DNA of 64,000 nt from Candidatus Caccoplasma merdavium (lineage in GTDB: Bacteria > Bacteroidota > Bacteroidia > Bacteroidales > UBA11471). The notes beneath the pieces were generated by a model. The model was not told the origin of the DNA, ran no database searches, and was given only the letters and a program-made list of their open reading frames with translations. The stretch covers positions 1-64,000 of the forward strand of contig DVLI01000022.1 of the NCBI GenBank assembly GCA_018715595.1, given 5' to 3'. Of this stretch, positions 1 through 64,000 are shown in pieces; within the stretch, counting starts at the first letter, position 1; the number at the start of each line of letters is the position of its first letter. The position numbers were made by a program, and so were the translations under genes.

Positions 1-1016
1 GTCAGCTCGCTGCTGTTGGCAACCTCCCGGTAGTCGAACTCTTCATTGAAATAGTCAAGTACCCGCTCCGGGATATAGAAACGCTGTTCCGTTCCGCTAT
101 GGGAAGAAAGCGTATAGGACACCGATCCGGAACGATAGTAAGTATAGTCCATATCGGCTGTCGATCTTTTAACAGGTTCCGGCCGATGGATTTGAGAAGT
201 ATTGACCTGAGCGGCAAGCCTCTCCCGATAGTGGAGTTTTTGCCAGGTTCGGGGAAGTTTGGAAATCATCAGGTTACGGGCCACTCCCAATTCGGAAGCC
301 TTGTATTTGGCATTTCCTTTGAGGATCGCATATCCACGGAGAATATCTTTCTTATCTTTCCGTTCATATACGGAATAGCCTCTCCGGGCAAGTGCCTTCT
401 TGTATTCTTCCCATGACCACGATGGCATGGTTCTCAATACCTCCATACACTCTCTGCTTACTTCCGGAATGTTGCGACTTCGGATTTCTTCCGCAGTCTT
501 CCAGCCACGTTTCACTGCAACTCGTTCGGCTGCACGTTGTGCCCGAAGATGAATGTTATGGTCATTGTTGATGTTTCCGTTTTCATCAAAGCGGCAAATT
601 GCGGCGTGTAGATGGGGAACTTTCCCTTTGGATTCCATGTGCAGGTAAACCGTGTATTTGCTGTTTGCCAGATTGGTCGGGCTGGAACGGACTTTCCCGT
701 CCTTGCCGGTAATCGTTTGTTTGTCGAACTCTTCGGCGAACTCGTGCCAGAGCTTTTGCCAGTCCTCAATGTCATAGAAACTGGTATGCTCAGGCGATGG
801 ACTCAACTCTATTCTGATTATGGAATTCTTGATCGGCCGATGCTGGGAAAGGGTCAACTGCATGGAGTTCCATATTCCCATAGCGTCCAGATCCGGGGGC
901 AACAGATTGTCAAATACCCGATATATTTTTTCCGGATGCTTCTTGTGCTTTGATTCGCCAGTAATATAACGAAGGTCATTAATACCGTAAGATATGGCTT
1001 TGGCTTTTGCAATCAT
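1..1016 (-). CDS. Relaxase / mobilization nuclease, 3' part off the window
   Basis: Partial gene: the start is in the window and the reading frame stays open for 338 codons to the left edge. The product should nick oriT of the element and lead strand transfer during mobilization. The sequence shows a start reading MIAKAKAISYGINDLRYITG, then a histidine-bearing motif HLHAAICRFDENG at about residues 135-147, as in the metal-binding motif of relaxases of the PF03432 type. The ATG overlaps the stop of the upstream MobC-like gene (ATGA), so the two are probably translationally coupled. Tyrosines near residues 10 and 17 are candidate nicking residues, which is inference. The C-terminal part cannot be judged. 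Confidence 0.85.
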   Translation of the reverse strand, partial: MIAKAKAISYGINDLRYITGESKHKKHPEKIYRVFDNLLPPDLDAMGIWNSMQLTLSQHRPIKNSIIRIELSPSPEHTSFYDIEDWQKLWHEFAEEFDKQTITGKDGKVRSSPTNLANSKYTVYLHMESKGKVPHLHAAICRFDENGNINNDHNIHLRAQRAAERVAVKRGWKTAEEIRSRNIPEVSRECMEVLRTMPSWSWEEYKKALARRGYSVYERKDKKDILRGYAILKGNAKYKASELGVARNLMISKLPRTWQKLHYRERLAAQVNTSQIHRPEPVKRSTADMDYTYYRSGSVSYTLSSHSGTEQRFYIPERVLDYFNEEFDYREVANSSEL

Positions 1017-1432
1017 TTTTCTTCTGATTGAGGGTTGGACGGAATTCTGTTTTTCTCCTTTACGGCTTCCAGGAATTGGCAGACGCCTTCGGCAACATTG
1101 GAAAGTTCTCCGAGCCAGCCGACCATGAACGGAATCTGATTGAACATTACCATCCGCTGCTTTGTGGACATTCCGTGAAGTGCGGAGGTATATTTTACGA
1201 GATCAGACCGACAATTGTCCAGATTCTGAAGCAGTGCCGCCTCTTCTTTCGTGAGCCTCGCTTTGGGCTTGAAGTTATACGCACATGACAATATGTAGTC
1301 GCTTACGGTCATGCCGCATTGTTCGGCCAGTGATTTTATATGGTCTCTCTGGCTGGGAGTGACTTTTGCCCCGACAAAGACGCTTCTTGTTTCTTTCGGG
1401 GAAGCTGGTGTATTGACAATATCTTCTTTCAT
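1013..1432 (-). CDS. MobC-like mobilization accessory protein
   Basis: About 139 residues, starting MKEDIVNTPASPKETRSVFV. The order (small basic protein then relaxase, ATGA overlap) and the text RSVFVGAKVTPSQRDHIKSL / GMTVSDYILSCA match the plasmid mobilization relaxosome proteins (MobC family), whose N-terminal part resembles a ribbon-helix-helix DNA-binding fold. It would bind oriT and help the relaxase. The longer open frame upstream (to 1552) has no family-like sequence, so the ATG at 1432 was chosen. Role is from family and context, not from a catalytic motif. Confidence 0.75.
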   Translation of the reverse strand: MKEDIVNTPASPKETRSVFVGAKVTPSQRDHIKSLAEQCGMTVSDYILSCAYNFKPKARLTKEEAALLQNLDNCRSDLVKYTSALHGMSTKQRMVMFNQIPFMVGWLGELSNVAEGVCQFLEAVKEKNRIPSNPQSEEK

Positions 1433-1747
1433 TTGAATCGTTGTTATAATGGTTGAAAAGGTGCGAGCTTGCGAGTACCGTACTGGCGAAGGAACTGAGC
1501 AGTCAAGAGCGCCAATGTACAACCGTAACGCAGTGAGGTTATACCTTGGCATATCTCGAAACAGTTACCTGTTTATCCTTCCCCGCAAGCCATATCGGAT
1601 GCGTATAATGAATTGGCACTTGGACAAGGAAATGCAGGATAATATTATCCACTAAAAGAGGGGAGAAAATGAGTATCCACATGATGATTTCCTGCCGACT
1701 TTGCTTTATTCTAATATATACGCCCCTGCAATAAAGTAAAGTTGTAC
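1433..1747. other. Non-coding gap, probable oriT region of the mobilizable element
   Basis: 315 bases without a convincing gene, directly upstream of the mobC-relaxase pair, which is where oriT usually lies in Bacteroides mobilizable units. I see short inverted and direct runs (for example around 1461-1530) but cannot place a nic site. The right end holds a hairpin listed separately. The assignment rests on position only. Confidence 0.35.
1699..1741 (-). terminator. Hairpin downstream of the RepA-like gene
   Basis: Arms at 1699-1710 and 1730-1741 are complementary apart from one mismatch and lie just past the stop of the RepA-like gene on the minus strand. No long T tract follows, so it may be a terminator or a structural element of oriT. 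Confidence 0.4.
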
Positions 1748-2821
1748 TCAGTAATGGTATTCTGGATTGAGAATATAATTTTTCCCCTCCTTTATGACCA
1801 TCTGCTTGTTGCCAAGAAAGGTGGCTACTTTGACCGCCTTGTTGTAGCCGAGCTTTACATTATGCAATACGTAAGCTTCCTTCAGACGTTCCAGGTAGTC
1901 ATCATAGCTGCCGATATTGCCATTGGCAAAAGCGGCAGCCACTGCAGCACGATGTACAGGCTCAGGAATCTCCCTCTGCGGATCGAACGGTTCTTTGGTT
2001 GGTCGCCCGCTCTTCTTCTCTTTGGACAGATATGGTTCTACCAGTTCGGGCAGGACGTCTTCGTTTATGCGGAAAGCGAAAGGTTCAAAGTCCCGGTCCC
2101 GGATGTGAACGGCCTCGACCACGCTTATGGCTTTGTCATCTTTGTCCACTTCTACCTGCAGTATGGTTTCCGCCTTGTTGTTGAGTTCCGTGCCGATGTG
2201 ACCACGCGCATGTTCATCATTCTTGTTCTGATGCAGGACAGTATGGATATGAATTTGTTTGTCGTCCGTCCACTGCATGAATTTCGAGATAACTTCGGTA
2301 GATTCACTGGATGAATTGATGTCGTAAAGGAAATCACGGATGCCATCTATAATGACCAGACCCAAATCAGGTGTGGTGCCGATAGCTTCTTCGACTATCA
2401 ACAGGCGCACTCTTGGTGCAAACTTGCGCAGAGACAACATGACCAGATTTTCCGGCACCTTGTCATCCGGCATTTCCGCCAAACGCAGGATGCGCTTCAG
2501 TACCTGTTGACAATGATGGCGTCCCTGCTCCGTGTCAATATACAGAATCTTCCTCTTGTTCTCGGGGAACATGGAACGGTAACGAAGAACAGTGCGGCCA
2601 CTCAATGCTGATGCGGCAATGGCCGAAACGTTGAAAGTCTTCTTGCTTTTGGCTTTCCCGATGGAAGCGCTGAAATTCCCCAATGTGCCTATAACAGCAT
2701 CATCCACCATCAACACCGCCGGAGCCTCTTCATAGCTATTCGTGACGCTCACGGCTGCTTCCTCTATAAAAACTGCCAGTTCCTCACGTGAAGGTATCGT
2801 TTCGTCCGTCTTCTCCATCAT
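1748..2821 (-). CDS. RepA-like AAA ATPase of the mobilizable element
   Basis: 357 residues. A RecA-like P-loop ATPase of the AAA_25 / RepA type common in Bacteroides mobilizable elements, where it is thought to act as a replicative helicase or loader after excision. Visible motifs: a Walker A-like segment ASIGKAKSKKTF near residue 55, and a Walker B segment LGLVIIDGIRD near residues 153-163. The C-terminal third (GRPTKEPFDP onward) looks like a linker plus DNA-binding domain. Its ATG overlaps the stop of the upstream HTH gene (TAATG), so both sit in one operon. Helicase activity is inferred. Confidence 0.75.
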   Translation of the reverse strand: MMEKTDETIPSREELAVFIEEAAVSVTNSYEEAPAVLMVDDAVIGTLGNFSASIGKAKSKKTFNVSAIAASALSGRTVLRYRSMFPENKRKILYIDTEQGRHHCQQVLKRILRLAEMPDDKVPENLVMLSLRKFAPRVRLLIVEEAIGTTPDLGLVIIDGIRDFLYDINSSSESTEVISKFMQWTDDKQIHIHTVLHQNKNDEHARGHIGTELNNKAETILQVEVDKDDKAISVVEAVHIRDRDFEPFAFRINEDVLPELVEPYLSKEKKSGRPTKEPFDPQREIPEPVHRAAVAAAFANGNIGSYDDYLERLKEAYVLHNVKLGYNKAVKVATFLGNKQMVIKEGKNYILNPEYHY

Positions 2822-3195
2822 TACCAGTTTTTAAGGTTAGGTTTACGGCGATGGGAAGCGAGCATGGCTTCGTTCTCTTCCTCAAAAGTTTGCGGAGCCG
2901 GATTCTTTCGGGAGGATTCCAGCCATTTGTCCAGTTCATCCCGGTAAATGTATAGATGTTTCCCTTGCTTGATGACTGGAATATCATCTTTTTTGACCTT
3001 GTAATAAAAGGTCGATAACGGCATTTTGAGATAGGCGCAAGCTTCCTGCACGGTCATGGGGACGTGCGTGTTTTCTTTGGCTTCATGCTGCTTGGACAGT
3101 TTTTCTGTCAGCAGATTTTCCATGCTTGCTATCCGGTCGCAAAGTTCACCGACTACTGCCGGCAAGTCATTGAATGTAAGTTGGTCTGTTTTCAT
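2821..3195 (-). CDS. Excisionase-family helix-turn-helix protein
   Basis: 124 residues. The segment TVQEACAYLKMPLSTFYYKV followed by IPVIKQGKHLYIYRDELDKW is the winged-helix fold of the helix_turn_helix/excisionase family (MerR-like), at about residues 49-100. Such proteins precede repA in Bacteroides mobilizable elements and may control excision or replication. The N-terminal about 40 residues are hydrophilic and possibly helical. Translationally linked to the RepA-like gene by a TAATG overlap. Confidence 0.8.
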   Translation of the reverse strand: MKTDQLTFNDLPAVVGELCDRIASMENLLTEKLSKQHEAKENTHVPMTVQEACAYLKMPLSTFYYKVKKDDIPVIKQGKHLYIYRDELDKWLESSRKNPAPQTFEEENEAMLASHRRKPNLKNW

Positions 3196-3296
3196 ATTAT
3201 AACTTTTTAATCGTTTAACATGCTGCGAACCAACCCAATGAAGCTTTGCAGAACAATACAGACCGGATTAATTATTTCATCTGCATACGTTTTTTG

Positions 3297-4139
3297 TTAC
3301 GACTCATCGTTATCTGTTTCCAAATGGAAGCGATAGTCTCCCTTTTCAGGTACATCAATTGGAATCTGACTTGCTACCTGATCCCGCAAATTAAGTCTGA
3401 GATATTCATGACTCGCGCTTTCAAGTTCGTATGGAAATGATGCTTTGATAAAGACGGCTCTTTTCGCCAATGGTACTCTCAATCGTTCACCTACATTCCA
3501 TGCCAGATGACGAAGTCCCGGTGACCGTAGCGGATTGTCAATATTGGAACGAATCGGTTTATAGAGTTCCGGCTGATCACAAGCCATGTACTCAATGTTG
3601 GAAATGAGAGTCGCTATAGCCTCTTTGGAGAGATAGGGGGCAGTCTTGATGGTTACATATTCCCGAATCGCATCCATAACCTTTACTTGTCTTTTCAGTT
3701 CTTTCTCTTTGAGTTCTTCCAGAATGGAATCATACTTTTCCAAATGAGATTCATTGGAACAATCAGGGACGACAGGTTCTTGATTTGACTGTGGGGATGG
3801 AGAATACTCCTGTTCAGAAGAATCTGCCGGTTGTTCGGTAGGCGGTGTTTCGGCAATACAAACAGGCTCTGTGGTGCTCTCTGATTCTATAACAGGGGAG
3901 GATTGTTCGCCAAAAGAGAAGTGGATGTGATTTTTCGTCAGCCAATTATAGAAAAATTTCTGCAGGACTCCACACAATATGATGGACATCGCCAGTCCGA
4001 GAATTACAGGAGTTGTTATGCGCATGATGTTGATGTCATGGCAAAGGGTAAAATAAGTGGCTATGGCCGCAAAAATGATGACGGATAGCGCAAGGATAAA
4101 ACTTATTTTCTTAGTTCGGATTTGTTCTGTATTTGTCAT
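3297..4139 (-). CDS. Hypothetical membrane protein of the mobilizable element
   Basis: 280 residues, family not recognised. Two hydrophobic segments at about residues 12-31 (ISFILALSVIIFAAIATYF) and 40-60 anchor it in the membrane. Then comes a Pro/Glu/Gln-rich low-complexity stretch (about 75-125) and a soluble, partly helical C-terminal domain (about 130-280). It lies between the integrase and the HTH gene in the same orientation, so it is cargo or an accessory protein of the element. No catalytic motif seen. Confidence 0.6.
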   Translation of the reverse strand: MTNTEQIRTKKISFILALSVIIFAAIATYFTLCHDINIMRITTPVILGLAMSIILCGVLQKFFYNWLTKNHIHFSFGEQSSPVIESESTTEPVCIAETPPTEQPADSSEQEYSPSPQSNQEPVVPDCSNESHLEKYDSILEELKEKELKRQVKVMDAIREYVTIKTAPYLSKEAIATLISNIEYMACDQPELYKPIRSNIDNPLRSPGLRHLAWNVGERLRVPLAKRAVFIKASFPYELESASHEYLRLNLRDQVASQIPIDVPEKGDYRFHLETDNDES

Positions 4140-4307
4140 CTTCTATCACTATTTGGAATTACTGTACGCCAAAGTTATGTGCGTTATTCCAGATACTGAT
4201 AAATAATGAGTTATAATCGTCCTATTTTACACAAAAATTACGGATATAGTCCGATTTTTCGCTCAAAATCAAACTATATCCGCTAAAACAGGTGGTCAAA
4301 ATGCCTG

Positions 4308-5503
4308 TCAGTCTTTCCGCATCAGGGTGATTTTCTTGCTGGCTTCACGCTTGTTGCTATCCACTACTTTCATGTACCTTTGGGTTGTGGTTATACTCTT
4401 GTGAGCCATCATGCTTTGTATGGTACGGATGTCTGTTCCGGCAGCCGCTTGCAGCGTAGCGAATGTTCTACGATAGGAGTGGAATGAAATCGGCTTCTCT
4501 ATCCCGCATCTCTTCGCCACAGCCTTGATGCGTTTGTTCACCGTGTCAAGTGAGCCGACATTGAAAAGCCGCTTGTCAGTCCTGAACGGTTCGTAACGCC
4601 TGATAATCTGCATGGGGATGTCCATCAGCTTGATTTGGAACGGTACGCCCGTCTTTTGGCGTTTCGACACAATCCATGATGCGCCATTCATCTCAACGAT
4701 GTTGTCGGTGGTCAGATTCTTGATGTCAGTGAACGAAATGCCCGTCCAGCACCCGAAAAGGAACAAATCCCTCGCCAATGCGAAGTTGGGATTGTCCAGA
4801 CTGATTGTACTCAACGCCTGAATTTCATCTTCCGTGAGAAAGCCTCGTTCCTTGTGGTCGGGGTCAACGTGGTACATCGCAAACGGGTTTCTCGGTATCT
4901 TGCCATTGTAGTGCGCCGTGGTGACGATGTGTTTCAACGGTATGGAGTATATCCACACGGACGATTGCGCCAGCCCGACCTCTTTCGCAGGTACAGGCAG
5001 TAGTCACGGATGAAATCCTCCGTCAATTCGTTCATCGCCATGTCCGTCCGTTTGTATTGCTTCTTTATAAATTCCGCCACGTATTTGCGGACGGTCAGAT
5101 ACTTTTGGTACGTACGTTTGGAGCGGTCTTTGCCCACCCGTTTGGCAAACGCCTCGTTCTCCTTGTCAAAGGCTCGTAACAATGTTTCATACTCCGTGCC
5201 GATACCCTGGTAGGCGTTGCGTACCATTTCAGCCGTGACAAACGCCTCACGGTCGGAAAGCCGCTGGTAGTGCTTCGTTATCTGCGCCTTGATGTTGTCA
5301 AGCGCATAGTTCACCGCCACCGCCTCACGGCTCTTGCCTTTCGCCCTGTTGCCTTTGGCATCCCAAAGTCCCTTGGAAATGCGCTGTTTGCAACTGAACT
5401 GTGCGATAGTCCCGTTGATTGTAACCCGTCCCATGATGGGGACAATTCCGTTCTTTTCCTTGCTTCCGTTTACATAGAAGACCGTCTTGAAAGTGCTCCG
5501 CAT
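4308..5503 (-). pseudogene. Tyrosine recombinase (integrase) split by a frameshift
   Basis: Two open frames together make a normal Bacteroidetes integrase of about 400 residues. The first part begins MRSTFKTVFYVNGSKEKNG and carries the N-terminal arm-binding and SAM-like domains. The second holds the catalytic domain with TGISFTDIKNL, HSYRRTFATL and HKSITTTQRYM, the last containing the catalytic tyrosine. They join if one base is restored in the short T run near 4982-4985 (plus strand), changing KRSGWRN to KEVGLAQ. The first catalytic Arg is replaced (TGIS), which is common in this clade. Either a natural inactivating deletion or a sequencing or assembly error. It is the outermost gene of the element, so an element end is expected between here and 5787. 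Confidence 0.85.
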
Positions 5504-5524
5504 AATCATTCTTTTTGTTTGGTG

Positions 5525-5532
5525 CAAAATTA
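5525..5532 (-). promoter_or_regulatory. -7 element of the integrase gene
   Basis: Reads TAATTTTG on the minus strand, a match to the Bacteroidetes TAnnTTTG box. It lies about 20 bases before the chosen integrase ATG (5503) and supports that start over the longer open frame to 5734. Confidence 0.5.
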
Positions 5533-5786
5533 GTTTATGGGAGTTGTAAAGGCAGAATGTAAACCTACGCAGAACACAGAAATAGAGTCTGTTGGCGTTA
5601 AATGTGCATCCGGTGTCGGGTAATGGTTTGGAAATGCATCTGTTGCTGCAATCCGCCCAAATCCGTTTTTCCGCCCTTATGTCATTCCGTGCCACCCGAA
5701 GCCAAACTCTCTGACCGTCAGTGAGAATGCTCAAATTCGCTTTATTCTGCGTTTTATCCTATTATTTTCACGGAAAATTCTTCGCA

Positions 5787-6755
5787 CTAATTTCCTCTAT
5801 TTTCGCGGTAGGCGTCGATGCGCTGTTTGAAGTTGCGGTGGAGGCATTCGCTGTATAGCCAGGGTTCTATGCCGTGGTAGTCGCCTACGTTGAGTATGTC
5901 GAGAATGTTGGGCAGGCTGCTGCCGTCGTATCCGTCGAGCACGAGCACCTTGTATTCGGGCGATAGGGTTACCGTGATGCTGTCGTGGAGCTGTGCCGGC
6001 GTGGCATCGGTGCGCCAGTTGACCGGGTTGATGCACATGACATTGGGCACGCTTGTCACCGGTTTTACATATTTCACGTCGGAGACGGAATTGTAGCAGA
6101 TGGTGACACCCGTGTCGGTCGAGTCTTGGGCGGCGATAATCCACGGGGCCTGTGCTACGTCGTCGGGGGTGACTTTATAGCCGAGCACATAGGCGGCGAC
6201 CAGCCGGGTGCGGGTCTCTTCGGACAGGGTTTTCAGCAGTTCGACCACCGACTTGCCTCCTTGGCTGAATCCCGCGAGAATAAACGGCCGGCCGTTGTTG
6301 TAGTGTGTCAGGTAATAGTCGAAGGCGTTCTGCACGTCGACAAATGCCACGTCGCGGTAACGGCGGTTTATCGTGTCTTCGTTGAGCGTGGCCCACGAGT
6401 CGAGCGTGATGTGCCGGTAGAACGGGGCGTAGAAGTTGTTGCCGTCGGCCATGTATTGGGCGACTTGGCTTATCTCGATGTCCATGTCGGCGCGGTGTTC
6501 GGGTTTCGACGGGTCGGCATGGTGCGATACGATGCCTTCGTTGGTGTACCAGTCATATTCCCATGTCGAGACGATGTAGAACACGTCGGCTCCTGTGCCG
6601 GTGTCGTTCAAGGCGATGTGCCACATGGTGCTGTCGGCGTATGATGGTTGTGCGGGAACGAATACCGATGAGATATGGGTCTGTTCGTCGGAACTTTGGC
6701 AACTTGCCAAGTAGAGGCTCGCAAGTAGCAGCGTACTCAAAAGTTTGGTTTTCAT
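5787..6755 (-). CDS. DUF3089 alpha/beta-hydrolase-like lipoprotein
   Basis: 322 residues with a lipoprotein signal (MKTKLLSTLLLASLYLASC, lipidated Cys 19). The body matches the DUF3089 family: DVFYIVSTWEYDW near the N-terminus, and a nucleophile-elbow motif GFSQGGKSV with a probable catalytic Ser. It is probably an envelope-anchored esterase or lipase-like enzyme; the substrate is unknown. First chromosomal gene after the mobile element, monocistronic as far as seen. Confidence 0.75.
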   Translation of the reverse strand: MKTKLLSTLLLASLYLASCQSSDEQTHISSVFVPAQPSYADSTMWHIALNDTGTGADVFYIVSTWEYDWYTNEGIVSHHADPSKPEHRADMDIEISQVAQYMADGNNFYAPFYRHITLDSWATLNEDTINRRYRDVAFVDVQNAFDYYLTHYNNGRPFILAGFSQGGKSVVELLKTLSEETRTRLVAAYVLGYKVTPDDVAQAPWIIAAQDSTDTGVTICYNSVSDVKYVKPVTSVPNVMCINPVNWRTDATPAQLHDSITVTLSPEYKVLVLDGYDGSSLPNILDILNVGDYHGIEPWLYSECLHRNFKQRIDAYRENRGN

Positions 6756-7053
6756 GTTTTTCCGTTGAATGATTTTTATAAGTGCCGGCTTCGGGGCGGA
6801 GCGTGTGTCGCGGTTTCCGATGTCGGCGCGAATGCGTTTTTTTGAGGCTGCAAGTTATGAATATTGATTGAGAAATTCAATGAAAAATCCCATCAGGAAT
6901 GGATAAGGAGGGCGATTCGTGGCCGTCTGCCGTTGTTTCTCCTTGTGAGAGCGCGATTTAGACTATCGATGTCGGTCTGTTTCTGTCTTCCCCGTAATGC
7001 GAAATCGTGAAGAAACGCGTGTGGTTGGGCGGGAAACGGGTAGGGGGGATTAA
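6756..7053. other. Intergenic stretch, no gene seen
   Basis: About 300 bases between the DUF3089 lipoprotein start and the efflux operon terminator. The open frames here lack family resemblance. A promoter for the lipoprotein should lie near 6770-6860, but I find no clean TAnnTTTG match. Confidence 0.5.
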
Positions 7054-7087
7054 AGCCAAAGAGGCGGCATCGGCCGCCTCTTTGGCT
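7054..7087 (-). terminator. Terminator of the first RND efflux operon
   Basis: Perfect 15-bp stem (7054-7068 with 7073-7087) and a four-base loop, six bases past the stop codon of the TolC-like gene, followed on the minus strand by TTTAAT. Confidence 0.75.
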
Positions 7088-7092
7088 GGTAT

Positions 7093-8448
7093 TTATTCCA
7101 ATCGCCCGGTGGTGCGGCGGAATTCGGTTTCGTAGATTTTGTATTGCGTTTGGGCTTCGATGAGGTTGCTCTCGGCTTGTTGCCATTGCGATTGGGCGTC
7201 GAGCAAGTCGGTGAGGCTCGACATGTGCTGGCGATACCGGTCTTGCATGACACGCAGGTTCTCGCGGGCTTGTTGGCACCCCAGGTCGGCGGTCTCTATC
7301 ATGGCATAACCTTCGGAGAGGTTTTGTCGGGCCTGTTGCGCTTCGATGGAGAGCAGCCGCCGGTTTTGCGACAAGTCGAGTTCGGCGTTGCGCAGTTGGA
7401 GCCTCGATTGTTTTATTTTTTTGAAGTTGGCTCCCCAGTGTAAAATGGGAATCGATACCGATACCATGCCAACGGTAAATCCGTCTTCGAATTTCTGCGT
7501 GTAAGGAATGGGGTTTCCCGTGGGGTCGGTGGTTATTCCTTGCAATTTGATATTCCCGTAATAGGTGTATCCAATGCTGAGTCCCGCCGTGGGAAGCATC
7601 TCGGCGCGGGTCATTTTTATCTGTTGCTGTTGAGCTTCGACCTGTTTTTGCAGCAGTATCAACTCGGGACGTTGTGAAATGTCGGCATCGAGGCCAAGGG
7701 GTGGTGTGATGGCGATAACCGTGTCGATGGCCGTTATCGGGGTTTCAAGGTCAGCTCCGATAATATGGCACAGGGCCAATCGACAAAGATTGACACCGTT
7801 GCGGGCTTTTTGCAACTGATAGTTGATTTCGCTGCGTTTGGCCTTGATGCGTAACAAATCGTTGGGTGTGGCCATCTGTGCTTGCACGCTCACTTCGGTT
7901 GTGCGGTAGAGCGTGTCGATTTGCCGGCAATAGCTTTCGAGCATGGCAATCTTGCGTGTGGTGGCCAGGAAGGTCCAGTAGGCATTGTCGGCATCGGCAA
8001 TGACTTGCATGCGGGTCTTGCGCCGGGTTTCGTCGGCACATTCGGCTCCGATGCGGGCCAGTTTGTTGCCGGCGATGATTTTGCCGCCGGCATAGAGGGG
8101 TTGTGTGAGGGAGAGTCCCGCCATGTAAGTGCCTTTCATCTGCATTTTCATGCCCATGATGTCGATGTCTTCGACGATGTAGGCTCCCACGGCGCTTCCG
8201 TCGATAGACGGTAGGTAAGAGGTGAGGGCGATGGCTTTGTCGAGCTCGGCCTTGCGCAGGTTGTTATCGGCCTTTTGCAGCTCTTCGTTATGCGTCAGGG
8301 CCATTTCCCGGCATTCGGACAGGCTGAGTGAGAGCGGCGTCTGGCTGTTTGTCGCAAGAGGCAGAGCCGTGGTCGCGATGGCCAGCAGCCATCTTTTGGC
8401 CAATCGGTTTTGGAAGCGGATTATGGAAATAGAGGTTTTCATGCACAA
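7093..8448 (-). CDS. TolC-family outer membrane efflux protein
   Basis: 451 residues. N-terminal signal peptide (about residues 16-35, ending near TNSQ), then the two repeated alpha-helical halves of the TolC/OEP fold, rich in Gln, Ala and coiled-coil heptads (for example LSLSECREMALTHNEELQKA and LTDLLDAQSQWQQAESNLIE). It forms the outer-membrane channel of the pump encoded by the two upstream genes; its start overlaps the permease stop by ten bases. Substrate unknown. Confidence 0.88.
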   Translation of the reverse strand: MCMKTSISIIRFQNRLAKRWLLAIATTALPLATNSQTPLSLSLSECREMALTHNEELQKADNNLRKAELDKAIALTSYLPSIDGSAVGAYIVEDIDIMGMKMQMKGTYMAGLSLTQPLYAGGKIIAGNKLARIGAECADETRRKTRMQVIADADNAYWTFLATTRKIAMLESYCRQIDTLYRTTEVSVQAQMATPNDLLRIKAKRSEINYQLQKARNGVNLCRLALCHIIGADLETPITAIDTVIAITPPLGLDADISQRPELILLQKQVEAQQQQIKMTRAEMLPTAGLSIGYTYYGNIKLQGITTDPTGNPIPYTQKFEDGFTVGMVSVSIPILHWGANFKKIKQSRLQLRNAELDLSQNRRLLSIEAQQARQNLSEGYAMIETADLGCQQARENLRVMQDRYRQHMSSLTDLLDAQSQWQQAESNLIEAQTQYKIYETEFRRTTGRLE

Positions 8449-11400
8449 GGTTTTTTGATGTGGAACAATGCCGTGTAAAAGAGCGGGAGGAGGATAAGGG
8501 TGATGATGGTTCCCACCGTGAGACCGCCCATGATGGTGATGGCCATCGAGCCGTACATGGGGTCACCGATGAGGGGTATCATGCCCACGATGGTGGTGAG
8601 CGAGGCCATGAGTACGGGGCGAACGCGGGACACAGTGGCTTCTACTACGGCATGATAGGGGTGCTGGTGTTCCTCGGTGATGAGCCGGTTGATTTCATCG
8701 ACGAGCACGATGGCATTTTTTACCATCATACCCATGAGACCCATCATGCCGATGATGGCCATGAACGTGAAGGGCTGGCGCAGGAAATAGAGCGAGGGAA
8801 CGATTCCACACAGGACAAACGGCAGGCAGAGAAGAATGAGCCCTACTTTTTTCCAACTGTTGAAGAGCAGCAATAAGATGCCCAAGATAAGGAATATGGT
8901 GATAGGAACGTATTTCAACAAATTCAATATCGCATCGTGTTGCAATTCACCTTCTCCCACCCAACGCATTTCATATCCGTCGGGGAGGGAAATAGCCTCT
9001 ATCTCGTCCTTGATGCTTGACACGGCTTTGGCCGGGGTTGCGTCGAAGAGTGCATAGTTGGGGTCGCACTGAGCTTCGATGACCCGTTTGCCGTTGAGGC
9101 GCATCACACAACTCTCTTCCCAATCGAGACGCATGTCGGGGGCGACGTTGCTGAGCGGGGTGCTGCGCACCATGTTGTCGTGCAATTCGTTGAGTCCGGT
9201 TCCCCCGGTGAGTGCATTCATCACCTCATTTTCGTCAATGCGCACATTCATCATGCTCCATACGGGAATGTCGCCCAAGGACGAAATGCGGCTCCCGTCG
9301 TCATTGCGTACCAGCAGGCGAACGGGCAGTATGCGGTCTTGTTCGTAGATGACACCCACCGGCAGACCGTCGGTGGCGGCCAACAGGGCATTTCCGATGT
9401 CGCTCCGGCTGATGCCCGCGCGCAAGGCGTCTTGTTGCACATACTCGGCCACCAACGTCTTGCCTTTGGCTTTCCAGTTGTTCTCGACCGAGTAGGGGTC
9501 GATATAGGGGCTGTGCCGCATGATTTCCTCGGCCTGGCGGCTCAGGTCGCGCAGCACGGCCGGGTCGGGACCGGCAAATTCCACCTCTACCGTGTGGGAG
9601 GTCGAAATCGAGAAGTTGTATTTGCGTGCCCGGATATAGGCATCGGGATATAGGCTGCGCAGTTCGTCGAGAATGACAGGTATCGATTCGACGACGACGT
9701 CGTAGTCTTCGCAATCGACAATCAGTTCGCCGTAACAGTCTCCGCCCGAGGTCATGGGTCTTACGAGACAGTAGTGCGCCGGGGCGCTGCCCATGCTGGC
9801 CGATACCCGCACGATACCCTCTTTGGTTTTGAGTGTGCGGCTTATTTCGAGAAGGTCTTCTTTTACGTCATCGGGGCTGCTTTGCGCCGGCAAGAAGTAT
9901 TCGATGACAAACTGGTCGTAGTCGAAATCGGGGAAAAACAGGTTTTTCACCTTTGTCATGCCGTAGGCCGAAAGCAGCAATACGCACACCGCTGTTGCGA
10001 TGGTTGTTTTTTTGTACTCGATGAGGGTGGCGATGCTATGACGCACAAAACGGTGGACGGGAGAGTTCAGGCAACCCTCTTTGCTTGGGGCTTTCTCCCG
10101 AGGGGAAAGCCACGATTTGGCACACATGGGTACTTGTATGAGGGCCAATACCCAACTGGCCAAGAGACTCACGCAAAGTACGAGGAACAGGTCTTTGGCA
10201 TATTCGCCGGCCGAGTCGGGTGAGAGGTAGATGCAGATAAACGTGGCGGCGGCGATAATCGTGGCTCCCAATAGCGGTAGGGCGGTGTTCTGCCCGATGC
10301 GATAGAGGTAGGTCTTAGGGCCGAAACCGCGTTTCTTGTCGATGAGAATGCCGTCCATGATGACGATGGCGTTGTCGACGAGCATACCCATGGCTACGAT
10401 GAAGGCTCCCAGCGAAATGCGTTGCAGCGTGGTGCCGCATGCCAGTAGTATGGGGAAGGAGACGGCGATGGTGAGGACGAGCCCCACGCCGATGATGAGG
10501 CCGCTGCGGAATCCCATGGTGAAGACAAGTACCAAGATGACAATGAGCACCGACTCCAACAGATTGAGCATGAATGAGCCGATGGCGGCATCTACCAGGT
10601 CGGGCTGGAAAAATATCTTTTCGGTCTCCATGCCCACAGGTACCTGTTGCATCACTTCGGCCAGTCGGGCATCGACGGCTTTGCCTACATCGGGGACGAT
10701 GGCATCGTTTTCGAGGGCGATGCAGATGGCGATGGCCGGTCTCCCGTCGACAAAGAATCCGTTGCGTTGGGGCTCGGCATAGGTGCGTTCGACCGTTGCC
10801 AGGTCGCCCAGACGCAACTGTTTCCCATCGGCCGTCGTGATGAGGAGGTCGCGTATGTCGTCTTCGTTCGAGATGGCACCGTCGATGCGTAGCGGAATGC
10901 GGTCGCCTTCCTGTTGATAGCTGCCGGCATCGATGGGTTTGCCGGCATTTTGCAAGGCCATCATGACTTGTGTGGGGATAAGACCGTTGCGGGCGAGGGT
11001 CTCTTTGGAAAAAGTCAAGTTGATGGTTTCTTCGCGGTTCCCGGCGATGATGACCCGTTTTACCCCGTTTACACCCAGGAGTTCTCGTCTGATGAATTTG
11101 GCGTATTTGTACATCTCGGGATATTCATATCCGTCGGCAGTCAGGGCGTAGAAGATGCCATACACGTCCATCATGTCGTCGATGACGACCGGGTCGTAGC
11201 AACCGGCCGGGAGCATTGCCTTGGCATCGTTCACCTTGCGTCGCAGCAGGTCGAAGTGTTGTTCGAGTTCATCGAGCAGTACGGTCATCTTGAATTCGAC
11301 GGTAATTATGGCTGCGCCGTTTTGGCATTCGCTCTTTATCTTATGCACATTGGGCAGGGCGCGCAATTCGTCTTCCATGACCTGGGCCGCGTTCAACTCT

Positions 11401-11576
11401 ACCTCATGCGCATTTGCTCCGGGCCAAGGTATCACGACCATGGCCTGTTTGGTGGCAACGGCAGGGTCTTCGAGTTTGGGCATTGCCATGAATGCCAAAA
11501 CACCCGCCAACAAAATACCCGCCATGAGCGACCAGAAGAGGGTGGGCCGTTTGATAAAAAATTCGGTTATTTTCAT
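8439..11576 (-). CDS. RND-family efflux permease
   Basis: 1045 residues, normal length for an AcrB/HAE1-like inner-membrane transporter: twelve predicted membrane segments and two large periplasmic loops. N-terminal MKITEFFIKRPTLFWSLMAG is typical. In TM4 the proton-relay motif reads GMLVDNAIVIMDG, so the second Asp of the usual DD pair is Asn; TM10 reads GMMVKNAIVLVDE with the conserved Lys. Proton-driven export of drugs or lipophilic compounds is the family role. Second gene of an adaptor-permease-TolC operon with overlapping ends. Confidence 0.9.
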   Translation of the reverse strand: MKITEFFIKRPTLFWSLMAGILLAGVLAFMAMPKLEDPAVATKQAMVVIPWPGANAHEVELNAAQVMEDELRALPNVHKIKSECQNGAAIITVEFKMTVLLDELEQHFDLLRRKVNDAKAMLPAGCYDPVVIDDMMDVYGIFYALTADGYEYPEMYKYAKFIRRELLGVNGVKRVIIAGNREETINLTFSKETLARNGLIPTQVMMALQNAGKPIDAGSYQQEGDRIPLRIDGAISNEDDIRDLLITTADGKQLRLGDLATVERTYAEPQRNGFFVDGRPAIAICIALENDAIVPDVGKAVDARLAEVMQQVPVGMETEKIFFQPDLVDAAIGSFMLNLLESVLIVILVLVFTMGFRSGLIIGVGLVLTIAVSFPILLACGTTLQRISLGAFIVAMGMLVDNAIVIMDGILIDKKRGFGPKTYLYRIGQNTALPLLGATIIAAATFICIYLSPDSAGEYAKDLFLVLCVSLLASWVLALIQVPMCAKSWLSPREKAPSKEGCLNSPVHRFVRHSIATLIEYKKTTIATAVCVLLLSAYGMTKVKNLFFPDFDYDQFVIEYFLPAQSSPDDVKEDLLEISRTLKTKEGIVRVSASMGSAPAHYCLVRPMTSGGDCYGELIVDCEDYDVVVESIPVILDELRSLYPDAYIRARKYNFSISTSHTVEVEFAGPDPAVLRDLSRQAEEIMRHSPYIDPYSVENNWKAKGKTLVAEYVQQDALRAGISRSDIGNALLAATDGLPVGVIYEQDRILPVRLLVRNDDGSRISSLGDIPVWSMMNVRIDENEVMNALTGGTGLNELHDNMVRSTPLSNVAPDMRLDWEESCVMRLNGKRVIEAQCDPNYALFDATPAKAVSSIKDEIEAISLPDGYEMRWVGEGELQHDAILNLLKYVPITIFLILGILLLLFNSWKKVGLILLCLPFVLCGIVPSLYFLRQPFTFMAIIGMMGLMGMMVKNAIVLVDEINRLITEEHQHPYHAVVEATVSRVRPVLMASLTTIVGMIPLIGDPMYGSMAITIMGGLTVGTIITLILLPLFYTALFHIKKPCA

Positions 11577-12640
11577 TACAGTACCCCTCCTACGTTGGTT
11601 TGAGAATTGTGTTCGAGAATACGCACTTTGTCGTGTTCTTGCAACGTATTGACGCCGGCATTCACGATGCGTTCGTCCCCGTCGAGACCTTTGACGACGA
11701 TAGCCCTGCCTGTCTCATCGGTGCCGTCGACGACAAGGCTGCGGCGCGACACGGTAGAGTCGTCATTGATGACCCACACGCAGGTTTCGCCGTTGTTGTA
11801 AAACAAGGCGTGCAGAGGCAATGTATGGGTCCCTGCTGCGTCGGGATTACTGAGCCGGATAATGACCTCGACGTTCAATCCCGGTGTTATTTCTTCGGCG
11901 GGAAGGGTTTCGAAGGTCAGTCTCATTTTATAGAGTTGGTTGCCGTCGGCTTTGGGCGTGATGCCGACCAATTTCAAGGGCAACTCTTCTCCCGAGGCAT
12001 GGAGTTGCCGGCATGAAATGCGCTCGATGAGTTTGCGTTGTGCATAGAGCGATGCCGGAATGTCCAATGTCACATCGAGCCGGTGGGTGTCGAGCAGCGT
12101 GATGAAAGGGGTTCCGGCATCGACCATTTCGGCCTCTTCAAAGTTGATGCTCTGCACATATCCGCCGACCGGGGCATGGAGTCGGGTGTAATTGCATTTG
12201 TTGCGGTTGATTTGTAATTGCACGCCGACTTGTTCGAGACCGGCTTTGGCTTTCTCGTAATCGTTCCCGGCCAAGCTGTTGTTTTCATAAAGTTGTTCGA
12301 GCCGGGCCACTTCATGGCTTAATTGTTCGTGCTGTATCTCCAAGGCTTTGATGCCCAGGGTGTAGTCGGAGTCGTCGAGACAGGCCAACAGTTGGCCTTT
12401 TTCCACGCGGTCACCTTCTTTGACAACGATACGTTCGATTTGTCCTGCCGTTTTGAACCCCAGGTTTATCTCCTGGGCTTCTTCTACGATGCCTGTGAAG
12501 GATTTGAGCGAGTAGGGCAGAAGCGGAGTTGGCGTGGTCAATTCTACGCTTCTTTTCAGTTGTGTGTCCTGTTGGGGAGCTTGGCAGCCCGTAAAAGGCA
12601 GCAAGCCGATGAGTAACAGTAGTGTGGGTGATGCTTTCAT
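11576..12640 (-). CDS. RND efflux periplasmic adaptor lipoprotein
   Basis: 354 residues of the membrane fusion protein family. Lipoprotein signal MKASPTLLLLIGLLPFTGC; barrel-sandwich (lipoyl-like) halves flanking a helical hairpin (EHEQLSHEVARLEQL region); GFKTAGQIERIVVKEGDRVE is the hallmark first half-motif. It bridges the permease and TolC. First gene of the operon, and its stop overlaps the permease start. A TACCTTTG box lies just upstream. Confidence 0.88.
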   Translation of the reverse strand: MKASPTLLLLIGLLPFTGCQAPQQDTQLKRSVELTTPTPLLPYSLKSFTGIVEEAQEINLGFKTAGQIERIVVKEGDRVEKGQLLACLDDSDYTLGIKALEIQHEQLSHEVARLEQLYENNSLAGNDYEKAKAGLEQVGVQLQINRNKCNYTRLHAPVGGYVQSINFEEAEMVDAGTPFITLLDTHRLDVTLDIPASLYAQRKLIERISCRQLHASGEELPLKLVGITPKADGNQLYKMRLTFETLPAEEITPGLNVEVIIRLSNPDAAGTHTLPLHALFYNNGETCVWVINDDSTVSRRSLVVDGTDETGRAIVVKGLDGDERIVNAGVNTLQEHDKVRILEHNSQTNVGGVL

Positions 12641-12668
12641 TGTGTGATGGTTCTATAAAATGATACGG

Positions 12669-12676
12669 CAAAGGTA
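12669..12676 (-). promoter_or_regulatory. -7 element of the first RND operon
   Basis: TACCTTTG on the minus strand, matching TAnnTTTG, about 30 bases before the adaptor ATG. No clear -33 box seen. Confidence 0.5.
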
Positions 12677-12844
12677 GTCTCGGCCGGTGTGAGTCTATAC
12701 GCCTATTTGTAGGCAAGAATGTCCTATATGACGCTTTTTGGAAAAGTCTGTTGGCCGCGAAAACGAAATTTATACTTGCTGTCGGGGAAAGATTCCACGC
12801 TCAGAACAGGATATGGGTTTGATGAATAAGGGAGGGGGAAATAA

Positions 12845-12886
12845 ACACCACGGGGGATTGTCCTGCAAGACAATCCCCCGTGGTGT
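12845..12886 (-). terminator. Strong hairpin terminator
   Basis: 18-bp perfect stem (12845-12862 with 12869-12886) with six-base loop and a T-containing tail on the minus strand (TTTATTTCC). It would end the long redox/Tat operon or the gene remnant just before it. Confidence 0.7.
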
Positions 12887-12910
12887 GATAGGAGATAAGC
12901 GGGTGTTTCC

Positions 12911-13177
12911 TTATTCGTTGCCGACGATTACCCGCACCGTGGTTGTGGAAGAGTTGATATAGGGGGCATTCTCGGCAGGTAGGGCCGTTACCGAGAAATA
13001 GTAGAGCGAGTCGATGTTTACGCTCAATGCCGAGGTGTAGGTCTCTTGTGTCCTGCCTGTTGTGGTGCCCGATACGGTGCCGTTCCCTGTCGAAGTGCTG
13101 TGGAAAAATGAGTAGCTGTACTTGTCGGCATTTGAGAGGCAAGGAAAATCTCCTTTCCGAAAACACTTGTGGTCATC
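12911..13177 (-). pseudogene. Remnant of a fibronectin-III-like surface protein gene
   Basis: A minus-strand frame ending in TAA at 12911 reads like the C-terminus of an Fn3/Ig-like extracellular domain: LSNADKYSYSFFHSTSTG, then TYTSALSVNIDSLYYFSVTA and NSSTTTVRVIVGNE. It has no ATG at a sensible place and runs straight into the stop of the FMN reductase gene, so the 5' part has been lost. It may be the tail of a larger decayed gene. Confidence 0.45.
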
Positions 13178-13714
13178 TTACACGTTGGCACCCATGCGGT
13201 AGGCTTCGTCGAGGAGGGGTGTCCCGTCGATGTCGCTCATTTTCCAAACGCCGCAACCGTAGAGGCACCCTTTCTCGACGGCTCCTTCGAGGCAGTCGGT
13301 GAAGCCGCGCAGGCTGTCGAACGTGCGTTCCAAGAGTTGCTTTTCTCCCTCGGCCGCCGTGGCGATGAAATAAAATTCCTTGTTGCTGATTTCGGTGTAG
13401 CGGGCGCAGCAACGGTCGATGAATGTCTTCATCTGCCCGCTCATCGTGTAGAAGTAGACCGGCGTCGCCAGCACGATGACATCGGCCTGAATCATCTTCT
13501 CGACGAGCTCTGCAACGTCGTCTTTTTGCGGGCAGGGTTTCCCATAGAGGCTGCATACGCTGCACCCGGTGCAGTAGTTGATGTGTTTGTCGGCGAGAAA
13601 AATTTTCTCGACATGGTGCCCTTTGTCGAGGCTTCCGGCCATGAAGCGGTCACACAGGGTGTCGGAGTTTCCGCCCCGTCGAGGGCTTGATGAGAAAATC
13701 AGTATGTTTTTCAT
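13178..13714 (-). CDS. Flavodoxin-fold NAD(P)H-dependent FMN reductase
   Basis: 178 residues beginning [20 protein letters not shown], the P-loop-like FMN phosphate site of the NADPH-dependent FMN reductase family. Further family signs are CTGCSVC (residues near 50) and ATPVYFYTMSGQMKTFIDR. It probably moves electrons from NAD(P)H to FMN or a small acceptor in the cytoplasm. Start chosen because ATG overlaps the tatC stop (ATGA). Last gene of the redox/Tat operon. Confidence 0.8.
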   Translation of the reverse strand: MKNILIFSSSPRRGGNSDTLCDRFMAGSLDKGHHVEKIFLADKHINYCTGCSVCSLYGKPCPQKDDVAELVEKMIQADVIVLATPVYFYTMSGQMKTFIDRCCARYTEISNKEFYFIATAAEGEKQLLERTFDSLRGFTDCLEGAVEKGCLYGCGVWKMSDIDGTPLLDEAYRMGANV

Positions 13715-14511
13715 TGTTTGGGTTCTGTTTTGATTGTGTGTTTGACGATAAAGATGCTCCATTCATAGAGCAGGTAGATGGGAAGCGCGACGATGGAGAG
13801 CGTGAAGACATCGCTCGTCGGGGTGATGATGGCGGCAACAACCAGTATCACCACGATGGCATGGCGCCGGTATTTCTGCATGAACTCGGTCGTGAGGATA
13901 CCCAGTCGGGCGAAGAGCCAGCAGAGAATGGGTATTTCAAACACGACACCCATCATCAGCGTGATGGTCATCATCGTCTCCATGTAAGATTGGAGGCTGA
14001 TGAGGTTTTCTACATCGGGGCTTACCTGGTATGTGCCGAGGAACCTGAACGTGAGCGGGAAGATGAGGAAGTAGCTGAGCAGTACTCCGGCCATGAAGAG
14101 CAGGTAGCTGTATGTGACGGCACGCACGACATACTTCCGTTCGTTGACATAGAGCGCAGGGGAGACGAACCGGAAGAGTTGGTAGAGTATGTAGGGCGAT
14201 GCGCAGAGCACCGCGGCATACATGGCGGCCGTCATGTGTGCCGTGAACTGCCGGGCCAGACCGGTGTTGATGAGCTCTACCGTGAAAGGCTTTGTCGTCT
14301 CGCCCCACAAACCGGCCAGTTTGTCGAGGAGCCGATAGGTAATGAAGTCATTCTTCTGCGGGCCGAGAATCACGGCAAACAACGGCTCTTTGAAGACAAA
14401 TGCCGTGATGCCCAGTGCGATGACAACGACAACCACCTTTATGAGGCAAGCCCTCAGGTCATCGAGATGTTCCCAGAAACTTTGTGGCGTGTCTGTTGTC
14501 GGGTGGCTCAT
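13711..14511 (-). CDS. tatC: Sec-independent protein translocase TatC
   Basis: 266 residues, six membrane segments. Family motifs: [13 protein letters not shown] at the N-terminus with the conserved Glu/Leu/Arg signal-peptide contact region, and the loop [16 protein letters not shown]. Receptor for twin-arginine signal peptides, working with TatA. Lies in one operon with two genes for proteins with twin-arginine motifs, which points to a dedicated export route for them. Confidence 0.95.
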
Positions 14512-14729
14512 TTCGGTTGGTCGTCCTCTTTCGGTTTTTGAGGAGCGTTGTCGTTGTTATCGGGGTCTTTCTCGATGCCGTTTACTCCGTCCTTGAAACT
14601 GCGGACGCCTTTTCCGATGCCTTTCATCAGCTCGGGAATCTTTTTGCCGCCGAAGAGCAGCAGCACGATGAGGGCGATAACGAGAATTTCTTGCATACCG
14701 ATACCTCCAATTAGCAACAATGTGTTCAT
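14508..14729 (-). CDS. tatA: Twin-arginine translocase subunit TatA/E
   Basis: 73 residues: one N-terminal membrane helix ([20 protein letters not shown]), the conserved [18 protein letters not shown] hinge and amphipathic helix, and an acidic/lysine-rich tail. Forms the Tat pore. Overlaps tatC by four bases (ATGA) and its own ATG overlaps the preceding stop. Confidence 0.95.
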
Positions 14730-15241
14730 TATTTCCGAATTATATAGTTAATACAAGCGTATCCGCCGAAAACTTGCAGGAGCATGCCGGGAATGCCCAT
14801 ACGCAAATCCTGTGCGGCCAGGTAGGCGCTGCCGGTAATTGCCCATTCGCCGATGAACCCGATGGCCTGGTAAGCCACCACGACCGCCGCAAGGAGCAGG
14901 AGGGTGGCTTTGTGGAAGCGGGCGGCCGTGAGTCCGGCGACGATGGCGAGGCATGCCGATTTCAACAGTATGGCGGGCAGAGCCGCAGCGGCCGGCATGC
15001 CGAAGAGCAGGCTGTTGATGACTGGCGAAAGCACGGCGGTGAGCAGACCGGCCTTCCAGCCGTATTTATAGGCGGCTATCAGGGTGAAGAAGTAGATGGG
15101 CAACCAGATGAGCCCTCCTTGCGGGAGCAGATGGAAGAGTTGCGGCAGAATGATGTTCCCGGCCACGAAGAGCAGGGCGATGCCGTAGGTCTTGGCTTGG
15201 CCGTAGGGGAGAGAATAGAGTCTGACAGTTGATGTTTGCAT
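14729..15241 (-). CDS. Probable ECF transporter S component
   Basis: 170 residues, about five or six hydrophobic segments (for example [20 protein letters not shown]). Size and layout fit substrate-binding S components of energy-coupling-factor vitamin/metal importers. Position between a TonB receptor and tatA suggests it takes over the receptor's cargo at the inner membrane. The cargo is not readable from sequence; no A or T components are in the window, so a shared (group II) module elsewhere would be needed. Confidence 0.6.
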
Positions 15242-15253
15242 AGTTATATGATT

Positions 15254-17128
15254 TTAAAATTGAATATCGAACCCGCCCATGCAGGTGGCCCGAGGCATGG
15301 GGTAGCCTTCGTTTATCTCATATTTTTGTGCCAGCAGGTTTTCCCCTTTGGCAAATATAGTTAAAAAACGGAATATCCGATAACGGGCACACAGATTCCA
15401 CAACAGGAAATTTTCACGCTCCGGTGTGTCGAGCGACGTGTAGAGGCCGTGCACATATTGCACATCGCTCGATACCGACCAGCGGTCGTCGCTGTAACCG
15501 ACCGTTGCGCAGGCTTTATGCTCGGGCGAAGCCAGCAGCGGTCGTTCCATGTGCAGCCAGCTGTATTGTGCCGAGGCTCTCCATGACGGGGAGATTTGCC
15601 ACTGGACTTCGCATTCGATTCCCATGTTCTCGATATTCCCGGTATTGACGTTGAGGGTACCGTTGGGTACGCGCACGGTTTGTATCAGGTTGCTGCCGGT
15701 GAGGTAGAAGAGGTTGACGCCATAGGAAAGCCGTTCCTGCGGAATGTGTTGCGAGAAGGCGATTTCGTAGTTGATCACCCGCTCGGGTTGCAAATCGGGA
15801 TTTTGCGGCGGGAACATATACATTTCTCTTATCGTGGGATTGCGGAATCCTTTGCCTACCACCGCTTTCATCTCGATGTGGCGTGGTAGATGCAACGAGA
15901 TGCCGCCTTGGGGAACCCACTCGTTCCCCACATGGGAATTATGGTCAAATCGCACACCGGCGTCGAGCGTGAGCCGTTGTGTGATGTCCTGTCGCATGTC
16001 GACATACCCGGCGATGTCGTCGATGTTTTTGTCAACCAGCATTTGACGGGAGTCGGTGGCCGGAAAGCGATTCCACGCTTTGCCGCCGAAGTGTTGGTAA
16101 TCAACGCCCAAGGTGGTAAGGTTCCCCTCGAAGAGACGGACGTTCTGGTATGCCGATAGGCCGGCCATGTGGTCTTTGGAGTTGAACCGATAGTCCAGCG
16201 GCGTGCCGCCTTGCACATAACCGTCGTTGATACGGTGGCGGCCCCAGTTGTAAAAAGCCGTCACGCTACCCGAGGTTTTCTCGTAACGGTTTTGGACATA
16301 AAGCGAGGTCACTCCCCGGGTGATGTGCGAATCGTTGTCGATGCGCGGAGCCGATACCGGTCCGGGATTGGAGGCGTTGAAATGTGTCAGGTTCAGGTCG
16401 GCGCCTGTTTCCCAAGCCGACGACAGCGTGTATGAAAGTTTGACGCTGCCTCCCATCTGTTCGAAACCCATGTCGCGGCGGTGACCGTCGGTGCGGTTGT
16501 AGAAAGCCGAGACCGTGCTGCCGAAATCTTTTGCTTTCGTCTGGTTGATCACCTCGCTCGTCAAGGTGTTGAATGAGCCGTATCCCGCTCTGAGTCGGGT
16601 GTGCGAACCTTCGTCTGCTTGCCGGGTTACGATGTTGATGACACCGCCCATGGCGTTTGAGCCATAGAGCATCGAAGCCGGCCCTCTCACGACCTCCACT
16701 TTCTCGGCGATTACCGATTGATAGGCGTCGGCAATCGGGTGCCCCATGAGCCCCATGTATTGCGGGTGCCCGTCGATGAGTACCAGCAGTCCCGATGTCG
16801 GACTGTTGCCGATGCCGCGCAGGCTCATGCCTCCGGCTGCCCCGGTCGATACGCCATAACCCAGGATACCCCGGCTCGTGGCGAACAGTCCCGGCACATG
16901 TGCGTTGAGAACGGGGAGCAGGGACGATTCATGGCTGTTCTCAATCATGTCGCGGCCGATGACCGTCACGGTCGACGGGAGCCTTCGGCTGTCGGTCTCG
17001 CTGCGGGTGCCGGTAATGACTACTTCGTCGATGTCGACACCCTTTGAGAGAGAAAGCGTGTCGACCATCGACGAGGCCGTGGGGAGATTCACCAGCATGA
17101 GCAGGCACACGAGAATCGGGTTACGCAT
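15254..17128 (-). CDS. TonB-dependent outer membrane receptor
   Basis: 624 residues: signal peptide (MRNPILVCLLMLVNLPTASS), TonB-box-like VDIDEVVITGTRSETD, plug domain with RGIGNSPTSGLLVLIDGHPQ and VEVVRGPASMLYGSNAMGGV, then a 22-strand barrel ending in a terminal Phe (GGFDIQF). Size is that of BtuB/CirA/heme-type receptors, not of the roughly 1000-residue SusC type. It overlaps the DUF1893 gene upstream by eight bases. Substrate not readable; the neighbours hint at a cofactor, metal or flavin-like molecule. Confidence 0.85.
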   Translation of the reverse strand: MRNPILVCLLMLVNLPTASSMVDTLSLSKGVDIDEVVITGTRSETDSRRLPSTVTVIGRDMIENSHESSLLPVLNAHVPGLFATSRGILGYGVSTGAAGGMSLRGIGNSPTSGLLVLIDGHPQYMGLMGHPIADAYQSVIAEKVEVVRGPASMLYGSNAMGGVINIVTRQADEGSHTRLRAGYGSFNTLTSEVINQTKAKDFGSTVSAFYNRTDGHRRDMGFEQMGGSVKLSYTLSSAWETGADLNLTHFNASNPGPVSAPRIDNDSHITRGVTSLYVQNRYEKTSGSVTAFYNWGRHRINDGYVQGGTPLDYRFNSKDHMAGLSAYQNVRLFEGNLTTLGVDYQHFGGKAWNRFPATDSRQMLVDKNIDDIAGYVDMRQDITQRLTLDAGVRFDHNSHVGNEWVPQGGISLHLPRHIEMKAVVGKGFRNPTIREMYMFPPQNPDLQPERVINYEIAFSQHIPQERLSYGVNLFYLTGSNLIQTVRVPNGTLNVNTGNIENMGIECEVQWQISPSWRASAQYSWLHMERPLLASPEHKACATVGYSDDRWSVSSDVQYVHGLYTSLDTPERENFLLWNLCARYRIFRFLTIFAKGENLLAQKYEINEGYPMPRATCMGGFDIQF

Positions 17129-17546
17129 GGGTATGCAGATTCATGTTTTTTACAAAAGTGTCGATGAGCGGCAGGCATTCTTGCGGAGTGCCTGCGTCGG
17201 CGCACAACTTTTCGAGCGGACAGCGGTCGGTGTGGGTGCGGTTGATGATGTAGGCGACTTTCTGCCCATAAGCGACTTTTATGCCGACACGCGTGAGCAT
17301 CTCATAAGCACTCTCGCTGATGACGTCGGCATAGAGCTCCTTTATCCCGCCGATGGCCATGAGGGCCGCCGCACCTTTCCCCACCACTTTGTCGGCCATT
17401 ACGGCACCATGCAGGAATCCGGGCGCTTCGTTTACGAGCATATAGAGGTCGTTCACCCCCCGTTGTGTGAAGGTGCGGGTCGTGTTGCCCTGTCTGATGA
17501 CGCAGGAATAACCGCCCTCATGCAGTTGTTCGATGAGTTGTTCCAT
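17121..17546 (-). CDS. DUF1893 protein
   Basis: About 141 residues from the start MEQLIEQLHEGGYSCVIRQG. Matches the DUF1893 family, small alpha/beta proteins structurally related to cytidine-deaminase-like folds: DKVVGKGAAALMAIGGIKEL is the core motif. Two Cys (CPLEKLCADAG) near the C-terminus. An upstream in-frame ATG at 17564 is also possible. Embedded in the redox operon; biochemical role not established. Confidence 0.7.
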   Translation of the reverse strand: MEQLIEQLHEGGYSCVIRQGNTTRTFTQRGVNDLYMLVNEAPGFLHGAVMADKVVGKGAAALMAIGGIKELYADVISESAYEMLTRVGIKVAYGQKVAYIINRTHTDRCPLEKLCADAGTPQECLPLIDTFVKNMNLHTHA

Positions 17547-17553
17547 ACGATTA

Positions 17554-18951
17554 TTAAAACACATTTCCCTGTTTTAAGTTCTCGACAAAGCGGTCGATGC
17601 GTTGCATTTCTTGCGCAATGGCGATATTTTGGGGACATTCGGGCTCGCATTGCCGGCAGCCAATGCAGTGTGAGGCTTGGCGCAGGCGGGGTACACTGCG
17701 GTCGTAACCCACGAGGAACGCACGCCGCGCTTCGCGGTAATTCTCGGCTTGGGAGCTTTCGGGAATATATCCTTCGTTCACGCATTTGTTGTAGTGCAGC
17801 AAGATGCCGGGTATGTCGATGCCGTAGGGGCAAGGCATGCAATATTTGCAATCGTTGCAGGGAATCGAGGGATACTGCATCATGAGGTTGGCCGTGTCGT
17901 AGAGGAACTTGAATTCTTCTTCCGAGAGCGGTTGCAAGGGGGAGAACGAGCTCAGGTTGTCTTGCAGGTGGTCCATGTAGGTCATGCCGCTCAATACGGT
18001 CAATACGCCCGGGAACGACCCCGCGAAGCGGAAGGCCCAGGAAGCAACGCTGCGGTTGGGTTCCCGTTTCTTGAAGCGGGCCACGATGTGGTCGTGTACC
18101 TTTGAGAGGCGGCCGCCCAGTAACGGTTCCATGATGATGGCGGGGATATGCCGCTTTTCGAGTTCCTGGTATAGATATTCGGCGTTGGTGTTGCGACGGT
18201 TGATTTCTTTGGCGTGGTGCCAGTCGAGATAGTTGAGCTGTATTTGCACAAAATCCCATTGGTAGTAATCGTGTCGCGAGAGCAGGTAGTCAAAGACCTT
18301 GATGTCGCCGTGATAGGAAAATCCGAGATTGCGGATACGGCCGGCCTTGCGCTCTTCGAGCAGGAATTCGAGCATGCCGTTGTCGATATAGCGCGATTCA
18401 AACTCTTTCATGCCGTCATTGCCCATGCCCACTCCGTGCAGCAGCATATAGTCGATGTAGTCGACTTGCAGCTCCTTGAAGGAGTTGTGATACATTTGCA
18501 TTGAGGCTTCCCGGCTCCATGTCGAGGGAGAGAAGTTCGACAACTTGGTGGCGATGAAATATTTGTCGCGCGGGTAGCGGCTCAGGGCGATGCCGGTGGC
18601 CTTTTCCGACTCTCCCCGGCAGTAGCTGGGAGATGTGTCGAAGTAGTTCACGCCGTGGGCAATGGCATAGTCGACCAGCTGGTTGATGGTCTCCTGGTCG
18701 AGCACGTTGCGCCCTTCGGCGTTCTTGCGGCTGGGCCATCGCATGCAGCCGTACCCCAGCAGCGAGATGTTGTTGCCGTGGCCGTCCTGTCGGTAGGTCA
18801 TGCCGCCCTCGGGCAGGGAATCTTTCCCGGGGGTGTTTCCGTTGCCACAGCCGTAGAGGGCCGCCGTGGCGGTGATGGTACCGGCTCCCATGATTTTGAG
18901 GAAGTCGCGGCGGTTGATGTTTCCCTTTTTGTCGTTATGATTCTTGTCCAT
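17554..18951 (-). CDS. Tat-exported aldo/keto reductase with ferredoxin domain
   Basis: 465 residues. A twin-arginine signal NINRRDFLKIMGAG (Arg 14-15) followed by a hydrophobic stretch and Cys 35 (ALYGCG), so it may also be lipidated. The central aldo/keto reductase barrel shows the tetrad context: NYFDTSPSYCRGESE, FIATKL, YMLLHGVG. The C-terminal region has CNDCKYCMPCPYG and CIGCRQCEPECPQN, two cysteine clusters for 4Fe-4S centres. Reductase of an unknown carbonyl or quinone-like substrate outside the cytoplasm, probably fed by the iron-sulfur membrane protein encoded next door. Confidence 0.8.
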   Translation of the reverse strand: MDKNHNDKKGNINRRDFLKIMGAGTITATAALYGCGNGNTPGKDSLPEGGMTYRQDGHGNNISLLGYGCMRWPSRKNAEGRNVLDQETINQLVDYAIAHGVNYFDTSPSYCRGESEKATGIALSRYPRDKYFIATKLSNFSPSTWSREASMQMYHNSFKELQVDYIDYMLLHGVGMGNDGMKEFESRYIDNGMLEFLLEERKAGRIRNLGFSYHGDIKVFDYLLSRHDYYQWDFVQIQLNYLDWHHAKEINRRNTNAEYLYQELEKRHIPAIIMEPLLGGRLSKVHDHIVARFKKREPNRSVASWAFRFAGSFPGVLTVLSGMTYMDHLQDNLSSFSPLQPLSEEEFKFLYDTANLMMQYPSIPCNDCKYCMPCPYGIDIPGILLHYNKCVNEGYIPESSQAENYREARRAFLVGYDRSVPRLRQASHCIGCRQCEPECPQNIAIAQEMQRIDRFVENLKQGNVF

Positions 18952-18963
18952 GATGGTGCGGCA

Positions 18964-20448
18964 TTAGATGATACGGTGTTGTTCTACTCCCTCGACATAG
19001 ATGGCGCTGAATGGCCGGCTCGGGCACAGGTTTTCGCAGGCTCCGCAACCGATGCATTTTTCGGTGTTGACGACCGGCAGTTCCACCTCTTTCCCCTCGA
19101 CGGTCTCTTTTACCATCTGTATGGCTCCGGTGGGGCAGTGGCGGGCACAGTTGCCGCAGGAGACTCCGTCGGTGAGCGGAATGCAGTTTTCTCGCACCAC
19201 GACGGCATGGCCGATTTTTGTGGCCGATTTCTCTTCGCGGGTTATCAGATGTATGGCTCCGGTGGGGCACACTTCCGAGCATTTCGTGCATTCGGGACGG
19301 CAATATCCGCGTTCATACGACATCTCGGGTTGCATGAAGGTCGACAGGTCGCCCGACGGACGCAGTACCTGTGTGGGGCACACCGACACGCAGAGCTGGC
19401 AGGCGGTGCAATGCTGCCGCAGGTTTTGGAGACTTCCGGCTCCCGGCGGCACCAAAGGGGTTGCCCGTGAGGGTATCTTCTTGTCGATGATGGGAGCGAG
19501 GCCGCCGTCGATTTTCTTTTCCTGGGCTTCCACGGCACCGGCCATCAGCACGCCGGCCGTTATGAGGAACTGTCGGCGCGAAGTCGGCGCATCGCTGCCC
19601 GCTGCGGGTGATGCCGCGACCTCTTTCTTGGCCCGCCCATAGTAGATGGCGCCTTTGCTGCATGCCTCGATGCAGTCCATGCAGTCGACGCAACGGCTGT
19701 AATCGATGCGGTGTTCTTTGGCGTCGATGCAGGCGGCTTTGCAACTGCGGGCACACAATCCGCACCGGTTACATTTCGAAGTGTCGATGCGCGGACGCAG
19801 CCAGGCAAAACGCGACAGCACGCCCAGTACCGTGCCGACGGGGCAGATGGTGTTGCAATAGGTGCGGCCGTTGCGCCAGGCCAGTATGGCGATGATGATG
19901 AAGGTGGCGAGCGCCATGAGGAACGTCGGCAGATTCCTCAGCCACACGTCGGTGGTGTAGAAAGCATAGCTGTCGATACGTTCGGCAAAGTATGCCAAGA
20001 CATTGTTGCACCAGCCGTAGATGGGGGCGAAAAGATTCTGGGCGATGCGTCCGTAGGAACTGTATGGGGCAAGCAGCGCCACGAATGATGAGATGCCGGC
20101 AAGAAGGGCAATAATGAAAATCGCCAACACGCCATATCTCAACCACGACAGGGCGGGTGAGTGTGAGAAGCGGTATTTTCCCTTTCCCCGACGGCTGTGC
20201 AGCCCCGACACGATGTCTTGGAACACGCCCAACGGGCAGATAACCGAACAATAGGCCCTCCCGAAGAGCAATGTCAGGACGACGAGCCCCAGGACGATGA
20301 CGACGTTCATCGCCAGCAGAGCCGGCAGGAACTGTATTTTTGCCAGCCACCCAAACCACGCATGCAGGCTGCCCGTGAAGTCGAGAAACAGAAGCGTGAT
20401 GAGCAGGAAACAGATGAGGGCTGCAAGGATTCGGATTTTTCGTAACAT
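18964..20448 (-). CDS. NapH/NapG-like 4Fe-4S membrane protein with internal Tat motif
   Basis: 494 residues. Part 1 (1-270) is NapH-like: four membrane helices (about 7-25, 40-62, 104-128, 172-192), the twin motifs GRAYCSVICPLG and GRTYCNTICPVG, then two ferredoxin motifs (CNRCGLCARSCK, CVDCMDCIEACSK). Part 2 begins with TSRRQFLITAGVLMAGAVEA, a twin-arginine-like motif with Arg at 291-292, and continues as a NapG-like polyferredoxin with four more cysteine clusters. Known NapH and NapG are separate; here they are joined. Likely passes electrons from the quinol pool or cytoplasm to exported partners such as the flavodoxin and aldo/keto reductase beside it. Confidence 0.82.
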   Translation of the reverse strand: MLRKIRILAALICFLLITLLFLDFTGSLHAWFGWLAKIQFLPALLAMNVVIVLGLVVLTLLFGRAYCSVICPLGVFQDIVSGLHSRRGKGKYRFSHSPALSWLRYGVLAIFIIALLAGISSFVALLAPYSSYGRIAQNLFAPIYGWCNNVLAYFAERIDSYAFYTTDVWLRNLPTFLMALATFIIIAILAWRNGRTYCNTICPVGTVLGVLSRFAWLRPRIDTSKCNRCGLCARSCKAACIDAKEHRIDYSRCVDCMDCIEACSKGAIYYGRAKKEVAASPAAGSDAPTSRRQFLITAGVLMAGAVEAQEKKIDGGLAPIIDKKIPSRATPLVPPGAGSLQNLRQHCTACQLCVSVCPTQVLRPSGDLSTFMQPEMSYERGYCRPECTKCSEVCPTGAIHLITREEKSATKIGHAVVVRENCIPLTDGVSCGNCARHCPTGAIQMVKETVEGKEVELPVVNTEKCIGCGACENLCPSRPFSAIYVEGVEQHRII

Positions 20449-20457
20449 AACGGGATT

Positions 20458-21003
20458 TTATTTTTTAAGGAGGTCATGGGTTTGTAACCATTTCTTGATG
20501 GCGGCATCGGCTTTGCCGGCTTCGCTCCCCCGTATCGGCAAGCCGGGCAGTAACGTGGCTTTGGGGCACAAATCCCTGATGTCGCTTTCGCTATGCCCCA
20601 TGCGGCTCCCTTCGTGTGTCATGAAGGGTACGATGGTTTTCCCTGCGAAGTCGTGAGTCGTGAGGAATGTGGCCACGGGAGGGGCTATCGTGCTCCACCA
20701 GCACGGAGAGCCGACAAAGAGGGTGTCATAGGGCGTCAGGTCCAGGTCCGACTCTTGTAGGGCCGGTCTTGCTCCGGCTTTGATTTCGTTGCGGGCCTGG
20801 TCTACGACCGCTTGATAGTCGGCCGGGTACTCATTCTCGGGAACAATCTCGAAAATATCGGCCTGGGTGAGTTCTTGGATTTTTTCGGCCACGATGCGGG
20901 TGTTCCCGCTGTGAGAAAAGTACACGACCAGCGAGCGAGCCTGCATGTCGAGGTTGGTCGCTATGGCTGCTGTTGCTGTGAGTATGGATAATATCTTTTT
21001 CAT
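20458..21003 (-). CDS. Flavodoxin with Sec-type signal peptide
   Basis: 181 residues. An N-terminal signal (MKKILSILTATAAIATNLDM, cleavage probably after MQA) precedes a flavodoxin domain: VVYFSHSGNTRIVAEKIQEL binds the FMN phosphate, and GSPCWWSTIAPPVATFL is the family 4 flavodoxin motif. No lipobox Cys. Export of a flavodoxin implies FMN is bound outside the cytoplasm. First gene of the redox/Tat operon. Confidence 0.82.
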   Translation of the reverse strand: MKKILSILTATAAIATNLDMQARSLVVYFSHSGNTRIVAEKIQELTQADIFEIVPENEYPADYQAVVDQARNEIKAGARPALQESDLDLTPYDTLFVGSPCWWSTIAPPVATFLTTHDFAGKTIVPFMTHEGSRMGHSESDIRDLCPKATLLPGLPIRGSEAGKADAAIKKWLQTHDLLKK

Positions 21004-21030
21004 GAGGAATGGATTTAAAGATTATAGGTA

Positions 21031-21038
21031 CAAAGATA
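21031..21038 (-). promoter_or_regulatory. -7 element of the redox/Tat operon
   Basis: TATCTTTG on the minus strand, 28 bases before the flavodoxin ATG. It would drive the nine genes down to 13178. No clear -33 match. Confidence 0.55.
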
Positions 21039-21207
21039 GACCCTCATCTACAATCCTTTATAAAACAGATTACAGATATTCATACCCATTTTACGGCTAT
21101 TGTGTAACACCTCTCCGTCGTTGTGCTTTTGTAAACCACTTTGGCGGGATTTGTGGGTGCTTGAAAAGTCGAATAGGTTGAGTTCCCGTCTCGCTTTTTT
21201 GCTGCGT

Positions 21208-22527
21208 TTATAGTAGGTAGTCGGTAATTTTACCGCTGATTTGCAGCAACGATATTTCGCACAGTTTGGTGTCGTATTCGGCCGTGAGGATACGTTCTTC
21301 GGCATCGAGCAGGCTCTTTTGCGCTTCGCGCAGTTCTATACCCGACAAGTTGCCCAAGATATATCGTTCACGGGCAATGAGATAGTTTTCTTTGGCGGCC
21401 GTGAGGTTTTCGCGTTCGAGATTCAGCACTTCGATGTTGTTTTTGTAGGCTTGCCACAGGTTGCTGATGTCGGCGCGCAACGACTGCACGATGTCTTTTT
21501 GTTGCAGTTCGGCATTTTGGGCGGCGATGCGGGCGTTCCGTATCTCGCGGCGACGGTTCCCGTCATAAATATTGAAGCCGAGCGTGATGCCGAAGTTGGC
21601 GCCCAGGTTGTTGCGCCTTAGTGTCGTATTGGTGCGGTCGTAGGTGTTGAGGGTATATCCATATCCGGCGTTGAGGCGCACATAGGGATAGTTGCGCGAG
21701 AAGACCTTCTTCAAGTCGAGGTTGGCAATGGTCTTGTCTTGCTCGGCTTTGAGCAGGGAGGCGTTGGTTTGCAGGGTCGAGGTCCATAGCTCTTCAAAGA
21801 CGAGCATCGTATTGACATCGATGACCGTGTCGACAACGGCGATAGGATTGCTCATGTCGGCGATGGCCATCAATTCGTTGAGTCGAATGCGGGAACTGTG
21901 CAAGGTCTCCTGTTGTTTCATGTATTGGGCACTGTCGGCATTGAAGTCGACACGCGCTTGCAGCAGGTCGAGCCGTGAGAAGTTGCCGATTTGGTATCGC
22001 TCTTCGACGATGCGCAGACGCTCTTTCGAGAGCGACACGGCGTAGAGGAAGTTTTTGAGACGAATCTCCTGTTGGATATAGTTGTAATATTCCGACGAGA
22101 GTTGTGCGATGTAATCCTCTATGGCGATGCGTGTGAGGGTTTCGCCCTGTTTTTCGAGCTCTTTGAGTATTTGATACTCGGTGATGATGGAGAAGCCGTC
22201 GAAGATGGTCCAGTTCAAGTCGATCCCCACATTCACGTTGCCGGCGTACAACCCGGTGTTATGTTCCGTTGCACCCTCGGTGCGGGGAATGCTCTTTGTG
22301 TTGTCGACATTTCCGTTGTATCCGGCCGTCAGGTCGACCGTCGGCAGCATGCCGGCATTGCCGCGAGTGGCGTTGTTTCGGGCCATTTGCTCCTCGTTGC
22401 GCACGATGCGCAGCGAATAGTTCTGTTCGAGGCCGGTCTCGATGCACGATTTCAGCGAGTAGGGCTCTTGTCCCTGCACGGCCAGGGAAAGACCCAGCCA
22501 TAAGGTTATGAAGGATAAGGTTCTCAT
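21208..22527 (-). CDS. TolC-family outer membrane efflux protein
   Basis: 439 residues: signal peptide (MRTLSFITLWLGLSLAVQGQ), then two OEP repeats with long helices (EPYSLKSCIETGLEQNYSLR; LRADISNLWQAYKNNIEVLN). Outer-membrane channel of the second RND pump; start overlaps the permease stop by four bases. Gene order adaptor-permease-TolC is the same as in the first operon, but the proteins differ clearly. Confidence 0.88.
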   Translation of the reverse strand: MRTLSFITLWLGLSLAVQGQEPYSLKSCIETGLEQNYSLRIVRNEEQMARNNATRGNAGMLPTVDLTAGYNGNVDNTKSIPRTEGATEHNTGLYAGNVNVGIDLNWTIFDGFSIITEYQILKELEKQGETLTRIAIEDYIAQLSSEYYNYIQQEIRLKNFLYAVSLSKERLRIVEERYQIGNFSRLDLLQARVDFNADSAQYMKQQETLHSSRIRLNELMAIADMSNPIAVVDTVIDVNTMLVFEELWTSTLQTNASLLKAEQDKTIANLDLKKVFSRNYPYVRLNAGYGYTLNTYDRTNTTLRRNNLGANFGITLGFNIYDGNRRREIRNARIAAQNAELQQKDIVQSLRADISNLWQAYKNNIEVLNLERENLTAAKENYLIARERYILGNLSGIELREAQKSLLDAEERILTAEYDTKLCEISLLQISGKITDYLL

Positions 22528-25500
22528 TCTTCGGGGGTATGTTTGCGTGGGGTGGATATATAGGTGTAGATGGCAGGTACGATATACATGGTCATGAAGG
22601 TCGAGATGAGCATTCCGCCTACTACGGCGATACCCATGGCAACGCGGCCGTTGGCTCCTTCACCGCTGGCATAAGCGAGCGGGAGCAGGCCGAGGATCGT
22701 AGCGGCGCTGGTCATGAGAATGGGACGCAGTCGTTGTATCGAGGCTTCTCTGATGGCCAAATGTTTGTCGATGCCGCTTTCTTGCCGCTGGTTGGCAAAT
22801 TCCACAATCAAGATACCGTTCTTGGCAACCAGCCCGATGAGCATGATGATACCGATCTGGCTGAAAATGTTCATCGTCTGGTCACTGAAAAACATGAACA
22901 CGAGGGCACCGCAGATGGCCAGCGGCACGGTGAGCATGATGATGAACGGGTCTTTGAAGCTCTCGAATTGGGCGGCCAGTATCAGGTATATCAGGACCAG
23001 CGCCAAAATAAAGGCAAACATCAGGCTCGACGAACTTTCGCGGTACTCCTTCGAGTCTCCCGTCAAGGCGGTGCGGAAGGTGTCGTCGAGTGTTTCGGCG
23101 GCAATCTTGTCCATCTCGTCGAGGCCTTGGCCGATGGTTTTCCCCTCGGCCAATCCGGCCGACACCGTAGCCGACACGAAGCGGTTGTAACGGTAGAGTT
23201 GGGGAGGAGCCGTGCCCTCTACGAGCGTGATGAGGTTGTCGAGTTGTATCATGTCGCCGTTGCTGTTGCGAATGTAGAGCGATTTCAGGTCGACCGGCTT
23301 GTTGCGTTGCTGGCGGTTGATTTCGCCGAGAATCTCATATTGCTTCCCGTTCATGTAGAAATATCCCATGCGCTGGCCGCTCAATCCGTATTGCAGCGTT
23401 TGGGCGATGTCTCGGGTGGTAACGCCCAGTACGTTGGCTTTTTCACGGTCTATTTCGATGCGGGCCTCGGGCTTGCTGAACTTCAAGTCGACGTCGGCCA
23501 TTTGGAATACCGGGTTTTCATAAACCTTGGTCATGAAGACCGGCAGTACCTCTTGCAGTTTTTCGAGGTTGGCCGCCTGTATGACATATTGCACCGGCAT
23601 GCTGCCCCGGCGTCCGCCGAAGGTCGATTGCTGTTGCACAAACGCGCGGGCCTTGGTTTTTGTCTGCACGGCCTTGGAGAGTTCCTCGGCCACCTGCATT
23701 TGCGTGTAGTCGCGGTCTTTGATGTCTTTCAACATGATTTCGACGTTTCCGCTTCCGCTCGACACACGCGCCGTGATAGCCGTGGCATCGGGCACAATCG
23801 AGTCGGCCAGGAGATTTATCTCTTCGGTGTAGTCGCGCATGAATTCATAAGTCACGCCTTCGGGACCGCGGGTGTTGATGGTGATGCGCGAACGGTCTTC
23901 GAGCGGCGCCATTTCCGACGGAATGTTTATCCACAGGTAGCCGATGATACCCAGCATGACAATGATGATGGGCAAGGCCAGGTAGCGGTGCCGCAAGAAG
24001 ATGTCGAGCGAGCGGGAGTAGTAGTGGTTCATGCCCACGAAGAAGGGCTCGGTCTTGCGGTAGAACCAGTTTTTCTTTTCTTGCCGTTTGAGCAACTTGG
24101 TGGCCAGCATGGGGGTGAAGGTGAGCGCCGCAAAGGCCGATATGAGGACGGCTCCCGATACCACGATGCTGAACTCGCGGAAGAGCCGCCCCGTCGTTCC
24201 TTCCATGAACACGATGGGGAAGAATACGGCCACCAGGGTGATGGTCGTCGATATGACGGCGAAGAAAATCTCTTTCGAGCCTTCGATGCCCGCCTCTTTG
24301 GGCGACATGCCCCGTTCTATGCGGATATAGATGTTCTCGGTCATCACGATGGCATCGTCGACCACAAGGCCCACTGCCAGCACCACGGCCAGCATCGATA
24401 GCACGTTGATGGAGAATCCGGCCAAGTACATGACGAAGAAGGCGCCGATGAGGGATACCGGAATGACCACGCATGGCACCAACGTGACCCGCCAGTCGCG
24501 GAGGAAGAGGAAGATGATGATGATGACGAGAATGAAGGCTTCATAGACGGTGCTTTCGACCTCATTGATGGAGGCGCGGATAAATTTCGTGTTGTCGAAG
24601 CCGTAACTGTATTTCACATCATCGGGCAGGTCCTTTTGCATCGACGCCATGCGTTCATACACAGCATCGGCGATTTCGATGTGGTTGGCACCCGGTTGGG
24701 GAATGACCACGACGCCGACCATCGGCACGCCGTTCATTTTCATGTAGCTCTTCAAGTCCTGGGCTTCGATGTCGGCCGTTCCGATGTCGCGGAAACGGAT
24801 AATGCGGTTGTCGCTCCGTTTGATGATGAGGCTGTTAAATTCCTCGGCCGTGTGCATCAGTCCCAGTGTGCGTATGGTCAATTCGGTCGTGTTGCCCTCG
24901 ATACTGCCCGAGGGGAGCTCGATGTTTTCTTTGTCGATGGCGTTTTTCACGTCCATGGGGGTGACTCCATATCCCGCCATCTTGGCCGGGTCGAGCCACA
25001 GGCGCATCGAGTAGCGTTTCTCACCCCATATCGATACGCTGCTCACGTCGGAGATGGTTTGCAGTTGCTCCTTTACCGTGAGGTCGGCGATCTCACTCAG
25101 TTCGAGCAGGGAGCGCTTGTCGCTCTGAATGGCCACCATGAGGATCGGGGTGGCGTCGGCATCGGCCTTTGACACGGTGGGCGGGTCGCAGTCGTCGGGC
25201 AGATAACGTTGGGCGCGCGATACCTTGTCGCGCACGTCGTTGGCGGCCGTTTCGAGGTCGACCGACAGTTCAAATTCGACGGTGATGCGGCTCTGGCCTT
25301 GGCGGCTCACACTCGACAGGGAACGAATGCCGGGAATACCGTTGATGTTTTGTTCGAGGGGCTCGGTGATTTGGTTTTCGATTACGTCTGCGTTGGCACC
25401 CGAGTAAGAACAGGTGACCGAGATAATGGGATTATCGACCGAAGGATATTCCCTGACGCCCAAACTTTGGTATCCGATGATACCGAACAGTATGATAATC

Positions 25501-25556
25501 AGGGTCAATACGGTGGCTAATACTGGCCGTTTGATGCTGAGTTCCGAGATGTTCAT
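22524..25556 (-). CDS. HAE1-type RND efflux permease
   Basis: 1010 residues. Begins MNISELSIKRPVLATVLTLI; twelve membrane segments; TM4 has GLVVDDAIVMTENIYIRIER with the intact Asp pair of proton-coupled HAE1 pumps; TM10 has LVAKNGILIVEFANQ with the conserved Lys. Member of the MexB/AcrB-like group exporting hydrophobic and amphiphilic compounds. Fifteen bases separate it from the adaptor gene. Confidence 0.92.
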   Translation of the reverse strand: MNISELSIKRPVLATVLTLIIILFGIIGYQSLGVREYPSVDNPIISVTCSYSGANADVIENQITEPLEQNINGIPGIRSLSSVSRQGQSRITVEFELSVDLETAANDVRDKVSRAQRYLPDDCDPPTVSKADADATPILMVAIQSDKRSLLELSEIADLTVKEQLQTISDVSSVSIWGEKRYSMRLWLDPAKMAGYGVTPMDVKNAIDKENIELPSGSIEGNTTELTIRTLGLMHTAEEFNSLIIKRSDNRIIRFRDIGTADIEAQDLKSYMKMNGVPMVGVVVIPQPGANHIEIADAVYERMASMQKDLPDDVKYSYGFDNTKFIRASINEVESTVYEAFILVIIIIFLFLRDWRVTLVPCVVIPVSLIGAFFVMYLAGFSINVLSMLAVVLAVGLVVDDAIVMTENIYIRIERGMSPKEAGIEGSKEIFFAVISTTITLVAVFFPIVFMEGTTGRLFREFSIVVSGAVLISAFAALTFTPMLATKLLKRQEKKNWFYRKTEPFFVGMNHYYSRSLDIFLRHRYLALPIIIVMLGIIGYLWINIPSEMAPLEDRSRITINTRGPEGVTYEFMRDYTEEINLLADSIVPDATAITARVSSGSGNVEIMLKDIKDRDYTQMQVAEELSKAVQTKTKARAFVQQQSTFGGRRGSMPVQYVIQAANLEKLQEVLPVFMTKVYENPVFQMADVDLKFSKPEARIEIDREKANVLGVTTRDIAQTLQYGLSGQRMGYFYMNGKQYEILGEINRQQRNKPVDLKSLYIRNSNGDMIQLDNLITLVEGTAPPQLYRYNRFVSATVSAGLAEGKTIGQGLDEMDKIAAETLDDTFRTALTGDSKEYRESSSSLMFAFILALVLIYLILAAQFESFKDPFIIMLTVPLAICGALVFMFFSDQTMNIFSQIGIIMLIGLVAKNGILIVEFANQRQESGIDKHLAIREASIQRLRPILMTSAATILGLLPLAYASGEGANGRVAMGIAVVGGMLISTFMTMYIVPAIYTYISTPRKHTPEE

Positions 25557-25570
25557 GGCAGATGTCCTTC

Positions 25571-26656
25571 TTATTCGATGTTTTGCAAGGTGACGTTAAG
25601 GCCCGTACGCAGTTGCAGCGTGCCCGAGGTGATAATGGTATCGCCTATGTTGAGGCCCCGGAGAACTTGCACTTTGGCTTCGGTACGCAATCCTTTTTCG
25701 ATTTCAACCGGTTGGGCTTTTCCCGATTTGTAAAGGAACACTTTGTCGATACCCATTTCGGGAACGATGGCATCGGAAGGTATGGCAATGGCCTGTTTTA
25801 CCTCTTGTGTTTTCAGCTTGATGTGGACGAAACGTCCCGGGTAGAGCATGCCGTTGCTGTTGGGGTAGGTGGCACGCATGGTAAAGGTGTGGGTTTCGGA
25901 GTCGAGGCGTGAGTCGGAGGCATATACATGCGCCTTGAAGGGTTGCATGAATCCGTCGACGGTAAATTCAAAACTGGTGCCGTTCTTGATGAGTCCGGCA
26001 TATTTCTCGGGTATCGAGAATTCGATTTTCAGCGGGCTGATTTTGGTGAGGGTGGCGATGGGGGTGGACGGGGTGGCATAAGCTCCTTCGCTCACTTGAC
26101 GCAGACCGATGATGCCGTCGAACGGCGCTTTCAGCTCGGTCAGTGCGATGTTGGCCTTTACGATGTCGATTTCGGCTTGCAGGGTGGCCAGGTCGGTTTG
26201 CACCTGTTCATAGGCTTCTTTACTCACGGCCTCTCTTTCGAGAAGGGCGTTTTGCCGGTACACCCGGTCTTCGGCCAGTTGCAGTTGCACTTCGAGTTTG
26301 CGCAACTGGGCTTGCAGCGGTGCGTCATTCACCTTGGCCAACAAGTCGCCTTTGTTCACAAACGAACCTTCTTTGAAATTGATGGAGGTGATTTTGCCTG
26401 ATGTCTCGAAAGAGAGGTTTACCTCTTCGTCGGGCAGCAGGTCGCCGGTGACATTCCTCTCCTCGCTCAGGGTCTCGGGCTTGATGACGTATGCCGTGAC
26501 GTTGAGGCTTTTTCGGGAGGGTTTCGATATGGGAGTGTCGCTCTCCTTTTCCTGGCTGCCTAACGGATAAAACTTGTAAACTCCAAATCCTGCGAGGCCG
26601 GCTATGATGAGTGTGATGAGGCCTGTCCGTAATCTTTTATTCATGGTTTTTGTCAA
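25571..26656 (-). CDS. RND efflux periplasmic adaptor
   Basis: 361 residues. One N-terminal membrane anchor (GLITLIIAGLAGFGVYKFYP), no lipobox. Barrel-sandwich halves VNLSFETSGKITSINFKEGS and ELKAPFDGIIGLRQVSEGAY flank a short helical hairpin, followed by a beta-barrel domain. Couples the HAE1 permease to its TolC. First gene of the operon, transcribed away from the AraC regulator. Confidence 0.9.
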   Translation of the reverse strand: MTKTMNKRLRTGLITLIIAGLAGFGVYKFYPLGSQEKESDTPISKPSRKSLNVTAYVIKPETLSEERNVTGDLLPDEEVNLSFETSGKITSINFKEGSFVNKGDLLAKVNDAPLQAQLRKLEVQLQLAEDRVYRQNALLEREAVSKEAYEQVQTDLATLQAEIDIVKANIALTELKAPFDGIIGLRQVSEGAYATPSTPIATLTKISPLKIEFSIPEKYAGLIKNGTSFEFTVDGFMQPFKAHVYASDSRLDSETHTFTMRATYPNSNGMLYPGRFVHIKLKTQEVKQAIAIPSDAIVPEMGIDKVFLYKSGKAQPVEIEKGLRTEAKVQVLRGLNIGDTIITSGTLQLRTGLNVTLQNIE

Positions 26657-27039
26657 AAAAAATTTTATGAATTTAGACGCTATACTCCGATAAGGTTTAA
26701 TATGAATCTGCTTTTTTTACATTCTTTAAAACCTGGATTCGTTTTTCAATTCGTCGCCACGATTGTTCAAAGATAGAAAATTCTAAGTTATCATTCCAAA
26801 GAATATCCTTCGTTTTATAAAATAATAATGAGAGACGTTGCAGAATCTGAAATTATGTTGCACGTTGCACCTTGTTCCGCCACTTTTTCTCCTGCCGATG
26901 GTCGGCTGAGATGTCGGTGTCGTTCCCGCCTCGATGTAGACAGATTACGGTTTCCACTACCTTTTTTACCGATTTGGCGTCCACCCGTTTCCGATGCCGG
27001 GAAAATAGGTTATCTTTGTTCTGTAAAATTCTGATACTT
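26657..27039. promoter_or_regulatory. Divergent control region between RND operon and AraC gene
   Basis: 383 bases. For the leftward operon: TATCTTTG at 26768-26775 (minus), with TTTG at 26797-26800, 21 bases apart. For the rightward gene: TTTC 26988-26991, 19 bases, TATCTTTG 27011-27018, 22 bases before the AraC ATG. Between them GTTGCA occurs at 26837, 26857 and 26864, candidate binding repeats for the AraC protein; this last point is inference. Confidence 0.6.
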
Positions 27040-27936
27040 ATGAGCGAAATCGAGAAAATCAACCATGTTTTTGAATACAACGACCTCATGGGGGTCGAAA
27101 CGCTCAACCCCTTGGTGAGTGTCGTCGACTGGTCGAAATGCGAGCCGATGTTTTCGTCGCGCCTTTCTTATGGATTCTATGCCGTTTTTCTCAAAGATAT
27201 CAAGTGCGGCGACATGCGCTATGGCCGCCATTATTACGATTATCAAGAGGGCACGCTCGTGTTCTTGGCTCCGGGTCAGGTCTATGGCATTGAGAACCAT
27301 GATACGAAGGTGCAACCCAAAGGGTGGGCTTTGGTGTTTCACCCCGACCTCATCAGGGGCACTTCGTTGGGACGGCACATCGACGATTACACCTTTTTCT
27401 CTTATGAGGTGAATGAAGCCCTGCACATCTCCGAGCAGGAACGCGGCGTCGTCATGGAGTGCTTGCACAACATCGCGGCCGAGTTGCAACATGCCATCGA
27501 CAAACACAGCCGCATGCTCATTGTCTCCAACATCGAGTTGTTGCTCAACTACTGCATGCGTTTTTATGACCGGCAATTTATTACCCGCAGCAATGAAAAC
27601 AAAGATGTCATTGTCAAGTTCGAACGTTTGTTGCGCGATTATTTCCGCTCGGGAGAACCGGCCGAGTCGGGATTGCCCTCGGTGAAATATTTTGCCGACA
27701 AACTTTTCCTCTCGGCCAATTATTTCGGCGATTTGGTCAAGAAGGAGACGGGTCGGTCGGCGCAAGAGTATATACAGCAACTGCTCATAGCGACGGCCAA
27801 GGAGCGTCTTTGCGACCCCTCGCAGAGTGTGAGCGAGATTGCATACAGCCTGGGATTTCAGTATCCGCAGCATTTCAGCCGCATGTTCAAGAAGAGCGTG
27901 GGTCTCACGCCCAACGAATATCGGCAACACAATTAG
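27040..27936 (+). CDS. AraC-family transcriptional regulator
   Basis: 298 residues from ATG 27040, chosen because the promoter box ends 22 bases upstream; the open frame further up is not protein-like. N-terminal cupin-like sensing domain (DYQEGTLVFLAPGQVYGIEN), C-terminal double HTH with LSANYFGDLVKKETGRSAQE and VSEIAYSLGFQYPQHFSRMF. Divergent from the second RND operon, so it probably controls that pump in response to a small molecule. Confidence 0.9.
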   Translation: MSEIEKINHVFEYNDLMGVETLNPLVSVVDWSKCEPMFSSRLSYGFYAVFLKDIKCGDMRYGRHYYDYQEGTLVFLAPGQVYGIENHDTKVQPKGWALVFHPDLIRGTSLGRHIDDYTFFSYEVNEALHISEQERGVVMECLHNIAAELQHAIDKHSRMLIVSNIELLLNYCMRFYDRQFITRSNENKDVIVKFERLLRDYFRSGEPAESGLPSVKYFADKLFLSANYFGDLVKKETGRSAQEYIQQLLIATAKERLCDPSQSVSEIAYSLGFQYPQHFSRMFKKSVGLTPNEYRQHN

Positions 27937-27946
27937 CAATACGCGA

Positions 27947-27980
27947 CGGGGGCTGCATGCCATGAGACATGCAGCCCCCG
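27947..27980 (+). terminator. Terminator after the AraC gene
   Basis: 13-bp stem (27947-27959 with 27968-27980), eight-base loop, then CTGTTTCTTT. May serve both converging genes. Confidence 0.7.
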
Positions 27981-28005
27981 CTGTTTCTTTACGCGTGATA
28001 ACGCC

Positions 28006-29070
28006 TCATCGGAATTTCATGTCGCACCCCCAGTGACGGGCCAGCCGTCGAGCCTCCTTGGCGGTGAGGTGAATGACCGCTCCGTGTTTGGGTATCGAGA
28101 AGTTGGTCGCTTTCATTACCCCCTTGTTGAAATGACCCAAGTCGGTGAAGGTCTTGAAGTCACTTGTTTCCCTGAATCCGAAGTTGTGGGGTTTGAGGCT
28201 GTATATGTCATACATCAGCACCCAGCGGTCTTCTCCGATGCGTTTCCAGACATTGGGCGCTTCACAACCTCTCGGCTCGGAGTCGTACCAACCCTCTTCG
28301 TAGACATACCCGCTGTGTATCGAGTCGGAGACCGCATGACGGATTCCTGCGCACCCTTCCTGGGCCACATAATAGAGATGGTATTTGTCTCCGACTTTTG
28401 TGATGTCACCGTCGATGTAGGAAAATTCCTTGGGGTAGTTGAAGAGCCGTTTCGGCTCGGTAATCAGGCGGGTGAAAGCATCGTCGGTGTAGGCGTAGTA
28501 GAGTTCACAGCGCTCGTTGCGGTGACGCATGGTGAAGTATATCATCAGCTTGCCCTCTTCGGGGTCGTAGATGGTTTGGGGAGCCCAGGCGCAACCTATG
28601 TCTTCATAGCCGGGAAATGCGGTGTCGAGCCTGAAACAGGAGTGTGTCCAATGTATGAGGTCGGTCGAACGCATCAATACCATCGAACGGTTGTTGCCCC
28701 AGCCGTAGGTCTTGCCGTCGCGTTCCCATTGGGTGGTGCGGTATCCGGCCTCTTGTGCATAGATGTGGAGGTCGGTCATGGCCAGGTAGAAGGCTCCGTC
28801 GGGTCCGCGCATGATGTGCGGGTCGCGTATGCCGTGTTGCTCGGCGATGGTATCGCCCGCAACGACGGGCTGCCCGTTGTTGACATCGGTAAACGAGTAG
28901 CCGTCGGCGCTCAATGCCATGTGGAGGCTGTGCGTGTCGTCCTTGAAATAGACCAGCAGGTAGGCGGCCATCTCTTTCTCAGTGGGAATCTTGACTCTTT
29001 TCTTGGCTTCGGCTGTGGGTACAAGCAGGCAACATGCCAACAGAAAAGTAAGGAAGGAGCGTGTTTTCAT
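28006..29070 (-). CDS. GH43-like glycosidase, secreted
   Basis: 354 residues with a signal peptide (MKTRSFLTFLLACCLLVPTAEA). Five-bladed beta-propeller features of glycoside hydrolase family 43 and relatives: HGIRDPHIMRGPDGAFYLAM with the catalytic-base Asp context, WAPQTIYDPEEGKLMIYF with the Asp of blade 3, and YIDGDITKVGDKYHLYYVAQ. Likely an arabinosidase or related pectin side-chain enzyme; exact activity not decidable. Last gene of an operon with an SGNH esterase. Confidence 0.78.
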   Translation of the reverse strand: MKTRSFLTFLLACCLLVPTAEAKKRVKIPTEKEMAAYLLVYFKDDTHSLHMALSADGYSFTDVNNGQPVVAGDTIAEQHGIRDPHIMRGPDGAFYLAMTDLHIYAQEAGYRTTQWERDGKTYGWGNNRSMVLMRSTDLIHWTHSCFRLDTAFPGYEDIGCAWAPQTIYDPEEGKLMIYFTMRHRNERCELYYAYTDDAFTRLITEPKRLFNYPKEFSYIDGDITKVGDKYHLYYVAQEGCAGIRHAVSDSIHSGYVYEEGWYDSEPRGCEAPNVWKRIGEDRWVLMYDIYSLKPHNFGFRETSDFKTFTDLGHFNKGVMKATNFSIPKHGAVIHLTAKEARRLARHWGCDMKFR

Positions 29071-29079
29071 AAGGTGGGT

Positions 29080-29730
29080 TTATTTTTGATGACGTGATGT
29101 GATAGCTTCAAATACCTTCCGGGCCAATATGCGGGCCCCGGCAGCATCGGGGTGCACTCCGTCGGGAAAATGCTCCGTCATGTTTTGGGTAGGGGTGTGC
29201 AGGTCGATGGTCTTGACCCGTTTCTTGCGGGCGGTTTTTTTGATGGCGGGAATCACTCCGTGCACAAGGGTGCTGTCGTTGATGCCCCAACGGGTGCCGT
29301 AGACGGTGGCCGGGTAGCAAAGGTAGATGCGCGGGCTGCCTTCGTGGCGGAACGAGTCGACGAGTGCCGCCAAGTCGTGTGCGAAGTCGGCGCCATGTTC
29401 CCAGTTGTGCGGCTTGATGTCGTTGGTCCCCAGTTTGATGATGACGATGTCGGGGCGGAAGTCGAGGGCTTTCCTGAATATCTTTTCCTTCACATACGGC
29501 AAATCACCTTTATACAGCAACGTGCGGGAGTTGATGCCGAAATTTCTCACTTCATAACCTTCGCCCAGCATTTCGCCCAATACCGAAGGATAGCACTCCC
29601 TCTCGCGGTTTTCGAGCCCGTAGCCATAGGTGATGCTGTTGCCGACGCAGGCCACCTTCACGGGCTCTTTCGCATAAAGGGTAGCCGATATCCATGTGGC
29701 GGCGATGATATACAGAATTTTTGTTTTCAT
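29080..29730 (-). CDS. SGNH/GDSL hydrolase, secreted
   Basis: 216 residues. Signal peptide MKTKILYIIAATWISATLYA. Block I reads VACVGNSITYGYG (GNS in place of GDS), block III GTND, block V DGVHPDAAG with the catalytic Asp/His pair. Resembles sialate or acetyl-xylan O-acetylesterases; with the GH43-like gene nine bases downstream it probably deacetylates a plant polysaccharide. Start at 29730 chosen for the signal peptide. Confidence 0.8.
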   Translation of the reverse strand: MKTKILYIIAATWISATLYAKEPVKVACVGNSITYGYGLENRERECYPSVLGEMLGEGYEVRNFGINSRTLLYKGDLPYVKEKIFRKALDFRPDIVIIKLGTNDIKPHNWEHGADFAHDLAALVDSFRHEGSPRIYLCYPATVYGTRWGINDSTLVHGVIPAIKKTARKKRVKTIDLHTPTQNMTEHFPDGVHPDAAGARILARKVFEAITSRHQK

Positions 29731-29738
29731 GTCGGTTT

Positions 29739-30005
29739 TTATTGTCCTGAATTTTTTTTGCGTTGCAGCCACGCGATGGCGTATGAGCAGGTAGCCTTGA
29801 ATGTGAGCCCTTCTTCACGGGCGTAGTCGTAGGCTGCCCCCACGAGTCGCGAGGCGATGCCCCGCCCTTCGAGTGCCGACGGGACGATGGTGTGTATGAC
29901 GTCGAGGACATTGTCCTCGCGGCGGTATTCGACATAGGCGATGAGTCCGTCGACCACGGTCTCAAAGCGGCAGGTTTCGGGTCGGTGTGCGATAAGTAGT
30001 TCCAT
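29739..30005 (-). CDS. Small GNAT-like acetyltransferase (YjdJ type)
   Basis: 88 residues from ATG 30005 (MELLIAHRPE). Short GNAT fold of the YjdJ/Gcn5-like group: IHTIVPSALEGRGIASRLVG contains the acetyl-CoA pyrophosphate loop (Q/RxxGxG/A), and CSYAIAWLQRKK is the family's C-terminal signature. Cytoplasmic; substrate unknown. Twenty bases after the NCS2 permease. Confidence 0.75.
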   Translation of the reverse strand: MELLIAHRPETCRFETVVDGLIAYVEYRREDNVLDVIHTIVPSALEGRGIASRLVGAAYDYAREEGLTFKATCSYAIAWLQRKKNSGQ

Positions 30006-30025
30006 TCGTTCCAAAAATTAAGAGA

Positions 30026-31309
30026 TTAAAGAGCAAATTTCAATAGCAGTATGGCGGTCAGGATATACATTGGTACCGAAATTTTATGCCGTTTCCCGCT
30101 GAGCAGGTTTATGACCACATAACTTATCATGCTCAGAATGATTCCTTCGGAGATGCTGTATGCAAACGGAATGATGAGAATGCAGATGAAGGCGGGAATC
30201 GCTTCGCTCAGGTCTGAGAAGTCGATGCTGGTCATCGACGACGCCATGGACAACCCCACCAGGATAAGCACGGCACCGGTGGCCGGAGCCGGTATGGACA
30301 GGAAGAAGGGGGAGAACAGCAGGGCCAAGGCAAAGCAGGTTGCCGTCGTGAATGCCGTCAGTCCCGAGCGTCCGCCCTGGGAGATGCCGCTGGCGCTCTC
30401 GACAAATACCGTTACCGTGCTGGTGCCCAGCATGGCGCCGCAGGTGGTGCCTATGGCATCGGACATGAATGCCTCTTTCAACCGGGGAATGCGTCCGTTG
30501 ACCGTCATGCCGGCTCTGTTGAAGACCCCGATGATGGTACCGAGGGTGTCGAACATGTCGATGAACAGGAAGGTGAAGACCACAATGACCATTTTCAGGG
30601 TGAATATCTCCGAAAATTCAAACTGCATGAAGATGGGCTCTATCGATGGCGGCAGGTTGATGATGCCGTTGTAGTGGGTGATTCCCATCGGAATGCCGAT
30701 GAGCGTTGTGAGGAGAATGCCGATGAGCAACCCGCCCTGCACTTTTTTTATGGCCAGTATGGAGGTGATGGTGAGACCTATCAGTCCCAGTAAGGCATCG
30801 CCGCCGGTCAGATGCCCGATGGTGACGATGGTGGTTTCGTGGGGAACGACGATGCGGCAGTTGATGAGCCCTATAAATGCGATGAACAACCCGATGCCCA
30901 CCCCGATGGCTTGTCGCAGGGTAGGAGGTATGGCATTGACGATGGCTTGCCTCAACTTGGTGAGGGTGAGTATGATGAAGATGATGCCTTCGATAAATAC
31001 CGCCGTGAGGGCAAATTGCCAGGAGTTACCCATTTGCAGGCATACGGTGTAGGTAAAGAAAGCGTTCAGCCCCATGCCCGGTGCCAGGGCAAACGGCATT
31101 TTGGCCCACAGGGCCATGCACATCGTGCCTATGACGGCCGCGCAGGCCGTGGTGGTGAACAAGGCTCCCTTGTCCATTCCTGTCTCCGAGAGTATTGCCG
31201 GATTGACAGCCAAGATATACGACATGGCAAGAAACGAGGTAATGCCGGCCATTATCTCGGTGCGAATTTTCATTGTTGCGGGGTCGAACCCCACCCATTT
31301 TTTCCACAT
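30026..31309 (-). CDS. NCS2-family (AzgA-like) purine permease
   Basis: 427 residues, about 12-14 membrane segments. Family motifs: EIMAGITSFLAMSYILAVNP near the N-terminus, MPFALAPGMGLNAFFTY, FLFIDMFDTLGTIIGV and ESASGISQGGRSGLTAF. These define the AzgA-like hypoxanthine/guanine/adenine:H+ symporters. First gene of a short operon with the acetyltransferase. Confidence 0.88.
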   Translation of the reverse strand: MWKKWVGFDPATMKIRTEIMAGITSFLAMSYILAVNPAILSETGMDKGALFTTTACAAVIGTMCMALWAKMPFALAPGMGLNAFFTYTVCLQMGNSWQFALTAVFIEGIIFIILTLTKLRQAIVNAIPPTLRQAIGVGIGLFIAFIGLINCRIVVPHETTIVTIGHLTGGDALLGLIGLTITSILAIKKVQGGLLIGILLTTLIGIPMGITHYNGIINLPPSIEPIFMQFEFSEIFTLKMVIVVFTFLFIDMFDTLGTIIGVFNRAGMTVNGRIPRLKEAFMSDAIGTTCGAMLGTSTVTVFVESASGISQGGRSGLTAFTTATCFALALLFSPFFLSIPAPATGAVLILVGLSMASSMTSIDFSDLSEAIPAFICILIIPFAYSISEGIILSMISYVVINLLSGKRHKISVPMYILTAILLLKFAL

Positions 31310-31328
31310 GGGCGATTGAAGTTAAAAA

Positions 31329-31360
31329 ACGCATTTTGACGCGATAAGGTCAAAATGCGT
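31329..31360 (-). terminator. Terminator of the SPOR lipoprotein gene
   Basis: 12-bp stem (31329-31340 with 31349-31360), followed on the minus strand by a six-T run. Separates the SPOR gene from the NCS2 permease. Confidence 0.8.
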
Positions 31361-31384
31361 GAAGAAAGAGTGGTTGACTTTTTA

Positions 31385-31846
31385 CTATTGGTTGATGAGC
31401 AGCCAGGCGTCGTTGAACTCGGGCGAATATTTCAGCTTGATGGCATCGCGCAGCTCTTCGGCCTCTTTCCGGGTATCGAAGCTGCCGGCAATCACGCGGT
31501 ACATCATTTGATTGTTGCGTGCCAGGAAAGCACCATAACCGTCTTCTTTGAGGCGCTCTTTCAGTGACGAGGCATTGGTCCGTACCGAAAAACTGCCCAC
31601 GACGACGTTATACAGTTTCAGCATATTGGCGTCGTCATCGACGACCGATATGCGTTCGTTGCTCACCCGCTCTTTTACCGGGGCTTGTGTCGTAACGACT
31701 TCATTCTCGACCGGGACTTCTTCGACGGCCTCTTTCTCTTGTGCTTTCATATATGCAGCCTTGTATGCGCTTTCTTTCGACTTGCACGAGCTGGCACCTA
31801 TCATCATGGCAACAGCGATGAATCCTAAAAAGATTGTTTTTTTCAT
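31385..31846 (-). CDS. SPOR-domain lipoprotein
   Basis: 153 residues. Lipoprotein signal MKKTIFLGFIAVAMMIGASSC; a Glu/Val-rich linker; then a C-terminal SPOR domain (about residues 76-150: LYNVVVGSFSVRTNASSLKE, MMYRVIAGSFDTRKEAEELR) that binds denuded peptidoglycan glycans. Likely periplasmic, septum- or wall-associated. Monocistronic between two regulatory gaps. Confidence 0.88.
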   Translation of the reverse strand: MKKTIFLGFIAVAMMIGASSCKSKESAYKAAYMKAQEKEAVEEVPVENEVVTTQAPVKERVSNERISVVDDDANMLKLYNVVVGSFSVRTNASSLKERLKEDGYGAFLARNNQMMYRVIAGSFDTRKEAEELRDAIKLKYSPEFNDAWLLINQ

Positions 31847-31871
31847 AATATTGAATCGATGTTATATCGAG

Positions 31872-31879
31872 CAAAAATA
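31872..31879 (-). promoter_or_regulatory. -7 element of the SPOR lipoprotein gene
   Basis: TATTTTTG on the minus strand, 26 bases before the ATG, matching TAnnTTTG. Confidence 0.45.
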
Positions 31880-31968
31880 GAAAGAATATTTGACTAATTC
31901 ATCTTTTTTACCGATAATTTTGACAAATCCCCCACCTGCATCTGACCTAATATCGGAGCACGCCGCCG

Positions 31969-31998
31969 TTTGCATGTGATATTTTTTTGTTACATTTG
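31969..31998 (+). promoter_or_regulatory. Promoter of the GH31-GH3 operon
   Basis: TTTG at 31969-31972, 18 bases, TACATTTG at 31991-31998: both boxes of the Bacteroidetes promoter are exact, 33 bases before the GH31 ATG. Confidence 0.7.
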
Positions 31999-32030
31999 CA
32001 ATCATTAATTGTCTACGAAAAAAATACCGC

Positions 32031-34904
32031 ATGAAACACACGCTCTTATTTACGTTGCTTTTTATGTTTGTCCTCACGTCGGGAGCAACCTCGTATAAAA
32101 AAATATCCAACGGTGTCGTAGTGACCCTTCCTGCCCGGAACGACACGACGGCTCGTCTCCTGCGCCTGCAAGTTGTCGATGAGAGCATCATTCGGGTGAC
32201 CGCGGTTCCCGGTCGCAAATTACCCAAAGACAAAAGTTTGGTCGTTCTGCCCGAGGCTTTTACCAAAACCCCTTTCTCACTCTCCGAGCACGAAGGCACC
32301 CTTACTTTGTCGACCCGCGAGGTACGGGCTTCGGTCGACCTGACAACCGGTGAGGTCTCTTTTGCCGATACCACGGGCGCCGTTCGCCTGCGTGAGCGTT
32401 GCGGTGGCGGCAAGACATTCTCGCCCATCACGGTCGACGGCGTATCGGCATACAGCTATCGCCAGCAGTTCGAGTCTCCGGCCGATGAGGCGTTTTATGG
32501 ATTGGGACAGCACCAGTCCGATGAGTTCAACTACAAGGGCAAGAACGAGTCTCTCTTCCAGTACAACACCAAAGTGTCGGTACCGTTCATTCTCTCCAAC
32601 AAGAACTACGGGCTCCTGTTCGACACCTATTCCCTCTGCAAGTGGGGCGACAGTCGCGAATATGCCCAGCTGGGAGACCTTTTCGACCTCTACGATGCCG
32701 ATGGAAAATACGGCGCGCTGACGGCACTCTATCGTCCCGATGCCATGAACAAAAAGGTGCAGCCGTTGACTCGCCGCGAGAGTCGCATATATTATGAAGA
32801 CCAGAAAACCATTCTCGATTTGCCGCAGGATTTCCCGCTCAACGGCGCTCGTGTCCTCTATACGGGGGAGATAGCCGCCCGCGAGACGGGCGATTATCGC
32901 TTTTTGCTCTATTATGCCGGATATGTAAAAATCTATATCGATGGTGAATTGCTCGTGCCCGAACGTTGGCGCACGGCATGGAATCCCAACAGCTATAAGT
33001 TCACGACCCGCCTCACGGCCGGCGAGCGTGTGCCCATACGCATCGAGTGGGCTCCCGATGGAGGCGTTTCCTACCTCGGCTTGCGGGCGTTGAGCCCTGT
33101 CGACCCGACCGAGCAGAACCGGCTCTCGTGGTATAGCGAAATGAGCGAGGCCCTCGATTATTATTACATGGCCGGCAACAATGCCGATGAGGTGATTGCC
33201 GCATACCGCCGCCTTACCGGCAAGGCACAGGTCATGCCGCGGTGGGCGATGGGTTTCTGGCAGAGCCGCGAACGGTATAAGACGCAGAAGGAAATATTGG
33301 CCGCGCTCGACGAGTTCCGCCGCCGGGAGATACCCATCGACAATATCGTCCTCGATTGGAGCTATTGGCCCGAAGATGCCTGGGGCAGCCACGAATTTGA
33401 TGCCGCCCGCTTCCCCGAGCCGCGCGCCATGGTCGATTCGATACATGCACAGCATGCCCGCATGATGATTTCGGTGTGGCCCAAATTCTATATGACCACC
33501 GAGCATTACAAGGAGTTCGACCGTCACGGCTGGATATACCAACAGGCCATCAAAGACAGTATCCGCGACTGGATAGGCCCCGGTTACATCGGCTCTTTCT
33601 ACGATGCCTACTCGCCCGGTGCCCGCAAACTGTTTTGGCGACAGATGCAGGAGCACCTCTATCCGTTGGGCATCGATGCCTGGTGGATGGACGCCAGTGA
33701 ACCCAACGTGCGCGACTGCACCGATATGGACTATCGCAAAGCGCTTTGCGGCCCCACCTCCCTGGGCCCTTCGACCCAGTATTTCAACGCCTACGCCCTG
33801 ATGAATGCCGATGCCATTTACAACGGCCAGCGTGCGGTCGAGCCCGACCGTCGCGTCTTCTTGTTGACCCGTTCGGGGTTTGCCGGCTTGCAACGCTACT
33901 CGACCGCCACTTGGAGCGGAGACATTGCCACCCGTTGGGAAGACATGAAGGCTCAGATTTCGGCCGGTCTCAATTTCTCCATCAGCGGCATTCCCTATTG
34001 GTCGATGGATATTGGCGGTTTCTGTGTCGAAAAACGCTATGAGGCGGGATTCAAGTATTTCAACAAGACCGGCCGGGAAAATGCCGACCTCAAAGAGTGG
34101 CGCGAGTTGAATGCCCGCTGGTTCCAGTTCGGCGCATTTGTCCCCATCTTCCGTTCGCACGGGCAGTATCCCTATCGCGAAATCTACAACATCGCCCCCG
34201 AAGGCCATGAGGCTTACCGCACGATTGCCTATTATACCCGCCTGCGTTATGCCCTCATGCCCTACATCTACACGTTGGCCGGCATGACCTGGCACGACGA
34301 CTACACCATTATGCGCCCCTTGGTGATGGACTTCCCCTCTGATACGGCGGTGTGGAACGTCGGCGACCAATATATGTTCGGGCCGGCCTTCATGGTTTGC
34401 CCCGTCTACACCTACGGAGCCCGTTCGCGCGAAGTGACATTTCCCGCCGGTACCGGGTGGTACGACTTTTATTCGGGTGCACATATCGTCGGCGGTCAGC
34501 GTTATGCCGTCTCGGCACCCTATGCCCAAATGCCGCTCTTTGTGCGCGAAGGTTCGATTGTGCCCTTCGGTCGGGAAATGCAGTATAGCGACCAGTATCC
34601 GGCCGATACGCTCACGCTTTACCTCTATACCGGCCGTGATGCCCGCTTCACGCTTTACGAAGACGAGAATACCAATTATAACTACGAGAAGGGAGCCTAC
34701 TTGCAAATACCCTTCTCCTATGATGAGGCTTCGGGTGTGCTGACCGTCGGAGCGCAACAGGGTGCCTATGCGGGAATGCCTCTGCGCCGCACGTTGCATG
34801 TGGTGGTCGTTAAGCCCGATGCGCCGGCGGCTTATGACCCCAATCGCACGCCCGATTACACGGTCGACTATTCCGGACAAAAAATCGAGTTGAAATTGAA
34901 ATAA
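32031..34904 (+). CDS. GH31 glycosidase with PA14 insert, probable alpha-xylosidase
   Basis: 957 residues, signal peptide at the N-terminus (MKHTLLFTLLFMFVLTSGAT). N-terminal beta domain, an inserted PA14 module (about 240-360: LYTGEIAARETGDYRFLLYY), then the GH31 barrel with nucleophile Asp 554 in WWMDASEPN and acid/base Asp 631 in TWSGDIAT. The PA14 insertion is seen in Bacteroides xyloglucan alpha-xylosidases, so alpha-xylosidase is more likely than alpha-glucosidase. Followed 12 bases later by a GH3 gene, a pairing that fits stepwise xyloglucan oligosaccharide breakdown. Confidence 0.87.
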   Translation: MKHTLLFTLLFMFVLTSGATSYKKISNGVVVTLPARNDTTARLLRLQVVDESIIRVTAVPGRKLPKDKSLVVLPEAFTKTPFSLSEHEGTLTLSTREVRASVDLTTGEVSFADTTGAVRLRERCGGGKTFSPITVDGVSAYSYRQQFESPADEAFYGLGQHQSDEFNYKGKNESLFQYNTKVSVPFILSNKNYGLLFDTYSLCKWGDSREYAQLGDLFDLYDADGKYGALTALYRPDAMNKKVQPLTRRESRIYYEDQKTILDLPQDFPLNGARVLYTGEIAARETGDYRFLLYYAGYVKIYIDGELLVPERWRTAWNPNSYKFTTRLTAGERVPIRIEWAPDGGVSYLGLRALSPVDPTEQNRLSWYSEMSEALDYYYMAGNNADEVIAAYRRLTGKAQVMPRWAMGFWQSRERYKTQKEILAALDEFRRREIPIDNIVLDWSYWPEDAWGSHEFDAARFPEPRAMVDSIHAQHARMMISVWPKFYMTTEHYKEFDRHGWIYQQAIKDSIRDWIGPGYIGSFYDAYSPGARKLFWRQMQEHLYPLGIDAWWMDASEPNVRDCTDMDYRKALCGPTSLGPSTQYFNAYALMNADAIYNGQRAVEPDRRVFLLTRSGFAGLQRYSTATWSGDIATRWEDMKAQISAGLNFSISGIPYWSMDIGGFCVEKRYEAGFKYFNKTGRENADLKEWRELNARWFQFGAFVPIFRSHGQYPYREIYNIAPEGHEAYRTIAYYTRLRYALMPYIYTLAGMTWHDDYTIMRPLVMDFPSDTAVWNVGDQYMFGPAFMVCPVYTYGARSREVTFPAGTGWYDFYSGAHIVGGQRYAVSAPYAQMPLFVREGSIVPFGREMQYSDQYPADTLTLYLYTGRDARFTLYEDENTNYNYEKGAYLQIPFSYDEASGVLTVGAQQGAYAGMPLRRTLHVVVVKPDAPAAYDPNRTPDYTVDYSGQKIELKLK

Positions 34905-34916
34905 ACCCTTTTTATC

Positions 34917-37127
34917 ATGAAAAAACTGTTTCTTTTCACCCTTTCGTTGTTCTCGGCGGTGGCGGTGGCTCAGAACCGGCAGCCGCTCTATCTCGACGAA
35001 AGCCAACCCATCGAAGTGCGTGTGCAAGACGCCTTGTCGCGCATGACCCTCGAAGAGAAAGTCAAGTTGTGCACGGCACAAAGTAAATTCAGTTCGCACG
35101 GTGTGCCCCGACTCGGCATTCCCGAGATATGGATGAGCGACGGCCCCCACGGGGTGCGCGAAGAGATACAGTGGGACAGTTGGGGAAATGCCGGCTTTAC
35201 CAATGACTCCTGCACGGCCTTCCCGGCCTTGACCTGCCTGGCTGCCACTTGGAACCCCGAGATGTCGGCTCTTTATGGCAAGAACATCGGCGAAGAGGCC
35301 CGTTATCGCGAGAAAGACATTCTCTTGGGACCCGGCTGCAACATCTACCGCACTCCGCTCAACGGCCGCAACTTCGAATATTTGGGCGAAGACCCCTGTT
35401 TGGCCTCGGTGATGGTTGTGCCTTATGTGCAGGAGTTGCAGAAAAACGGCGTGGCGGCTTGTGTGAAGCACTTTGCCCTCAACAACCAGGAGAAATGGCG
35501 CGGTCACATCGATGTGGAACTGAGCGACAGGGCTTTGTATGAAATATATCTGCCGGCCTTCAAGGCCGCCGTGCAGGAAGGTGGTGCATGGAGCATCATG
35601 GGCTCATACAACAAAGTGCGTGGTGAGCATGCCTGCCACAACGACTTGCTGCTCAATCGCATACTCAAAGGCGAATGGGCCTTCGACGGTTGTGTCGTGA
35701 CCGACTGGGGCGGAGCCCACGATACCCGCGAGGCGGTTTTCAACGGCCTCGACATCGAGATGGGAACCTATACCGACGGTCTCACCTCGGGTCGCAATTT
35801 TGCCTACGACAATTATTATTTGGCACGCAACTATTTGGCAGGCTTGCAATCGGGTGCCTATCCGGTTTCGACGGTCGATGACAAGGCCGCCCGCATCTTG
35901 CGTCTGATATTCCGCACGGCCATGAACCGCAATCGTCCGTGGGGCTCCTTTGCTTCCGAAGCCCATTTCGACGCGGCGCGTCAAATCGGTACCGAAGGAA
36001 TCGTGCTTCTGAAAAACGACCCGGTGAAGCGGCAACAGCCGGCACTTCTTCCCATTGACCCTTCGCGGTATGAAAAGATTTTGGTGGTTGGTGACAACGC
36101 CACACGCCGGCTCACCGAGGGCGGCGGCTCGTCGGAGTTGAAAGTGAAACACGAAATTTCGCCCCTGCAAGGTCTTGCCGAACGCTATGGCGACAAGATT
36201 GTCTACACGCAGGGATATGCCGCCGGCCGTCCCCGCTATGGCAAGGTCGACAAGCCGCGTGTCGATACCGACTCGCTCTACCGCAAGGCTGTCGAGTTGG
36301 CTGCCGATGCCGATTTGGTGATTTTTGTCGGGGGTCTCAACAAAAACCACGAACAGGATTGTGAGGCCGGAGACCGGGTACAATATAGTTTGCCGTTCGG
36401 TCAGGACCGTCTCATTCCCGAACTGGCCAAGGTCAATCCCAACCTCGTGCTGGTGCTCATCAGCGGAAATGCCGTGGAGATGAAGTGGGTCGATGAGATT
36501 CCCGCCATCGTGCAAGCGTGGTATCTCGGCTCCGAAGCCGGCCATGCCCTTGCCGACGTGTTGAGCGGCACGGTGAATCCCAGCGGAAAACTCCCGATTT
36601 CGTTCCCGGTGAAGTTGACCGACAATGGGGCGCACTCTTTCGATGCCCTTTGTTACCCCGGCGATAGCCTGCATGTGGTTTACAAGGAGGATATTCTTGT
36701 CGGGTACCGCTGGCACGACACGAAAAAAATTCCGGCACTCTTCTCCTTCGGCCATGGATTGAGTTATACCACTTTTACATACGGCAAAGCCGCTCTCTCG
36801 TCGACAGACATGACGGCCGACGGCTCGATAACGGTTACCGTCCCGGTGAAGAATACCGGCAGTCTGCCCGGTAAAGAGGTGGTGCAACTCTATGTCGGTG
36901 ATAACAAGTCGTCGTTGCCCCGTCCGCAAAAGGAGTTGAAAGCCTTCGACAAAATAGCCTTGAATCCCGGCGAGGAGAAAACCGTCACGTTCACGATTAC
37001 GGCCGACGACCTCAAATATTTCGACGATGCCCGTCATGAATGGGTGGCCGAGCCCGGCAAATTCACCCTTTATATCGGTTCCTCATCGACCGATATACGC
37101 ACCAAAGGGTCGTTTACGTTGAAATAA
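34917..37127 (+). CDS. GH3 beta-glucosidase, secreted
   Basis: 736 residues. Signal peptide MKKLFLFTLSLFSAVAVAQN. Domain order: (beta/alpha)8 barrel with KHFALNNQE and the nucleophile Asp 263 in CVVTDWGGAHD, the alpha/beta sandwich domain, and a C-terminal fibronectin-III-like domain (VTVPVKNTGSLPGKEVVQLY). Likely removes beta-linked glucose from chains after the GH31 enzyme has trimmed them. Second gene of the operon, ended by a terminator just downstream. Confidence 0.9.
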   Translation: MKKLFLFTLSLFSAVAVAQNRQPLYLDESQPIEVRVQDALSRMTLEEKVKLCTAQSKFSSHGVPRLGIPEIWMSDGPHGVREEIQWDSWGNAGFTNDSCTAFPALTCLAATWNPEMSALYGKNIGEEARYREKDILLGPGCNIYRTPLNGRNFEYLGEDPCLASVMVVPYVQELQKNGVAACVKHFALNNQEKWRGHIDVELSDRALYEIYLPAFKAAVQEGGAWSIMGSYNKVRGEHACHNDLLLNRILKGEWAFDGCVVTDWGGAHDTREAVFNGLDIEMGTYTDGLTSGRNFAYDNYYLARNYLAGLQSGAYPVSTVDDKAARILRLIFRTAMNRNRPWGSFASEAHFDAARQIGTEGIVLLKNDPVKRQQPALLPIDPSRYEKILVVGDNATRRLTEGGGSSELKVKHEISPLQGLAERYGDKIVYTQGYAAGRPRYGKVDKPRVDTDSLYRKAVELAADADLVIFVGGLNKNHEQDCEAGDRVQYSLPFGQDRLIPELAKVNPNLVLVLISGNAVEMKWVDEIPAIVQAWYLGSEAGHALADVLSGTVNPSGKLPISFPVKLTDNGAHSFDALCYPGDSLHVVYKEDILVGYRWHDTKKIPALFSFGHGLSYTTFTYGKAALSSTDMTADGSITVTVPVKNTGSLPGKEVVQLYVGDNKSSLPRPQKELKAFDKIALNPGEEKTVTFTITADDLKYFDDARHEWVAEPGKFTLYIGSSSTDIRTKGSFTLK

Positions 37128-37148
37128 AACATGCTCTAAAACAAAAAG

Positions 37149-37180
37149 AATCCCGACCCTCGCAGGGCCGGGATTTTTTT
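37149..37180 (+). terminator. Terminator of the GH31-GH3 operon
   Basis: 12-base arms (37149-37160 with 37164-37175, one mismatch) and a run of seven T at 37174-37180. Confidence 0.85.
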
Positions 37181-37344
37181 GTTCCGGCATATTATGCCAT
37201 GAATGGTGGAATTAGTTCGCTCTATATCTCGGGTTGTAACGTGTCGGAGTCTTTATACGGCTTGTTGTCCTGGCCGTGAATGTTACCGAGGGAAAAATGA
37301 TGAACCGTTTGTCGATTTGTTGGTGAACCGTGCGGGTCGAAAAT

Positions 37345-37378
37345 AAGAATCCCCCGATTGTGAGGGCGGGGGATTCTT
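37345..37378 (-). terminator. Terminator of the first PL11 gene
   Basis: 12-bp perfect stem (37345-37356 with 37367-37378) between the PL11 stop and the minus-strand sequence TTATTTTCG. Confidence 0.7.
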
Positions 37379-37402
37379 GCAGAAAGAAGGATCTGGGATT
37401 GT

Positions 37403-40400
37403 CTATTGCTTGAAGAGTTTGTAGCTTTCGACCGAGTTGCCGTTGGCGATGCGCAAGATGTATGCGCCCTGCGGCAGTCCGTCGAAACCTCCGATGATGA
37501 GTCTCGGCAGCCCGTTGAGGTGATATTCCCGTTCAAATACGACACTACCGGCATTGTTGCACAGCGTGATGGTGGTTGCACCAATCAGGTCGCCGTTGAA
37601 GTCGATTTGCACTTCATGGGTGAAGTGGGTGGGATATACTTTCATGCCGTTGTTGCCGACTTCGATGTTGTTGATTCCGGCGGTGGGGTCGTTGTAATAC
37701 TCCTTTACTTGGCGCTCGTTCATGGCTCCGGTCGAGATGCGGAGTTCGTCCATCATGCCGCGGAAGGGGAGATATGTCCCATTTTCTTCCCGGTTGCCGA
37801 TGGTAATGGACGATATTTCGATATTCCCGCATTTATCATCGGTTTGAGCCCGACGTTCGCCGTTGAGGTACAAATTGAGTTTTCCCTCTTCACGGTCTCT
37901 GATGCAGATAAGTTGGTTCCAGTCGTTATTGAACAAGTTGGGCATGATGCGTACCGATAGCTGGCTTTCATTTGTACCGTCACATATGGTGAACCGTAAC
38001 AGATTATCTCCTTCGATGCGGATATATGAGCCATTGTCCCCTTCGATGTCCAGCAAGCATTGATTGGCTTTCTCGCCTTTCACCCACAGGGCGATGGTGA
38101 AAGATTGGTCGGCCAAGGTATTGAGTTCGGCGTATGTCGGTTGTACGAGTCGGCTCGATTCGGCCGTGATGGCCGACCAGTCAATGGCGTTGCCGATGTA
38201 GCCGTTGCCCCACCCGGGTGTGAACCCCTCGGCTGTGGCCTGACCGTAAACGGTGTTGGCAGCCGACGTCCCCACTGTTTCATCGAAGTGATATTGGGCT
38301 ACGGTCGTTATCTTGTCTTCGCCGATTATGTCGAAGGTAATGGTCTCGGACGGGTTGTTTACGGGATTGCCATAGGTGCTCAGTTCGATGGTATATTTCC
38401 CGGCTACGGTCGGGGTGCCGAAGAACGATATGGTGTGGCTGGCTTCGTCGTATGTCGAAGATATGCCGGCCGGAAGCTTGCCGTTGAGTTCCACGCCGTC
38501 GCAACGGTCCCACCGGAATGTGAGGGTGTCGATGGGCATATAGATGCCTACTGTCTGTTCGCGTTCGCCACGGCTTATTTTCGAGAGTCGGGCATACTCT
38601 ATTTCACCGTCGCCGATGTAATAGCTCAGGTGGGGTGGTTGGTTATAAGCCACATTTTGCCAGGCGATGCCCATGCGGTACACATGGTCGTGCATAAGGG
38701 TGGGTATGCGGTACTCGGTGGGCGTGGTTGTGGTAAATATCACCAACGAGGCCGAATCGTTCCGGCTCCACAGAATAATTTCTTCCCGCCAGTCTCCCAG
38801 CAAATCGGCTTGGAGACATGGGGTCGCTTTGGTGCTGTTGCATGAAGCCGTCCATTCATATCCCGAAAGTTCGAGCAAAGTCGAGGCTTTTTTCCTGTCG
38901 GGATCCCATTTTGTTATGGTTGTATTTTCATATAATTCGTCTTGGAGGTCATCGTCCCAATATATGCGGAAGTTCATGGCCGGCCGGCTGCCACCTATCG
39001 AATTGCCTTTGCAATCGCGTACGCCGCATTCGCTTGTCCAAAACTCGACACCGCGGTAGTTGGGGTCGATATCGCCTGCTCCGCCACGACCTACATCTTT
39101 ACCGGCATATTGGCCGAAGATGATTTCGCCTGTTCCGGCTCGATGGAGGTCCATGCCATATTTTGCTGTCGACTCTTCATGTGGTGTAAAAAGTTCGAGA
39201 CCGGGCAGGTCGGGGTCAAAATCGGTAAGGTGTATGGCATCGCCATGTCCCAGTCCCGTGCGATAGAGCAACGTGCCGTCTTGGTCGATGGCACAAGACC
39301 CGTAGACGATTTCGTCGCAACCATCTTGGTCGACGTCGCCCACCGAAAGGTTATGATTCCCTTGTCCATAGGCCCCTTGCCCGGGAGATTTGGAGTCGTG
39401 CAGCCACAGTTGGGTCAGCTCTTTCCCGTCGAAGTTGTAGGCGGCCAGTGCGGTACGTTCGTAGTAACCGCGGCACATGACGAGGCTGGGGCGCAGGCCG
39501 TCGAGGTAGGCGATGCAGGCCAGGTAGCGCTCCGAGCGGTTGCCATAGCTGTCGCCTCCCCACGAAGTCACACTTCCGCGCGGAGGGTCATAGGAGACGG
39601 AGGTTATTTCGGCTCCGGTCTCGCCGTTGAAGACCGTGAGGTATTCTGTGCCGGTGATGACCATGCCTCGCGAGTTGCGGAAGTCGAGGTCTTCGGTGTC
39701 GTCGCCCATGAGCACGGCTTTCCCTTGCCCGTCGATGGTGCCGGGAGCGGTTTTACAAGCCACTTCGGCTTTCCCGTCGCCGTCGAGGTCATAGACCATG
39801 AATTGGGTATAGTGGGCCCCTGCGCGGATATTCCGACCCAGGTTGATGCGCCACAGTTGCGTGCCGTCCATTTTGTAGCAATCGAGATATACTTCGCCGG
39901 TGTAGCCGTAGAATGAATTATCCCGTGAGTTGCTGGGATCCCATTTGACAATGATTTCATATTCACCGTCTCCATCGACATCGCCTGCGCTACAATCATT
40001 GGGGGTGTAAGAATAGAATTGGCCGTTGGGATAATTCTCTTCATTGCCACTATTGGTCACGGTATAAGGTGGTGTGACACCCGAGGGCGGATGTTGCAGT
40101 TTTATTTTTTTATAGAAAGTGTCCCATACGCCGGTTTCTTCCGATGCGTCGGTCTCACTGCCATAATCGACCCGCTTTACGACATAGGTCGAGGAGAGCG
40201 TACCGCCGGCGTCGACATAATTGGTCGATGTAGTGATGGGTTCGCTGTTGAGCTTTTCGCCATCGCGATAGATGTTGAAAGCGGCCGAGGGACTGTCGGT
40301 CCCGAGGTAACGCCAGCTGACAAACACTCCGCTACTGGTCTTCACGGCCACGACACCGCGATTAAGAACTTCCTGTTGAGGCATTTGCGCGCCGATGGGT

Positions 40401-40462
40401 TGCCATGCCGCCATCAAAAGGAAAGAGAGAAGGATTTTTATCCTCAATCGTGTTTTTTTCAT
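37403..40462 (-). CDS. PL11 rhamnogalacturonan lyase with LamG and T9SS sorting domain
   Basis: 1019 residues. Signal peptide (about 1-25), then the eight-bladed propeller of polysaccharide lyase family 11 (about 27-620) with Ca-binding loops such as DCSAGDVDGDGEYEIIVKWD and MVYDLDGDGKAEVACKTAPG. An Ig-like domain (about 640-700) and a LamG/concanavalin-like domain (about 715-920: SFTIALWVKGE, RGMMDELRISTGAM) follow. The last about 85 residues (MKVYPTHFTHEVQIDF ... GAYILRIANGNSVESYKLFKQ) form a type A T9SS C-terminal domain. Cleaves rhamnogalacturonan I backbone at the cell surface. No SusC/SusD genes nearby. Confidence 0.9.
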   Translation of the reverse strand: MKKTRLRIKILLSFLLMAAWQPIGAQMPQQEVLNRGVVAVKTSSGVFVSWRYLGTDSPSAAFNIYRDGEKLNSEPITTSTNYVDAGGTLSSTYVVKRVDYGSETDASEETGVWDTFYKKIKLQHPPSGVTPPYTVTNSGNEENYPNGQFYSYTPNDCSAGDVDGDGEYEIIVKWDPSNSRDNSFYGYTGEVYLDCYKMDGTQLWRINLGRNIRAGAHYTQFMVYDLDGDGKAEVACKTAPGTIDGQGKAVLMGDDTEDLDFRNSRGMVITGTEYLTVFNGETGAEITSVSYDPPRGSVTSWGGDSYGNRSERYLACIAYLDGLRPSLVMCRGYYERTALAAYNFDGKELTQLWLHDSKSPGQGAYGQGNHNLSVGDVDQDGCDEIVYGSCAIDQDGTLLYRTGLGHGDAIHLTDFDPDLPGLELFTPHEESTAKYGMDLHRAGTGEIIFGQYAGKDVGRGGAGDIDPNYRGVEFWTSECGVRDCKGNSIGGSRPAMNFRIYWDDDLQDELYENTTITKWDPDRKKASTLLELSGYEWTASCNSTKATPCLQADLLGDWREEIILWSRNDSASLVIFTTTTPTEYRIPTLMHDHVYRMGIAWQNVAYNQPPHLSYYIGDGEIEYARLSKISRGEREQTVGIYMPIDTLTFRWDRCDGVELNGKLPAGISSTYDEASHTISFFGTPTVAGKYTIELSTYGNPVNNPSETITFDIIGEDKITTVAQYHFDETVGTSAANTVYGQATAEGFTPGWGNGYIGNAIDWSAITAESSRLVQPTYAELNTLADQSFTIALWVKGEKANQCLLDIEGDNGSYIRIEGDNLLRFTICDGTNESQLSVRIMPNLFNNDWNQLICIRDREEGKLNLYLNGERRAQTDDKCGNIEISSITIGNREENGTYLPFRGMMDELRISTGAMNERQVKEYYNDPTAGINNIEVGNNGMKVYPTHFTHEVQIDFNGDLIGATTITLCNNAGSVVFEREYHLNGLPRLIIGGFDGLPQGAYILRIANGNSVESYKLFKQ

Positions 40463-40627
40463 GAATACAGAGTTTTATGTTTGATGTATAGTGTGATGGA
40501 TAAACAATCTTTCATATTCGACAGGTTTTCTCGATGGGGCAAGAAAACGGTGTCGAAACTACCTTTGTGTTTTTCCCGGCCGGGAAGGGCAATTCTTTTT
40601 TGTAAGGACTTTCGCGGTAGTTATGGG

Positions 40628-40635
40628 CAAAGATA
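40628..40635 (-). promoter_or_regulatory. -7 element upstream of the first PL11 gene
   Basis: TATCTTTG on the minus strand with TTG at 40653-40655, 17 bases upstream. It would give a leader of about 160 bases before the ATG at 40462, long enough for leader-based control. Confidence 0.5.
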
Positions 40636-40673
40636 ATGTTTTTTCTGTTTTACAACCGTTATGAAAAAATAAA

Positions 40674-40702
40674 AAAGCTCTGCCCGTTGGGGGCAGAGCT
40701 TT
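40674..40702 (-). terminator. Terminator of the second PL11 gene
   Basis: 12-bp stem (40674-40685 with 40691-40702), five-base loop, T run on the minus strand (the six A at 40671-40676 and AATAAA beyond). Confidence 0.8.
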
Positions 40703-40722
40703 GAGTTTCAGGAAGCGTGGAA

Positions 40723-43700
40723 TTATTCTTTGATGAGTTTGCGCGAGAAGGTTCCCTCCGAGGTGGTGATGGTCAGTGTGTAGTAGCCTTGCGGCAACTC
40801 GTTGAGACCACTGATGTTGAGCGGTGTTGCACCTTCGATGAGGAGGCTGCGGTTGTAGACAACCGAACCGCTGGCTCCATAGAGGGTAAATTCTACCACT
40901 TCGTTCGATACGCCGTTGAGGGTGACGGTCACTTCGTCGTTGAAGACGGTCGGGAAGACGTTGATACGTTCGGTAACACTCATGACGGTCGTTTCGTCGA
41001 TGCCGGTAGGACGTTGCTCTTCATAGAGTCTCTTCACTTTGGGTGCGCTCAGGGCTCCGGTGTAGATGACCAGTTCGTCGATGGCGCCTTGGAACGGCGT
41101 GTTGAAGTTGACGTTGCAGTTGCCGATGACCATGTCTTCGGTTTCGAAGATGTCGCCCGTGGCATCATCTTTGGTTCCGACAAGCGCACCGTCGATATAC
41201 ATGGTGATGACTTTGTTGGCCGAGTCGCGCACGCAGGTAAGGAAGTGCCAGTTGTTGTCGAAGTAGTCCGAAGCCGGTACGTCGAGGTTGGTCTTGGTGG
41301 TGTTATCGTCGATACCGAAGGTGAGGTTGTTGTTCTTGTATTGGATACCAATCCATTTACCGGTAGCCGTGGCAACAGCGCCGGCCGTGTGGCTTCCTTT
41401 GTGGAAGAGGTACCAGTCGATGCCGCTGGCTCCCGCCGACTTGAACCACAAGGCGATGGAGAAGGAGCCTTTGCTCATCGAGAGGGCATCGTAGTGAGGC
41501 TGTACCATGTAACCGCTTTGGCCTTCGAACGAGATGGCATTGCCCGATACGCCGCTTACCCATGCAGGGTTGAGGTTGCTGGCTGAGGCTTCGCCCGAGA
41601 TTTCGTTTTTGGCTGTCGTGCCGGTGGTCTCGTCGAAATGGAAATTGGCTACTTCGGTGAGGACTTCGGCTGCGCGTACCGTGATGGTTCCCGGCAGTGA
41701 GATGTCGGTGGTACCGCCTTGTGTGGTGATGGCGTATTTGAATTCTCCAATCTCTTCGGGTATGCCGCTGATGGTTATGGTCGATTTCTCTTTGTCGATG
41801 CTGGCTGTAACGCCCGAGGGCAGGTTGCCTTCGACAGCTACGTTCTCGGCATTGAACCACATGTATTGAATTTCGGCAATCGGTTCTTCAATTTCGACAT
41901 TCTGTACCAGATTTCCTTCTCCGATTTTAGAGAGGCGGGCAGCTGTCGGGTCGGTACCGTCGCCGATGTAATAGCCCAGGTGGGGAGGTTGGTTGTAGGC
42001 CACGTTCTGCCAGGCAACACCCATGCGGTAAACGTGATCCTGCATCGGGGTCACCATGCGGTAGTCCGAGGCGTATGTCGTGGTGAATACGACCAGTGAC
42101 GAGCTGGTCGAGCTATTCCACAGAATTACCTCTTCGCGCCAGTCGCCGAAGAGGTCGGCTTGCAGGCAAGGGGTCTTTTTGGTGCTGTTGCACGACGATG
42201 CGCCGGCGTAGTTATAAAGCGTGAAGATGCGGTTGGCTTTTCCCGTGGCGGCGTCCCATTTGTCGATGCGGTCGCCGTCGAGAAGTTCGTCTTGCAAGTC
42301 GCCGTCCCAGTAAATGCGGAAGTTGGCCGAGGGACGGTTTTTGGTATAAAGTACGTTACCGTGGCAATCGTAGATGTTGCCGTTGGCCGTCGACCAAAAT
42401 TCAAAACCGCGGCTGGTCGGGTCGATGTCGGCGGCGATGCCACGGCCCACGTCGCTGCCGGTATATTCGCCGTAGATGATTTTACCCGTTCCGGCTTCGT
42501 GAATGTCAAAGCCGTATTGTGCCGATTTGTCTTCGTGAGGGGTAAACAGCTCGAGCCCGTCGAGGTCGGGGTCGAGGTCGGAGAGGTGTATGGCGTCACC
42601 GTGACCCATGCCGGTGCGGTACATCAATGTTCCGTCGTGGTCGATGGCACAAGCACCGTAGACGATTTCGTCGTACCCGTCGTCATCGACATCACCCACC
42701 GAGAGGTTGTGGTTGCCCTGTCCGTAGGCACCTTTTCCGTTGGTCGCCGAGTCGTGTATCCAGCGTTGGGTGAGGTTGGTGCCGTCGAAGTCATAAGCTA
42801 CGAGTACGGCGCGGGTGTAATATCCGCGGCACATGACGAGGCTCGGGTGAATGCCGTCGAGGTAAGCGATGCAGGCCAGGAAACGGTCTACCCGGTTGCC
42901 GTAACTGTCGCCCCACGAGCTTACGCTTCCGCGGGGAGGGTTGTAAGAGACGGTAGCCATTTCGGCTCCCGTTTCACCGTTGAACACGGTGAGGTATTCC
43001 GGGCCTGAAAGGATATATCCCGACGAGTTGCGATAGTCTTTGCCGGGGTCGTCGTTGCCCATGAGCACATGTTTGCCTGTTCCGTCGATGGTGCCGGGGG
43101 CTGTCTTGCAGGCTACCTCGGCCTTGCCGTCACCGTCGAGGTCATAGACCATGAATTGGGTATAGTGGGCTCCGGCGCGGATATTTTGACCCAAATCGAT
43201 GCGCCACAGTTTGGTCCCGTCGAGTTTATAGCAATCGAGGATTACATTACCTGTGTAACCGGCTATGGAGTTGTCTTGTGAGTTCGAGGGGTCCCACTTC
43301 ACGATGATTTCATATTCGCCGTCGCCGTCGACATCACCGGCGCTGCAATCGTTGGGAGAGTAGGTGTAGTTTTCACCGTTGGGGAAACTTACGGTTTCTT
43401 TGTTGCGGGTACAGGTATAAGGTGGCGTTACTCCGGCAGCAGGACGGTCGAGGGGTATCTCCTTGTAGATGGTGGGCCAAATCTCTTCGACCGTGTTGCT
43501 CTCGGCAACTTGTCCGTTGACCAGTGTCTCGACAACGTATTTCGAAGAGGTGGTGCCCTCGGTATCGGTGAAGTTGGTCACCGTGGTGAGAGGAGTGGGG
43601 GTAAGGAGCGTCCCGTCACGATAGACGTTGAATGCGGTGGTTTTGTCATCGGTGTCGAGGAAACGCCAGCTGAGGAAGATGCCGGCCTTTTTCTGGCCTT

Positions 43701-43830
43701 CGCTCGTCGACATGTTCACAGCTACGACACCACGTCCGAGTTTCTCGGTCTGTGCCACTTGTGCCGTTCCCCAAGTAGGAATCGACAACGATAGCATGCA
43801 CAAATACAGGAAGATGTAGTATTTTTTCAT
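40723..43830 (-). CDS. Second PL11 rhamnogalacturonan lyase with LamG and T9SS domain
   Basis: 1035 residues, same build as its neighbour: signal peptide, PL11 propeller (CSAGDVDGDGEYEIIVKWDP), Ig-like, LamG (SFSIALWFKSAGASGIDWYL) and a T9SS type A C-terminus (INVFPTVFNDEVTVTL ... YTLTITTSEGTFSRKLIKE). The two genes share long blocks of residues and lie head to tail with own promoter and terminator, indicating tandem duplication followed by divergence. One may be endo- and one exo-acting, as in other PL11 pairs; this is inference. Confidence 0.9.
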   Translation of the reverse strand: MKKYYIFLYLCMLSLSIPTWGTAQVAQTEKLGRGVVAVNMSTSEGQKKAGIFLSWRFLDTDDKTTAFNVYRDGTLLTPTPLTTVTNFTDTEGTTSSKYVVETLVNGQVAESNTVEEIWPTIYKEIPLDRPAAGVTPPYTCTRNKETVSFPNGENYTYSPNDCSAGDVDGDGEYEIIVKWDPSNSQDNSIAGYTGNVILDCYKLDGTKLWRIDLGQNIRAGAHYTQFMVYDLDGDGKAEVACKTAPGTIDGTGKHVLMGNDDPGKDYRNSSGYILSGPEYLTVFNGETGAEMATVSYNPPRGSVSSWGDSYGNRVDRFLACIAYLDGIHPSLVMCRGYYTRAVLVAYDFDGTNLTQRWIHDSATNGKGAYGQGNHNLSVGDVDDDGYDEIVYGACAIDHDGTLMYRTGMGHGDAIHLSDLDPDLDGLELFTPHEDKSAQYGFDIHEAGTGKIIYGEYTGSDVGRGIAADIDPTSRGFEFWSTANGNIYDCHGNVLYTKNRPSANFRIYWDGDLQDELLDGDRIDKWDAATGKANRIFTLYNYAGASSCNSTKKTPCLQADLFGDWREEVILWNSSTSSSLVVFTTTYASDYRMVTPMQDHVYRMGVAWQNVAYNQPPHLGYYIGDGTDPTAARLSKIGEGNLVQNVEIEEPIAEIQYMWFNAENVAVEGNLPSGVTASIDKEKSTITISGIPEEIGEFKYAITTQGGTTDISLPGTITVRAAEVLTEVANFHFDETTGTTAKNEISGEASASNLNPAWVSGVSGNAISFEGQSGYMVQPHYDALSMSKGSFSIALWFKSAGASGIDWYLFHKGSHTAGAVATATGKWIGIQYKNNNLTFGIDDNTTKTNLDVPASDYFDNNWHFLTCVRDSANKVITMYIDGALVGTKDDATGDIFETEDMVIGNCNVNFNTPFQGAIDELVIYTGALSAPKVKRLYEEQRPTGIDETTVMSVTERINVFPTVFNDEVTVTLNGVSNEVVEFTLYGASGSVVYNRSLLIEGATPLNISGLNELPQGYYTLTITTSEGTFSRKLIKE

Positions 43831-43850
43831 GGCAAAATGTTTTTACGCTG

Positions 43851-43858
43851 CAAAGATA
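43851..43858 (-). promoter_or_regulatory. -7 element of the second PL11 gene
   Basis: TATCTTTG on the minus strand, 21 bases before the ATG. Confidence 0.55.
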
Positions 43859-43999
43859 TAAGATGCTGGTAGTTCGGTGGCTGAAATTTTTGATACTGTT
43901 ACTGTCTTTTTTGTTTCTTGACCGATTGTCGAAGTCTTTGGTTTTCGGCGATAAACCATATTCCCGACCCTCAGAATACAAGGTTGTTGCAAAAATTCT

Positions 44000-44007
44000 T
44001 ATCTTTG
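44000..44007 (+). promoter_or_regulatory. -7 element of the ruvX-def operon
   Basis: TATCTTTG ten bases before the ruvX ATG at 44017, giving a very short leader. It supports the start at 44017 over the longer open frame from 43918. Confidence 0.5.
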
Positions 44008-44016
44008 TCCCTCATT

Positions 44017-44445
44017 ATGGCTCGCATCATGTCGATAGATTTCGGACGCAAGCGCACGGGCATAGCTGTCACCGATACCTTGCAGTTGATTGCTAACGGA
44101 TTATGTACGGTAGCAACCCACGAAGCATTATCGTTTATTCTCGATTATGTGCGGCGGGAGCCGGTCGAGCGCATTGTCGTGGGGTTGCCTCGGCGGCTCG
44201 ACAACACGCCGTCGGAAAGCATGACTTACATCAAGCCTTTCGTGGCCAAGTTGCACAAGGCCCTGCCCGAGATGCCCATCGAGTTTTTCGACGAGCGCTT
44301 CACTTCGGCATTGGCGCATCGGGCCATGATCGACGGCGGATTGAAGCAGAAGGCTCGTCGCGACAAGGCTTTGGTCGATGAAATCAGTGCGACCATAATC
44401 TTGCAAGATTATATGGAAAGTAAATCTTTTAAAGACAAATTATGA
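44017..44445 (+). CDS. ruvX: Holliday junction resolvase-like RuvX/YqgF
   Basis: 142 residues. RNase H-like fold: [20 protein letters not shown] with the first catalytic Asp, [17 protein letters not shown], and [15 protein letters not shown]. Family role: pre-16S rRNA 5' end processing nuclease, once thought a resolvase. Stop overlaps the def start (ATGA). Confidence 0.9.
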
Positions 44446-45005
44446 TATTACCTATTTACCTCTACGGGCAGCCGGTGTTGCGTAAGGTTGCCACCGACAT
44501 CACGCCCGATTATCCCGGCCTGAAAAAACTTGTCGACGACATGTTCGAGACGATGGACAGTGCCGAAGGTGTAGGACTGGCCGCTCCGCAAATCGGCCTC
44601 GACATACGGGTGCTGGTCATCAACCTCGACCCCCTGTCCGATACATGGCCCGAATACAAGAACTACCGCAAGGCGATGATCAATGCCCACATCATAGCCA
44701 CCGAAGGCGAGACCATCTCCCGCGAAGAAGGTTGCCTGAGCCTGCCCGGAATCCATGAGCCGGTCGTGCGTCAGGAAAAACTCTCCATACGCTATTGCGA
44801 CGAGAACTTTGTCGAGCATACCGAAGTCTTTGAAGGCTATGTGGCCCGCGTTATCCAGCACGAGTATGACCATCTCGACGGCAAACTCTTCATCGACTAT
44901 CTCTCGCCGATTCGCAAGCAACTCATCAAATCGAAACTCAATAACATCATTCGGGGAAAAGCCTATTGCGACTATCGCACCAAAGCTGTCAGCTCCAAAC
45001 GCTGA
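44442..45005 (+). CDS. def: Peptide deformylase
   Basis: 187 residues. All three metal/catalytic motifs are present: [19 protein letters not shown] and [12 protein letters not shown] (two His plus Cys as ligands, Glu as catalytic). Removes the N-formyl group from nascent proteins. Co-transcribed with ruvX and probably ettA. Confidence 0.96.
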
Positions 45006-45035
45006 AAACTCCGATACGAAACAAGAACCACATTT

Positions 45036-46721
<1,686 letters not shown>

Positions 46722-46750
46722 GCTACACCGGACGGATTCTGTAAAAATAG

Positions 46751-46783
46751 CAACGCCGTTTCTCCGACAGGGAAACGGCGTTG
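46751..46783 (+). terminator. Terminator between ettA and a converging gene
   Basis: 12-bp stem (46751-46762 with 46772-46783), between two converging genes; probably bidirectional. Confidence 0.65.
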
Positions 46784-46802
46784 CCGGTATAGGGGCAAGG
46801 GA

Positions 46803-47027
46803 TTATTTGATGTATCCGTGTTTTTGCAATAAGGCATCGGCGCGGGTTTCGTATTCTTGTTTTGTCATCACGATGACGGCGGCCTCCTTCGAGGTTATGG
46901 GGCCGTAAGGGGTGTGTGCGTTGTTGCGTGGGAAGCAGTCGATACCGGCATCGAGCAGTATCGATTCGAGCAGTTGGCATTCCCACAAGTCGCCGCGATA
47001 CACGTCGATGATTTTTCCTCCTTCCAT
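46803..47027 (-). CDS. DUF2007 small signal-transducing-like protein
   Basis: 74 residues from ATG 47027 (MEGGKIIDVYRGDLWECQLL). Matches the DUF2007 type: ESILLDAGIDCFPRNN is the PII-like core. Four bases after the stop of the upstream membrane protein. Cytoplasmic, function unknown. The longer open frame upstream is not protein-like. Confidence 0.65.
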   Translation of the reverse strand: MEGGKIIDVYRGDLWECQLLESILLDAGIDCFPRNNAHTPYGPITSKEAAVIVMTKQEYETRADALLQKHGYIK

Positions 47028-47031
47028 GAGG

Positions 47032-47361
47032 TTACAACTCTTCGAGCAGTTTATCGATGTCTTCCTGGTCGAAGAGTACAAACACATGCCCCAGCAAGCC
47101 GATGCTGGCCAACTGTTTCTCCCCTTCGTACTCGATGTATCCGGCCGAAGCGAAGAAGAAATTTTTGCCCGATACCACCTCGTCGGCCACGGCATCGAGC
47201 ACATAGCCGCCCAGCATCGAGATGAGCAGGTTGTCGCTTTGGTTGAGCGACTCTTTGAGTATCTCTTTCATCGCCTCGCGGTGGTCTTCGGTCGAGGGAC
47301 AACTGAGAATCAGCGTCAATGCCAATACGGCGACAACGCCCAGTGCAATCCATTTTTTCAT
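47032..47361 (-). CDS. DUF4359-like small exported/anchored protein
   Basis: 109 residues. N-terminal membrane segment or signal (MKKWIALGVVAVLALTLILS) followed by CPSTEDHREAMKEILKESLN, the DUF4359-type start, and a C-terminal domain (GYIEYEGEKQLASIGLLGHV). Function unknown. Forms a two-gene operon with the DUF2007 gene. Confidence 0.6.
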   Translation of the reverse strand: MKKWIALGVVAVLALTLILSCPSTEDHREAMKEILKESLNQSDNLLISMLGGYVLDAVADEVVSGKNFFFASAGYIEYEGEKQLASIGLLGHVFVLFDQEDIDKLLEEL

Positions 47362-47474
47362 GTCGGAGTAAAATTAAATCTTTCAAAGATAATGCTTTTT
47401 GTTTTGAAACCCCCAATCCGTGTTCCCAAAAAACAAGTTGTCGCTCTTTTTCCCGCGCTGACGGTATGCAGGAA

Positions 47475-47506
47475 AAAGAGACCCGCCACGATTGGCGGGT
47501 CTCTTT
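47475..47506 (-). terminator. Terminator of the PepSY-like lipoprotein gene
   Basis: Perfect 14-bp stem (47475-47488 with 47493-47506) with four-base loop and a T run on the minus strand. Confidence 0.85.
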
Positions 47507-47527
47507 GCGGTGAATGAGATGCGATAC

Positions 47528-48388
47528 TCAAAGAATGTTTCCTCGCATATCGATGCCGACATTTATTTCACGACCGTTGTTTTCGAGTTCGAAGAGGTAA
47601 TGCTCCCCACTTTCGGTTTCGATGTGGTAAACGTCATCGATGAGATAGCCGGCGTATATTGAATTGTCGAGGGCTTGTTGCACGGTTGCGGGGATATTTC
47701 GCAACGTCGTTTCGGTCTCGGTGCGTATCCACACGTTCGAGGTGTCGAATATCACTTCGCGACACACATTCCCGTCGATGATTTCGACCTCGGTCCGTCG
47801 GCTTTCGACATCGATTTCGAGAATGCGGGCTCCCGGGTAGCGGTTTTCGATAAAGGCTCTGAGGCTCTCGTTGAGCGATGACGTGATGAGGTCGCCGTAG
47901 TCGTTGTCATTGTCGGCATCGGTCAGTGCCTTGATGAGGATACCGTCGGCCGAATAGTAGAGGTCGACATCGGTGTCGTTTCCCGCGGAGCGGCTCTCGG
48001 CTTCGATGACATAGAGGGTCTCGTAGTTTTCCCGTTCTATCATGTCGACGTCATCGACCACCCATTCGGCATAAGCACTTTGTTGATAGGCCGTTTTTAC
48101 GGCTTCGGGCAAAGACGAGAAGGGTATGTCGGTCTCGGTCATGTACCATCGTCCGCTGCGGTCGAACCAGGCTGAGTGTTCAACCTCTCTCCCCGATGAG
48201 GGGGCATTGAAGTCGGCAACAATGTAGCCGTTTTTTATCTCCCAGGAGATGCTTTTGGCCGATGGATACATGCTTTTCAGCGTGTTTCTTGCTTCGTCGG
48301 TGGTGAGTTGGCCGTTCTCTTCCTTGTCGCAACTGCAAAGTATCGGCAAGGTGCAGAGGGCAAAGGTGATGTAAAGGAGGGGTTTCAT
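47528..48388 (-). CDS. Tandem PepSY-like lipoprotein
   Basis: 286 residues. Lipoprotein signal MKPLLYITFALCTLPILCSC. Two or more repeats of the PepSY-like (DUF2874, BLIP-like) fold: ARNTLKSMYPSAKSISWEIK, then LRAFIENRYPGARILEIDVE, each followed by a beta-sheet block. Very acidic. Periplasmic or surface, likely inhibitory or sensing. Follows a single-domain PepSY-like gene and a two-component system in the same direction. Confidence 0.78.
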   Translation of the reverse strand: MKPLLYITFALCTLPILCSCDKEENGQLTTDEARNTLKSMYPSAKSISWEIKNGYIVADFNAPSSGREVEHSAWFDRSGRWYMTETDIPFSSLPEAVKTAYQQSAYAEWVVDDVDMIERENYETLYVIEAESRSAGNDTDVDLYYSADGILIKALTDADNDNDYGDLITSSLNESLRAFIENRYPGARILEIDVESRRTEVEIIDGNVCREVIFDTSNVWIRTETETTLRNIPATVQQALDNSIYAGYLIDDVYHIETESGEHYLFELENNGREINVGIDMRGNIL

Positions 48389-48410
48389 GGCTTGGGGGAT
48401 TAGGTGGTGG

Positions 48411-48851
48411 TTAGTCGTCGATTTCGATAAGGTTGAAGTTGAGGTCGAACGTCAGTTCGAGACGGTTGGTCAGTTTCACTTCATAGTCGCGTTTGTCGCG
48501 GTCTATTTTCACAATCGAGGCTTCGGGCCAGTTTTGTTTTACATAGGAGGCAATCTGGGCAGGAACGATGGCGGCGGGAACGGTGCTGTACTTGCAATCG
48601 ATTTCTTTCCAGTCGCCGTTTTTGTAGAATTCGATTTTTGCGCTGCTGGTGAAGACCACTTCATAGGTGCTTTCGAGGAATTCCCGTTCGTATTTGGCGT
48701 AGGCCACTTTTTCATTGGGGAAGTGTTGCTTGATGAAGGTCTGTGCATTTTGCGGCAGTTGGTTGACGGTAATCATGCGGTCGTTGTCGGCTTTGGCGGT
48801 GATTGTACCCAAAGAGAACAAGATGGCGGCAAGAATCATTAACTTTTTCAT
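48411..48851 (-). CDS. PepSY-like periplasmic protein
   Basis: 146 residues from ATG 48851, chosen for its signal peptide (MKKLMILAAILFSLGTITAK). Two PepSY-like repeats: LPQNAQTFIKQHFPNEKVAY and VPAQIASYVKQNWPEASIVK. Lies 22 bases before the lipoprotein and 127 bases after the histidine kinase. Such proteins are often targets of envelope-stress systems. Confidence 0.8.
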   Translation of the reverse strand: MKKLMILAAILFSLGTITAKADNDRMITVNQLPQNAQTFIKQHFPNEKVAYAKYEREFLESTYEVVFTSSAKIEFYKNGDWKEIDCKYSTVPAAIVPAQIASYVKQNWPEASIVKIDRDKRDYEVKLTNRLELTFDLNFNLIEIDD

Positions 48852-48977
48852 AATGGTTGGTTTTAAGAGGTTGGACATGTGTTCTTGTTGTTTTCTGATA
48901 CAAATGTCTAACCCGATTTTGAAATGAATTTGAAATAATCGACTTTTTCGAGAAAAAATCGAAATTTTTTTTTCGGT

Positions 48978-50249
48978 TTATGGCCAAGTTACCGAAAAAC
49001 AGTGGCGGCCGTTGTCGAATCGGTATTCGAGTCCCAGATGGTAATATTTGCAGACTGCCTTTACAAGCGCGAGACCGAGGCCGGTCGATCCTTCTTTCTT
49101 TTCCCCTTGGAAGAAACGGTCGAAGATGCGGTCGGCGTCGAGCGGTTGGGACCCGTCGTTGCTGACCGAGAGTTTGCGCGGCCGTACGATGATGGCGATT
49201 TTGCTGCCGGGCTCGGAGTGCACGAAGGCGTTCTTCAACAGGTTGTTGGTGAGTGTCGATGCCAGTGATTCATTCATTTCCACCGTGAAATCTTCCTGAA
49301 TGTCCGTTTCGCAGGAAAGTCCGCGGTCGGCATATATCTCATTATATAGTTCGGCTTGCTCTTCGATGAAAGAGCCCAAAGCAATGGGGCGGCTTTCGGG
49401 AAATTGCCCGTTTTCGATTTTGGTGAGCAGTAGCAGCGTCTTGTTCAGGCGCACGATGTGGCTGAGCGAACGTTGCATTTTGAGCAATTCTTCGGCTTGC
49501 ATCTCGTTGGGTTCGGTTTTGTCGAGCATCCATTCGATGCGAGAACCGAGAACGGCGAGCGGGGTCTGCAACTCATGCGAGGCGTTGCCGATGAATTGTT
49601 TCTGTTGCTCGACGACATTTTCGACCCGGTCTACGGCCTCCTGCGCTGCGGTATTGAGTTTCGAAAATTCCTTGATTCGGGTATTGTTGGGGACCCGGCT
49701 GTTTTTCTGTCCCGGCCGGTAGTGGTCGAGCCATTGCAAGAGTTCATACAAGGGTCGCATACTGCGATGGAAGACCCACATCGTAAGTATAAGCGTGGTG
49801 GTGAGCAGCAACAGATAGAGAATTACGACCCAGAAAAAAATGGCACGGAGCAAATCTTCTTTTTCAAAAGTGGGCGTGGCCACTTTCAGTTCGTAATAGT
49901 TCCCGCCGGCATCTTGGAAAATGGTCGTGAGAATGCGTGCCGGTTCGGTCTCTTCCTTTTCGGGAATATACACTTCGGCGTCGTAATAGTTGATGCGGGG
50001 GTGGGTGTCGACATAAAATTCATCGACGGGCACAATCGAGTAGCTGTTGTTCGACCCGCTGTTGAGTGGCGGAAGTTCTCGGCCGGCCAGCATGCGTATG
50101 ATAATCATCTCGGAGTAGTCTTCGAGAGTGTCGTCGGCTTCGTCGTTGATTTCGTCGACCATCGTGATATAAAACAGTACGGCCCATAAGGCCATCAGGG
50201 GAAGCAGGAAAATCGAAAGTCGCAGTGCGACGCGGTAGATTAGTTTCAT
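48978..50249 (-). CDS. Sensor histidine kinase
   Basis: 423 residues. TM1 about 8-30, periplasmic sensor domain about 31-135, TM2 about 137-160, then HisKA with phospho-His in GNASHELQTPLAVLGSRIEW, and HATPase with N box NNLLKNAFVHS and G2 box GSTGLGLALVKAV. Phosphorylates the response regulator encoded 16 bases upstream. Signal unknown; nearby PepSY-like proteins may be outputs. Confidence 0.92.
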   Translation of the reverse strand: MKLIYRVALRLSIFLLPLMALWAVLFYITMVDEINDEADDTLEDYSEMIIIRMLAGRELPPLNSGSNNSYSIVPVDEFYVDTHPRINYYDAEVYIPEKEETEPARILTTIFQDAGGNYYELKVATPTFEKEDLLRAIFFWVVILYLLLLTTTLILTMWVFHRSMRPLYELLQWLDHYRPGQKNSRVPNNTRIKEFSKLNTAAQEAVDRVENVVEQQKQFIGNASHELQTPLAVLGSRIEWMLDKTEPNEMQAEELLKMQRSLSHIVRLNKTLLLLTKIENGQFPESRPIALGSFIEEQAELYNEIYADRGLSCETDIQEDFTVEMNESLASTLTNNLLKNAFVHSEPGSKIAIIVRPRKLSVSNDGSQPLDADRIFDRFFQGEKKEGSTGLGLALVKAVCKYYHLGLEYRFDNGRHCFSVTWP

Positions 50250-50265
50250 GGCGGGGAAGGGGAGT

Positions 50266-50952
50266 TTATGCTGTTTCGGGGGGCGTGAGTTTGTAGCCGA
50301 ATCCGTAGACCGATTTTATTTCGATGTCGGCACCTGCTTCCGAGAGTTTGCGGCGGAGGTTTTTCATCTGGGCGTAGACGAAGTGGAAGTTGTCGGCCTG
50401 GTCGGCGTGGTCGCCCCACACGGCTTCGGCGAGAATCGACTTGTCTACCACATGGTTGGGCCGTTGCATGAAGAATCGCAATATGTCGAACTCTTTCTTC
50501 AAGAGTTCCACTTCTTTCCCGTCGATTCTCACGCGGCAACTCTCGGGGTCGAGCACGACGTTGCCCAAGGTTATTTCGAGACGGCCATCGTTGCGGCTGC
50601 GGCGCACGACGCTCTTGATACGGGCTTTGAGCTCGGCCGTGTGGAATGGTTTCGGCAGGTAATCGTCGGCACCGAGTTCGAGCCCGAGAATTTTGTCGTC
50701 GAGGGAGTCGCGGGCCGAAATGATAATCACGTTGTCGCGCTTGCGCAAGGCTTTCAGTTGTTCGAGCAGTTTCAATCCGTTACCGTCGGGCAGCATGATG
50801 TCGAGCAAGATGCAGTCGTAGCTGTATCCGGCAATTTTTGCATCGGCCTCGAAATAGGTCGGTGCGCATTCTACCACATACCCTTCTTCCCGCAGGGCGC
50901 GTGTCATGATTTCGCGCAGGGAAGGTTCGTCTTCGATAATCAATATCTTCAT
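50266..50952 (-). CDS. OmpR/PhoB-family response regulator
   Basis: 228 residues from ATG 50952 (MKILIIEDEPSLREIMTRAL). Receiver domain with phospho-acceptor Asp in CILLDIMLPDG and Lys in YLPKPFHTAELKA; C-terminal winged helix (ELLKKEFDILRFFMQRPNHV). First gene of the two-component/PepSY cluster; a TACATTTG box lies about 65 bases upstream. Confidence 0.93.
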   Translation of the reverse strand: MKILIIEDEPSLREIMTRALREEGYVVECAPTYFEADAKIAGYSYDCILLDIMLPDGNGLKLLEQLKALRKRDNVIIISARDSLDDKILGLELGADDYLPKPFHTAELKARIKSVVRRSRNDGRLEITLGNVVLDPESCRVRIDGKEVELLKKEFDILRFFMQRPNHVVDKSILAEAVWGDHADQADNFHFVYAQMKNLRRKLSEAGADIEIKSVYGFGYKLTPPETA

Positions 50953-51015
50953 AATCGTGTAGTTGTCAGGGGTGATTGGCGTGCGGGACGCAACAAGCCG
51001 ACACACCGGTTCATA

Positions 51016-51045
51016 CAAATGTAACGAATAAATTTTGTAGAGAAA
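51016..51045 (-). promoter_or_regulatory. Promoter of the two-component operon
   Basis: TACATTTG at 51016-51023 and TTTC at 51042-51045 on the minus strand, 18 bases apart, giving a leader of about 55-60 bases before the response regulator. Confidence 0.5.
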
Positions 51046-51416
51046 TTGAAATCGGGAAATATCTTTTGCCACCGCTCTTTTCTGCGACGGCATTTGTTTC
51101 CGGTTCGGCCGGCGTGGGGGGATAAAAGGCGAATCGGGAATCTGCTCGCGCAGACTCCCGACTCTGAATTCATCACATTATGCTTATTAAGTGCTAGAGA
51201 AGCTACGCTCACGCGCCACTATACCTTAAATCTCTGTTTGTCTTGCTTCATGAGTAAAACATCACTCGGCATGAAAAAGTTCGCAGGAGATTCATTTTTT
51301 CCGGGAAAAACTTTTCAATGGATAAAACTCCCGGAGAAGAAGAAAGTTCTCGGCCGGAATAGTTTTTTTCGCCCATTCTCCTTACCTTTGTCGGGAAACA
51401 AACGAAAGACAGAGGC
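51046..51416. other. Intergenic region between the response regulator and the helicase
   Basis: No gene seen. Holds a 12-bp hairpin (51134-51145 with 51150-51161, one wobble, no T tract) and the helicase promoter (TACCTTTG 51383-51390). Confidence 0.5.
51383..51390 (+). promoter_or_regulatory. -7 element of the helicase gene
   Basis: TACCTTTG, 26 bases before the GTG start codon at 51417; supports that start. Confidence 0.55.
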
Positions 51417-53759
51417 GTGGAAGAAAATTTTTTGCAGGAACTCAACGACCAGCAGCGCGAAGCGGTCCTTTACAACGACGGCCCCTCGTTGGTCATTGCC
51501 GGTGCAGGGTCGGGCAAGACCCGTGTGCTGACCTACAAAATAGCCTATTTGTTGGCTTCGGGCAATTACAGCCCTTATCAGATATTGGCCCTCACGTTTA
51601 CCAACAAGGCGGCTCGTGAGATGAAGGAGCGCATTGCCTCCGTCGTAGGCGGAGCTACCGCCGCCCGGTTGTGGATGGGCACCTTTCACTCGATATTTTC
51701 CCGCATTCTGCGCACCCATGCCGAGCGCATCGGCTTCAATCGCGATTTCACGATATATGACCAGGCCGACTCCCGCAGCCTCATCAAGACCATCATCAAG
51801 GAGATGATGCTCGATGATAAAATATACAAGCCATCGACCGTGCAGGCCATTATCTCCAATGCCAAGAATGCGCTGGTGACCCCCTCGGCTTATGCTGCCA
51901 ACGCCGCCTTGTATGAGGCCGACGTGCGATCGAAACGCCCGCTCATTCGCGACATCTACAAGACCTATTGGAACCGTTGTGCCCGGGCCGGCGCCATGGA
52001 CTTCGACGACCTGTTGCTCTATACCAATATCCTTTTCCGCGACAATCCCGACGTGCTGGAATTTTATCAGAACCAGTTCGGATATGTCCTGGTCGACGAG
52101 TACCAAGATACCAACTTTGCCCAGCACCTTATTGTCAACCAGTTGGTGAAGAGTCATCACCACCTCTGTGTCGTGGGTGACGATGCGCAGAGCATCTACT
52201 CTTTTCGCGGGGCCAACATCAGCAACATTCTCAATCTGCAAAAGGAGTATCCCGATTTCAGAATCTTCAAGCTCGAACAGAACTATCGCTCCACCCAGAC
52301 GATTGTCGCCGCTGCCAACAGCCTCATCGCCAAGAACAAGGAGCAGATACCCAAACATATTTTTTCGCACAACGCCGTCGGGACCAAGATACCCGTTCTC
52401 AGCGCCTATTCCGACTTCGAGGAGGGCTACCTCATCGCCAACCGCATTGCCACGATGCGGGTGGCTACGGCATCGGATTACTCCGACTTTGCCATACTTT
52501 ATCGCACCAATTCCCAGTCGCGCATCTTCGAGGAGGCGTTGCGCAAGCGGAATATCCCTTACCGCATCTACGGTGGCCAGTCGTTCTACCAACGCAAGGA
52601 GATAAAAGATGTCGTGGCCTATTTCCGCCTGACGGTGAATCCGGCCGACGAGGAGGCTCTCAAACGGGTCATCAACTATCCGGCCCGAGGCATAGGCAAT
52701 ACCACGGTGGCAAAAATCATGGCTTGTGCCGAGACGCACGCGGTGTCGTTGTGGGACGTCGTGAGCCGCCCCGTAGAGTATGCTCTTGCCGTGAATGCCT
52801 CGACACAGAACAAGTTGATGGCTTTTGCCGAGCTGATACGCTCTTTCGTGGCGCTCAACGAGACCTCCACAGCCTATGACCTGGCCGATGCCGTGGTGCG
52901 TCGTTCGGGAATCATGGCCGATATCTATGCCGACCATTCGCCCGAGAACGTGAGCCGTCAGGAAAATGTGCAAGAGCTCCTCAACGGCATACAGGATTTT
53001 TGCTCCTCCCGGCGTGAAGAGGGGCGTGAGTCGGCCTCTCTTACCGACTTCCTGGCCGAAGTGTCGCTGGCAACCGACCAGGATAGTGACGATTCGGGCG
53101 ACGACAATCGGGTGACGTTGATGACCGTGCATGCCTCCAAGGGTTTGGAGTTCCGACATGTCTTTGTCGTCGGCCTCGAAGAGGAGTTGTTCCCGGCCGC
53201 CATGGCGATGGGCACTGCCCGTGAGCTCGAAGAGGAACGCCGCCTGCTCTATGTGGCCATCACGCGGGCCGAAGAGACCTGCCTGCTCTCCTATGCCGCC
53301 TCGCGTTACCGCAACGGCAAGCCTACGGCATCGCCTCCCAGCCGGTTTATCCGCGACATCGATCCGGCCTATCTCATTCTGCCCGATGGCGCAGCCCACA
53401 GTTCGTCGACCCGTGAATACGGATATGCCTCTTCGCGCGTCACACCGTCATACGCCGCTGCCGACTCCCGACCCACAAACCCCACCGTGACGATGACGCC
53501 ATCGTCACCGCCGGCTGCGTCGAAGTGGGTGCGCATCGAGACTTCGGCCGCACCATCGGTCGCTCCGTCGGCGACAAGCGCGGCCGGCGACCCCGACGGC
53601 TTGGCCGTGGGGGTGCGCATTCGTCACGACCGTTTCGGCGAAGGGCAAGTCTCGGCCATCTCGGGCGAAGGCGACAATCGCAAAATCACGGTCGATTTCG
53701 ACCATGTGGGACAGAAACATCTCCTGTTGAAATTTGCCAAATTTACCATACTCAAATAA
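51417..53759 (+). CDS. UvrD/PcrA-type DNA helicase
   Basis: 780 residues, starting with GTG. Superfamily 1A motifs in order: Q motif LNDQQREAV, Walker A GAGSGKTR, Ia TFTNKAAREM, II VLVDEYQDTN, III GDDAQSIYSFRGA, IV EQNYRST, V TLMTVHASKGLEF, VI YVAITRAEE. A low-complexity Ser/Pro/Ala linker (about 660-725) leads to a C-terminal Tudor-like domain (GVRIRHDRFGEGQVSAI). Acts in nucleotide excision and mismatch repair or in removing replication roadblocks. Confidence 0.93.
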   Translation: MEENFLQELNDQQREAVLYNDGPSLVIAGAGSGKTRVLTYKIAYLLASGNYSPYQILALTFTNKAAREMKERIASVVGGATAARLWMGTFHSIFSRILRTHAERIGFNRDFTIYDQADSRSLIKTIIKEMMLDDKIYKPSTVQAIISNAKNALVTPSAYAANAALYEADVRSKRPLIRDIYKTYWNRCARAGAMDFDDLLLYTNILFRDNPDVLEFYQNQFGYVLVDEYQDTNFAQHLIVNQLVKSHHHLCVVGDDAQSIYSFRGANISNILNLQKEYPDFRIFKLEQNYRSTQTIVAAANSLIAKNKEQIPKHIFSHNAVGTKIPVLSAYSDFEEGYLIANRIATMRVATASDYSDFAILYRTNSQSRIFEEALRKRNIPYRIYGGQSFYQRKEIKDVVAYFRLTVNPADEEALKRVINYPARGIGNTTVAKIMACAETHAVSLWDVVSRPVEYALAVNASTQNKLMAFAELIRSFVALNETSTAYDLADAVVRRSGIMADIYADHSPENVSRQENVQELLNGIQDFCSSRREEGRESASLTDFLAEVSLATDQDSDDSGDDNRVTLMTVHASKGLEFRHVFVVGLEEELFPAAMAMGTARELEEERRLLYVAITRAEETCLLSYAASRYRNGKPTASPPSRFIRDIDPAYLILPDGAAHSSSTREYGYASSRVTPSYAAADSRPTNPTVTMTPSSPPAASKWVRIETSAAPSVAPSATSAAGDPDGLAVGVRIRHDRFGEGQVSAISGEGDNRKITVDFDHVGQKHLLLKFAKFTILK

Positions 53760-53769
53760 TCTCACGGCT

Positions 53770-54909
53770 ATGATGGATATTCACCAAGTACCCTCACCCT
53801 GCTATGTCCTCGACGAACAGTTGTTCCGTCGCAACCTTTCTCTTATCCGTTCGGTCAAAGACCGCGCCGGCGTCGATATTATTTTGGCATTCAAGGCTTT
53901 TGCTTTGTGGAAGGCATTCCCCATAGTACGGGAGTATATCCCTTCCTCCACGGCCAGTTCGCTCTTTGAGGCTCGCCTTGCCTACGAAGAGATGGGGTCG
54001 CCGGCACATACCTATGCCCCGGCATACAGCGACAAGGAATTTCCCGAAATACTCTCGTACAGCAGCCACATCACCTTCAATTCGCTGTCGCAGTTCCACC
54101 ACCATTATCCCGCGGTGCAGGCTTCGGCGCACAAGGTCTCTTGCGGATTGCGCATCAATCCCGAGTATTCCGATGTCGAAACCGCCCTTTACAACCCTTG
54201 TGCTCCCGGAAGCCGACTCGGCGTGACGGCTGCACTCCTGGGCGATACCTTGCCCGAGGGCATCGAAGGTCTCCATTTCCATACGCTGTGCGAATCGTCA
54301 TCGTATGACTTGGAAAAAACCTTGCAGCGGGTCGAGCAGCGTTTCGGGCATCTCTTTCCCCGTTTGAAGTGGCTCAACATGGGCGGCGGTCACCTTATGA
54401 CCCGGCAGGGGTATGACGTGGAGCACTTGGTGTCGCTGTTGCGCGACTTCAAGCGTCGCTATCCTCACCTCGACATCATTCTCGAACCCGGCAGCGCGTT
54501 TGCCTGGCAGACGGGCGTGCTGGTGGCAACGGTCCTCGATATTGTCGAGAATGCAGGCATTCGCACCGCTATTCTCGATGTGTCGTTTACCTGTCACATG
54601 CCCGACTGTCTCGAAATGCCTTACAAACCTGTCGTGCGCGGGGCTCTCGAACCCACTCCCGGCAAACCGACTTACCGCTTGGGCGGAAATTCCTGCCTCA
54701 GTGGCGATTATATGGGCGATTGGTCGTTCGACCACGAGTTGCAGGTGGGTGAGCGCATAGTCTTTGAAGACATGATACACTATACGATTGTGAAGACGAC
54801 GATGTTCAACGGCATCTCGCACCCGTCCCTGGCTCTTTGGGGCGCCGACGACAAGCTCACGATATGGCGCGAATATACCTATGAAGATTACAAGCATCGC
54901 ATGGCGTGA
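53770..54909 (+). CDS. nspC: Carboxynorspermidine decarboxylase
   Basis: 379 residues. Fold-III PLP decarboxylase of the NspC group: AFKAFALWKAFPIV carries the PLP-binding Lys (AFKAFA), LKWLNMGGGHLMT is the glycine loop for PLP phosphate, and DVSFTCHMPDCLEMPY the dimer-contributed Cys/Asp motif. Last step of (nor)spermidine synthesis from aspartate semialdehyde and a diamine. Start placed at 53770 just after the helicase gene. Confidence 0.92.
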   Translation: MMDIHQVPSPCYVLDEQLFRRNLSLIRSVKDRAGVDIILAFKAFALWKAFPIVREYIPSSTASSLFEARLAYEEMGSPAHTYAPAYSDKEFPEILSYSSHITFNSLSQFHHHYPAVQASAHKVSCGLRINPEYSDVETALYNPCAPGSRLGVTAALLGDTLPEGIEGLHFHTLCESSSYDLEKTLQRVEQRFGHLFPRLKWLNMGGGHLMTRQGYDVEHLVSLLRDFKRRYPHLDIILEPGSAFAWQTGVLVATVLDIVENAGIRTAILDVSFTCHMPDCLEMPYKPVVRGALEPTPGKPTYRLGGNSCLSGDYMGDWSFDHELQVGERIVFEDMIHYTIVKTTMFNGISHPSLALWGADDKLTIWREYTYEDYKHRMA

Positions 54910-55067
54910 TGCTTACTGCGCCGTTTTTCTGGAAGAAAGTGCCTTTTTACGGAGAGGTATTGGTTAAGAAATGTTGAATTTCAAGTTTTGATTAAGTTAA
55001 TTTCTTAATTAAGTAAAAATAAGAAACGAATTTATGCCGCGAATGAACACGATTGAAAAATAGTTGC
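54910..55067. other. AT-rich intergenic region after nspC
   Basis: First part of a 471-base gap between nspC and mltG. No gene seen. The candidate small RNA begins just beyond it. Confidence 0.5.
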
Positions 55068-55081
55068 TATATTTGCTTCGT

Positions 55082-55148
55082 GTTTTTCATGGTATTAAAT
55101 TTAAGGTTAACAAAGATTGGTTGTCGTGAGACAATCAATTTTTTTTTT
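55082..55148 (+). ncRNA. Candidate small RNA between nspC and mltG
   Basis: A TATATTTG box at 55068-55075 would start a transcript near 55082; a rho-independent terminator follows at 55116-55148 (10-bp stem 55116-55125 with 55130-55139, then nine T). The product would be about 65 bases, with no plausible coding sequence. No clear -33 box, so the hairpin could instead simply terminate nspC. Family not recognised. Confidence 0.35.
55116..55148 (+). terminator. Rho-independent terminator
   Basis: 10-bp stem with GTGA loop, one G-T wobble, followed by a nine-T tract. The strongest plus-strand terminator after nspC. Confidence 0.8.
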
Positions 55149-55380
55149 GCTCCATTTTTGAAAAACCGATTTCCCCTGTTTTGTAAAATGGCTCCCAAGC
55201 CCAAGTTTTTGAGGTGTTTACATTGTTGAATCGTGAACTCCTCTTGCCCGGTAAGAGTCGTTTTTTTGAGATTGTGCGGTGTCGTTTTTTCCGGACTTTC
55301 GCGAAGAATGGCAACGCAATGCTTGCCTTTTCCCTCACCGTTGCAAGATGGCTATGAGGGAGTAGGGTGCAGGTCGGAAT
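55149..55380. other. Intergenic region downstream of mltG
   Basis: 232 bases, no gene seen. Open frames of 40-70 codons lack family resemblance. Confidence 0.4.
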
Positions 55381-56433
55381 TTATTTCATGATTCTCAATT
55401 CGTTCAACGCCTTGTGGTAGAGGCGGGCGTTGTAGTTGTGCTCGGCCAGCGTGGCGGCAAAGTTGTGGCGCCCCGACATGTCTTCTTTGGCACACATGTA
55501 GATGTAGTTGTTCTTGTCGTAGTTGAGGACCGCTTCAATGGCTCGTTTCGAGGCAATGCGTATGGGGCCAGGAGGGAGGCCGTAGTTTTTGTAGGTGTTG
55601 TAGGGCGAGTCGATGCGCAGGTGCTTCCTGAGTATGCGTTTGATGCCGAAGTCACCGATGGCAAATTTGATGGTAGGGTCGGCTTGCAGGGGAATGCGCT
55701 TTCTCAACCGGTTGATGTAGAGCCCCGCAATGATAGGCATCTCGTCGGCGATATTGGTCTCCTCTTCGACAATCGAGGCGAGTGTGGCGACCTCTATGGG
55801 GCTGAGGCCCGCTTTACGCGCTTTCTCGCGACGTTCGTCGGTCCAATACCGTTCATATTCGCGTTCCATGCGGTCGAGCAGACTCTTGGCCGAAATGTTC
55901 CAATACACATCATAGGTGTCGGGCAGGAGCATGGCGGGAATGTTGTCGGGCGTAAAACCCTTTTCGGAGCAATAGGCTTCGTCGTTCATGACCGCCAGCA
56001 GCTCGTCGGCCGATAGCATGAGTTGGCGCGACATCACGCGTGCGAAGTCTTCCTTCGTGCGCAGGTTATGAAAGGTGATGCGCACCGGAGAGGCATTGCC
56101 GGCGATGAGCAGGTCATAGACCTCCACGACGTTCAAGTCTTCGGGAATGCGGTAAGCACCGGTAAAGACATAGGGCGGGAAACCCTTGGTGCGCGAGAGA
56201 CGGCGCAGTCGGTCGATGCTCGACTGGGGTACCTTGTCTTGGATTTGGGCGACAATCGAGTCGAGGGTAAATTCATTCCCGACATATACGGTAATCTCTT
56301 TTGGGGAGAAAGAGTCGAAACGGTAGCGTTTTATGACGATGCAGCCGGCGATAATGCCTATGTTGATGATGACGAGCAGCGCGATGGCGAGGTAAAGACG
56401 TAAAGTCCCTTTTTTTGAACGGGTTATTGTCAT
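55381..56433 (-). CDS. mltG: Endolytic murein transglycosylase MltG
   Basis: 350 residues from ATG 56433. N-terminal membrane anchor (LYLAIALLVIINIGIIAGCI), LysM-like region, then the YceG catalytic domain with the catalytic Glu in VATLASIVEEETN and DPTIKFAIGDF, YNTYKNYGLPPGPI. Cuts nascent glycan strands at the inner membrane and ends their elongation. A TATCTTTG box lies at 56465-56472. Confidence 0.92.
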   Translation of the reverse strand: MTITRSKKGTLRLYLAIALLVIINIGIIAGCIVIKRYRFDSFSPKEITVYVGNEFTLDSIVAQIQDKVPQSSIDRLRRLSRTKGFPPYVFTGAYRIPEDLNVVEVYDLLIAGNASPVRITFHNLRTKEDFARVMSRQLMLSADELLAVMNDEAYCSEKGFTPDNIPAMLLPDTYDVYWNISAKSLLDRMEREYERYWTDERREKARKAGLSPIEVATLASIVEEETNIADEMPIIAGLYINRLRKRIPLQADPTIKFAIGDFGIKRILRKHLRIDSPYNTYKNYGLPPGPIRIASKRAIEAVLNYDKNNYIYMCAKEDMSGRHNFAATLAEHNYNARLYHKALNELRIMK

Positions 56434-56464
56434 GGTGTTGCTTGAATTAAGAAAATTCTCAAAG

Positions 56465-56472
56465 GCAAAGAT
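56465..56472 (-). promoter_or_regulatory. -7 element of mltG
   Basis: TATCTTTG on the minus strand, 32 bases before the ATG. Confidence 0.55.
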
Positions 56473-56523
56473 AATTATTTTTATCGCGAAAACGCCATTC
56501 GGCAATATTTTGTCGCGAAAATA

Positions 56524-56555
56524 TTTGCAGAAAACAAATTTGTGGCGTACATTTG
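56524..56555 (+). promoter_or_regulatory. Promoter of the tRNA-Ser gene
   Basis: TTTG at 56524-56527, 20 bases, TACATTTG at 56548-56555: an exact match to both boxes, about 45 bases before the mature tRNA. Confidence 0.7.
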
Positions 56556-56599
56556 CACACCGATTACGGCAGGGAAGCTCCTCACAGAGTAATCCGAAG

Positions 56600-56686
56600 G
56601 GAAGGATGGGTGAGTGGCTGAAACCACCAGTTTGCTAAACTGACGTACCCGAATGGGTACCGGGGGTTCGAATCCCCCTCCTTCCG
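56600..56686 (+). tRNA. tRNA-Ser (anticodon GCU)
   Basis: Class II tRNA of 87 bases. Acceptor stem GGAAGGA/TCCTTCC, anticodon loop TTGCTAA (anticodon GCT), a long variable arm (GTACCC with GGGTAC), T stem GGGGG/CCCCC with loop TTCGAAT. No encoded CCA. Reads AGC/AGU. Followed by a terminator ten bases on. Confidence 0.95.
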
Positions 56687-56696
56687 CTCTAATCGC

Positions 56697-56729
56697 AAGG
56701 CTCGCTTCCAAAGAGGCGAGCCTTTTTCT
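56697..56729 (+). terminator. Terminator of tRNA-Ser
   Basis: 9-bp stem (56697-56705 with 56716-56724) followed by a T-rich tract. Confidence 0.85.
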
Positions 56730-57008
56730 TTTTCGCATGACAAGCGGGAGCGTGCCATGCGCCGGTAATCCTCTTTTTCTATGGACTCCATCGATGGGTG
56801 CATGTCGTTTGGCAGAACAGCTGCAAGTTTCGTGGATTTTCGCTTTTGTTTGTGCGGTGCTCGTTTCCCCTCTTCCTGAGTTTTGAAAAGTCCGAAGTTT
56901 TTTTCTCCTTTTTTATCTCGGTGACCCGCGAAAAATTCTCTTTATGTCCAAAACTGTTTAGCCTCACGGTTTCAGCTACCGCCTTTTAGAGGTTTTTATG
57001 AATATTTA
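56730..57008. other. Intergenic region between tRNA-Ser and the structured RNA
   Basis: About 280 bases, no gene seen. GC falls steadily towards the right. Confidence 0.4.
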
Positions 57009-57040
57009 TTTGCAAAATATACAAAACTGTTCTATCTTTG
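57009..57040 (+). promoter_or_regulatory. Promoter of the candidate structured RNA
   Basis: TTTG at 57009-57012, 20 bases, TATCTTTG at 57033-57040: both boxes exact. Transcription should start near 57047. Confidence 0.65.
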
Positions 57041-57046
57041 CCCCGT

Positions 57047-57175
57047 CAATCAGAATGCACATGAACCAATTATTTGTTACATACAGCACCAAGGTTGCGT
57101 TGCGGGGAAAGGCGCCCTGCTGCGGTAACTTCATCGTGTGCGTGCATTGGTTCAGCGGTTTTATTTAGTCTCCCT
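57047..57175 (+). ncRNA. Candidate structured RNA (or 35-codon small ORF)
   Basis: Downstream of a full promoter match the sequence can fold into one long rod. Outer stem 57062-57070 with 57146-57154 (9 bp, perfect), middle stem 57083-57089 with 57138-57143 (one bulge), and apical stem 57094-57107 with 57115-57129 (wobbles, one bulge, one mismatch) with a seven-base loop. It ends in T-rich sequence (57159-57190). The same stretch also carries an open frame from ATG 57061 to TAG 57166, reading MNQLFVTYSTKVALRG onward with no family resemblance. Neither a tmRNA nor a signal recognition particle RNA motif (GGAA loop) is present. Confidence 0.45.
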
Positions 57176-57338
57176 TTCCTTTTTATTTTAGATTTTCAAC
57201 GGTTTGACACAATCGTTTGAAGAATAAACATTTAACGGAGTATTCGATAAACAGTGGTAACGATTTGGAAATCAAGCGAAATTCTGTGATTTGCCGTGTA
57301 TAACTATCAAATAACTCTTTACACTACAAAATTATCTA

Positions 57339-57776
57339 TTATTGGTGGGAAATACAATCTTTAACTGTTAATTCTTCTACTAAATTTTGCAGAGTATCTT
57401 CTTGCTCTTTTGAATTTAATTGACATTGCCATATAACAAACACTTTATATCCCATTTGTTCTAATTGCATTTGCTGTTTTTTATCTCGTTCAACATTTGA
57501 CGATATTTTATTTCTCCAATAATCAACATTTGAACTTGGAAGAGTAGCAGCTTTACAATTCTCATGTCCATGCCAGAAACATCCATTAACAAAAATAACG
57601 GATTTATATTTAGGTAACAGTATATCCGGTTTCCCTGGTAATCGTTTATCGTTTACGCGAAATCTAAAACCATGAGCAAATAAATATTTCCTAACTAAAA
57701 TTTCTGGCCTTGTGTTTTTACCAGAGATTTTAGACATTATAATGGATCGTTTTTCTTTTGAGAATATATCCGACAT
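57339..57776 (-). CDS. vsr: Very short patch repair endonuclease Vsr
   Basis: 145 residues. Family motifs: MSKISGKNTRPEILVRKYLF, LPGKPDILLPKYKSVIFVNG with the catalytic Asp, CFWHGHENCK (zinc-binding Cys/His), and NVDYWRNKISSNVERDKKQQ. Nicks next to T:G mismatches made when 5-methylcytosine deaminates, guarding sites modified by the two methyltransferases upstream. AT-rich. Two bases after the GHKL gene. Confidence 0.93.
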   Translation of the reverse strand: MSDIFSKEKRSIIMSKISGKNTRPEILVRKYLFAHGFRFRVNDKRLPGKPDILLPKYKSVIFVNGCFWHGHENCKAATLPSSNVDYWRNKISSNVERDKKQQMQLEQMGYKVFVIWQCQLNSKEQEDTLQNLVEELTVKDCISHQ

Positions 57777-57778
57777 GA

Positions 57779-59419
57779 TTATTCTAATTTTTCTGCATCA
57801 TCCAGTCTTCTGAATAAATGAGATATTAGACTTAATATATCCAAACAGTCTTTTTCAGAGAATAAATTTGTAGTTTTTAATTCCTTTTTTTCTTCATGAG
57901 CCAATGGATTCCTAACACCTGCCATTAGCCCCATTGACATAAACTTTTGTCCGTCTTCTATATTTTCTTTAGTACTATCAGAAAAATCACTTCCATCTAT
58001 CCTCTTATACTTCGAGGTCACAGATAATTTTGCATTATTTTTACCAAAAACAGCCCCCATTAAAGTTTGTCCATCTGTTTTTAATCCAGAGACTTTTTGT
58101 ATCATTGTTTCATAGCGTTTAATCGCCTCTTCTACAGCCCTGTAAAAATCTGCATTTTTATAATCTTCATAGGATGCATCTTTAACAGTTGAATGCATAT
58201 GCCTCCAATGATAATTGGCATATTCAGGTATAAGCGCATGAAGCATACCGACAACTTCAGTTTGTTTATCATCAGCTAATTCCGAATTTTCTACAACATT
58301 ATTCACTATATTTTCTACTCCTGATTTAACATCAGAAGGTAGTTTTCCATACCAATCCTTTATGTCTATTTGCACCTTACTGGAAATTCGCTTTTGCCTT
58401 TCTATCTTTCGTTTATTTCTCCAGTCCCTTTCAATTGCAGATAACAATTGTTTGAGATTTACTTGTAATTCTGATGTTACTGGCAAATCCCAACTTAACG
58501 ATTGCCTATCGGTAGAGATAACATCTTCTTCTAATTCATCAATAAAATCAACATTGAGCCATCCTGTTAAATACGAATAACCATGACTAGATTCCCCAAC
58601 TCCGAAAAATTCAGGAGCATTTACCAAGCGCCCGTGAGCAAACAGCGTTATACCCCTAAGTCCTGGTTTCAAAGGCTTTTCTGTCGCTAAAATACGCCCA
58701 ATGACATTGTGACTTTCCAAATATTCGTTTTTCACGTCTTTATTAGGAATATCCCAACTAATCTGAGGCAGCAAATTTTGATATTTTAATTTATTGTCAA
58801 CCAATACTTCATCTTCTTCATTGTATGATATATATACTTTAAATGTATCATCAAAGAAATTGAATAATTTAGAAAGACTAATTGCTAATCCGTCTTTATC
58901 AAAATCGGATTTTCGCTTTAAATCATCCAATTCTATAATAGTTCCATTTTGTTTAGCATCACATTCCGATATTGAAAATTTAGGCTCATATTCTTGACTA
59001 TTAGTACTCATCAACTCTACCCAGCTTAAAGTAAATCTTACACACTGCCCATTTTGACAAGTAGTAATACGAATTGTATCTCCTATTCCAAAAAAAGCAA
59101 GTTTTCCCAAACCTTTCCTTCCTGTTACTTTCCGCATGCCGTTAGGACTTAAACCATTATCATCCGCTCTACGCTTACGTCCAATTCTCAAAAAATTATT
59201 GTTAATTTCATCGAAGGACATTCCAATCCCATCGTCAATAACAGCAATCCTTTTGTTTCCGTTATCATTATACAATTTAACATGGACTGTATGCGCTTCT
59301 GCATCATATGCATTTGCAATAAGCTCTGCAATTGCATTCGGTAAAACCGAATACATTTTAATTCCCAAATGCTCAATTGTATGCGGGTCAAAGCTCATTT
59401 TCAGTTTCGGAGATTCCAT
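57779..59419 (-). CDS. GHKL ATPase with Ymh-like C-terminal domain
   Basis: 546 residues. The N-terminal Bergerat ATPase fold has N box AIAELIANAYDAEAH, G1 box VIDDGIGMS and G2 box GRKGLGKLAFF. A middle S5-like part follows (ITLFAHGRLVNAPEFFGVGE). The C-terminal about 110 residues (FMSMGLMAGVRNPLAHEEKK, FSEKDCLDILSLISHLFRRL) resemble the TIGR02391/Ymh domain seen in phage- and restriction-linked proteins. Similar to MORC-type ATPases reported beside restriction-modification genes. Probably a DNA-remodelling partner of the restriction complex; role inferred. Confidence 0.82.
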   Translation of the reverse strand: MESPKLKMSFDPHTIEHLGIKMYSVLPNAIAELIANAYDAEAHTVHVKLYNDNGNKRIAVIDDGIGMSFDEINNNFLRIGRKRRADDNGLSPNGMRKVTGRKGLGKLAFFGIGDTIRITTCQNGQCVRFTLSWVELMSTNSQEYEPKFSISECDAKQNGTIIELDDLKRKSDFDKDGLAISLSKLFNFFDDTFKVYISYNEEDEVLVDNKLKYQNLLPQISWDIPNKDVKNEYLESHNVIGRILATEKPLKPGLRGITLFAHGRLVNAPEFFGVGESSHGYSYLTGWLNVDFIDELEEDVISTDRQSLSWDLPVTSELQVNLKQLLSAIERDWRNKRKIERQKRISSKVQIDIKDWYGKLPSDVKSGVENIVNNVVENSELADDKQTEVVGMLHALIPEYANYHWRHMHSTVKDASYEDYKNADFYRAVEEAIKRYETMIQKVSGLKTDGQTLMGAVFGKNNAKLSVTSKYKRIDGSDFSDSTKENIEDGQKFMSMGLMAGVRNPLAHEEKKELKTTNLFSEKDCLDILSLISHLFRRLDDAEKLE

Positions 59420-59422
59420 AGA

Positions 59423-60481
59423 TTATATATTTGTTGATATAATAGATATTCCTAATCTTCTAGCATATTCACAAGGTACAGCATTACCGATTAATTTAGC
59501 TGTAGCAGCAATACTGTTGGTTTTAAAAACATAATTCTTTGGAAAAGTTTGTAATGTGGCTCCTTCTCTTAATGATATAGCACGATCCTCTTCTGGATGT
59601 CCAAAACGACCATTTGAAATGCTGTAAAATTTTGTTGTTATTGTTGGAGCAGGTTTATCCCACCACATTCGACCAAATGTATCTTTGAAACTGTCATCTT
59701 TACCAATAAAGCATGGCAATTGCAATTCCATATCATTTGCCCAATCAAGTCGACTGCCTCCATCGTGTTTTGTTCTTGATATTCTTTTCAAATTTATATC
59801 ACTAAGACCAGCCGTGGTATGATTGAAATCTGACAAATCTTTATTTCCTGCAGGTATTTTGGGAAAACCGTTGGCAGTGCCCAAAAAATCTTTTAAAATT
59901 GAGGTTGTACTATCTTCATTAGGCATTTTCAGATTTAATCCCGATATGCGAGATGCAATTAAAGAAAATCGTTTTCTGCTTTGAGGTACTCCATATTTAC
60001 TCATATCAACAACTTTGTAAATGATATTTTCATATCCAAGACCTTTTAACTTATTCAGGAAATATGGTAATATGCTATTTTTATTTGTCATTATACCCGG
60101 TACATTCTCAACAAGAATAAATCCAGGTCTATAATATTCAACAAAACGGGCAAAATTCTTCAATAGGTCTTTGGATTTCATTGATTTCTCCTTATCGGTA
60201 TTGATTATGCTATAATACTGACATGGGCTACATCCTACCAAAATAAGATTGTCATCATAAGGTTTAATTGCATATTTCCTTTCAAAAAAGTTACTACGTA
60301 ATCTTTTTATATCAGCTTGTATAAATACACTTTGGGGATTATTATGTTCATATGTCTCTTTTGCATCTGCATCAAAATCAACGCCTGCAATTACATCTAT
60401 ACCTGCTTGACGCAATCCACAAGTCATACCACCTCCACCACAAAAGAAATCTATAGCTCGAAATTTATTGTTTGACTCCAT
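59423..60481 (-). CDS. DNA cytosine-5 methyltransferase (first copy)
   Basis: 352 residues. Motif I AIDFFCGGGGMTCGLRQAGI, motif IV with catalytic Cys in GCSPCQYYS, motif VI ENVPG, motif VIII QSRKRFSLIA, motifs IX-X GNAVPCEYARR. Modifies cytosine C5 in a recognition sequence not readable here. Downstream of the HaeII-type nuclease (16-base gap), with the GHKL gene starting 3 bases further on. Differs clearly from the other methyltransferase in this operon. Confidence 0.93.
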   Translation of the reverse strand: MESNNKFRAIDFFCGGGGMTCGLRQAGIDVIAGVDFDADAKETYEHNNPQSVFIQADIKRLRSNFFERKYAIKPYDDNLILVGCSPCQYYSIINTDKEKSMKSKDLLKNFARFVEYYRPGFILVENVPGIMTNKNSILPYFLNKLKGLGYENIIYKVVDMSKYGVPQSRKRFSLIASRISGLNLKMPNEDSTTSILKDFLGTANGFPKIPAGNKDLSDFNHTTAGLSDINLKRISRTKHDGGSRLDWANDMELQLPCFIGKDDSFKDTFGRMWWDKPAPTITTKFYSISNGRFGHPEEDRAISLREGATLQTFPKNYVFKTNSIAATAKLIGNAVPCEYARRLGISIISTNI

Positions 60482-60496
60482 ATACATTAAGCTCTT

Positions 60497-61564
60497 TTAA
60501 TTATTACTCCAAATATCATTTAGTAAAATGGAATCATAACTTCTGCTATGTTTGAAATCATTAAAGTCATCAAAATTGGTTGCAGGAAATTCCAATAAGA
60601 TTTCATCATATAAAATTGATAAAACTTTATCACCTATTTCTTCGGCAAAAACTCCTCTAAGTGCTTTCTCATACCATAATATTAAATCATTTTCTGTGAC
60701 GATACTTTGAATTTTAGATTTCCATCCAATTTGTGTTAAAAGCGAAACAATTAGTTTTTCTTCGGAATTTTTACATACAATAACGATTCTATCGGAAGAT
60801 ACTGATGATACTATATTTTCCGCAAGTTCTTCTGTCAATGATAAATGCTTTATCTGAATAGCCATACCGAAATTAGCCCACATATCTAATCCTCTATCGG
60901 CGGCATTGGTAACTCCAACACGATTTATTCGAGCTTTGACTGTTACCGTTGAACGTCCCTTTGATAATCCGATTACACGTTCGGCAAAATCGGAGAATTC
61001 TTCCAACAATTTTTGTTTTGTCTTATCGGCTTCAATAGTAACCGTAACTTTAAGACAGTCTATAAGAGCTGAAAATAAAGCATATACTACTATTTCATAT
61101 ATTTTATCTATACTTCTCCTCAATCCAGGTTCATTCCAAAAAAGATTGATAAATTCTATAACTTGAAAACTGCTTTTATCATGTGTATTACAATAATCCA
61201 AACCGCTTGACATTTGTGAAAAACGTTGTTCGAAGCGGTCGTAAATATATTTTTCTACGATTCCATTATTTTTCTTGTTTTCAGCTCCTAATACTTCAAG
61301 AACCGAAGGAGGTACTGCATTTTCATTAAAGACATCATCTTGATACCTTGCCGACGATGTGGATGTCCTTCCTAAAAAGCGCAAGCAGACTACATCACGC
61401 CATCTCTTTGATGCATTTCTATAAGTTTCCAAATCTGCTAAATCAATATCTCCATAAATTCTATCTCGATATAAAATTTCTGCGATTTGAATAGGCTTAT
61501 ATAAATGTACTCTCCCTTTAGATATGATTTTATCTAACGCTTGCTTCGCTTCCAATATGGTCAT
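60497..61564 (-). CDS. HaeII-family type II restriction endonuclease
   Basis: 355 residues from ATG 61564 (MTILEAKQALDKIISKGRVH). The sequence follows the HaeII family throughout: LYKPIQIAEILYRDRIYGDI, DLETYRNASKRWRDVVCLRF, GRTSTSSARYQDDVFNENAV. HaeII itself cuts RGCGC/Y, so a related site is likely but not proven. Overlaps the upstream methyltransferase by 35 bases, which couples nuclease expression to prior methyltransferase translation. Confidence 0.8.
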   Translation of the reverse strand: MTILEAKQALDKIISKGRVHLYKPIQIAEILYRDRIYGDIDLADLETYRNASKRWRDVVCLRFLGRTSTSSARYQDDVFNENAVPPSVLEVLGAENKKNNGIVEKYIYDRFEQRFSQMSSGLDYCNTHDKSSFQVIEFINLFWNEPGLRRSIDKIYEIVVYALFSALIDCLKVTVTIEADKTKQKLLEEFSDFAERVIGLSKGRSTVTVKARINRVGVTNAADRGLDMWANFGMAIQIKHLSLTEELAENIVSSVSSDRIVIVCKNSEEKLIVSLLTQIGWKSKIQSIVTENDLILWYEKALRGVFAEEIGDKVLSILYDEILLEFPATNFDDFNDFKHSRSYDSILLNDIWSNN

Positions 61565-62522
61565 AATCTCCAAATAAATTAAGTTCTTTATATTGTACCT
61601 TTTTTTTCTGTTCATTGAGTGCTTTAATCATCTCCCCTGCAATAGCATATATAACAGGAACAGACACAGAGTTTCCAGCAACTTTTCGTGCTTGTGAATA
61701 AGGAATGTTTATAACAAATGAGTCCGGAAATCCTTGAAGTCGCAACATCTCACGTGAGGTTAAACGTCTTTCTCCGTTTACAACTAAATAATTATAACTC
61801 CCCCCAGCTCTTAACGCACAAGAATATGGCAATGGAGATATATTTCCTCCAATATTCTCGTGCCAAATAGAAGGCCTAGGTGGAATGCTTTTAAGAGCAG
61901 AGAGGCGTTTTTGCCTCATTGCTTCCGACAGAAAATATGAAGTGGGGATATCCTCATCTTTTTCTAAAATTTCGGATAGTGGCTTAAAATATCCCAAAGG
62001 CTTCGGAAATTTAAACTGTATAGGACTTCTAAAGCCTACAATATAAATTCTTTCTCTCTTTTGAGGAACTCCAAAATCTAATGAATTAAAAACTTTATGA
62101 TATACTGTATACCCCAATTTGTTCAATCTGTCCAAAATTACAGCAAAAGTATTTCCGTTATCATGGGTTGTGAGCCGTTTTACATTTTCCAACAAAAATG
62201 CTTCAGGTTGTTTCGCTTTAAGTATTGCTTCAATATTAAAAAACAATGTTCCTCTTGTATCGGCAAATCCTAAACCTTTACCTGCTATACTAAAAGGCTG
62301 ACACGGAAATCCTGCTAACAAAATATCATGATCAGGGATATCTTCGGGATTTATATCATTAATGTCTCCAAACGGCTTCTCATGGAAATTCGCTTCATAC
62401 ATCTTTTGAGCATATTTATCCCATTCAGAAGAAAAGACATTTCTGCATCCATATGCTTCGAATCCTAAACGAATACCACCTATACCAGCAAATAAATCTA
62501 TAGTTCTATATATTTTGCGCAT
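61530..62522 (-). CDS. DNA cytosine-5 methyltransferase (second copy)
   Basis: 330 residues. Motif I TIDLFAGIGGIRLGFEAYGC, motif IV AGFPCQPFSIAGKGLGF with catalytic Cys, motif VI LLENVKRL, motif VIII PQKRERIYIVG, motifs IX-X GNSVSVPVIYAIAGEMIKAL. First enzyme gene after the regulator, so it is made before the nuclease. Which of the two methyltransferases protects the HaeII-type site cannot be told. Confidence 0.94.
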   Translation of the reverse strand: MRKIYRTIDLFAGIGGIRLGFEAYGCRNVFSSEWDKYAQKMYEANFHEKPFGDINDINPEDIPDHDILLAGFPCQPFSIAGKGLGFADTRGTLFFNIEAILKAKQPEAFLLENVKRLTTHDNGNTFAVILDRLNKLGYTVYHKVFNSLDFGVPQKRERIYIVGFRSPIQFKFPKPLGYFKPLSEILEKDEDIPTSYFLSEAMRQKRLSALKSIPPRPSIWHENIGGNISPLPYSCALRAGGSYNYLVVNGERRLTSREMLRLQGFPDSFVINIPYSQARKVAGNSVSVPVIYAIAGEMIKALNEQKKKVQYKELNLFGDYDHIGSEASVR

Positions 62523-62799
62523 AGTTCAAAATTTTTTCATTCACAACATTAAGTATATCTTGCACATTGCTTTCACAGCTAACCACTTCATAAACCTTAT
62601 CAGCAAGCCATAATTTAATAAGTTCTTTTTTATCAGCGTTTAACACATAAGCAATTACTTCAACCTGTTCCCTTCTTGCTTTCCTTTCGCCTCTTTCTAT
62701 TTTGCAATAAGTCGCAGTATCAATATCTAAGGCCGCTGCTAATTGTCGCTGTGGCATCTGATTCTGAATACGAAGCTCTTTAATACGCTCTGAAAACAT
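62506..62799 (-). CDS. XRE-family regulator, probable controller protein
   Basis: 97 residues from ATG 62799 (MFSERIKELRIQNQMPQRQL). HTH_3/XRE fold: QLAAALDIDTATYCKIERGE. Length and position (head of an R-M operon, overlapping the methyltransferase by 17 bases) match controller proteins that delay nuclease expression, though they are usually about 80 residues. Candidate operators lie just upstream. Confidence 0.82.
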   Translation of the reverse strand: MFSERIKELRIQNQMPQRQLAAALDIDTATYCKIERGERKARREQVEVIAYVLNADKKELIKLWLADKVYEVVSCESNVQDILNVVNEKILNYAQNI

Positions 62800-62823
62800 A
62801 AATTTACCCTTTTGTGTCTTGAC

Positions 62824-62853
62824 ATTATTTGGCAAAAGTACAAATAATATTTG
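62824..62853 (-). promoter_or_regulatory. Promoter and operator of the R-M operon
   Basis: -7 box TACTTTTG at 62833-62840 (minus), 34 bases before the regulator ATG. Symmetric half-sites surround it: TATTTG 62826-62831, CAAATA 62841-62846, TATTTG 62848-62853. The last two form a 13-base perfect palindrome. The arrangement suits binding by the dimeric XRE protein and auto-repression. Confidence 0.5.
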
Positions 62854-62926
62854 AGCCATAGGCTATATTCCCAGACCTTTTTTATGCTGACCTTTCCGAC
62901 TTTGGAGGAAAAGATTCCAGCAAGTA

Positions 62927-62964
62927 GTTTTGGGGCACCGAAAACATTTCGGGTGCCCCAAAAC
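62927..62964. terminator. Long hairpin upstream of the R-M operon
   Basis: 13-bp perfect stem (62927-62939 with 62952-62964) flanked by A/T runs on both sides, so it could end transcription from either direction. Confidence 0.55.
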
Positions 62965-63096
62965 ACAACTTGCCATGTTCGTTTGAACATAAGATTTGAG
63001 TATGGAAATCACGACTGAAAATAGAAGAATTGTCTTTGATAAGATGCTTGTTTGAGATTGGTCATATTATTTGTTTCTACCAACAAATAACGGTCG

Positions 63097-63147
63097 GTCG
63101 GTTGGTTGGTTTACCCAATTATTGGCTAGCATCATGGTCGGTTGGTC
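63097..63147. repeat. Repeated GGTCGGTTGGT motif
   Basis: GGTCGGTTGGT at 63097-63107 and again at 63136-63146, 39 bases apart, with extra GGTCGG and GGTTGG units in the first copy. Candidate arm-type binding sites of the adjacent integrase or an excision factor. Confidence 0.4.
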
Positions 63148-63187
63148 TCTAAGCCGTCAAGAAAAAAACGGTTAATAGAATTGCAGG

Positions 63188-63364
63188 AATGAGCAGCACC
63201 TTGCCTATCGGTAAAGCACGACATTCCGACAAGGCGAAAACGGTGTTCCAAAAATATCGCCAAAAGAAAAAGATTATTTTCTGGAGGGAGTGCAGTTTCC
63301 CGTTTGCCACCATTTTATTGTGTCCTATAAAAACACCTCCCTCGGTTTTGAATGAAATTCTATA
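63188..63364 (+). CDS. Possible small protein, low confidence
   Basis: 58 codons from ATG 63188 (MSSTLPIGKARHSDKAKTVF), rich in Lys/Arg then hydrophobic (FPFATILLCPI). The opposite strand also has an open frame here (63149-63397). No family recognised; could be a remnant of element DNA. Confidence 0.2.
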
Positions 63365-63422
63365 AACAAATAATGATAGACATATATGCCTATTCAATAG
63401 TTTCGTCTTTGACGATTCTTTT

Positions 63423-63609
63423 CCGTCAGTCGTTTGTTTCCGTAGCCGTCATCGTCCATTGTACAGACGTGAAAGGGAAAAGGTTTTCGGGCTGAATACA
63501 CTCTGAAAGAGGAAGATTCTGCCCGAAACGGCACAGCCGCCTGACCTTTTCCCTTTCAATAAAGTCTGTACTAACTTAATGGACGAGCAAGGAAACAGGC
63601 GACTGACGG
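63423..63609. repeat. Large imperfect palindrome beside the integrase
   Basis: Nested arms pair across the whole stretch: 63423-63432 with 63600-63609 (10 bp), 63435-63441 with 63591-63597 (7 bp), 63453-63460 with 63578-63585 (8 bp), 63461-63468 with 63564-63571 (8 bp), 63471-63483 with 63545-63557 (13 bp), 63485-63492 with 63531-63538 (8 bp). The tip is a 38-base loop. It ends 10 bases from the integrase stop. As a single strand it would fold into one long hairpin with bulges. Confidence 0.8.
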
Positions 63610-63619
63610 TCTGTAATTT

Positions 63620-64000
63620 TCATATCGACCTACAAATGCTTTTCTCCATATCTCCCAATTTTTCAGAGAGTTGTTCCATGTCCTGACTTATCTTTTGGGC
63701 GGTTATCTTTGCGTAGATTTGGGTCGTCTTTATGTTGGTGTGCCCCAACAGTCTGCTTACGGTTTCAATCGGTACTCCGTTGGATAATAAAATGGTGGTC
63801 GCCGCTGAATGTCTTGCAACATGATAGGTCAGATGGGCTTTTATACCGCACAATTTGGCAATGGTTTTCAACTTCTTGTTGCAAGTCGTATTGCTCGGCA
63901 TAGGGAATACCTTGTTGTCCTTTGTCATGCCTTTGTACTTCTCTATGATACGTCTGGGTACATCTAACAGACGGATATTGGATTCCGTGTTGGTCTTCTT
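63620..64000 (-). CDS. Tyrosine recombinase (integrase), N-terminal part off the window
   Basis: C-terminal 126 residues; the frame is open to the right edge. Catalytic-domain motifs: TYHVARHSAATTILLSNGVP (H-x-x-R), LLGHTNIKTTQIYAKI (His, then the nucleophilic Tyr). The part visible upstream (SNIRLLDVPRRIIEKYKG) is the beta-sheet region of Bacteroidetes integrases. Distinct from the integrase at 4308-5503. Probably mobilises a right-hand element that may include the R-M island. Confidence 0.9.
   Translation of the reverse strand, partial: KKTNTESNIRLLDVPRRIIEKYKGMTKDNKVFPMPSNTTCNKKLKTIAKLCGIKAHLTYHVARHSAATTILLSNGVPIETVSRLLGHTNIKTTQIYAKITAQKISQDMEQLSEKLGDMEKSICRSI

Follow-up and report, generated by a model that had tools for sequence, protein, structure and literature searches.

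Integron attC sites and the attP site of phage CTX are imperfect single-strand hairpins near a tyrosine recombinase, and TAGCGT is the CS-6 motif of single-strand origins. Devices for starting on single-stranded DNA (ssDNA) are known from elements of E. coli and Bacillus. The Frpo1 and Frpo2 sites of F are repeated copies placed before leading genes (PMC9849209), and plasmid leading regions encode anti-defence genes, methylases and SSBs for reading from the transferred strand (PMC11541004). The sso1 site of ICEBs1 is located downstream of oriT (PMC4595007). Structured RNAs are found in comparable settings, including an sRNA that is essential for the mobilisation of SGI1 (PMC9299015) and the RteR RNA of CTnDOT (PMC7366714).

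The 64,000-nucleotide stretch of Candidatus Caccoplasma merdavium analysed here (the window) contains a 187-base imperfect palindrome at 63423-63609, separated by exactly 10 bases from the stop codon (63620-63622) of a tyrosine integrase gene. Both features were reported in a preliminary description of the locus and were confirmed. The palindrome is a real, strongly selected and strand-specific folded site of Bacteroidota mobile elements, and we infer that it is most likely a single-strand initiation site or an ssDNA promoter, not a recombination site.

The palindrome resembles Frpo1/Frpo2 and the ssi promoters (PMC9849209, PMC11541004) in being a long non-coding hairpin on one strand, in having a putative promoter box inside the fold (here in distant members), and in occurring as several copies of one orientation, each of which would precede genes that the folding strand serves to express, SSB and methylase genes included. 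However, those sites use -35/-10 boxes and another hairpin core, whereas the box here is the -7 box of the Bacteroidetes sigma-ABfr. The palindrome also lies far from oriT in CTnDOT-like elements, the window copy is without the box, and the promoter role here is a predicted one. Like sso1 of the integrative element ICEBs1 and the single-strand origins of rolling-circle plasmids (PMC4595007), the palindrome is a folded non-coding site, and the window copy shares with sso1 a location on the presumed leading side of oriT. It differs in its phylum and in the absence of TAGCGT, the sole sso motif sought, from the window copy, where it was sought; priming here is putative. The sgm-sRNA of SGI1 (PMC9299015) is also non-coding and beside the oriT of a mobilisable island, but it is a processed transcript with mapped promoters, whereas the palindrome has no + strand promoter before its fold. 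The likeness to attC and CTX attP lies in the imperfect one-strand hairpin near a tyrosine recombinase. Unlike these sites, the palindrome has no core boxes, is not at the element ends, and tracks the relaxase instead of the integrase.

Structure and conservation of the palindrome

Both the outer and the perfect inner arms were recovered on the + strand, and further nested arms were present. The outer arms (63423-63450 and 63582-63609) are 28 nt long and 79% complementary, and the inner arms (63470-63484 and 63544-63558) are 15 nt long and 100% complementary, which corrects the 13 bp given earlier for the best exact block. The region previously taken for a 38-base apical loop is the most conserved part of the palindrome family and is itself folded, with an apical stem followed by the side hairpin CGGC-ACA-GCCG (63529-63539). 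The apical stem-loop (63485-63528), whose stem pairs 63485-63497 with 63516-63528 at 92% complementarity, contains the invariant internal loop of the family, formed in the window copy by AATAC at 63495-63499 facing GGAAGATT at 63511-63518. In the 3' arm, the bulge CTAACTTAA (63571-63579) aligned with a -7-like box, TAnnTTTGC, of distant members and is degenerate here. The predicted DNA fold of 63403-63629 reached -66.6 kcal/mol (z -12.2) and the RNA fold -108 kcal/mol (z -10.9), with 0/200 shuffles as low in either case. The left flank of the palindrome also holds short direct repeats, GGTCGGT or GGTTGGT, at 63090-63147, which are possibly protein-binding sites.

A search for the arms across Bacteroidales genomes found the palindrome conserved far beyond the window. 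An exact 25-mer of the 5' arm was present in 23 further Bacteroidales stretches; these kept the whole palindrome, and in most of them the right flank diverged directly after it. BLAST matches to the palindrome occurred in 16 of 393 Bacteroidales genomes. A covariance model built from 34 sequences (R1) matched a second copy in the genome of the window (G000:C25:77-266) and distant members outside Bacteroidales. A further model (R2), built from the distant group together with representatives, matched about 150 sites in 70 of the 393 genomes. Copies were also found on annotated plasmids and CTnDOT-like elements, and in other orders. Nearly all distant members inspected had an AATAC-like strand facing GGAAGATT or GGAGATT in the internal loop, as well as a CTTGACCTT-like sequence at the core base. 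None of the Rfam 15 covariance models matched the palindrome, which is a member of a large and apparently undescribed hairpin family in the mobile DNA of Bacteroides-type gut bacteria.

Covariation was pronounced, with compensatory changes on both sides in 29 of the 56 consensus pairs. Of the cells at these pairs, 96.6% were paired, compared with 88.4% after shuffling (0/500 as high) and 35-52% when the partner was slid. We also counted mismatches in pairs that were at least 60% Watson-Crick. When the structure was predicted on the + strand, there were 67 G.T and 18 A.C cells; when it was predicted and read on the - strand, there were 30 A.C and 15 G.T cells. The sequences are related and hence not independent, and such counts should not be taken as probabilities. 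The bias thus persisted and is not only a prediction artefact. The fold of the + strand was also more stable than that of its complement in all 44 sequences. The fold is strongly selected and the + strand is the folding strand; support for the folding of one particular strand is strong.

Several copies had peculiar settings. The second copy in the window's own genome (L146, 77-266 of G000:C25) is distant in sequence and sits near a contig end, about 1 kb from a mutY-like gene. The B. ovatus plasmid NZ_CP041396 (L177) carries four copies in the same orientation (41282-41460, 42989-43168, 45746-45925 and 46917-47095). An exception to this usual rule was found in L221 (G353:C11), where two copies at 25584-25779 and 28172-28365 of the contig, 2.4 kb apart, have opposite orientations. 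In Phocaeicola faecicola (L115), a full and a partial copy (9044-9179, 10623-10813), 1.6 kb apart, flank a 313-aa ORF, perhaps the trace of a cargo exchange via recombination between copies; as this arrangement was seen at one locus only, an integron-like cassette array was rejected. In B. fluxus (L116), near 2395, foreign sequence replaces the left base of the palindrome beside an IS110-like gene, pointing to an insertion at the hairpin foot. The assemblies of five contigs (L227, L234, L091, L092 and L098) break off at the palindrome or within it, as though interrupted by the hairpin or its repeats. A 4.6-kb IMG/VR "virus" contig (L049) is a piece of the window's island type and looks mislabelled.

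Host elements and neighbouring genes

The element that carries the palindrome in the window is 7,931 bp long and bounded by a shared 8-bp core, TTATTTTA, found on the left at 57183-57190 and on the right at 65114-65121 of the contig, beyond the window. In independent elements with the same or a similar integrase, the right homology ended together after GTGTTTATTTTA and the left end TTATTTTAGATTTTCAACGG was common. The joined flanks, representing an empty attB site, matched no relative in the genus, so the element ends rest on this comparison. A tRNA-Ser gene (56600-56687) was rejected as the attachment site, with the left end lying outside it at 57183. The record OY726017.1 (L048/L129), deposited as a circular plasmid, was rejected as an excised form; it has chromosome-like genes, such as one for a BipA-like GTPase, and looks mislabelled. 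The integrase gene, on the - strand, covers 63620-64000 in the window (its 3' part) and extends to 64852 of the contig, encoding 410 aa in all. A HaeII-type restriction cargo, all on the - strand, occupies 57339-62859 and comprises an HTH controller, two C5 methylases, a HaeII-like endonuclease, an HATPase protein and Vsr. An ordinary-looking - strand -7 box at 63249 (CAAAAATA on the + strand) could drive the restriction genes from double-stranded DNA. We recognised no relaxase gene within the 7,931-bp element. Apart from the scanned cargo proteins and the genes annotated in plasmid records, protein names (relaxase c7, MobC c8 and Mob_Pre c31, for example) were assigned by visual recognition, by clustering and from homology with annotated plasmid genes.

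An oriT-like block on the + strand with an 18-nt inverted repeat (62893-62993) lies 430 bp to the left of the palindrome. It recurs in other elements, once with a MobC-like gene and a truncated gene for a relaxase as neighbours. The block resembles, in the same orientation, the gap upstream of mobA in NZ_OR675140, a tetQ-bearing CTnDOT-like element of B. fragilis (22 nt at 91% and 52 nt at 75%). This similarity suggests that CTnDOT-type relaxases may act in trans to mobilise the island. A resident CTnDOT-type helper was rejected, the genome of the window having only a 33% match to MobB.

Four types of context were seen across the family. Some copies are on small islands that lack a relaxase, as in the window; others are on islands that combine relaxase, MobC and xis-like HTH genes with a variable cargo (AbiE- or Fic-like genes, for example). 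The third type is an island whose relaxase is Mob_Pre-like, and the fourth consists of conjugative plasmids or CTnDOT-like elements. The nearest relaxase gene, within about 10 kb, was left of the palindrome and on the - strand in 30 of 37 loci, and right of it and on the + strand in five. The mob genes of B. ovatus NZ_CP041396 have the opposite polarity. The palindrome was common to elements with different relaxases and different integrases and to conjugative plasmids, as would be expected of a site read by host factors. Its linkage to the integrase was looser than the relaxase polarity. The expectation that the arms would recur beside homologous integrases held in part, with the palindrome within 1.5 kb in about 8 of 30 loci and no palindrome there in most of those examined. 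In the integrated form of CTnDOT-like elements, the copies lie tens of kb from the integrase gene, and in the circular record NZ_OR675140 the two are close again, across the record start. The distance to the mobA-parA gap in the CTnDOT-like element is about 28 kb. Left neighbours in the main subfamily are often HTH genes on the + strand.

TAnnTTTG is the known -7 box of the Bacteroides sigma-ABfr (PMC7366714). It was found inside the hairpin, nearly always in the 3' arm, at 48 of 67 sites, mostly distant members, a frequency that is partly built in because the box belongs to model R2, which selected many of these sites. The reverse box was present at 0/67, and the background was 0.12 per site and strand. 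On the + strand upstream of the hairpin, TAnnTTTG occurred at five of the 67 sites and was absent from the left flank in the window. DNA folding predicted the -7 box to be paired in most of the members examined; any accompanying -33 box is putative. In double-stranded DNA the -7 box faces right, with the left neighbour behind it, whereas folding of the + strand turns it around so that it faces the left neighbour by way of the 5' arm. All 10 annotated plasmid copies have a - strand gene starting 90-136 nt left of the hairpin, and the operons there include PcfK, PcfJ, SSB, DUF3873, DUF2958 or N6-methylase genes. Each of the four copies in NZ_CP041396 precedes a - strand gene. Left ORFs were on the - strand in 46 of 60 loci (two-sided binomial p 4e-5, with related loci counted apart), and right ORFs showed no bias (33 on the + strand, 24 on the -). 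The window copy is without TAnnTTTG, with TAACTTAA in its place, and about 560 nt separate it from the start of the closest - strand gene that was recognised. Box and neighbouring gene have both been lost from this copy.

Candidate function and rival explanations

We consider it probable that the palindrome is a single-strand initiation site (sso) of the T-strand or an Frpo-like ssDNA promoter. The 7.9-kb element, or a relative, would be nicked at oriT and enter the recipient as one strand. By analogy with other oriTs, from which the polarity of the T-strand was taken, the + strand would be the transferred one. It would fold into the long hairpin in the recipient, and host RNA polymerase or priming machinery could start there. 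The complementary strand would be begun at the hairpin, as at a single-strand origin, and in many relatives the gene next to the 5' arm would also be transcribed early, as from an Frpo-like ssDNA promoter. Given the degenerate -7 box and the absence of an adjacent - strand gene, the subfamily to which the window copy belongs is more likely to use the hairpin for priming than as a promoter. ssDNA and RNA folds are indistinguishable by sequence, and we infer that the palindrome acts as ssDNA rather than RNA.

A structured non-coding RNA along the + strand, needed for transfer or regulating it, is an unlikely alternative. The covariation with many G.T (G-U) pairs and the conserved unpaired motif look RNA-like, and both the SGI1 sgm-sRNA and RteR of CTnDOT were counted in its favor. 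However, the scarcity of TAnnTTTG before the hairpin (5/67 sites, none in the window's left flank) argues against a transcript across it, and one from the conserved box, which is inside the 3' arm, would leave out most of the fold. Because the right flank diverges directly behind the palindrome, there is no conserved terminator after it; no Rfam family matches, and the polarity of the relaxase and the left gene would be unexplained. The regulatory RNA named in the preliminary description is kept as a rival, one without a recognisable promoter. It is improbable that the palindrome is the leader of a - strand mRNA, as the - strand operons starting just left of the plasmid copies might imply, or a two-way terminator, as might be thought from the several families that place it between a + strand, xis-like HTH gene and a convergent - strand integrase gene. 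The - strand folds less well in 44/44 sequences and the mismatches favor the + strand. Moreover, 187 conserved bases with an invariant internal loop exceed the needs of a terminator, and the hairpin is constant while neighbours and their directions vary between families.

That the palindrome is oriT itself is very improbable, even though it is a long inverted repeat near mobilisation genes with a polarity fixed relative to the relaxase. A separate oriT-like block with similarity to CTnDOT is present, the palindrome lies about 28 kb from the mobA-parA gap in the CTnDOT-like element, and the family occurs with unrelated relaxases, whereas oriT sequences normally follow their relaxase. The "origin for strand transfer" proposed earlier comes close to the initiation site favored here, but not as oriT, in view of the separate block 430 bp away and the unrelated relaxases. 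A folded-strand recombination site of the neighbouring integrase, of the attC or CTX attP type, was also proposed, and we regard it as highly improbable. The 10-base distance to the integrase stop, the cargo changes beside the palindrome in related islands and the single locus where an ORF lies between a full and a partial copy would fit such a site. The element ends with their shared 8-bp core, in contrast, map well away, at 6.2 kb and 1.5 kb, the refuting outcome named in the preliminary description, and neither GTTRRRY nor RYYYAAC occurs in the window copy. Of 30 loci with homologous integrases, about 8 have the palindrome at a distance of up to 1.5 kb, most loci have one copy, and the orientation tracks the relaxase, not an att site. 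The mapped ends go most of the way to refuting the recombination reading, and the missing attC boxes and the relaxase-linked orientation likewise give it no support.

Implications for Bacteroides mobile elements

Within the gut community, mobile elements of Bacteroides spread tetQ as well as defence genes, restriction systems among them. To our knowledge, how these elements become double-stranded and active in a new host is uncharacterised, and our literature search, which combined Bacteroides with ssDNA promoters or with single-strand origins, yielded no account of it. We tentatively suggest, as a possibility that we hold at somewhat less than even, that the palindromes form a Bacteroidota-wide class of ssDNA start sites. 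Such sites would have their own sigma-ABfr promoter geometry and an AATAC / GGAAGATT internal loop, invariant in the family, that is read by a novel factor. Conjugative plasmids, CTnDOT-like elements and small mobilisable islands would use them on entry, both for conversion to double-stranded DNA and for the expression of establishment genes. If this is true, ssDNA promoters exist on a promoter grammar other than that of sigma-70. The two covariance models would then locate such sites, and the adjoining genes would be candidates for early establishment or anti-defence proteins.
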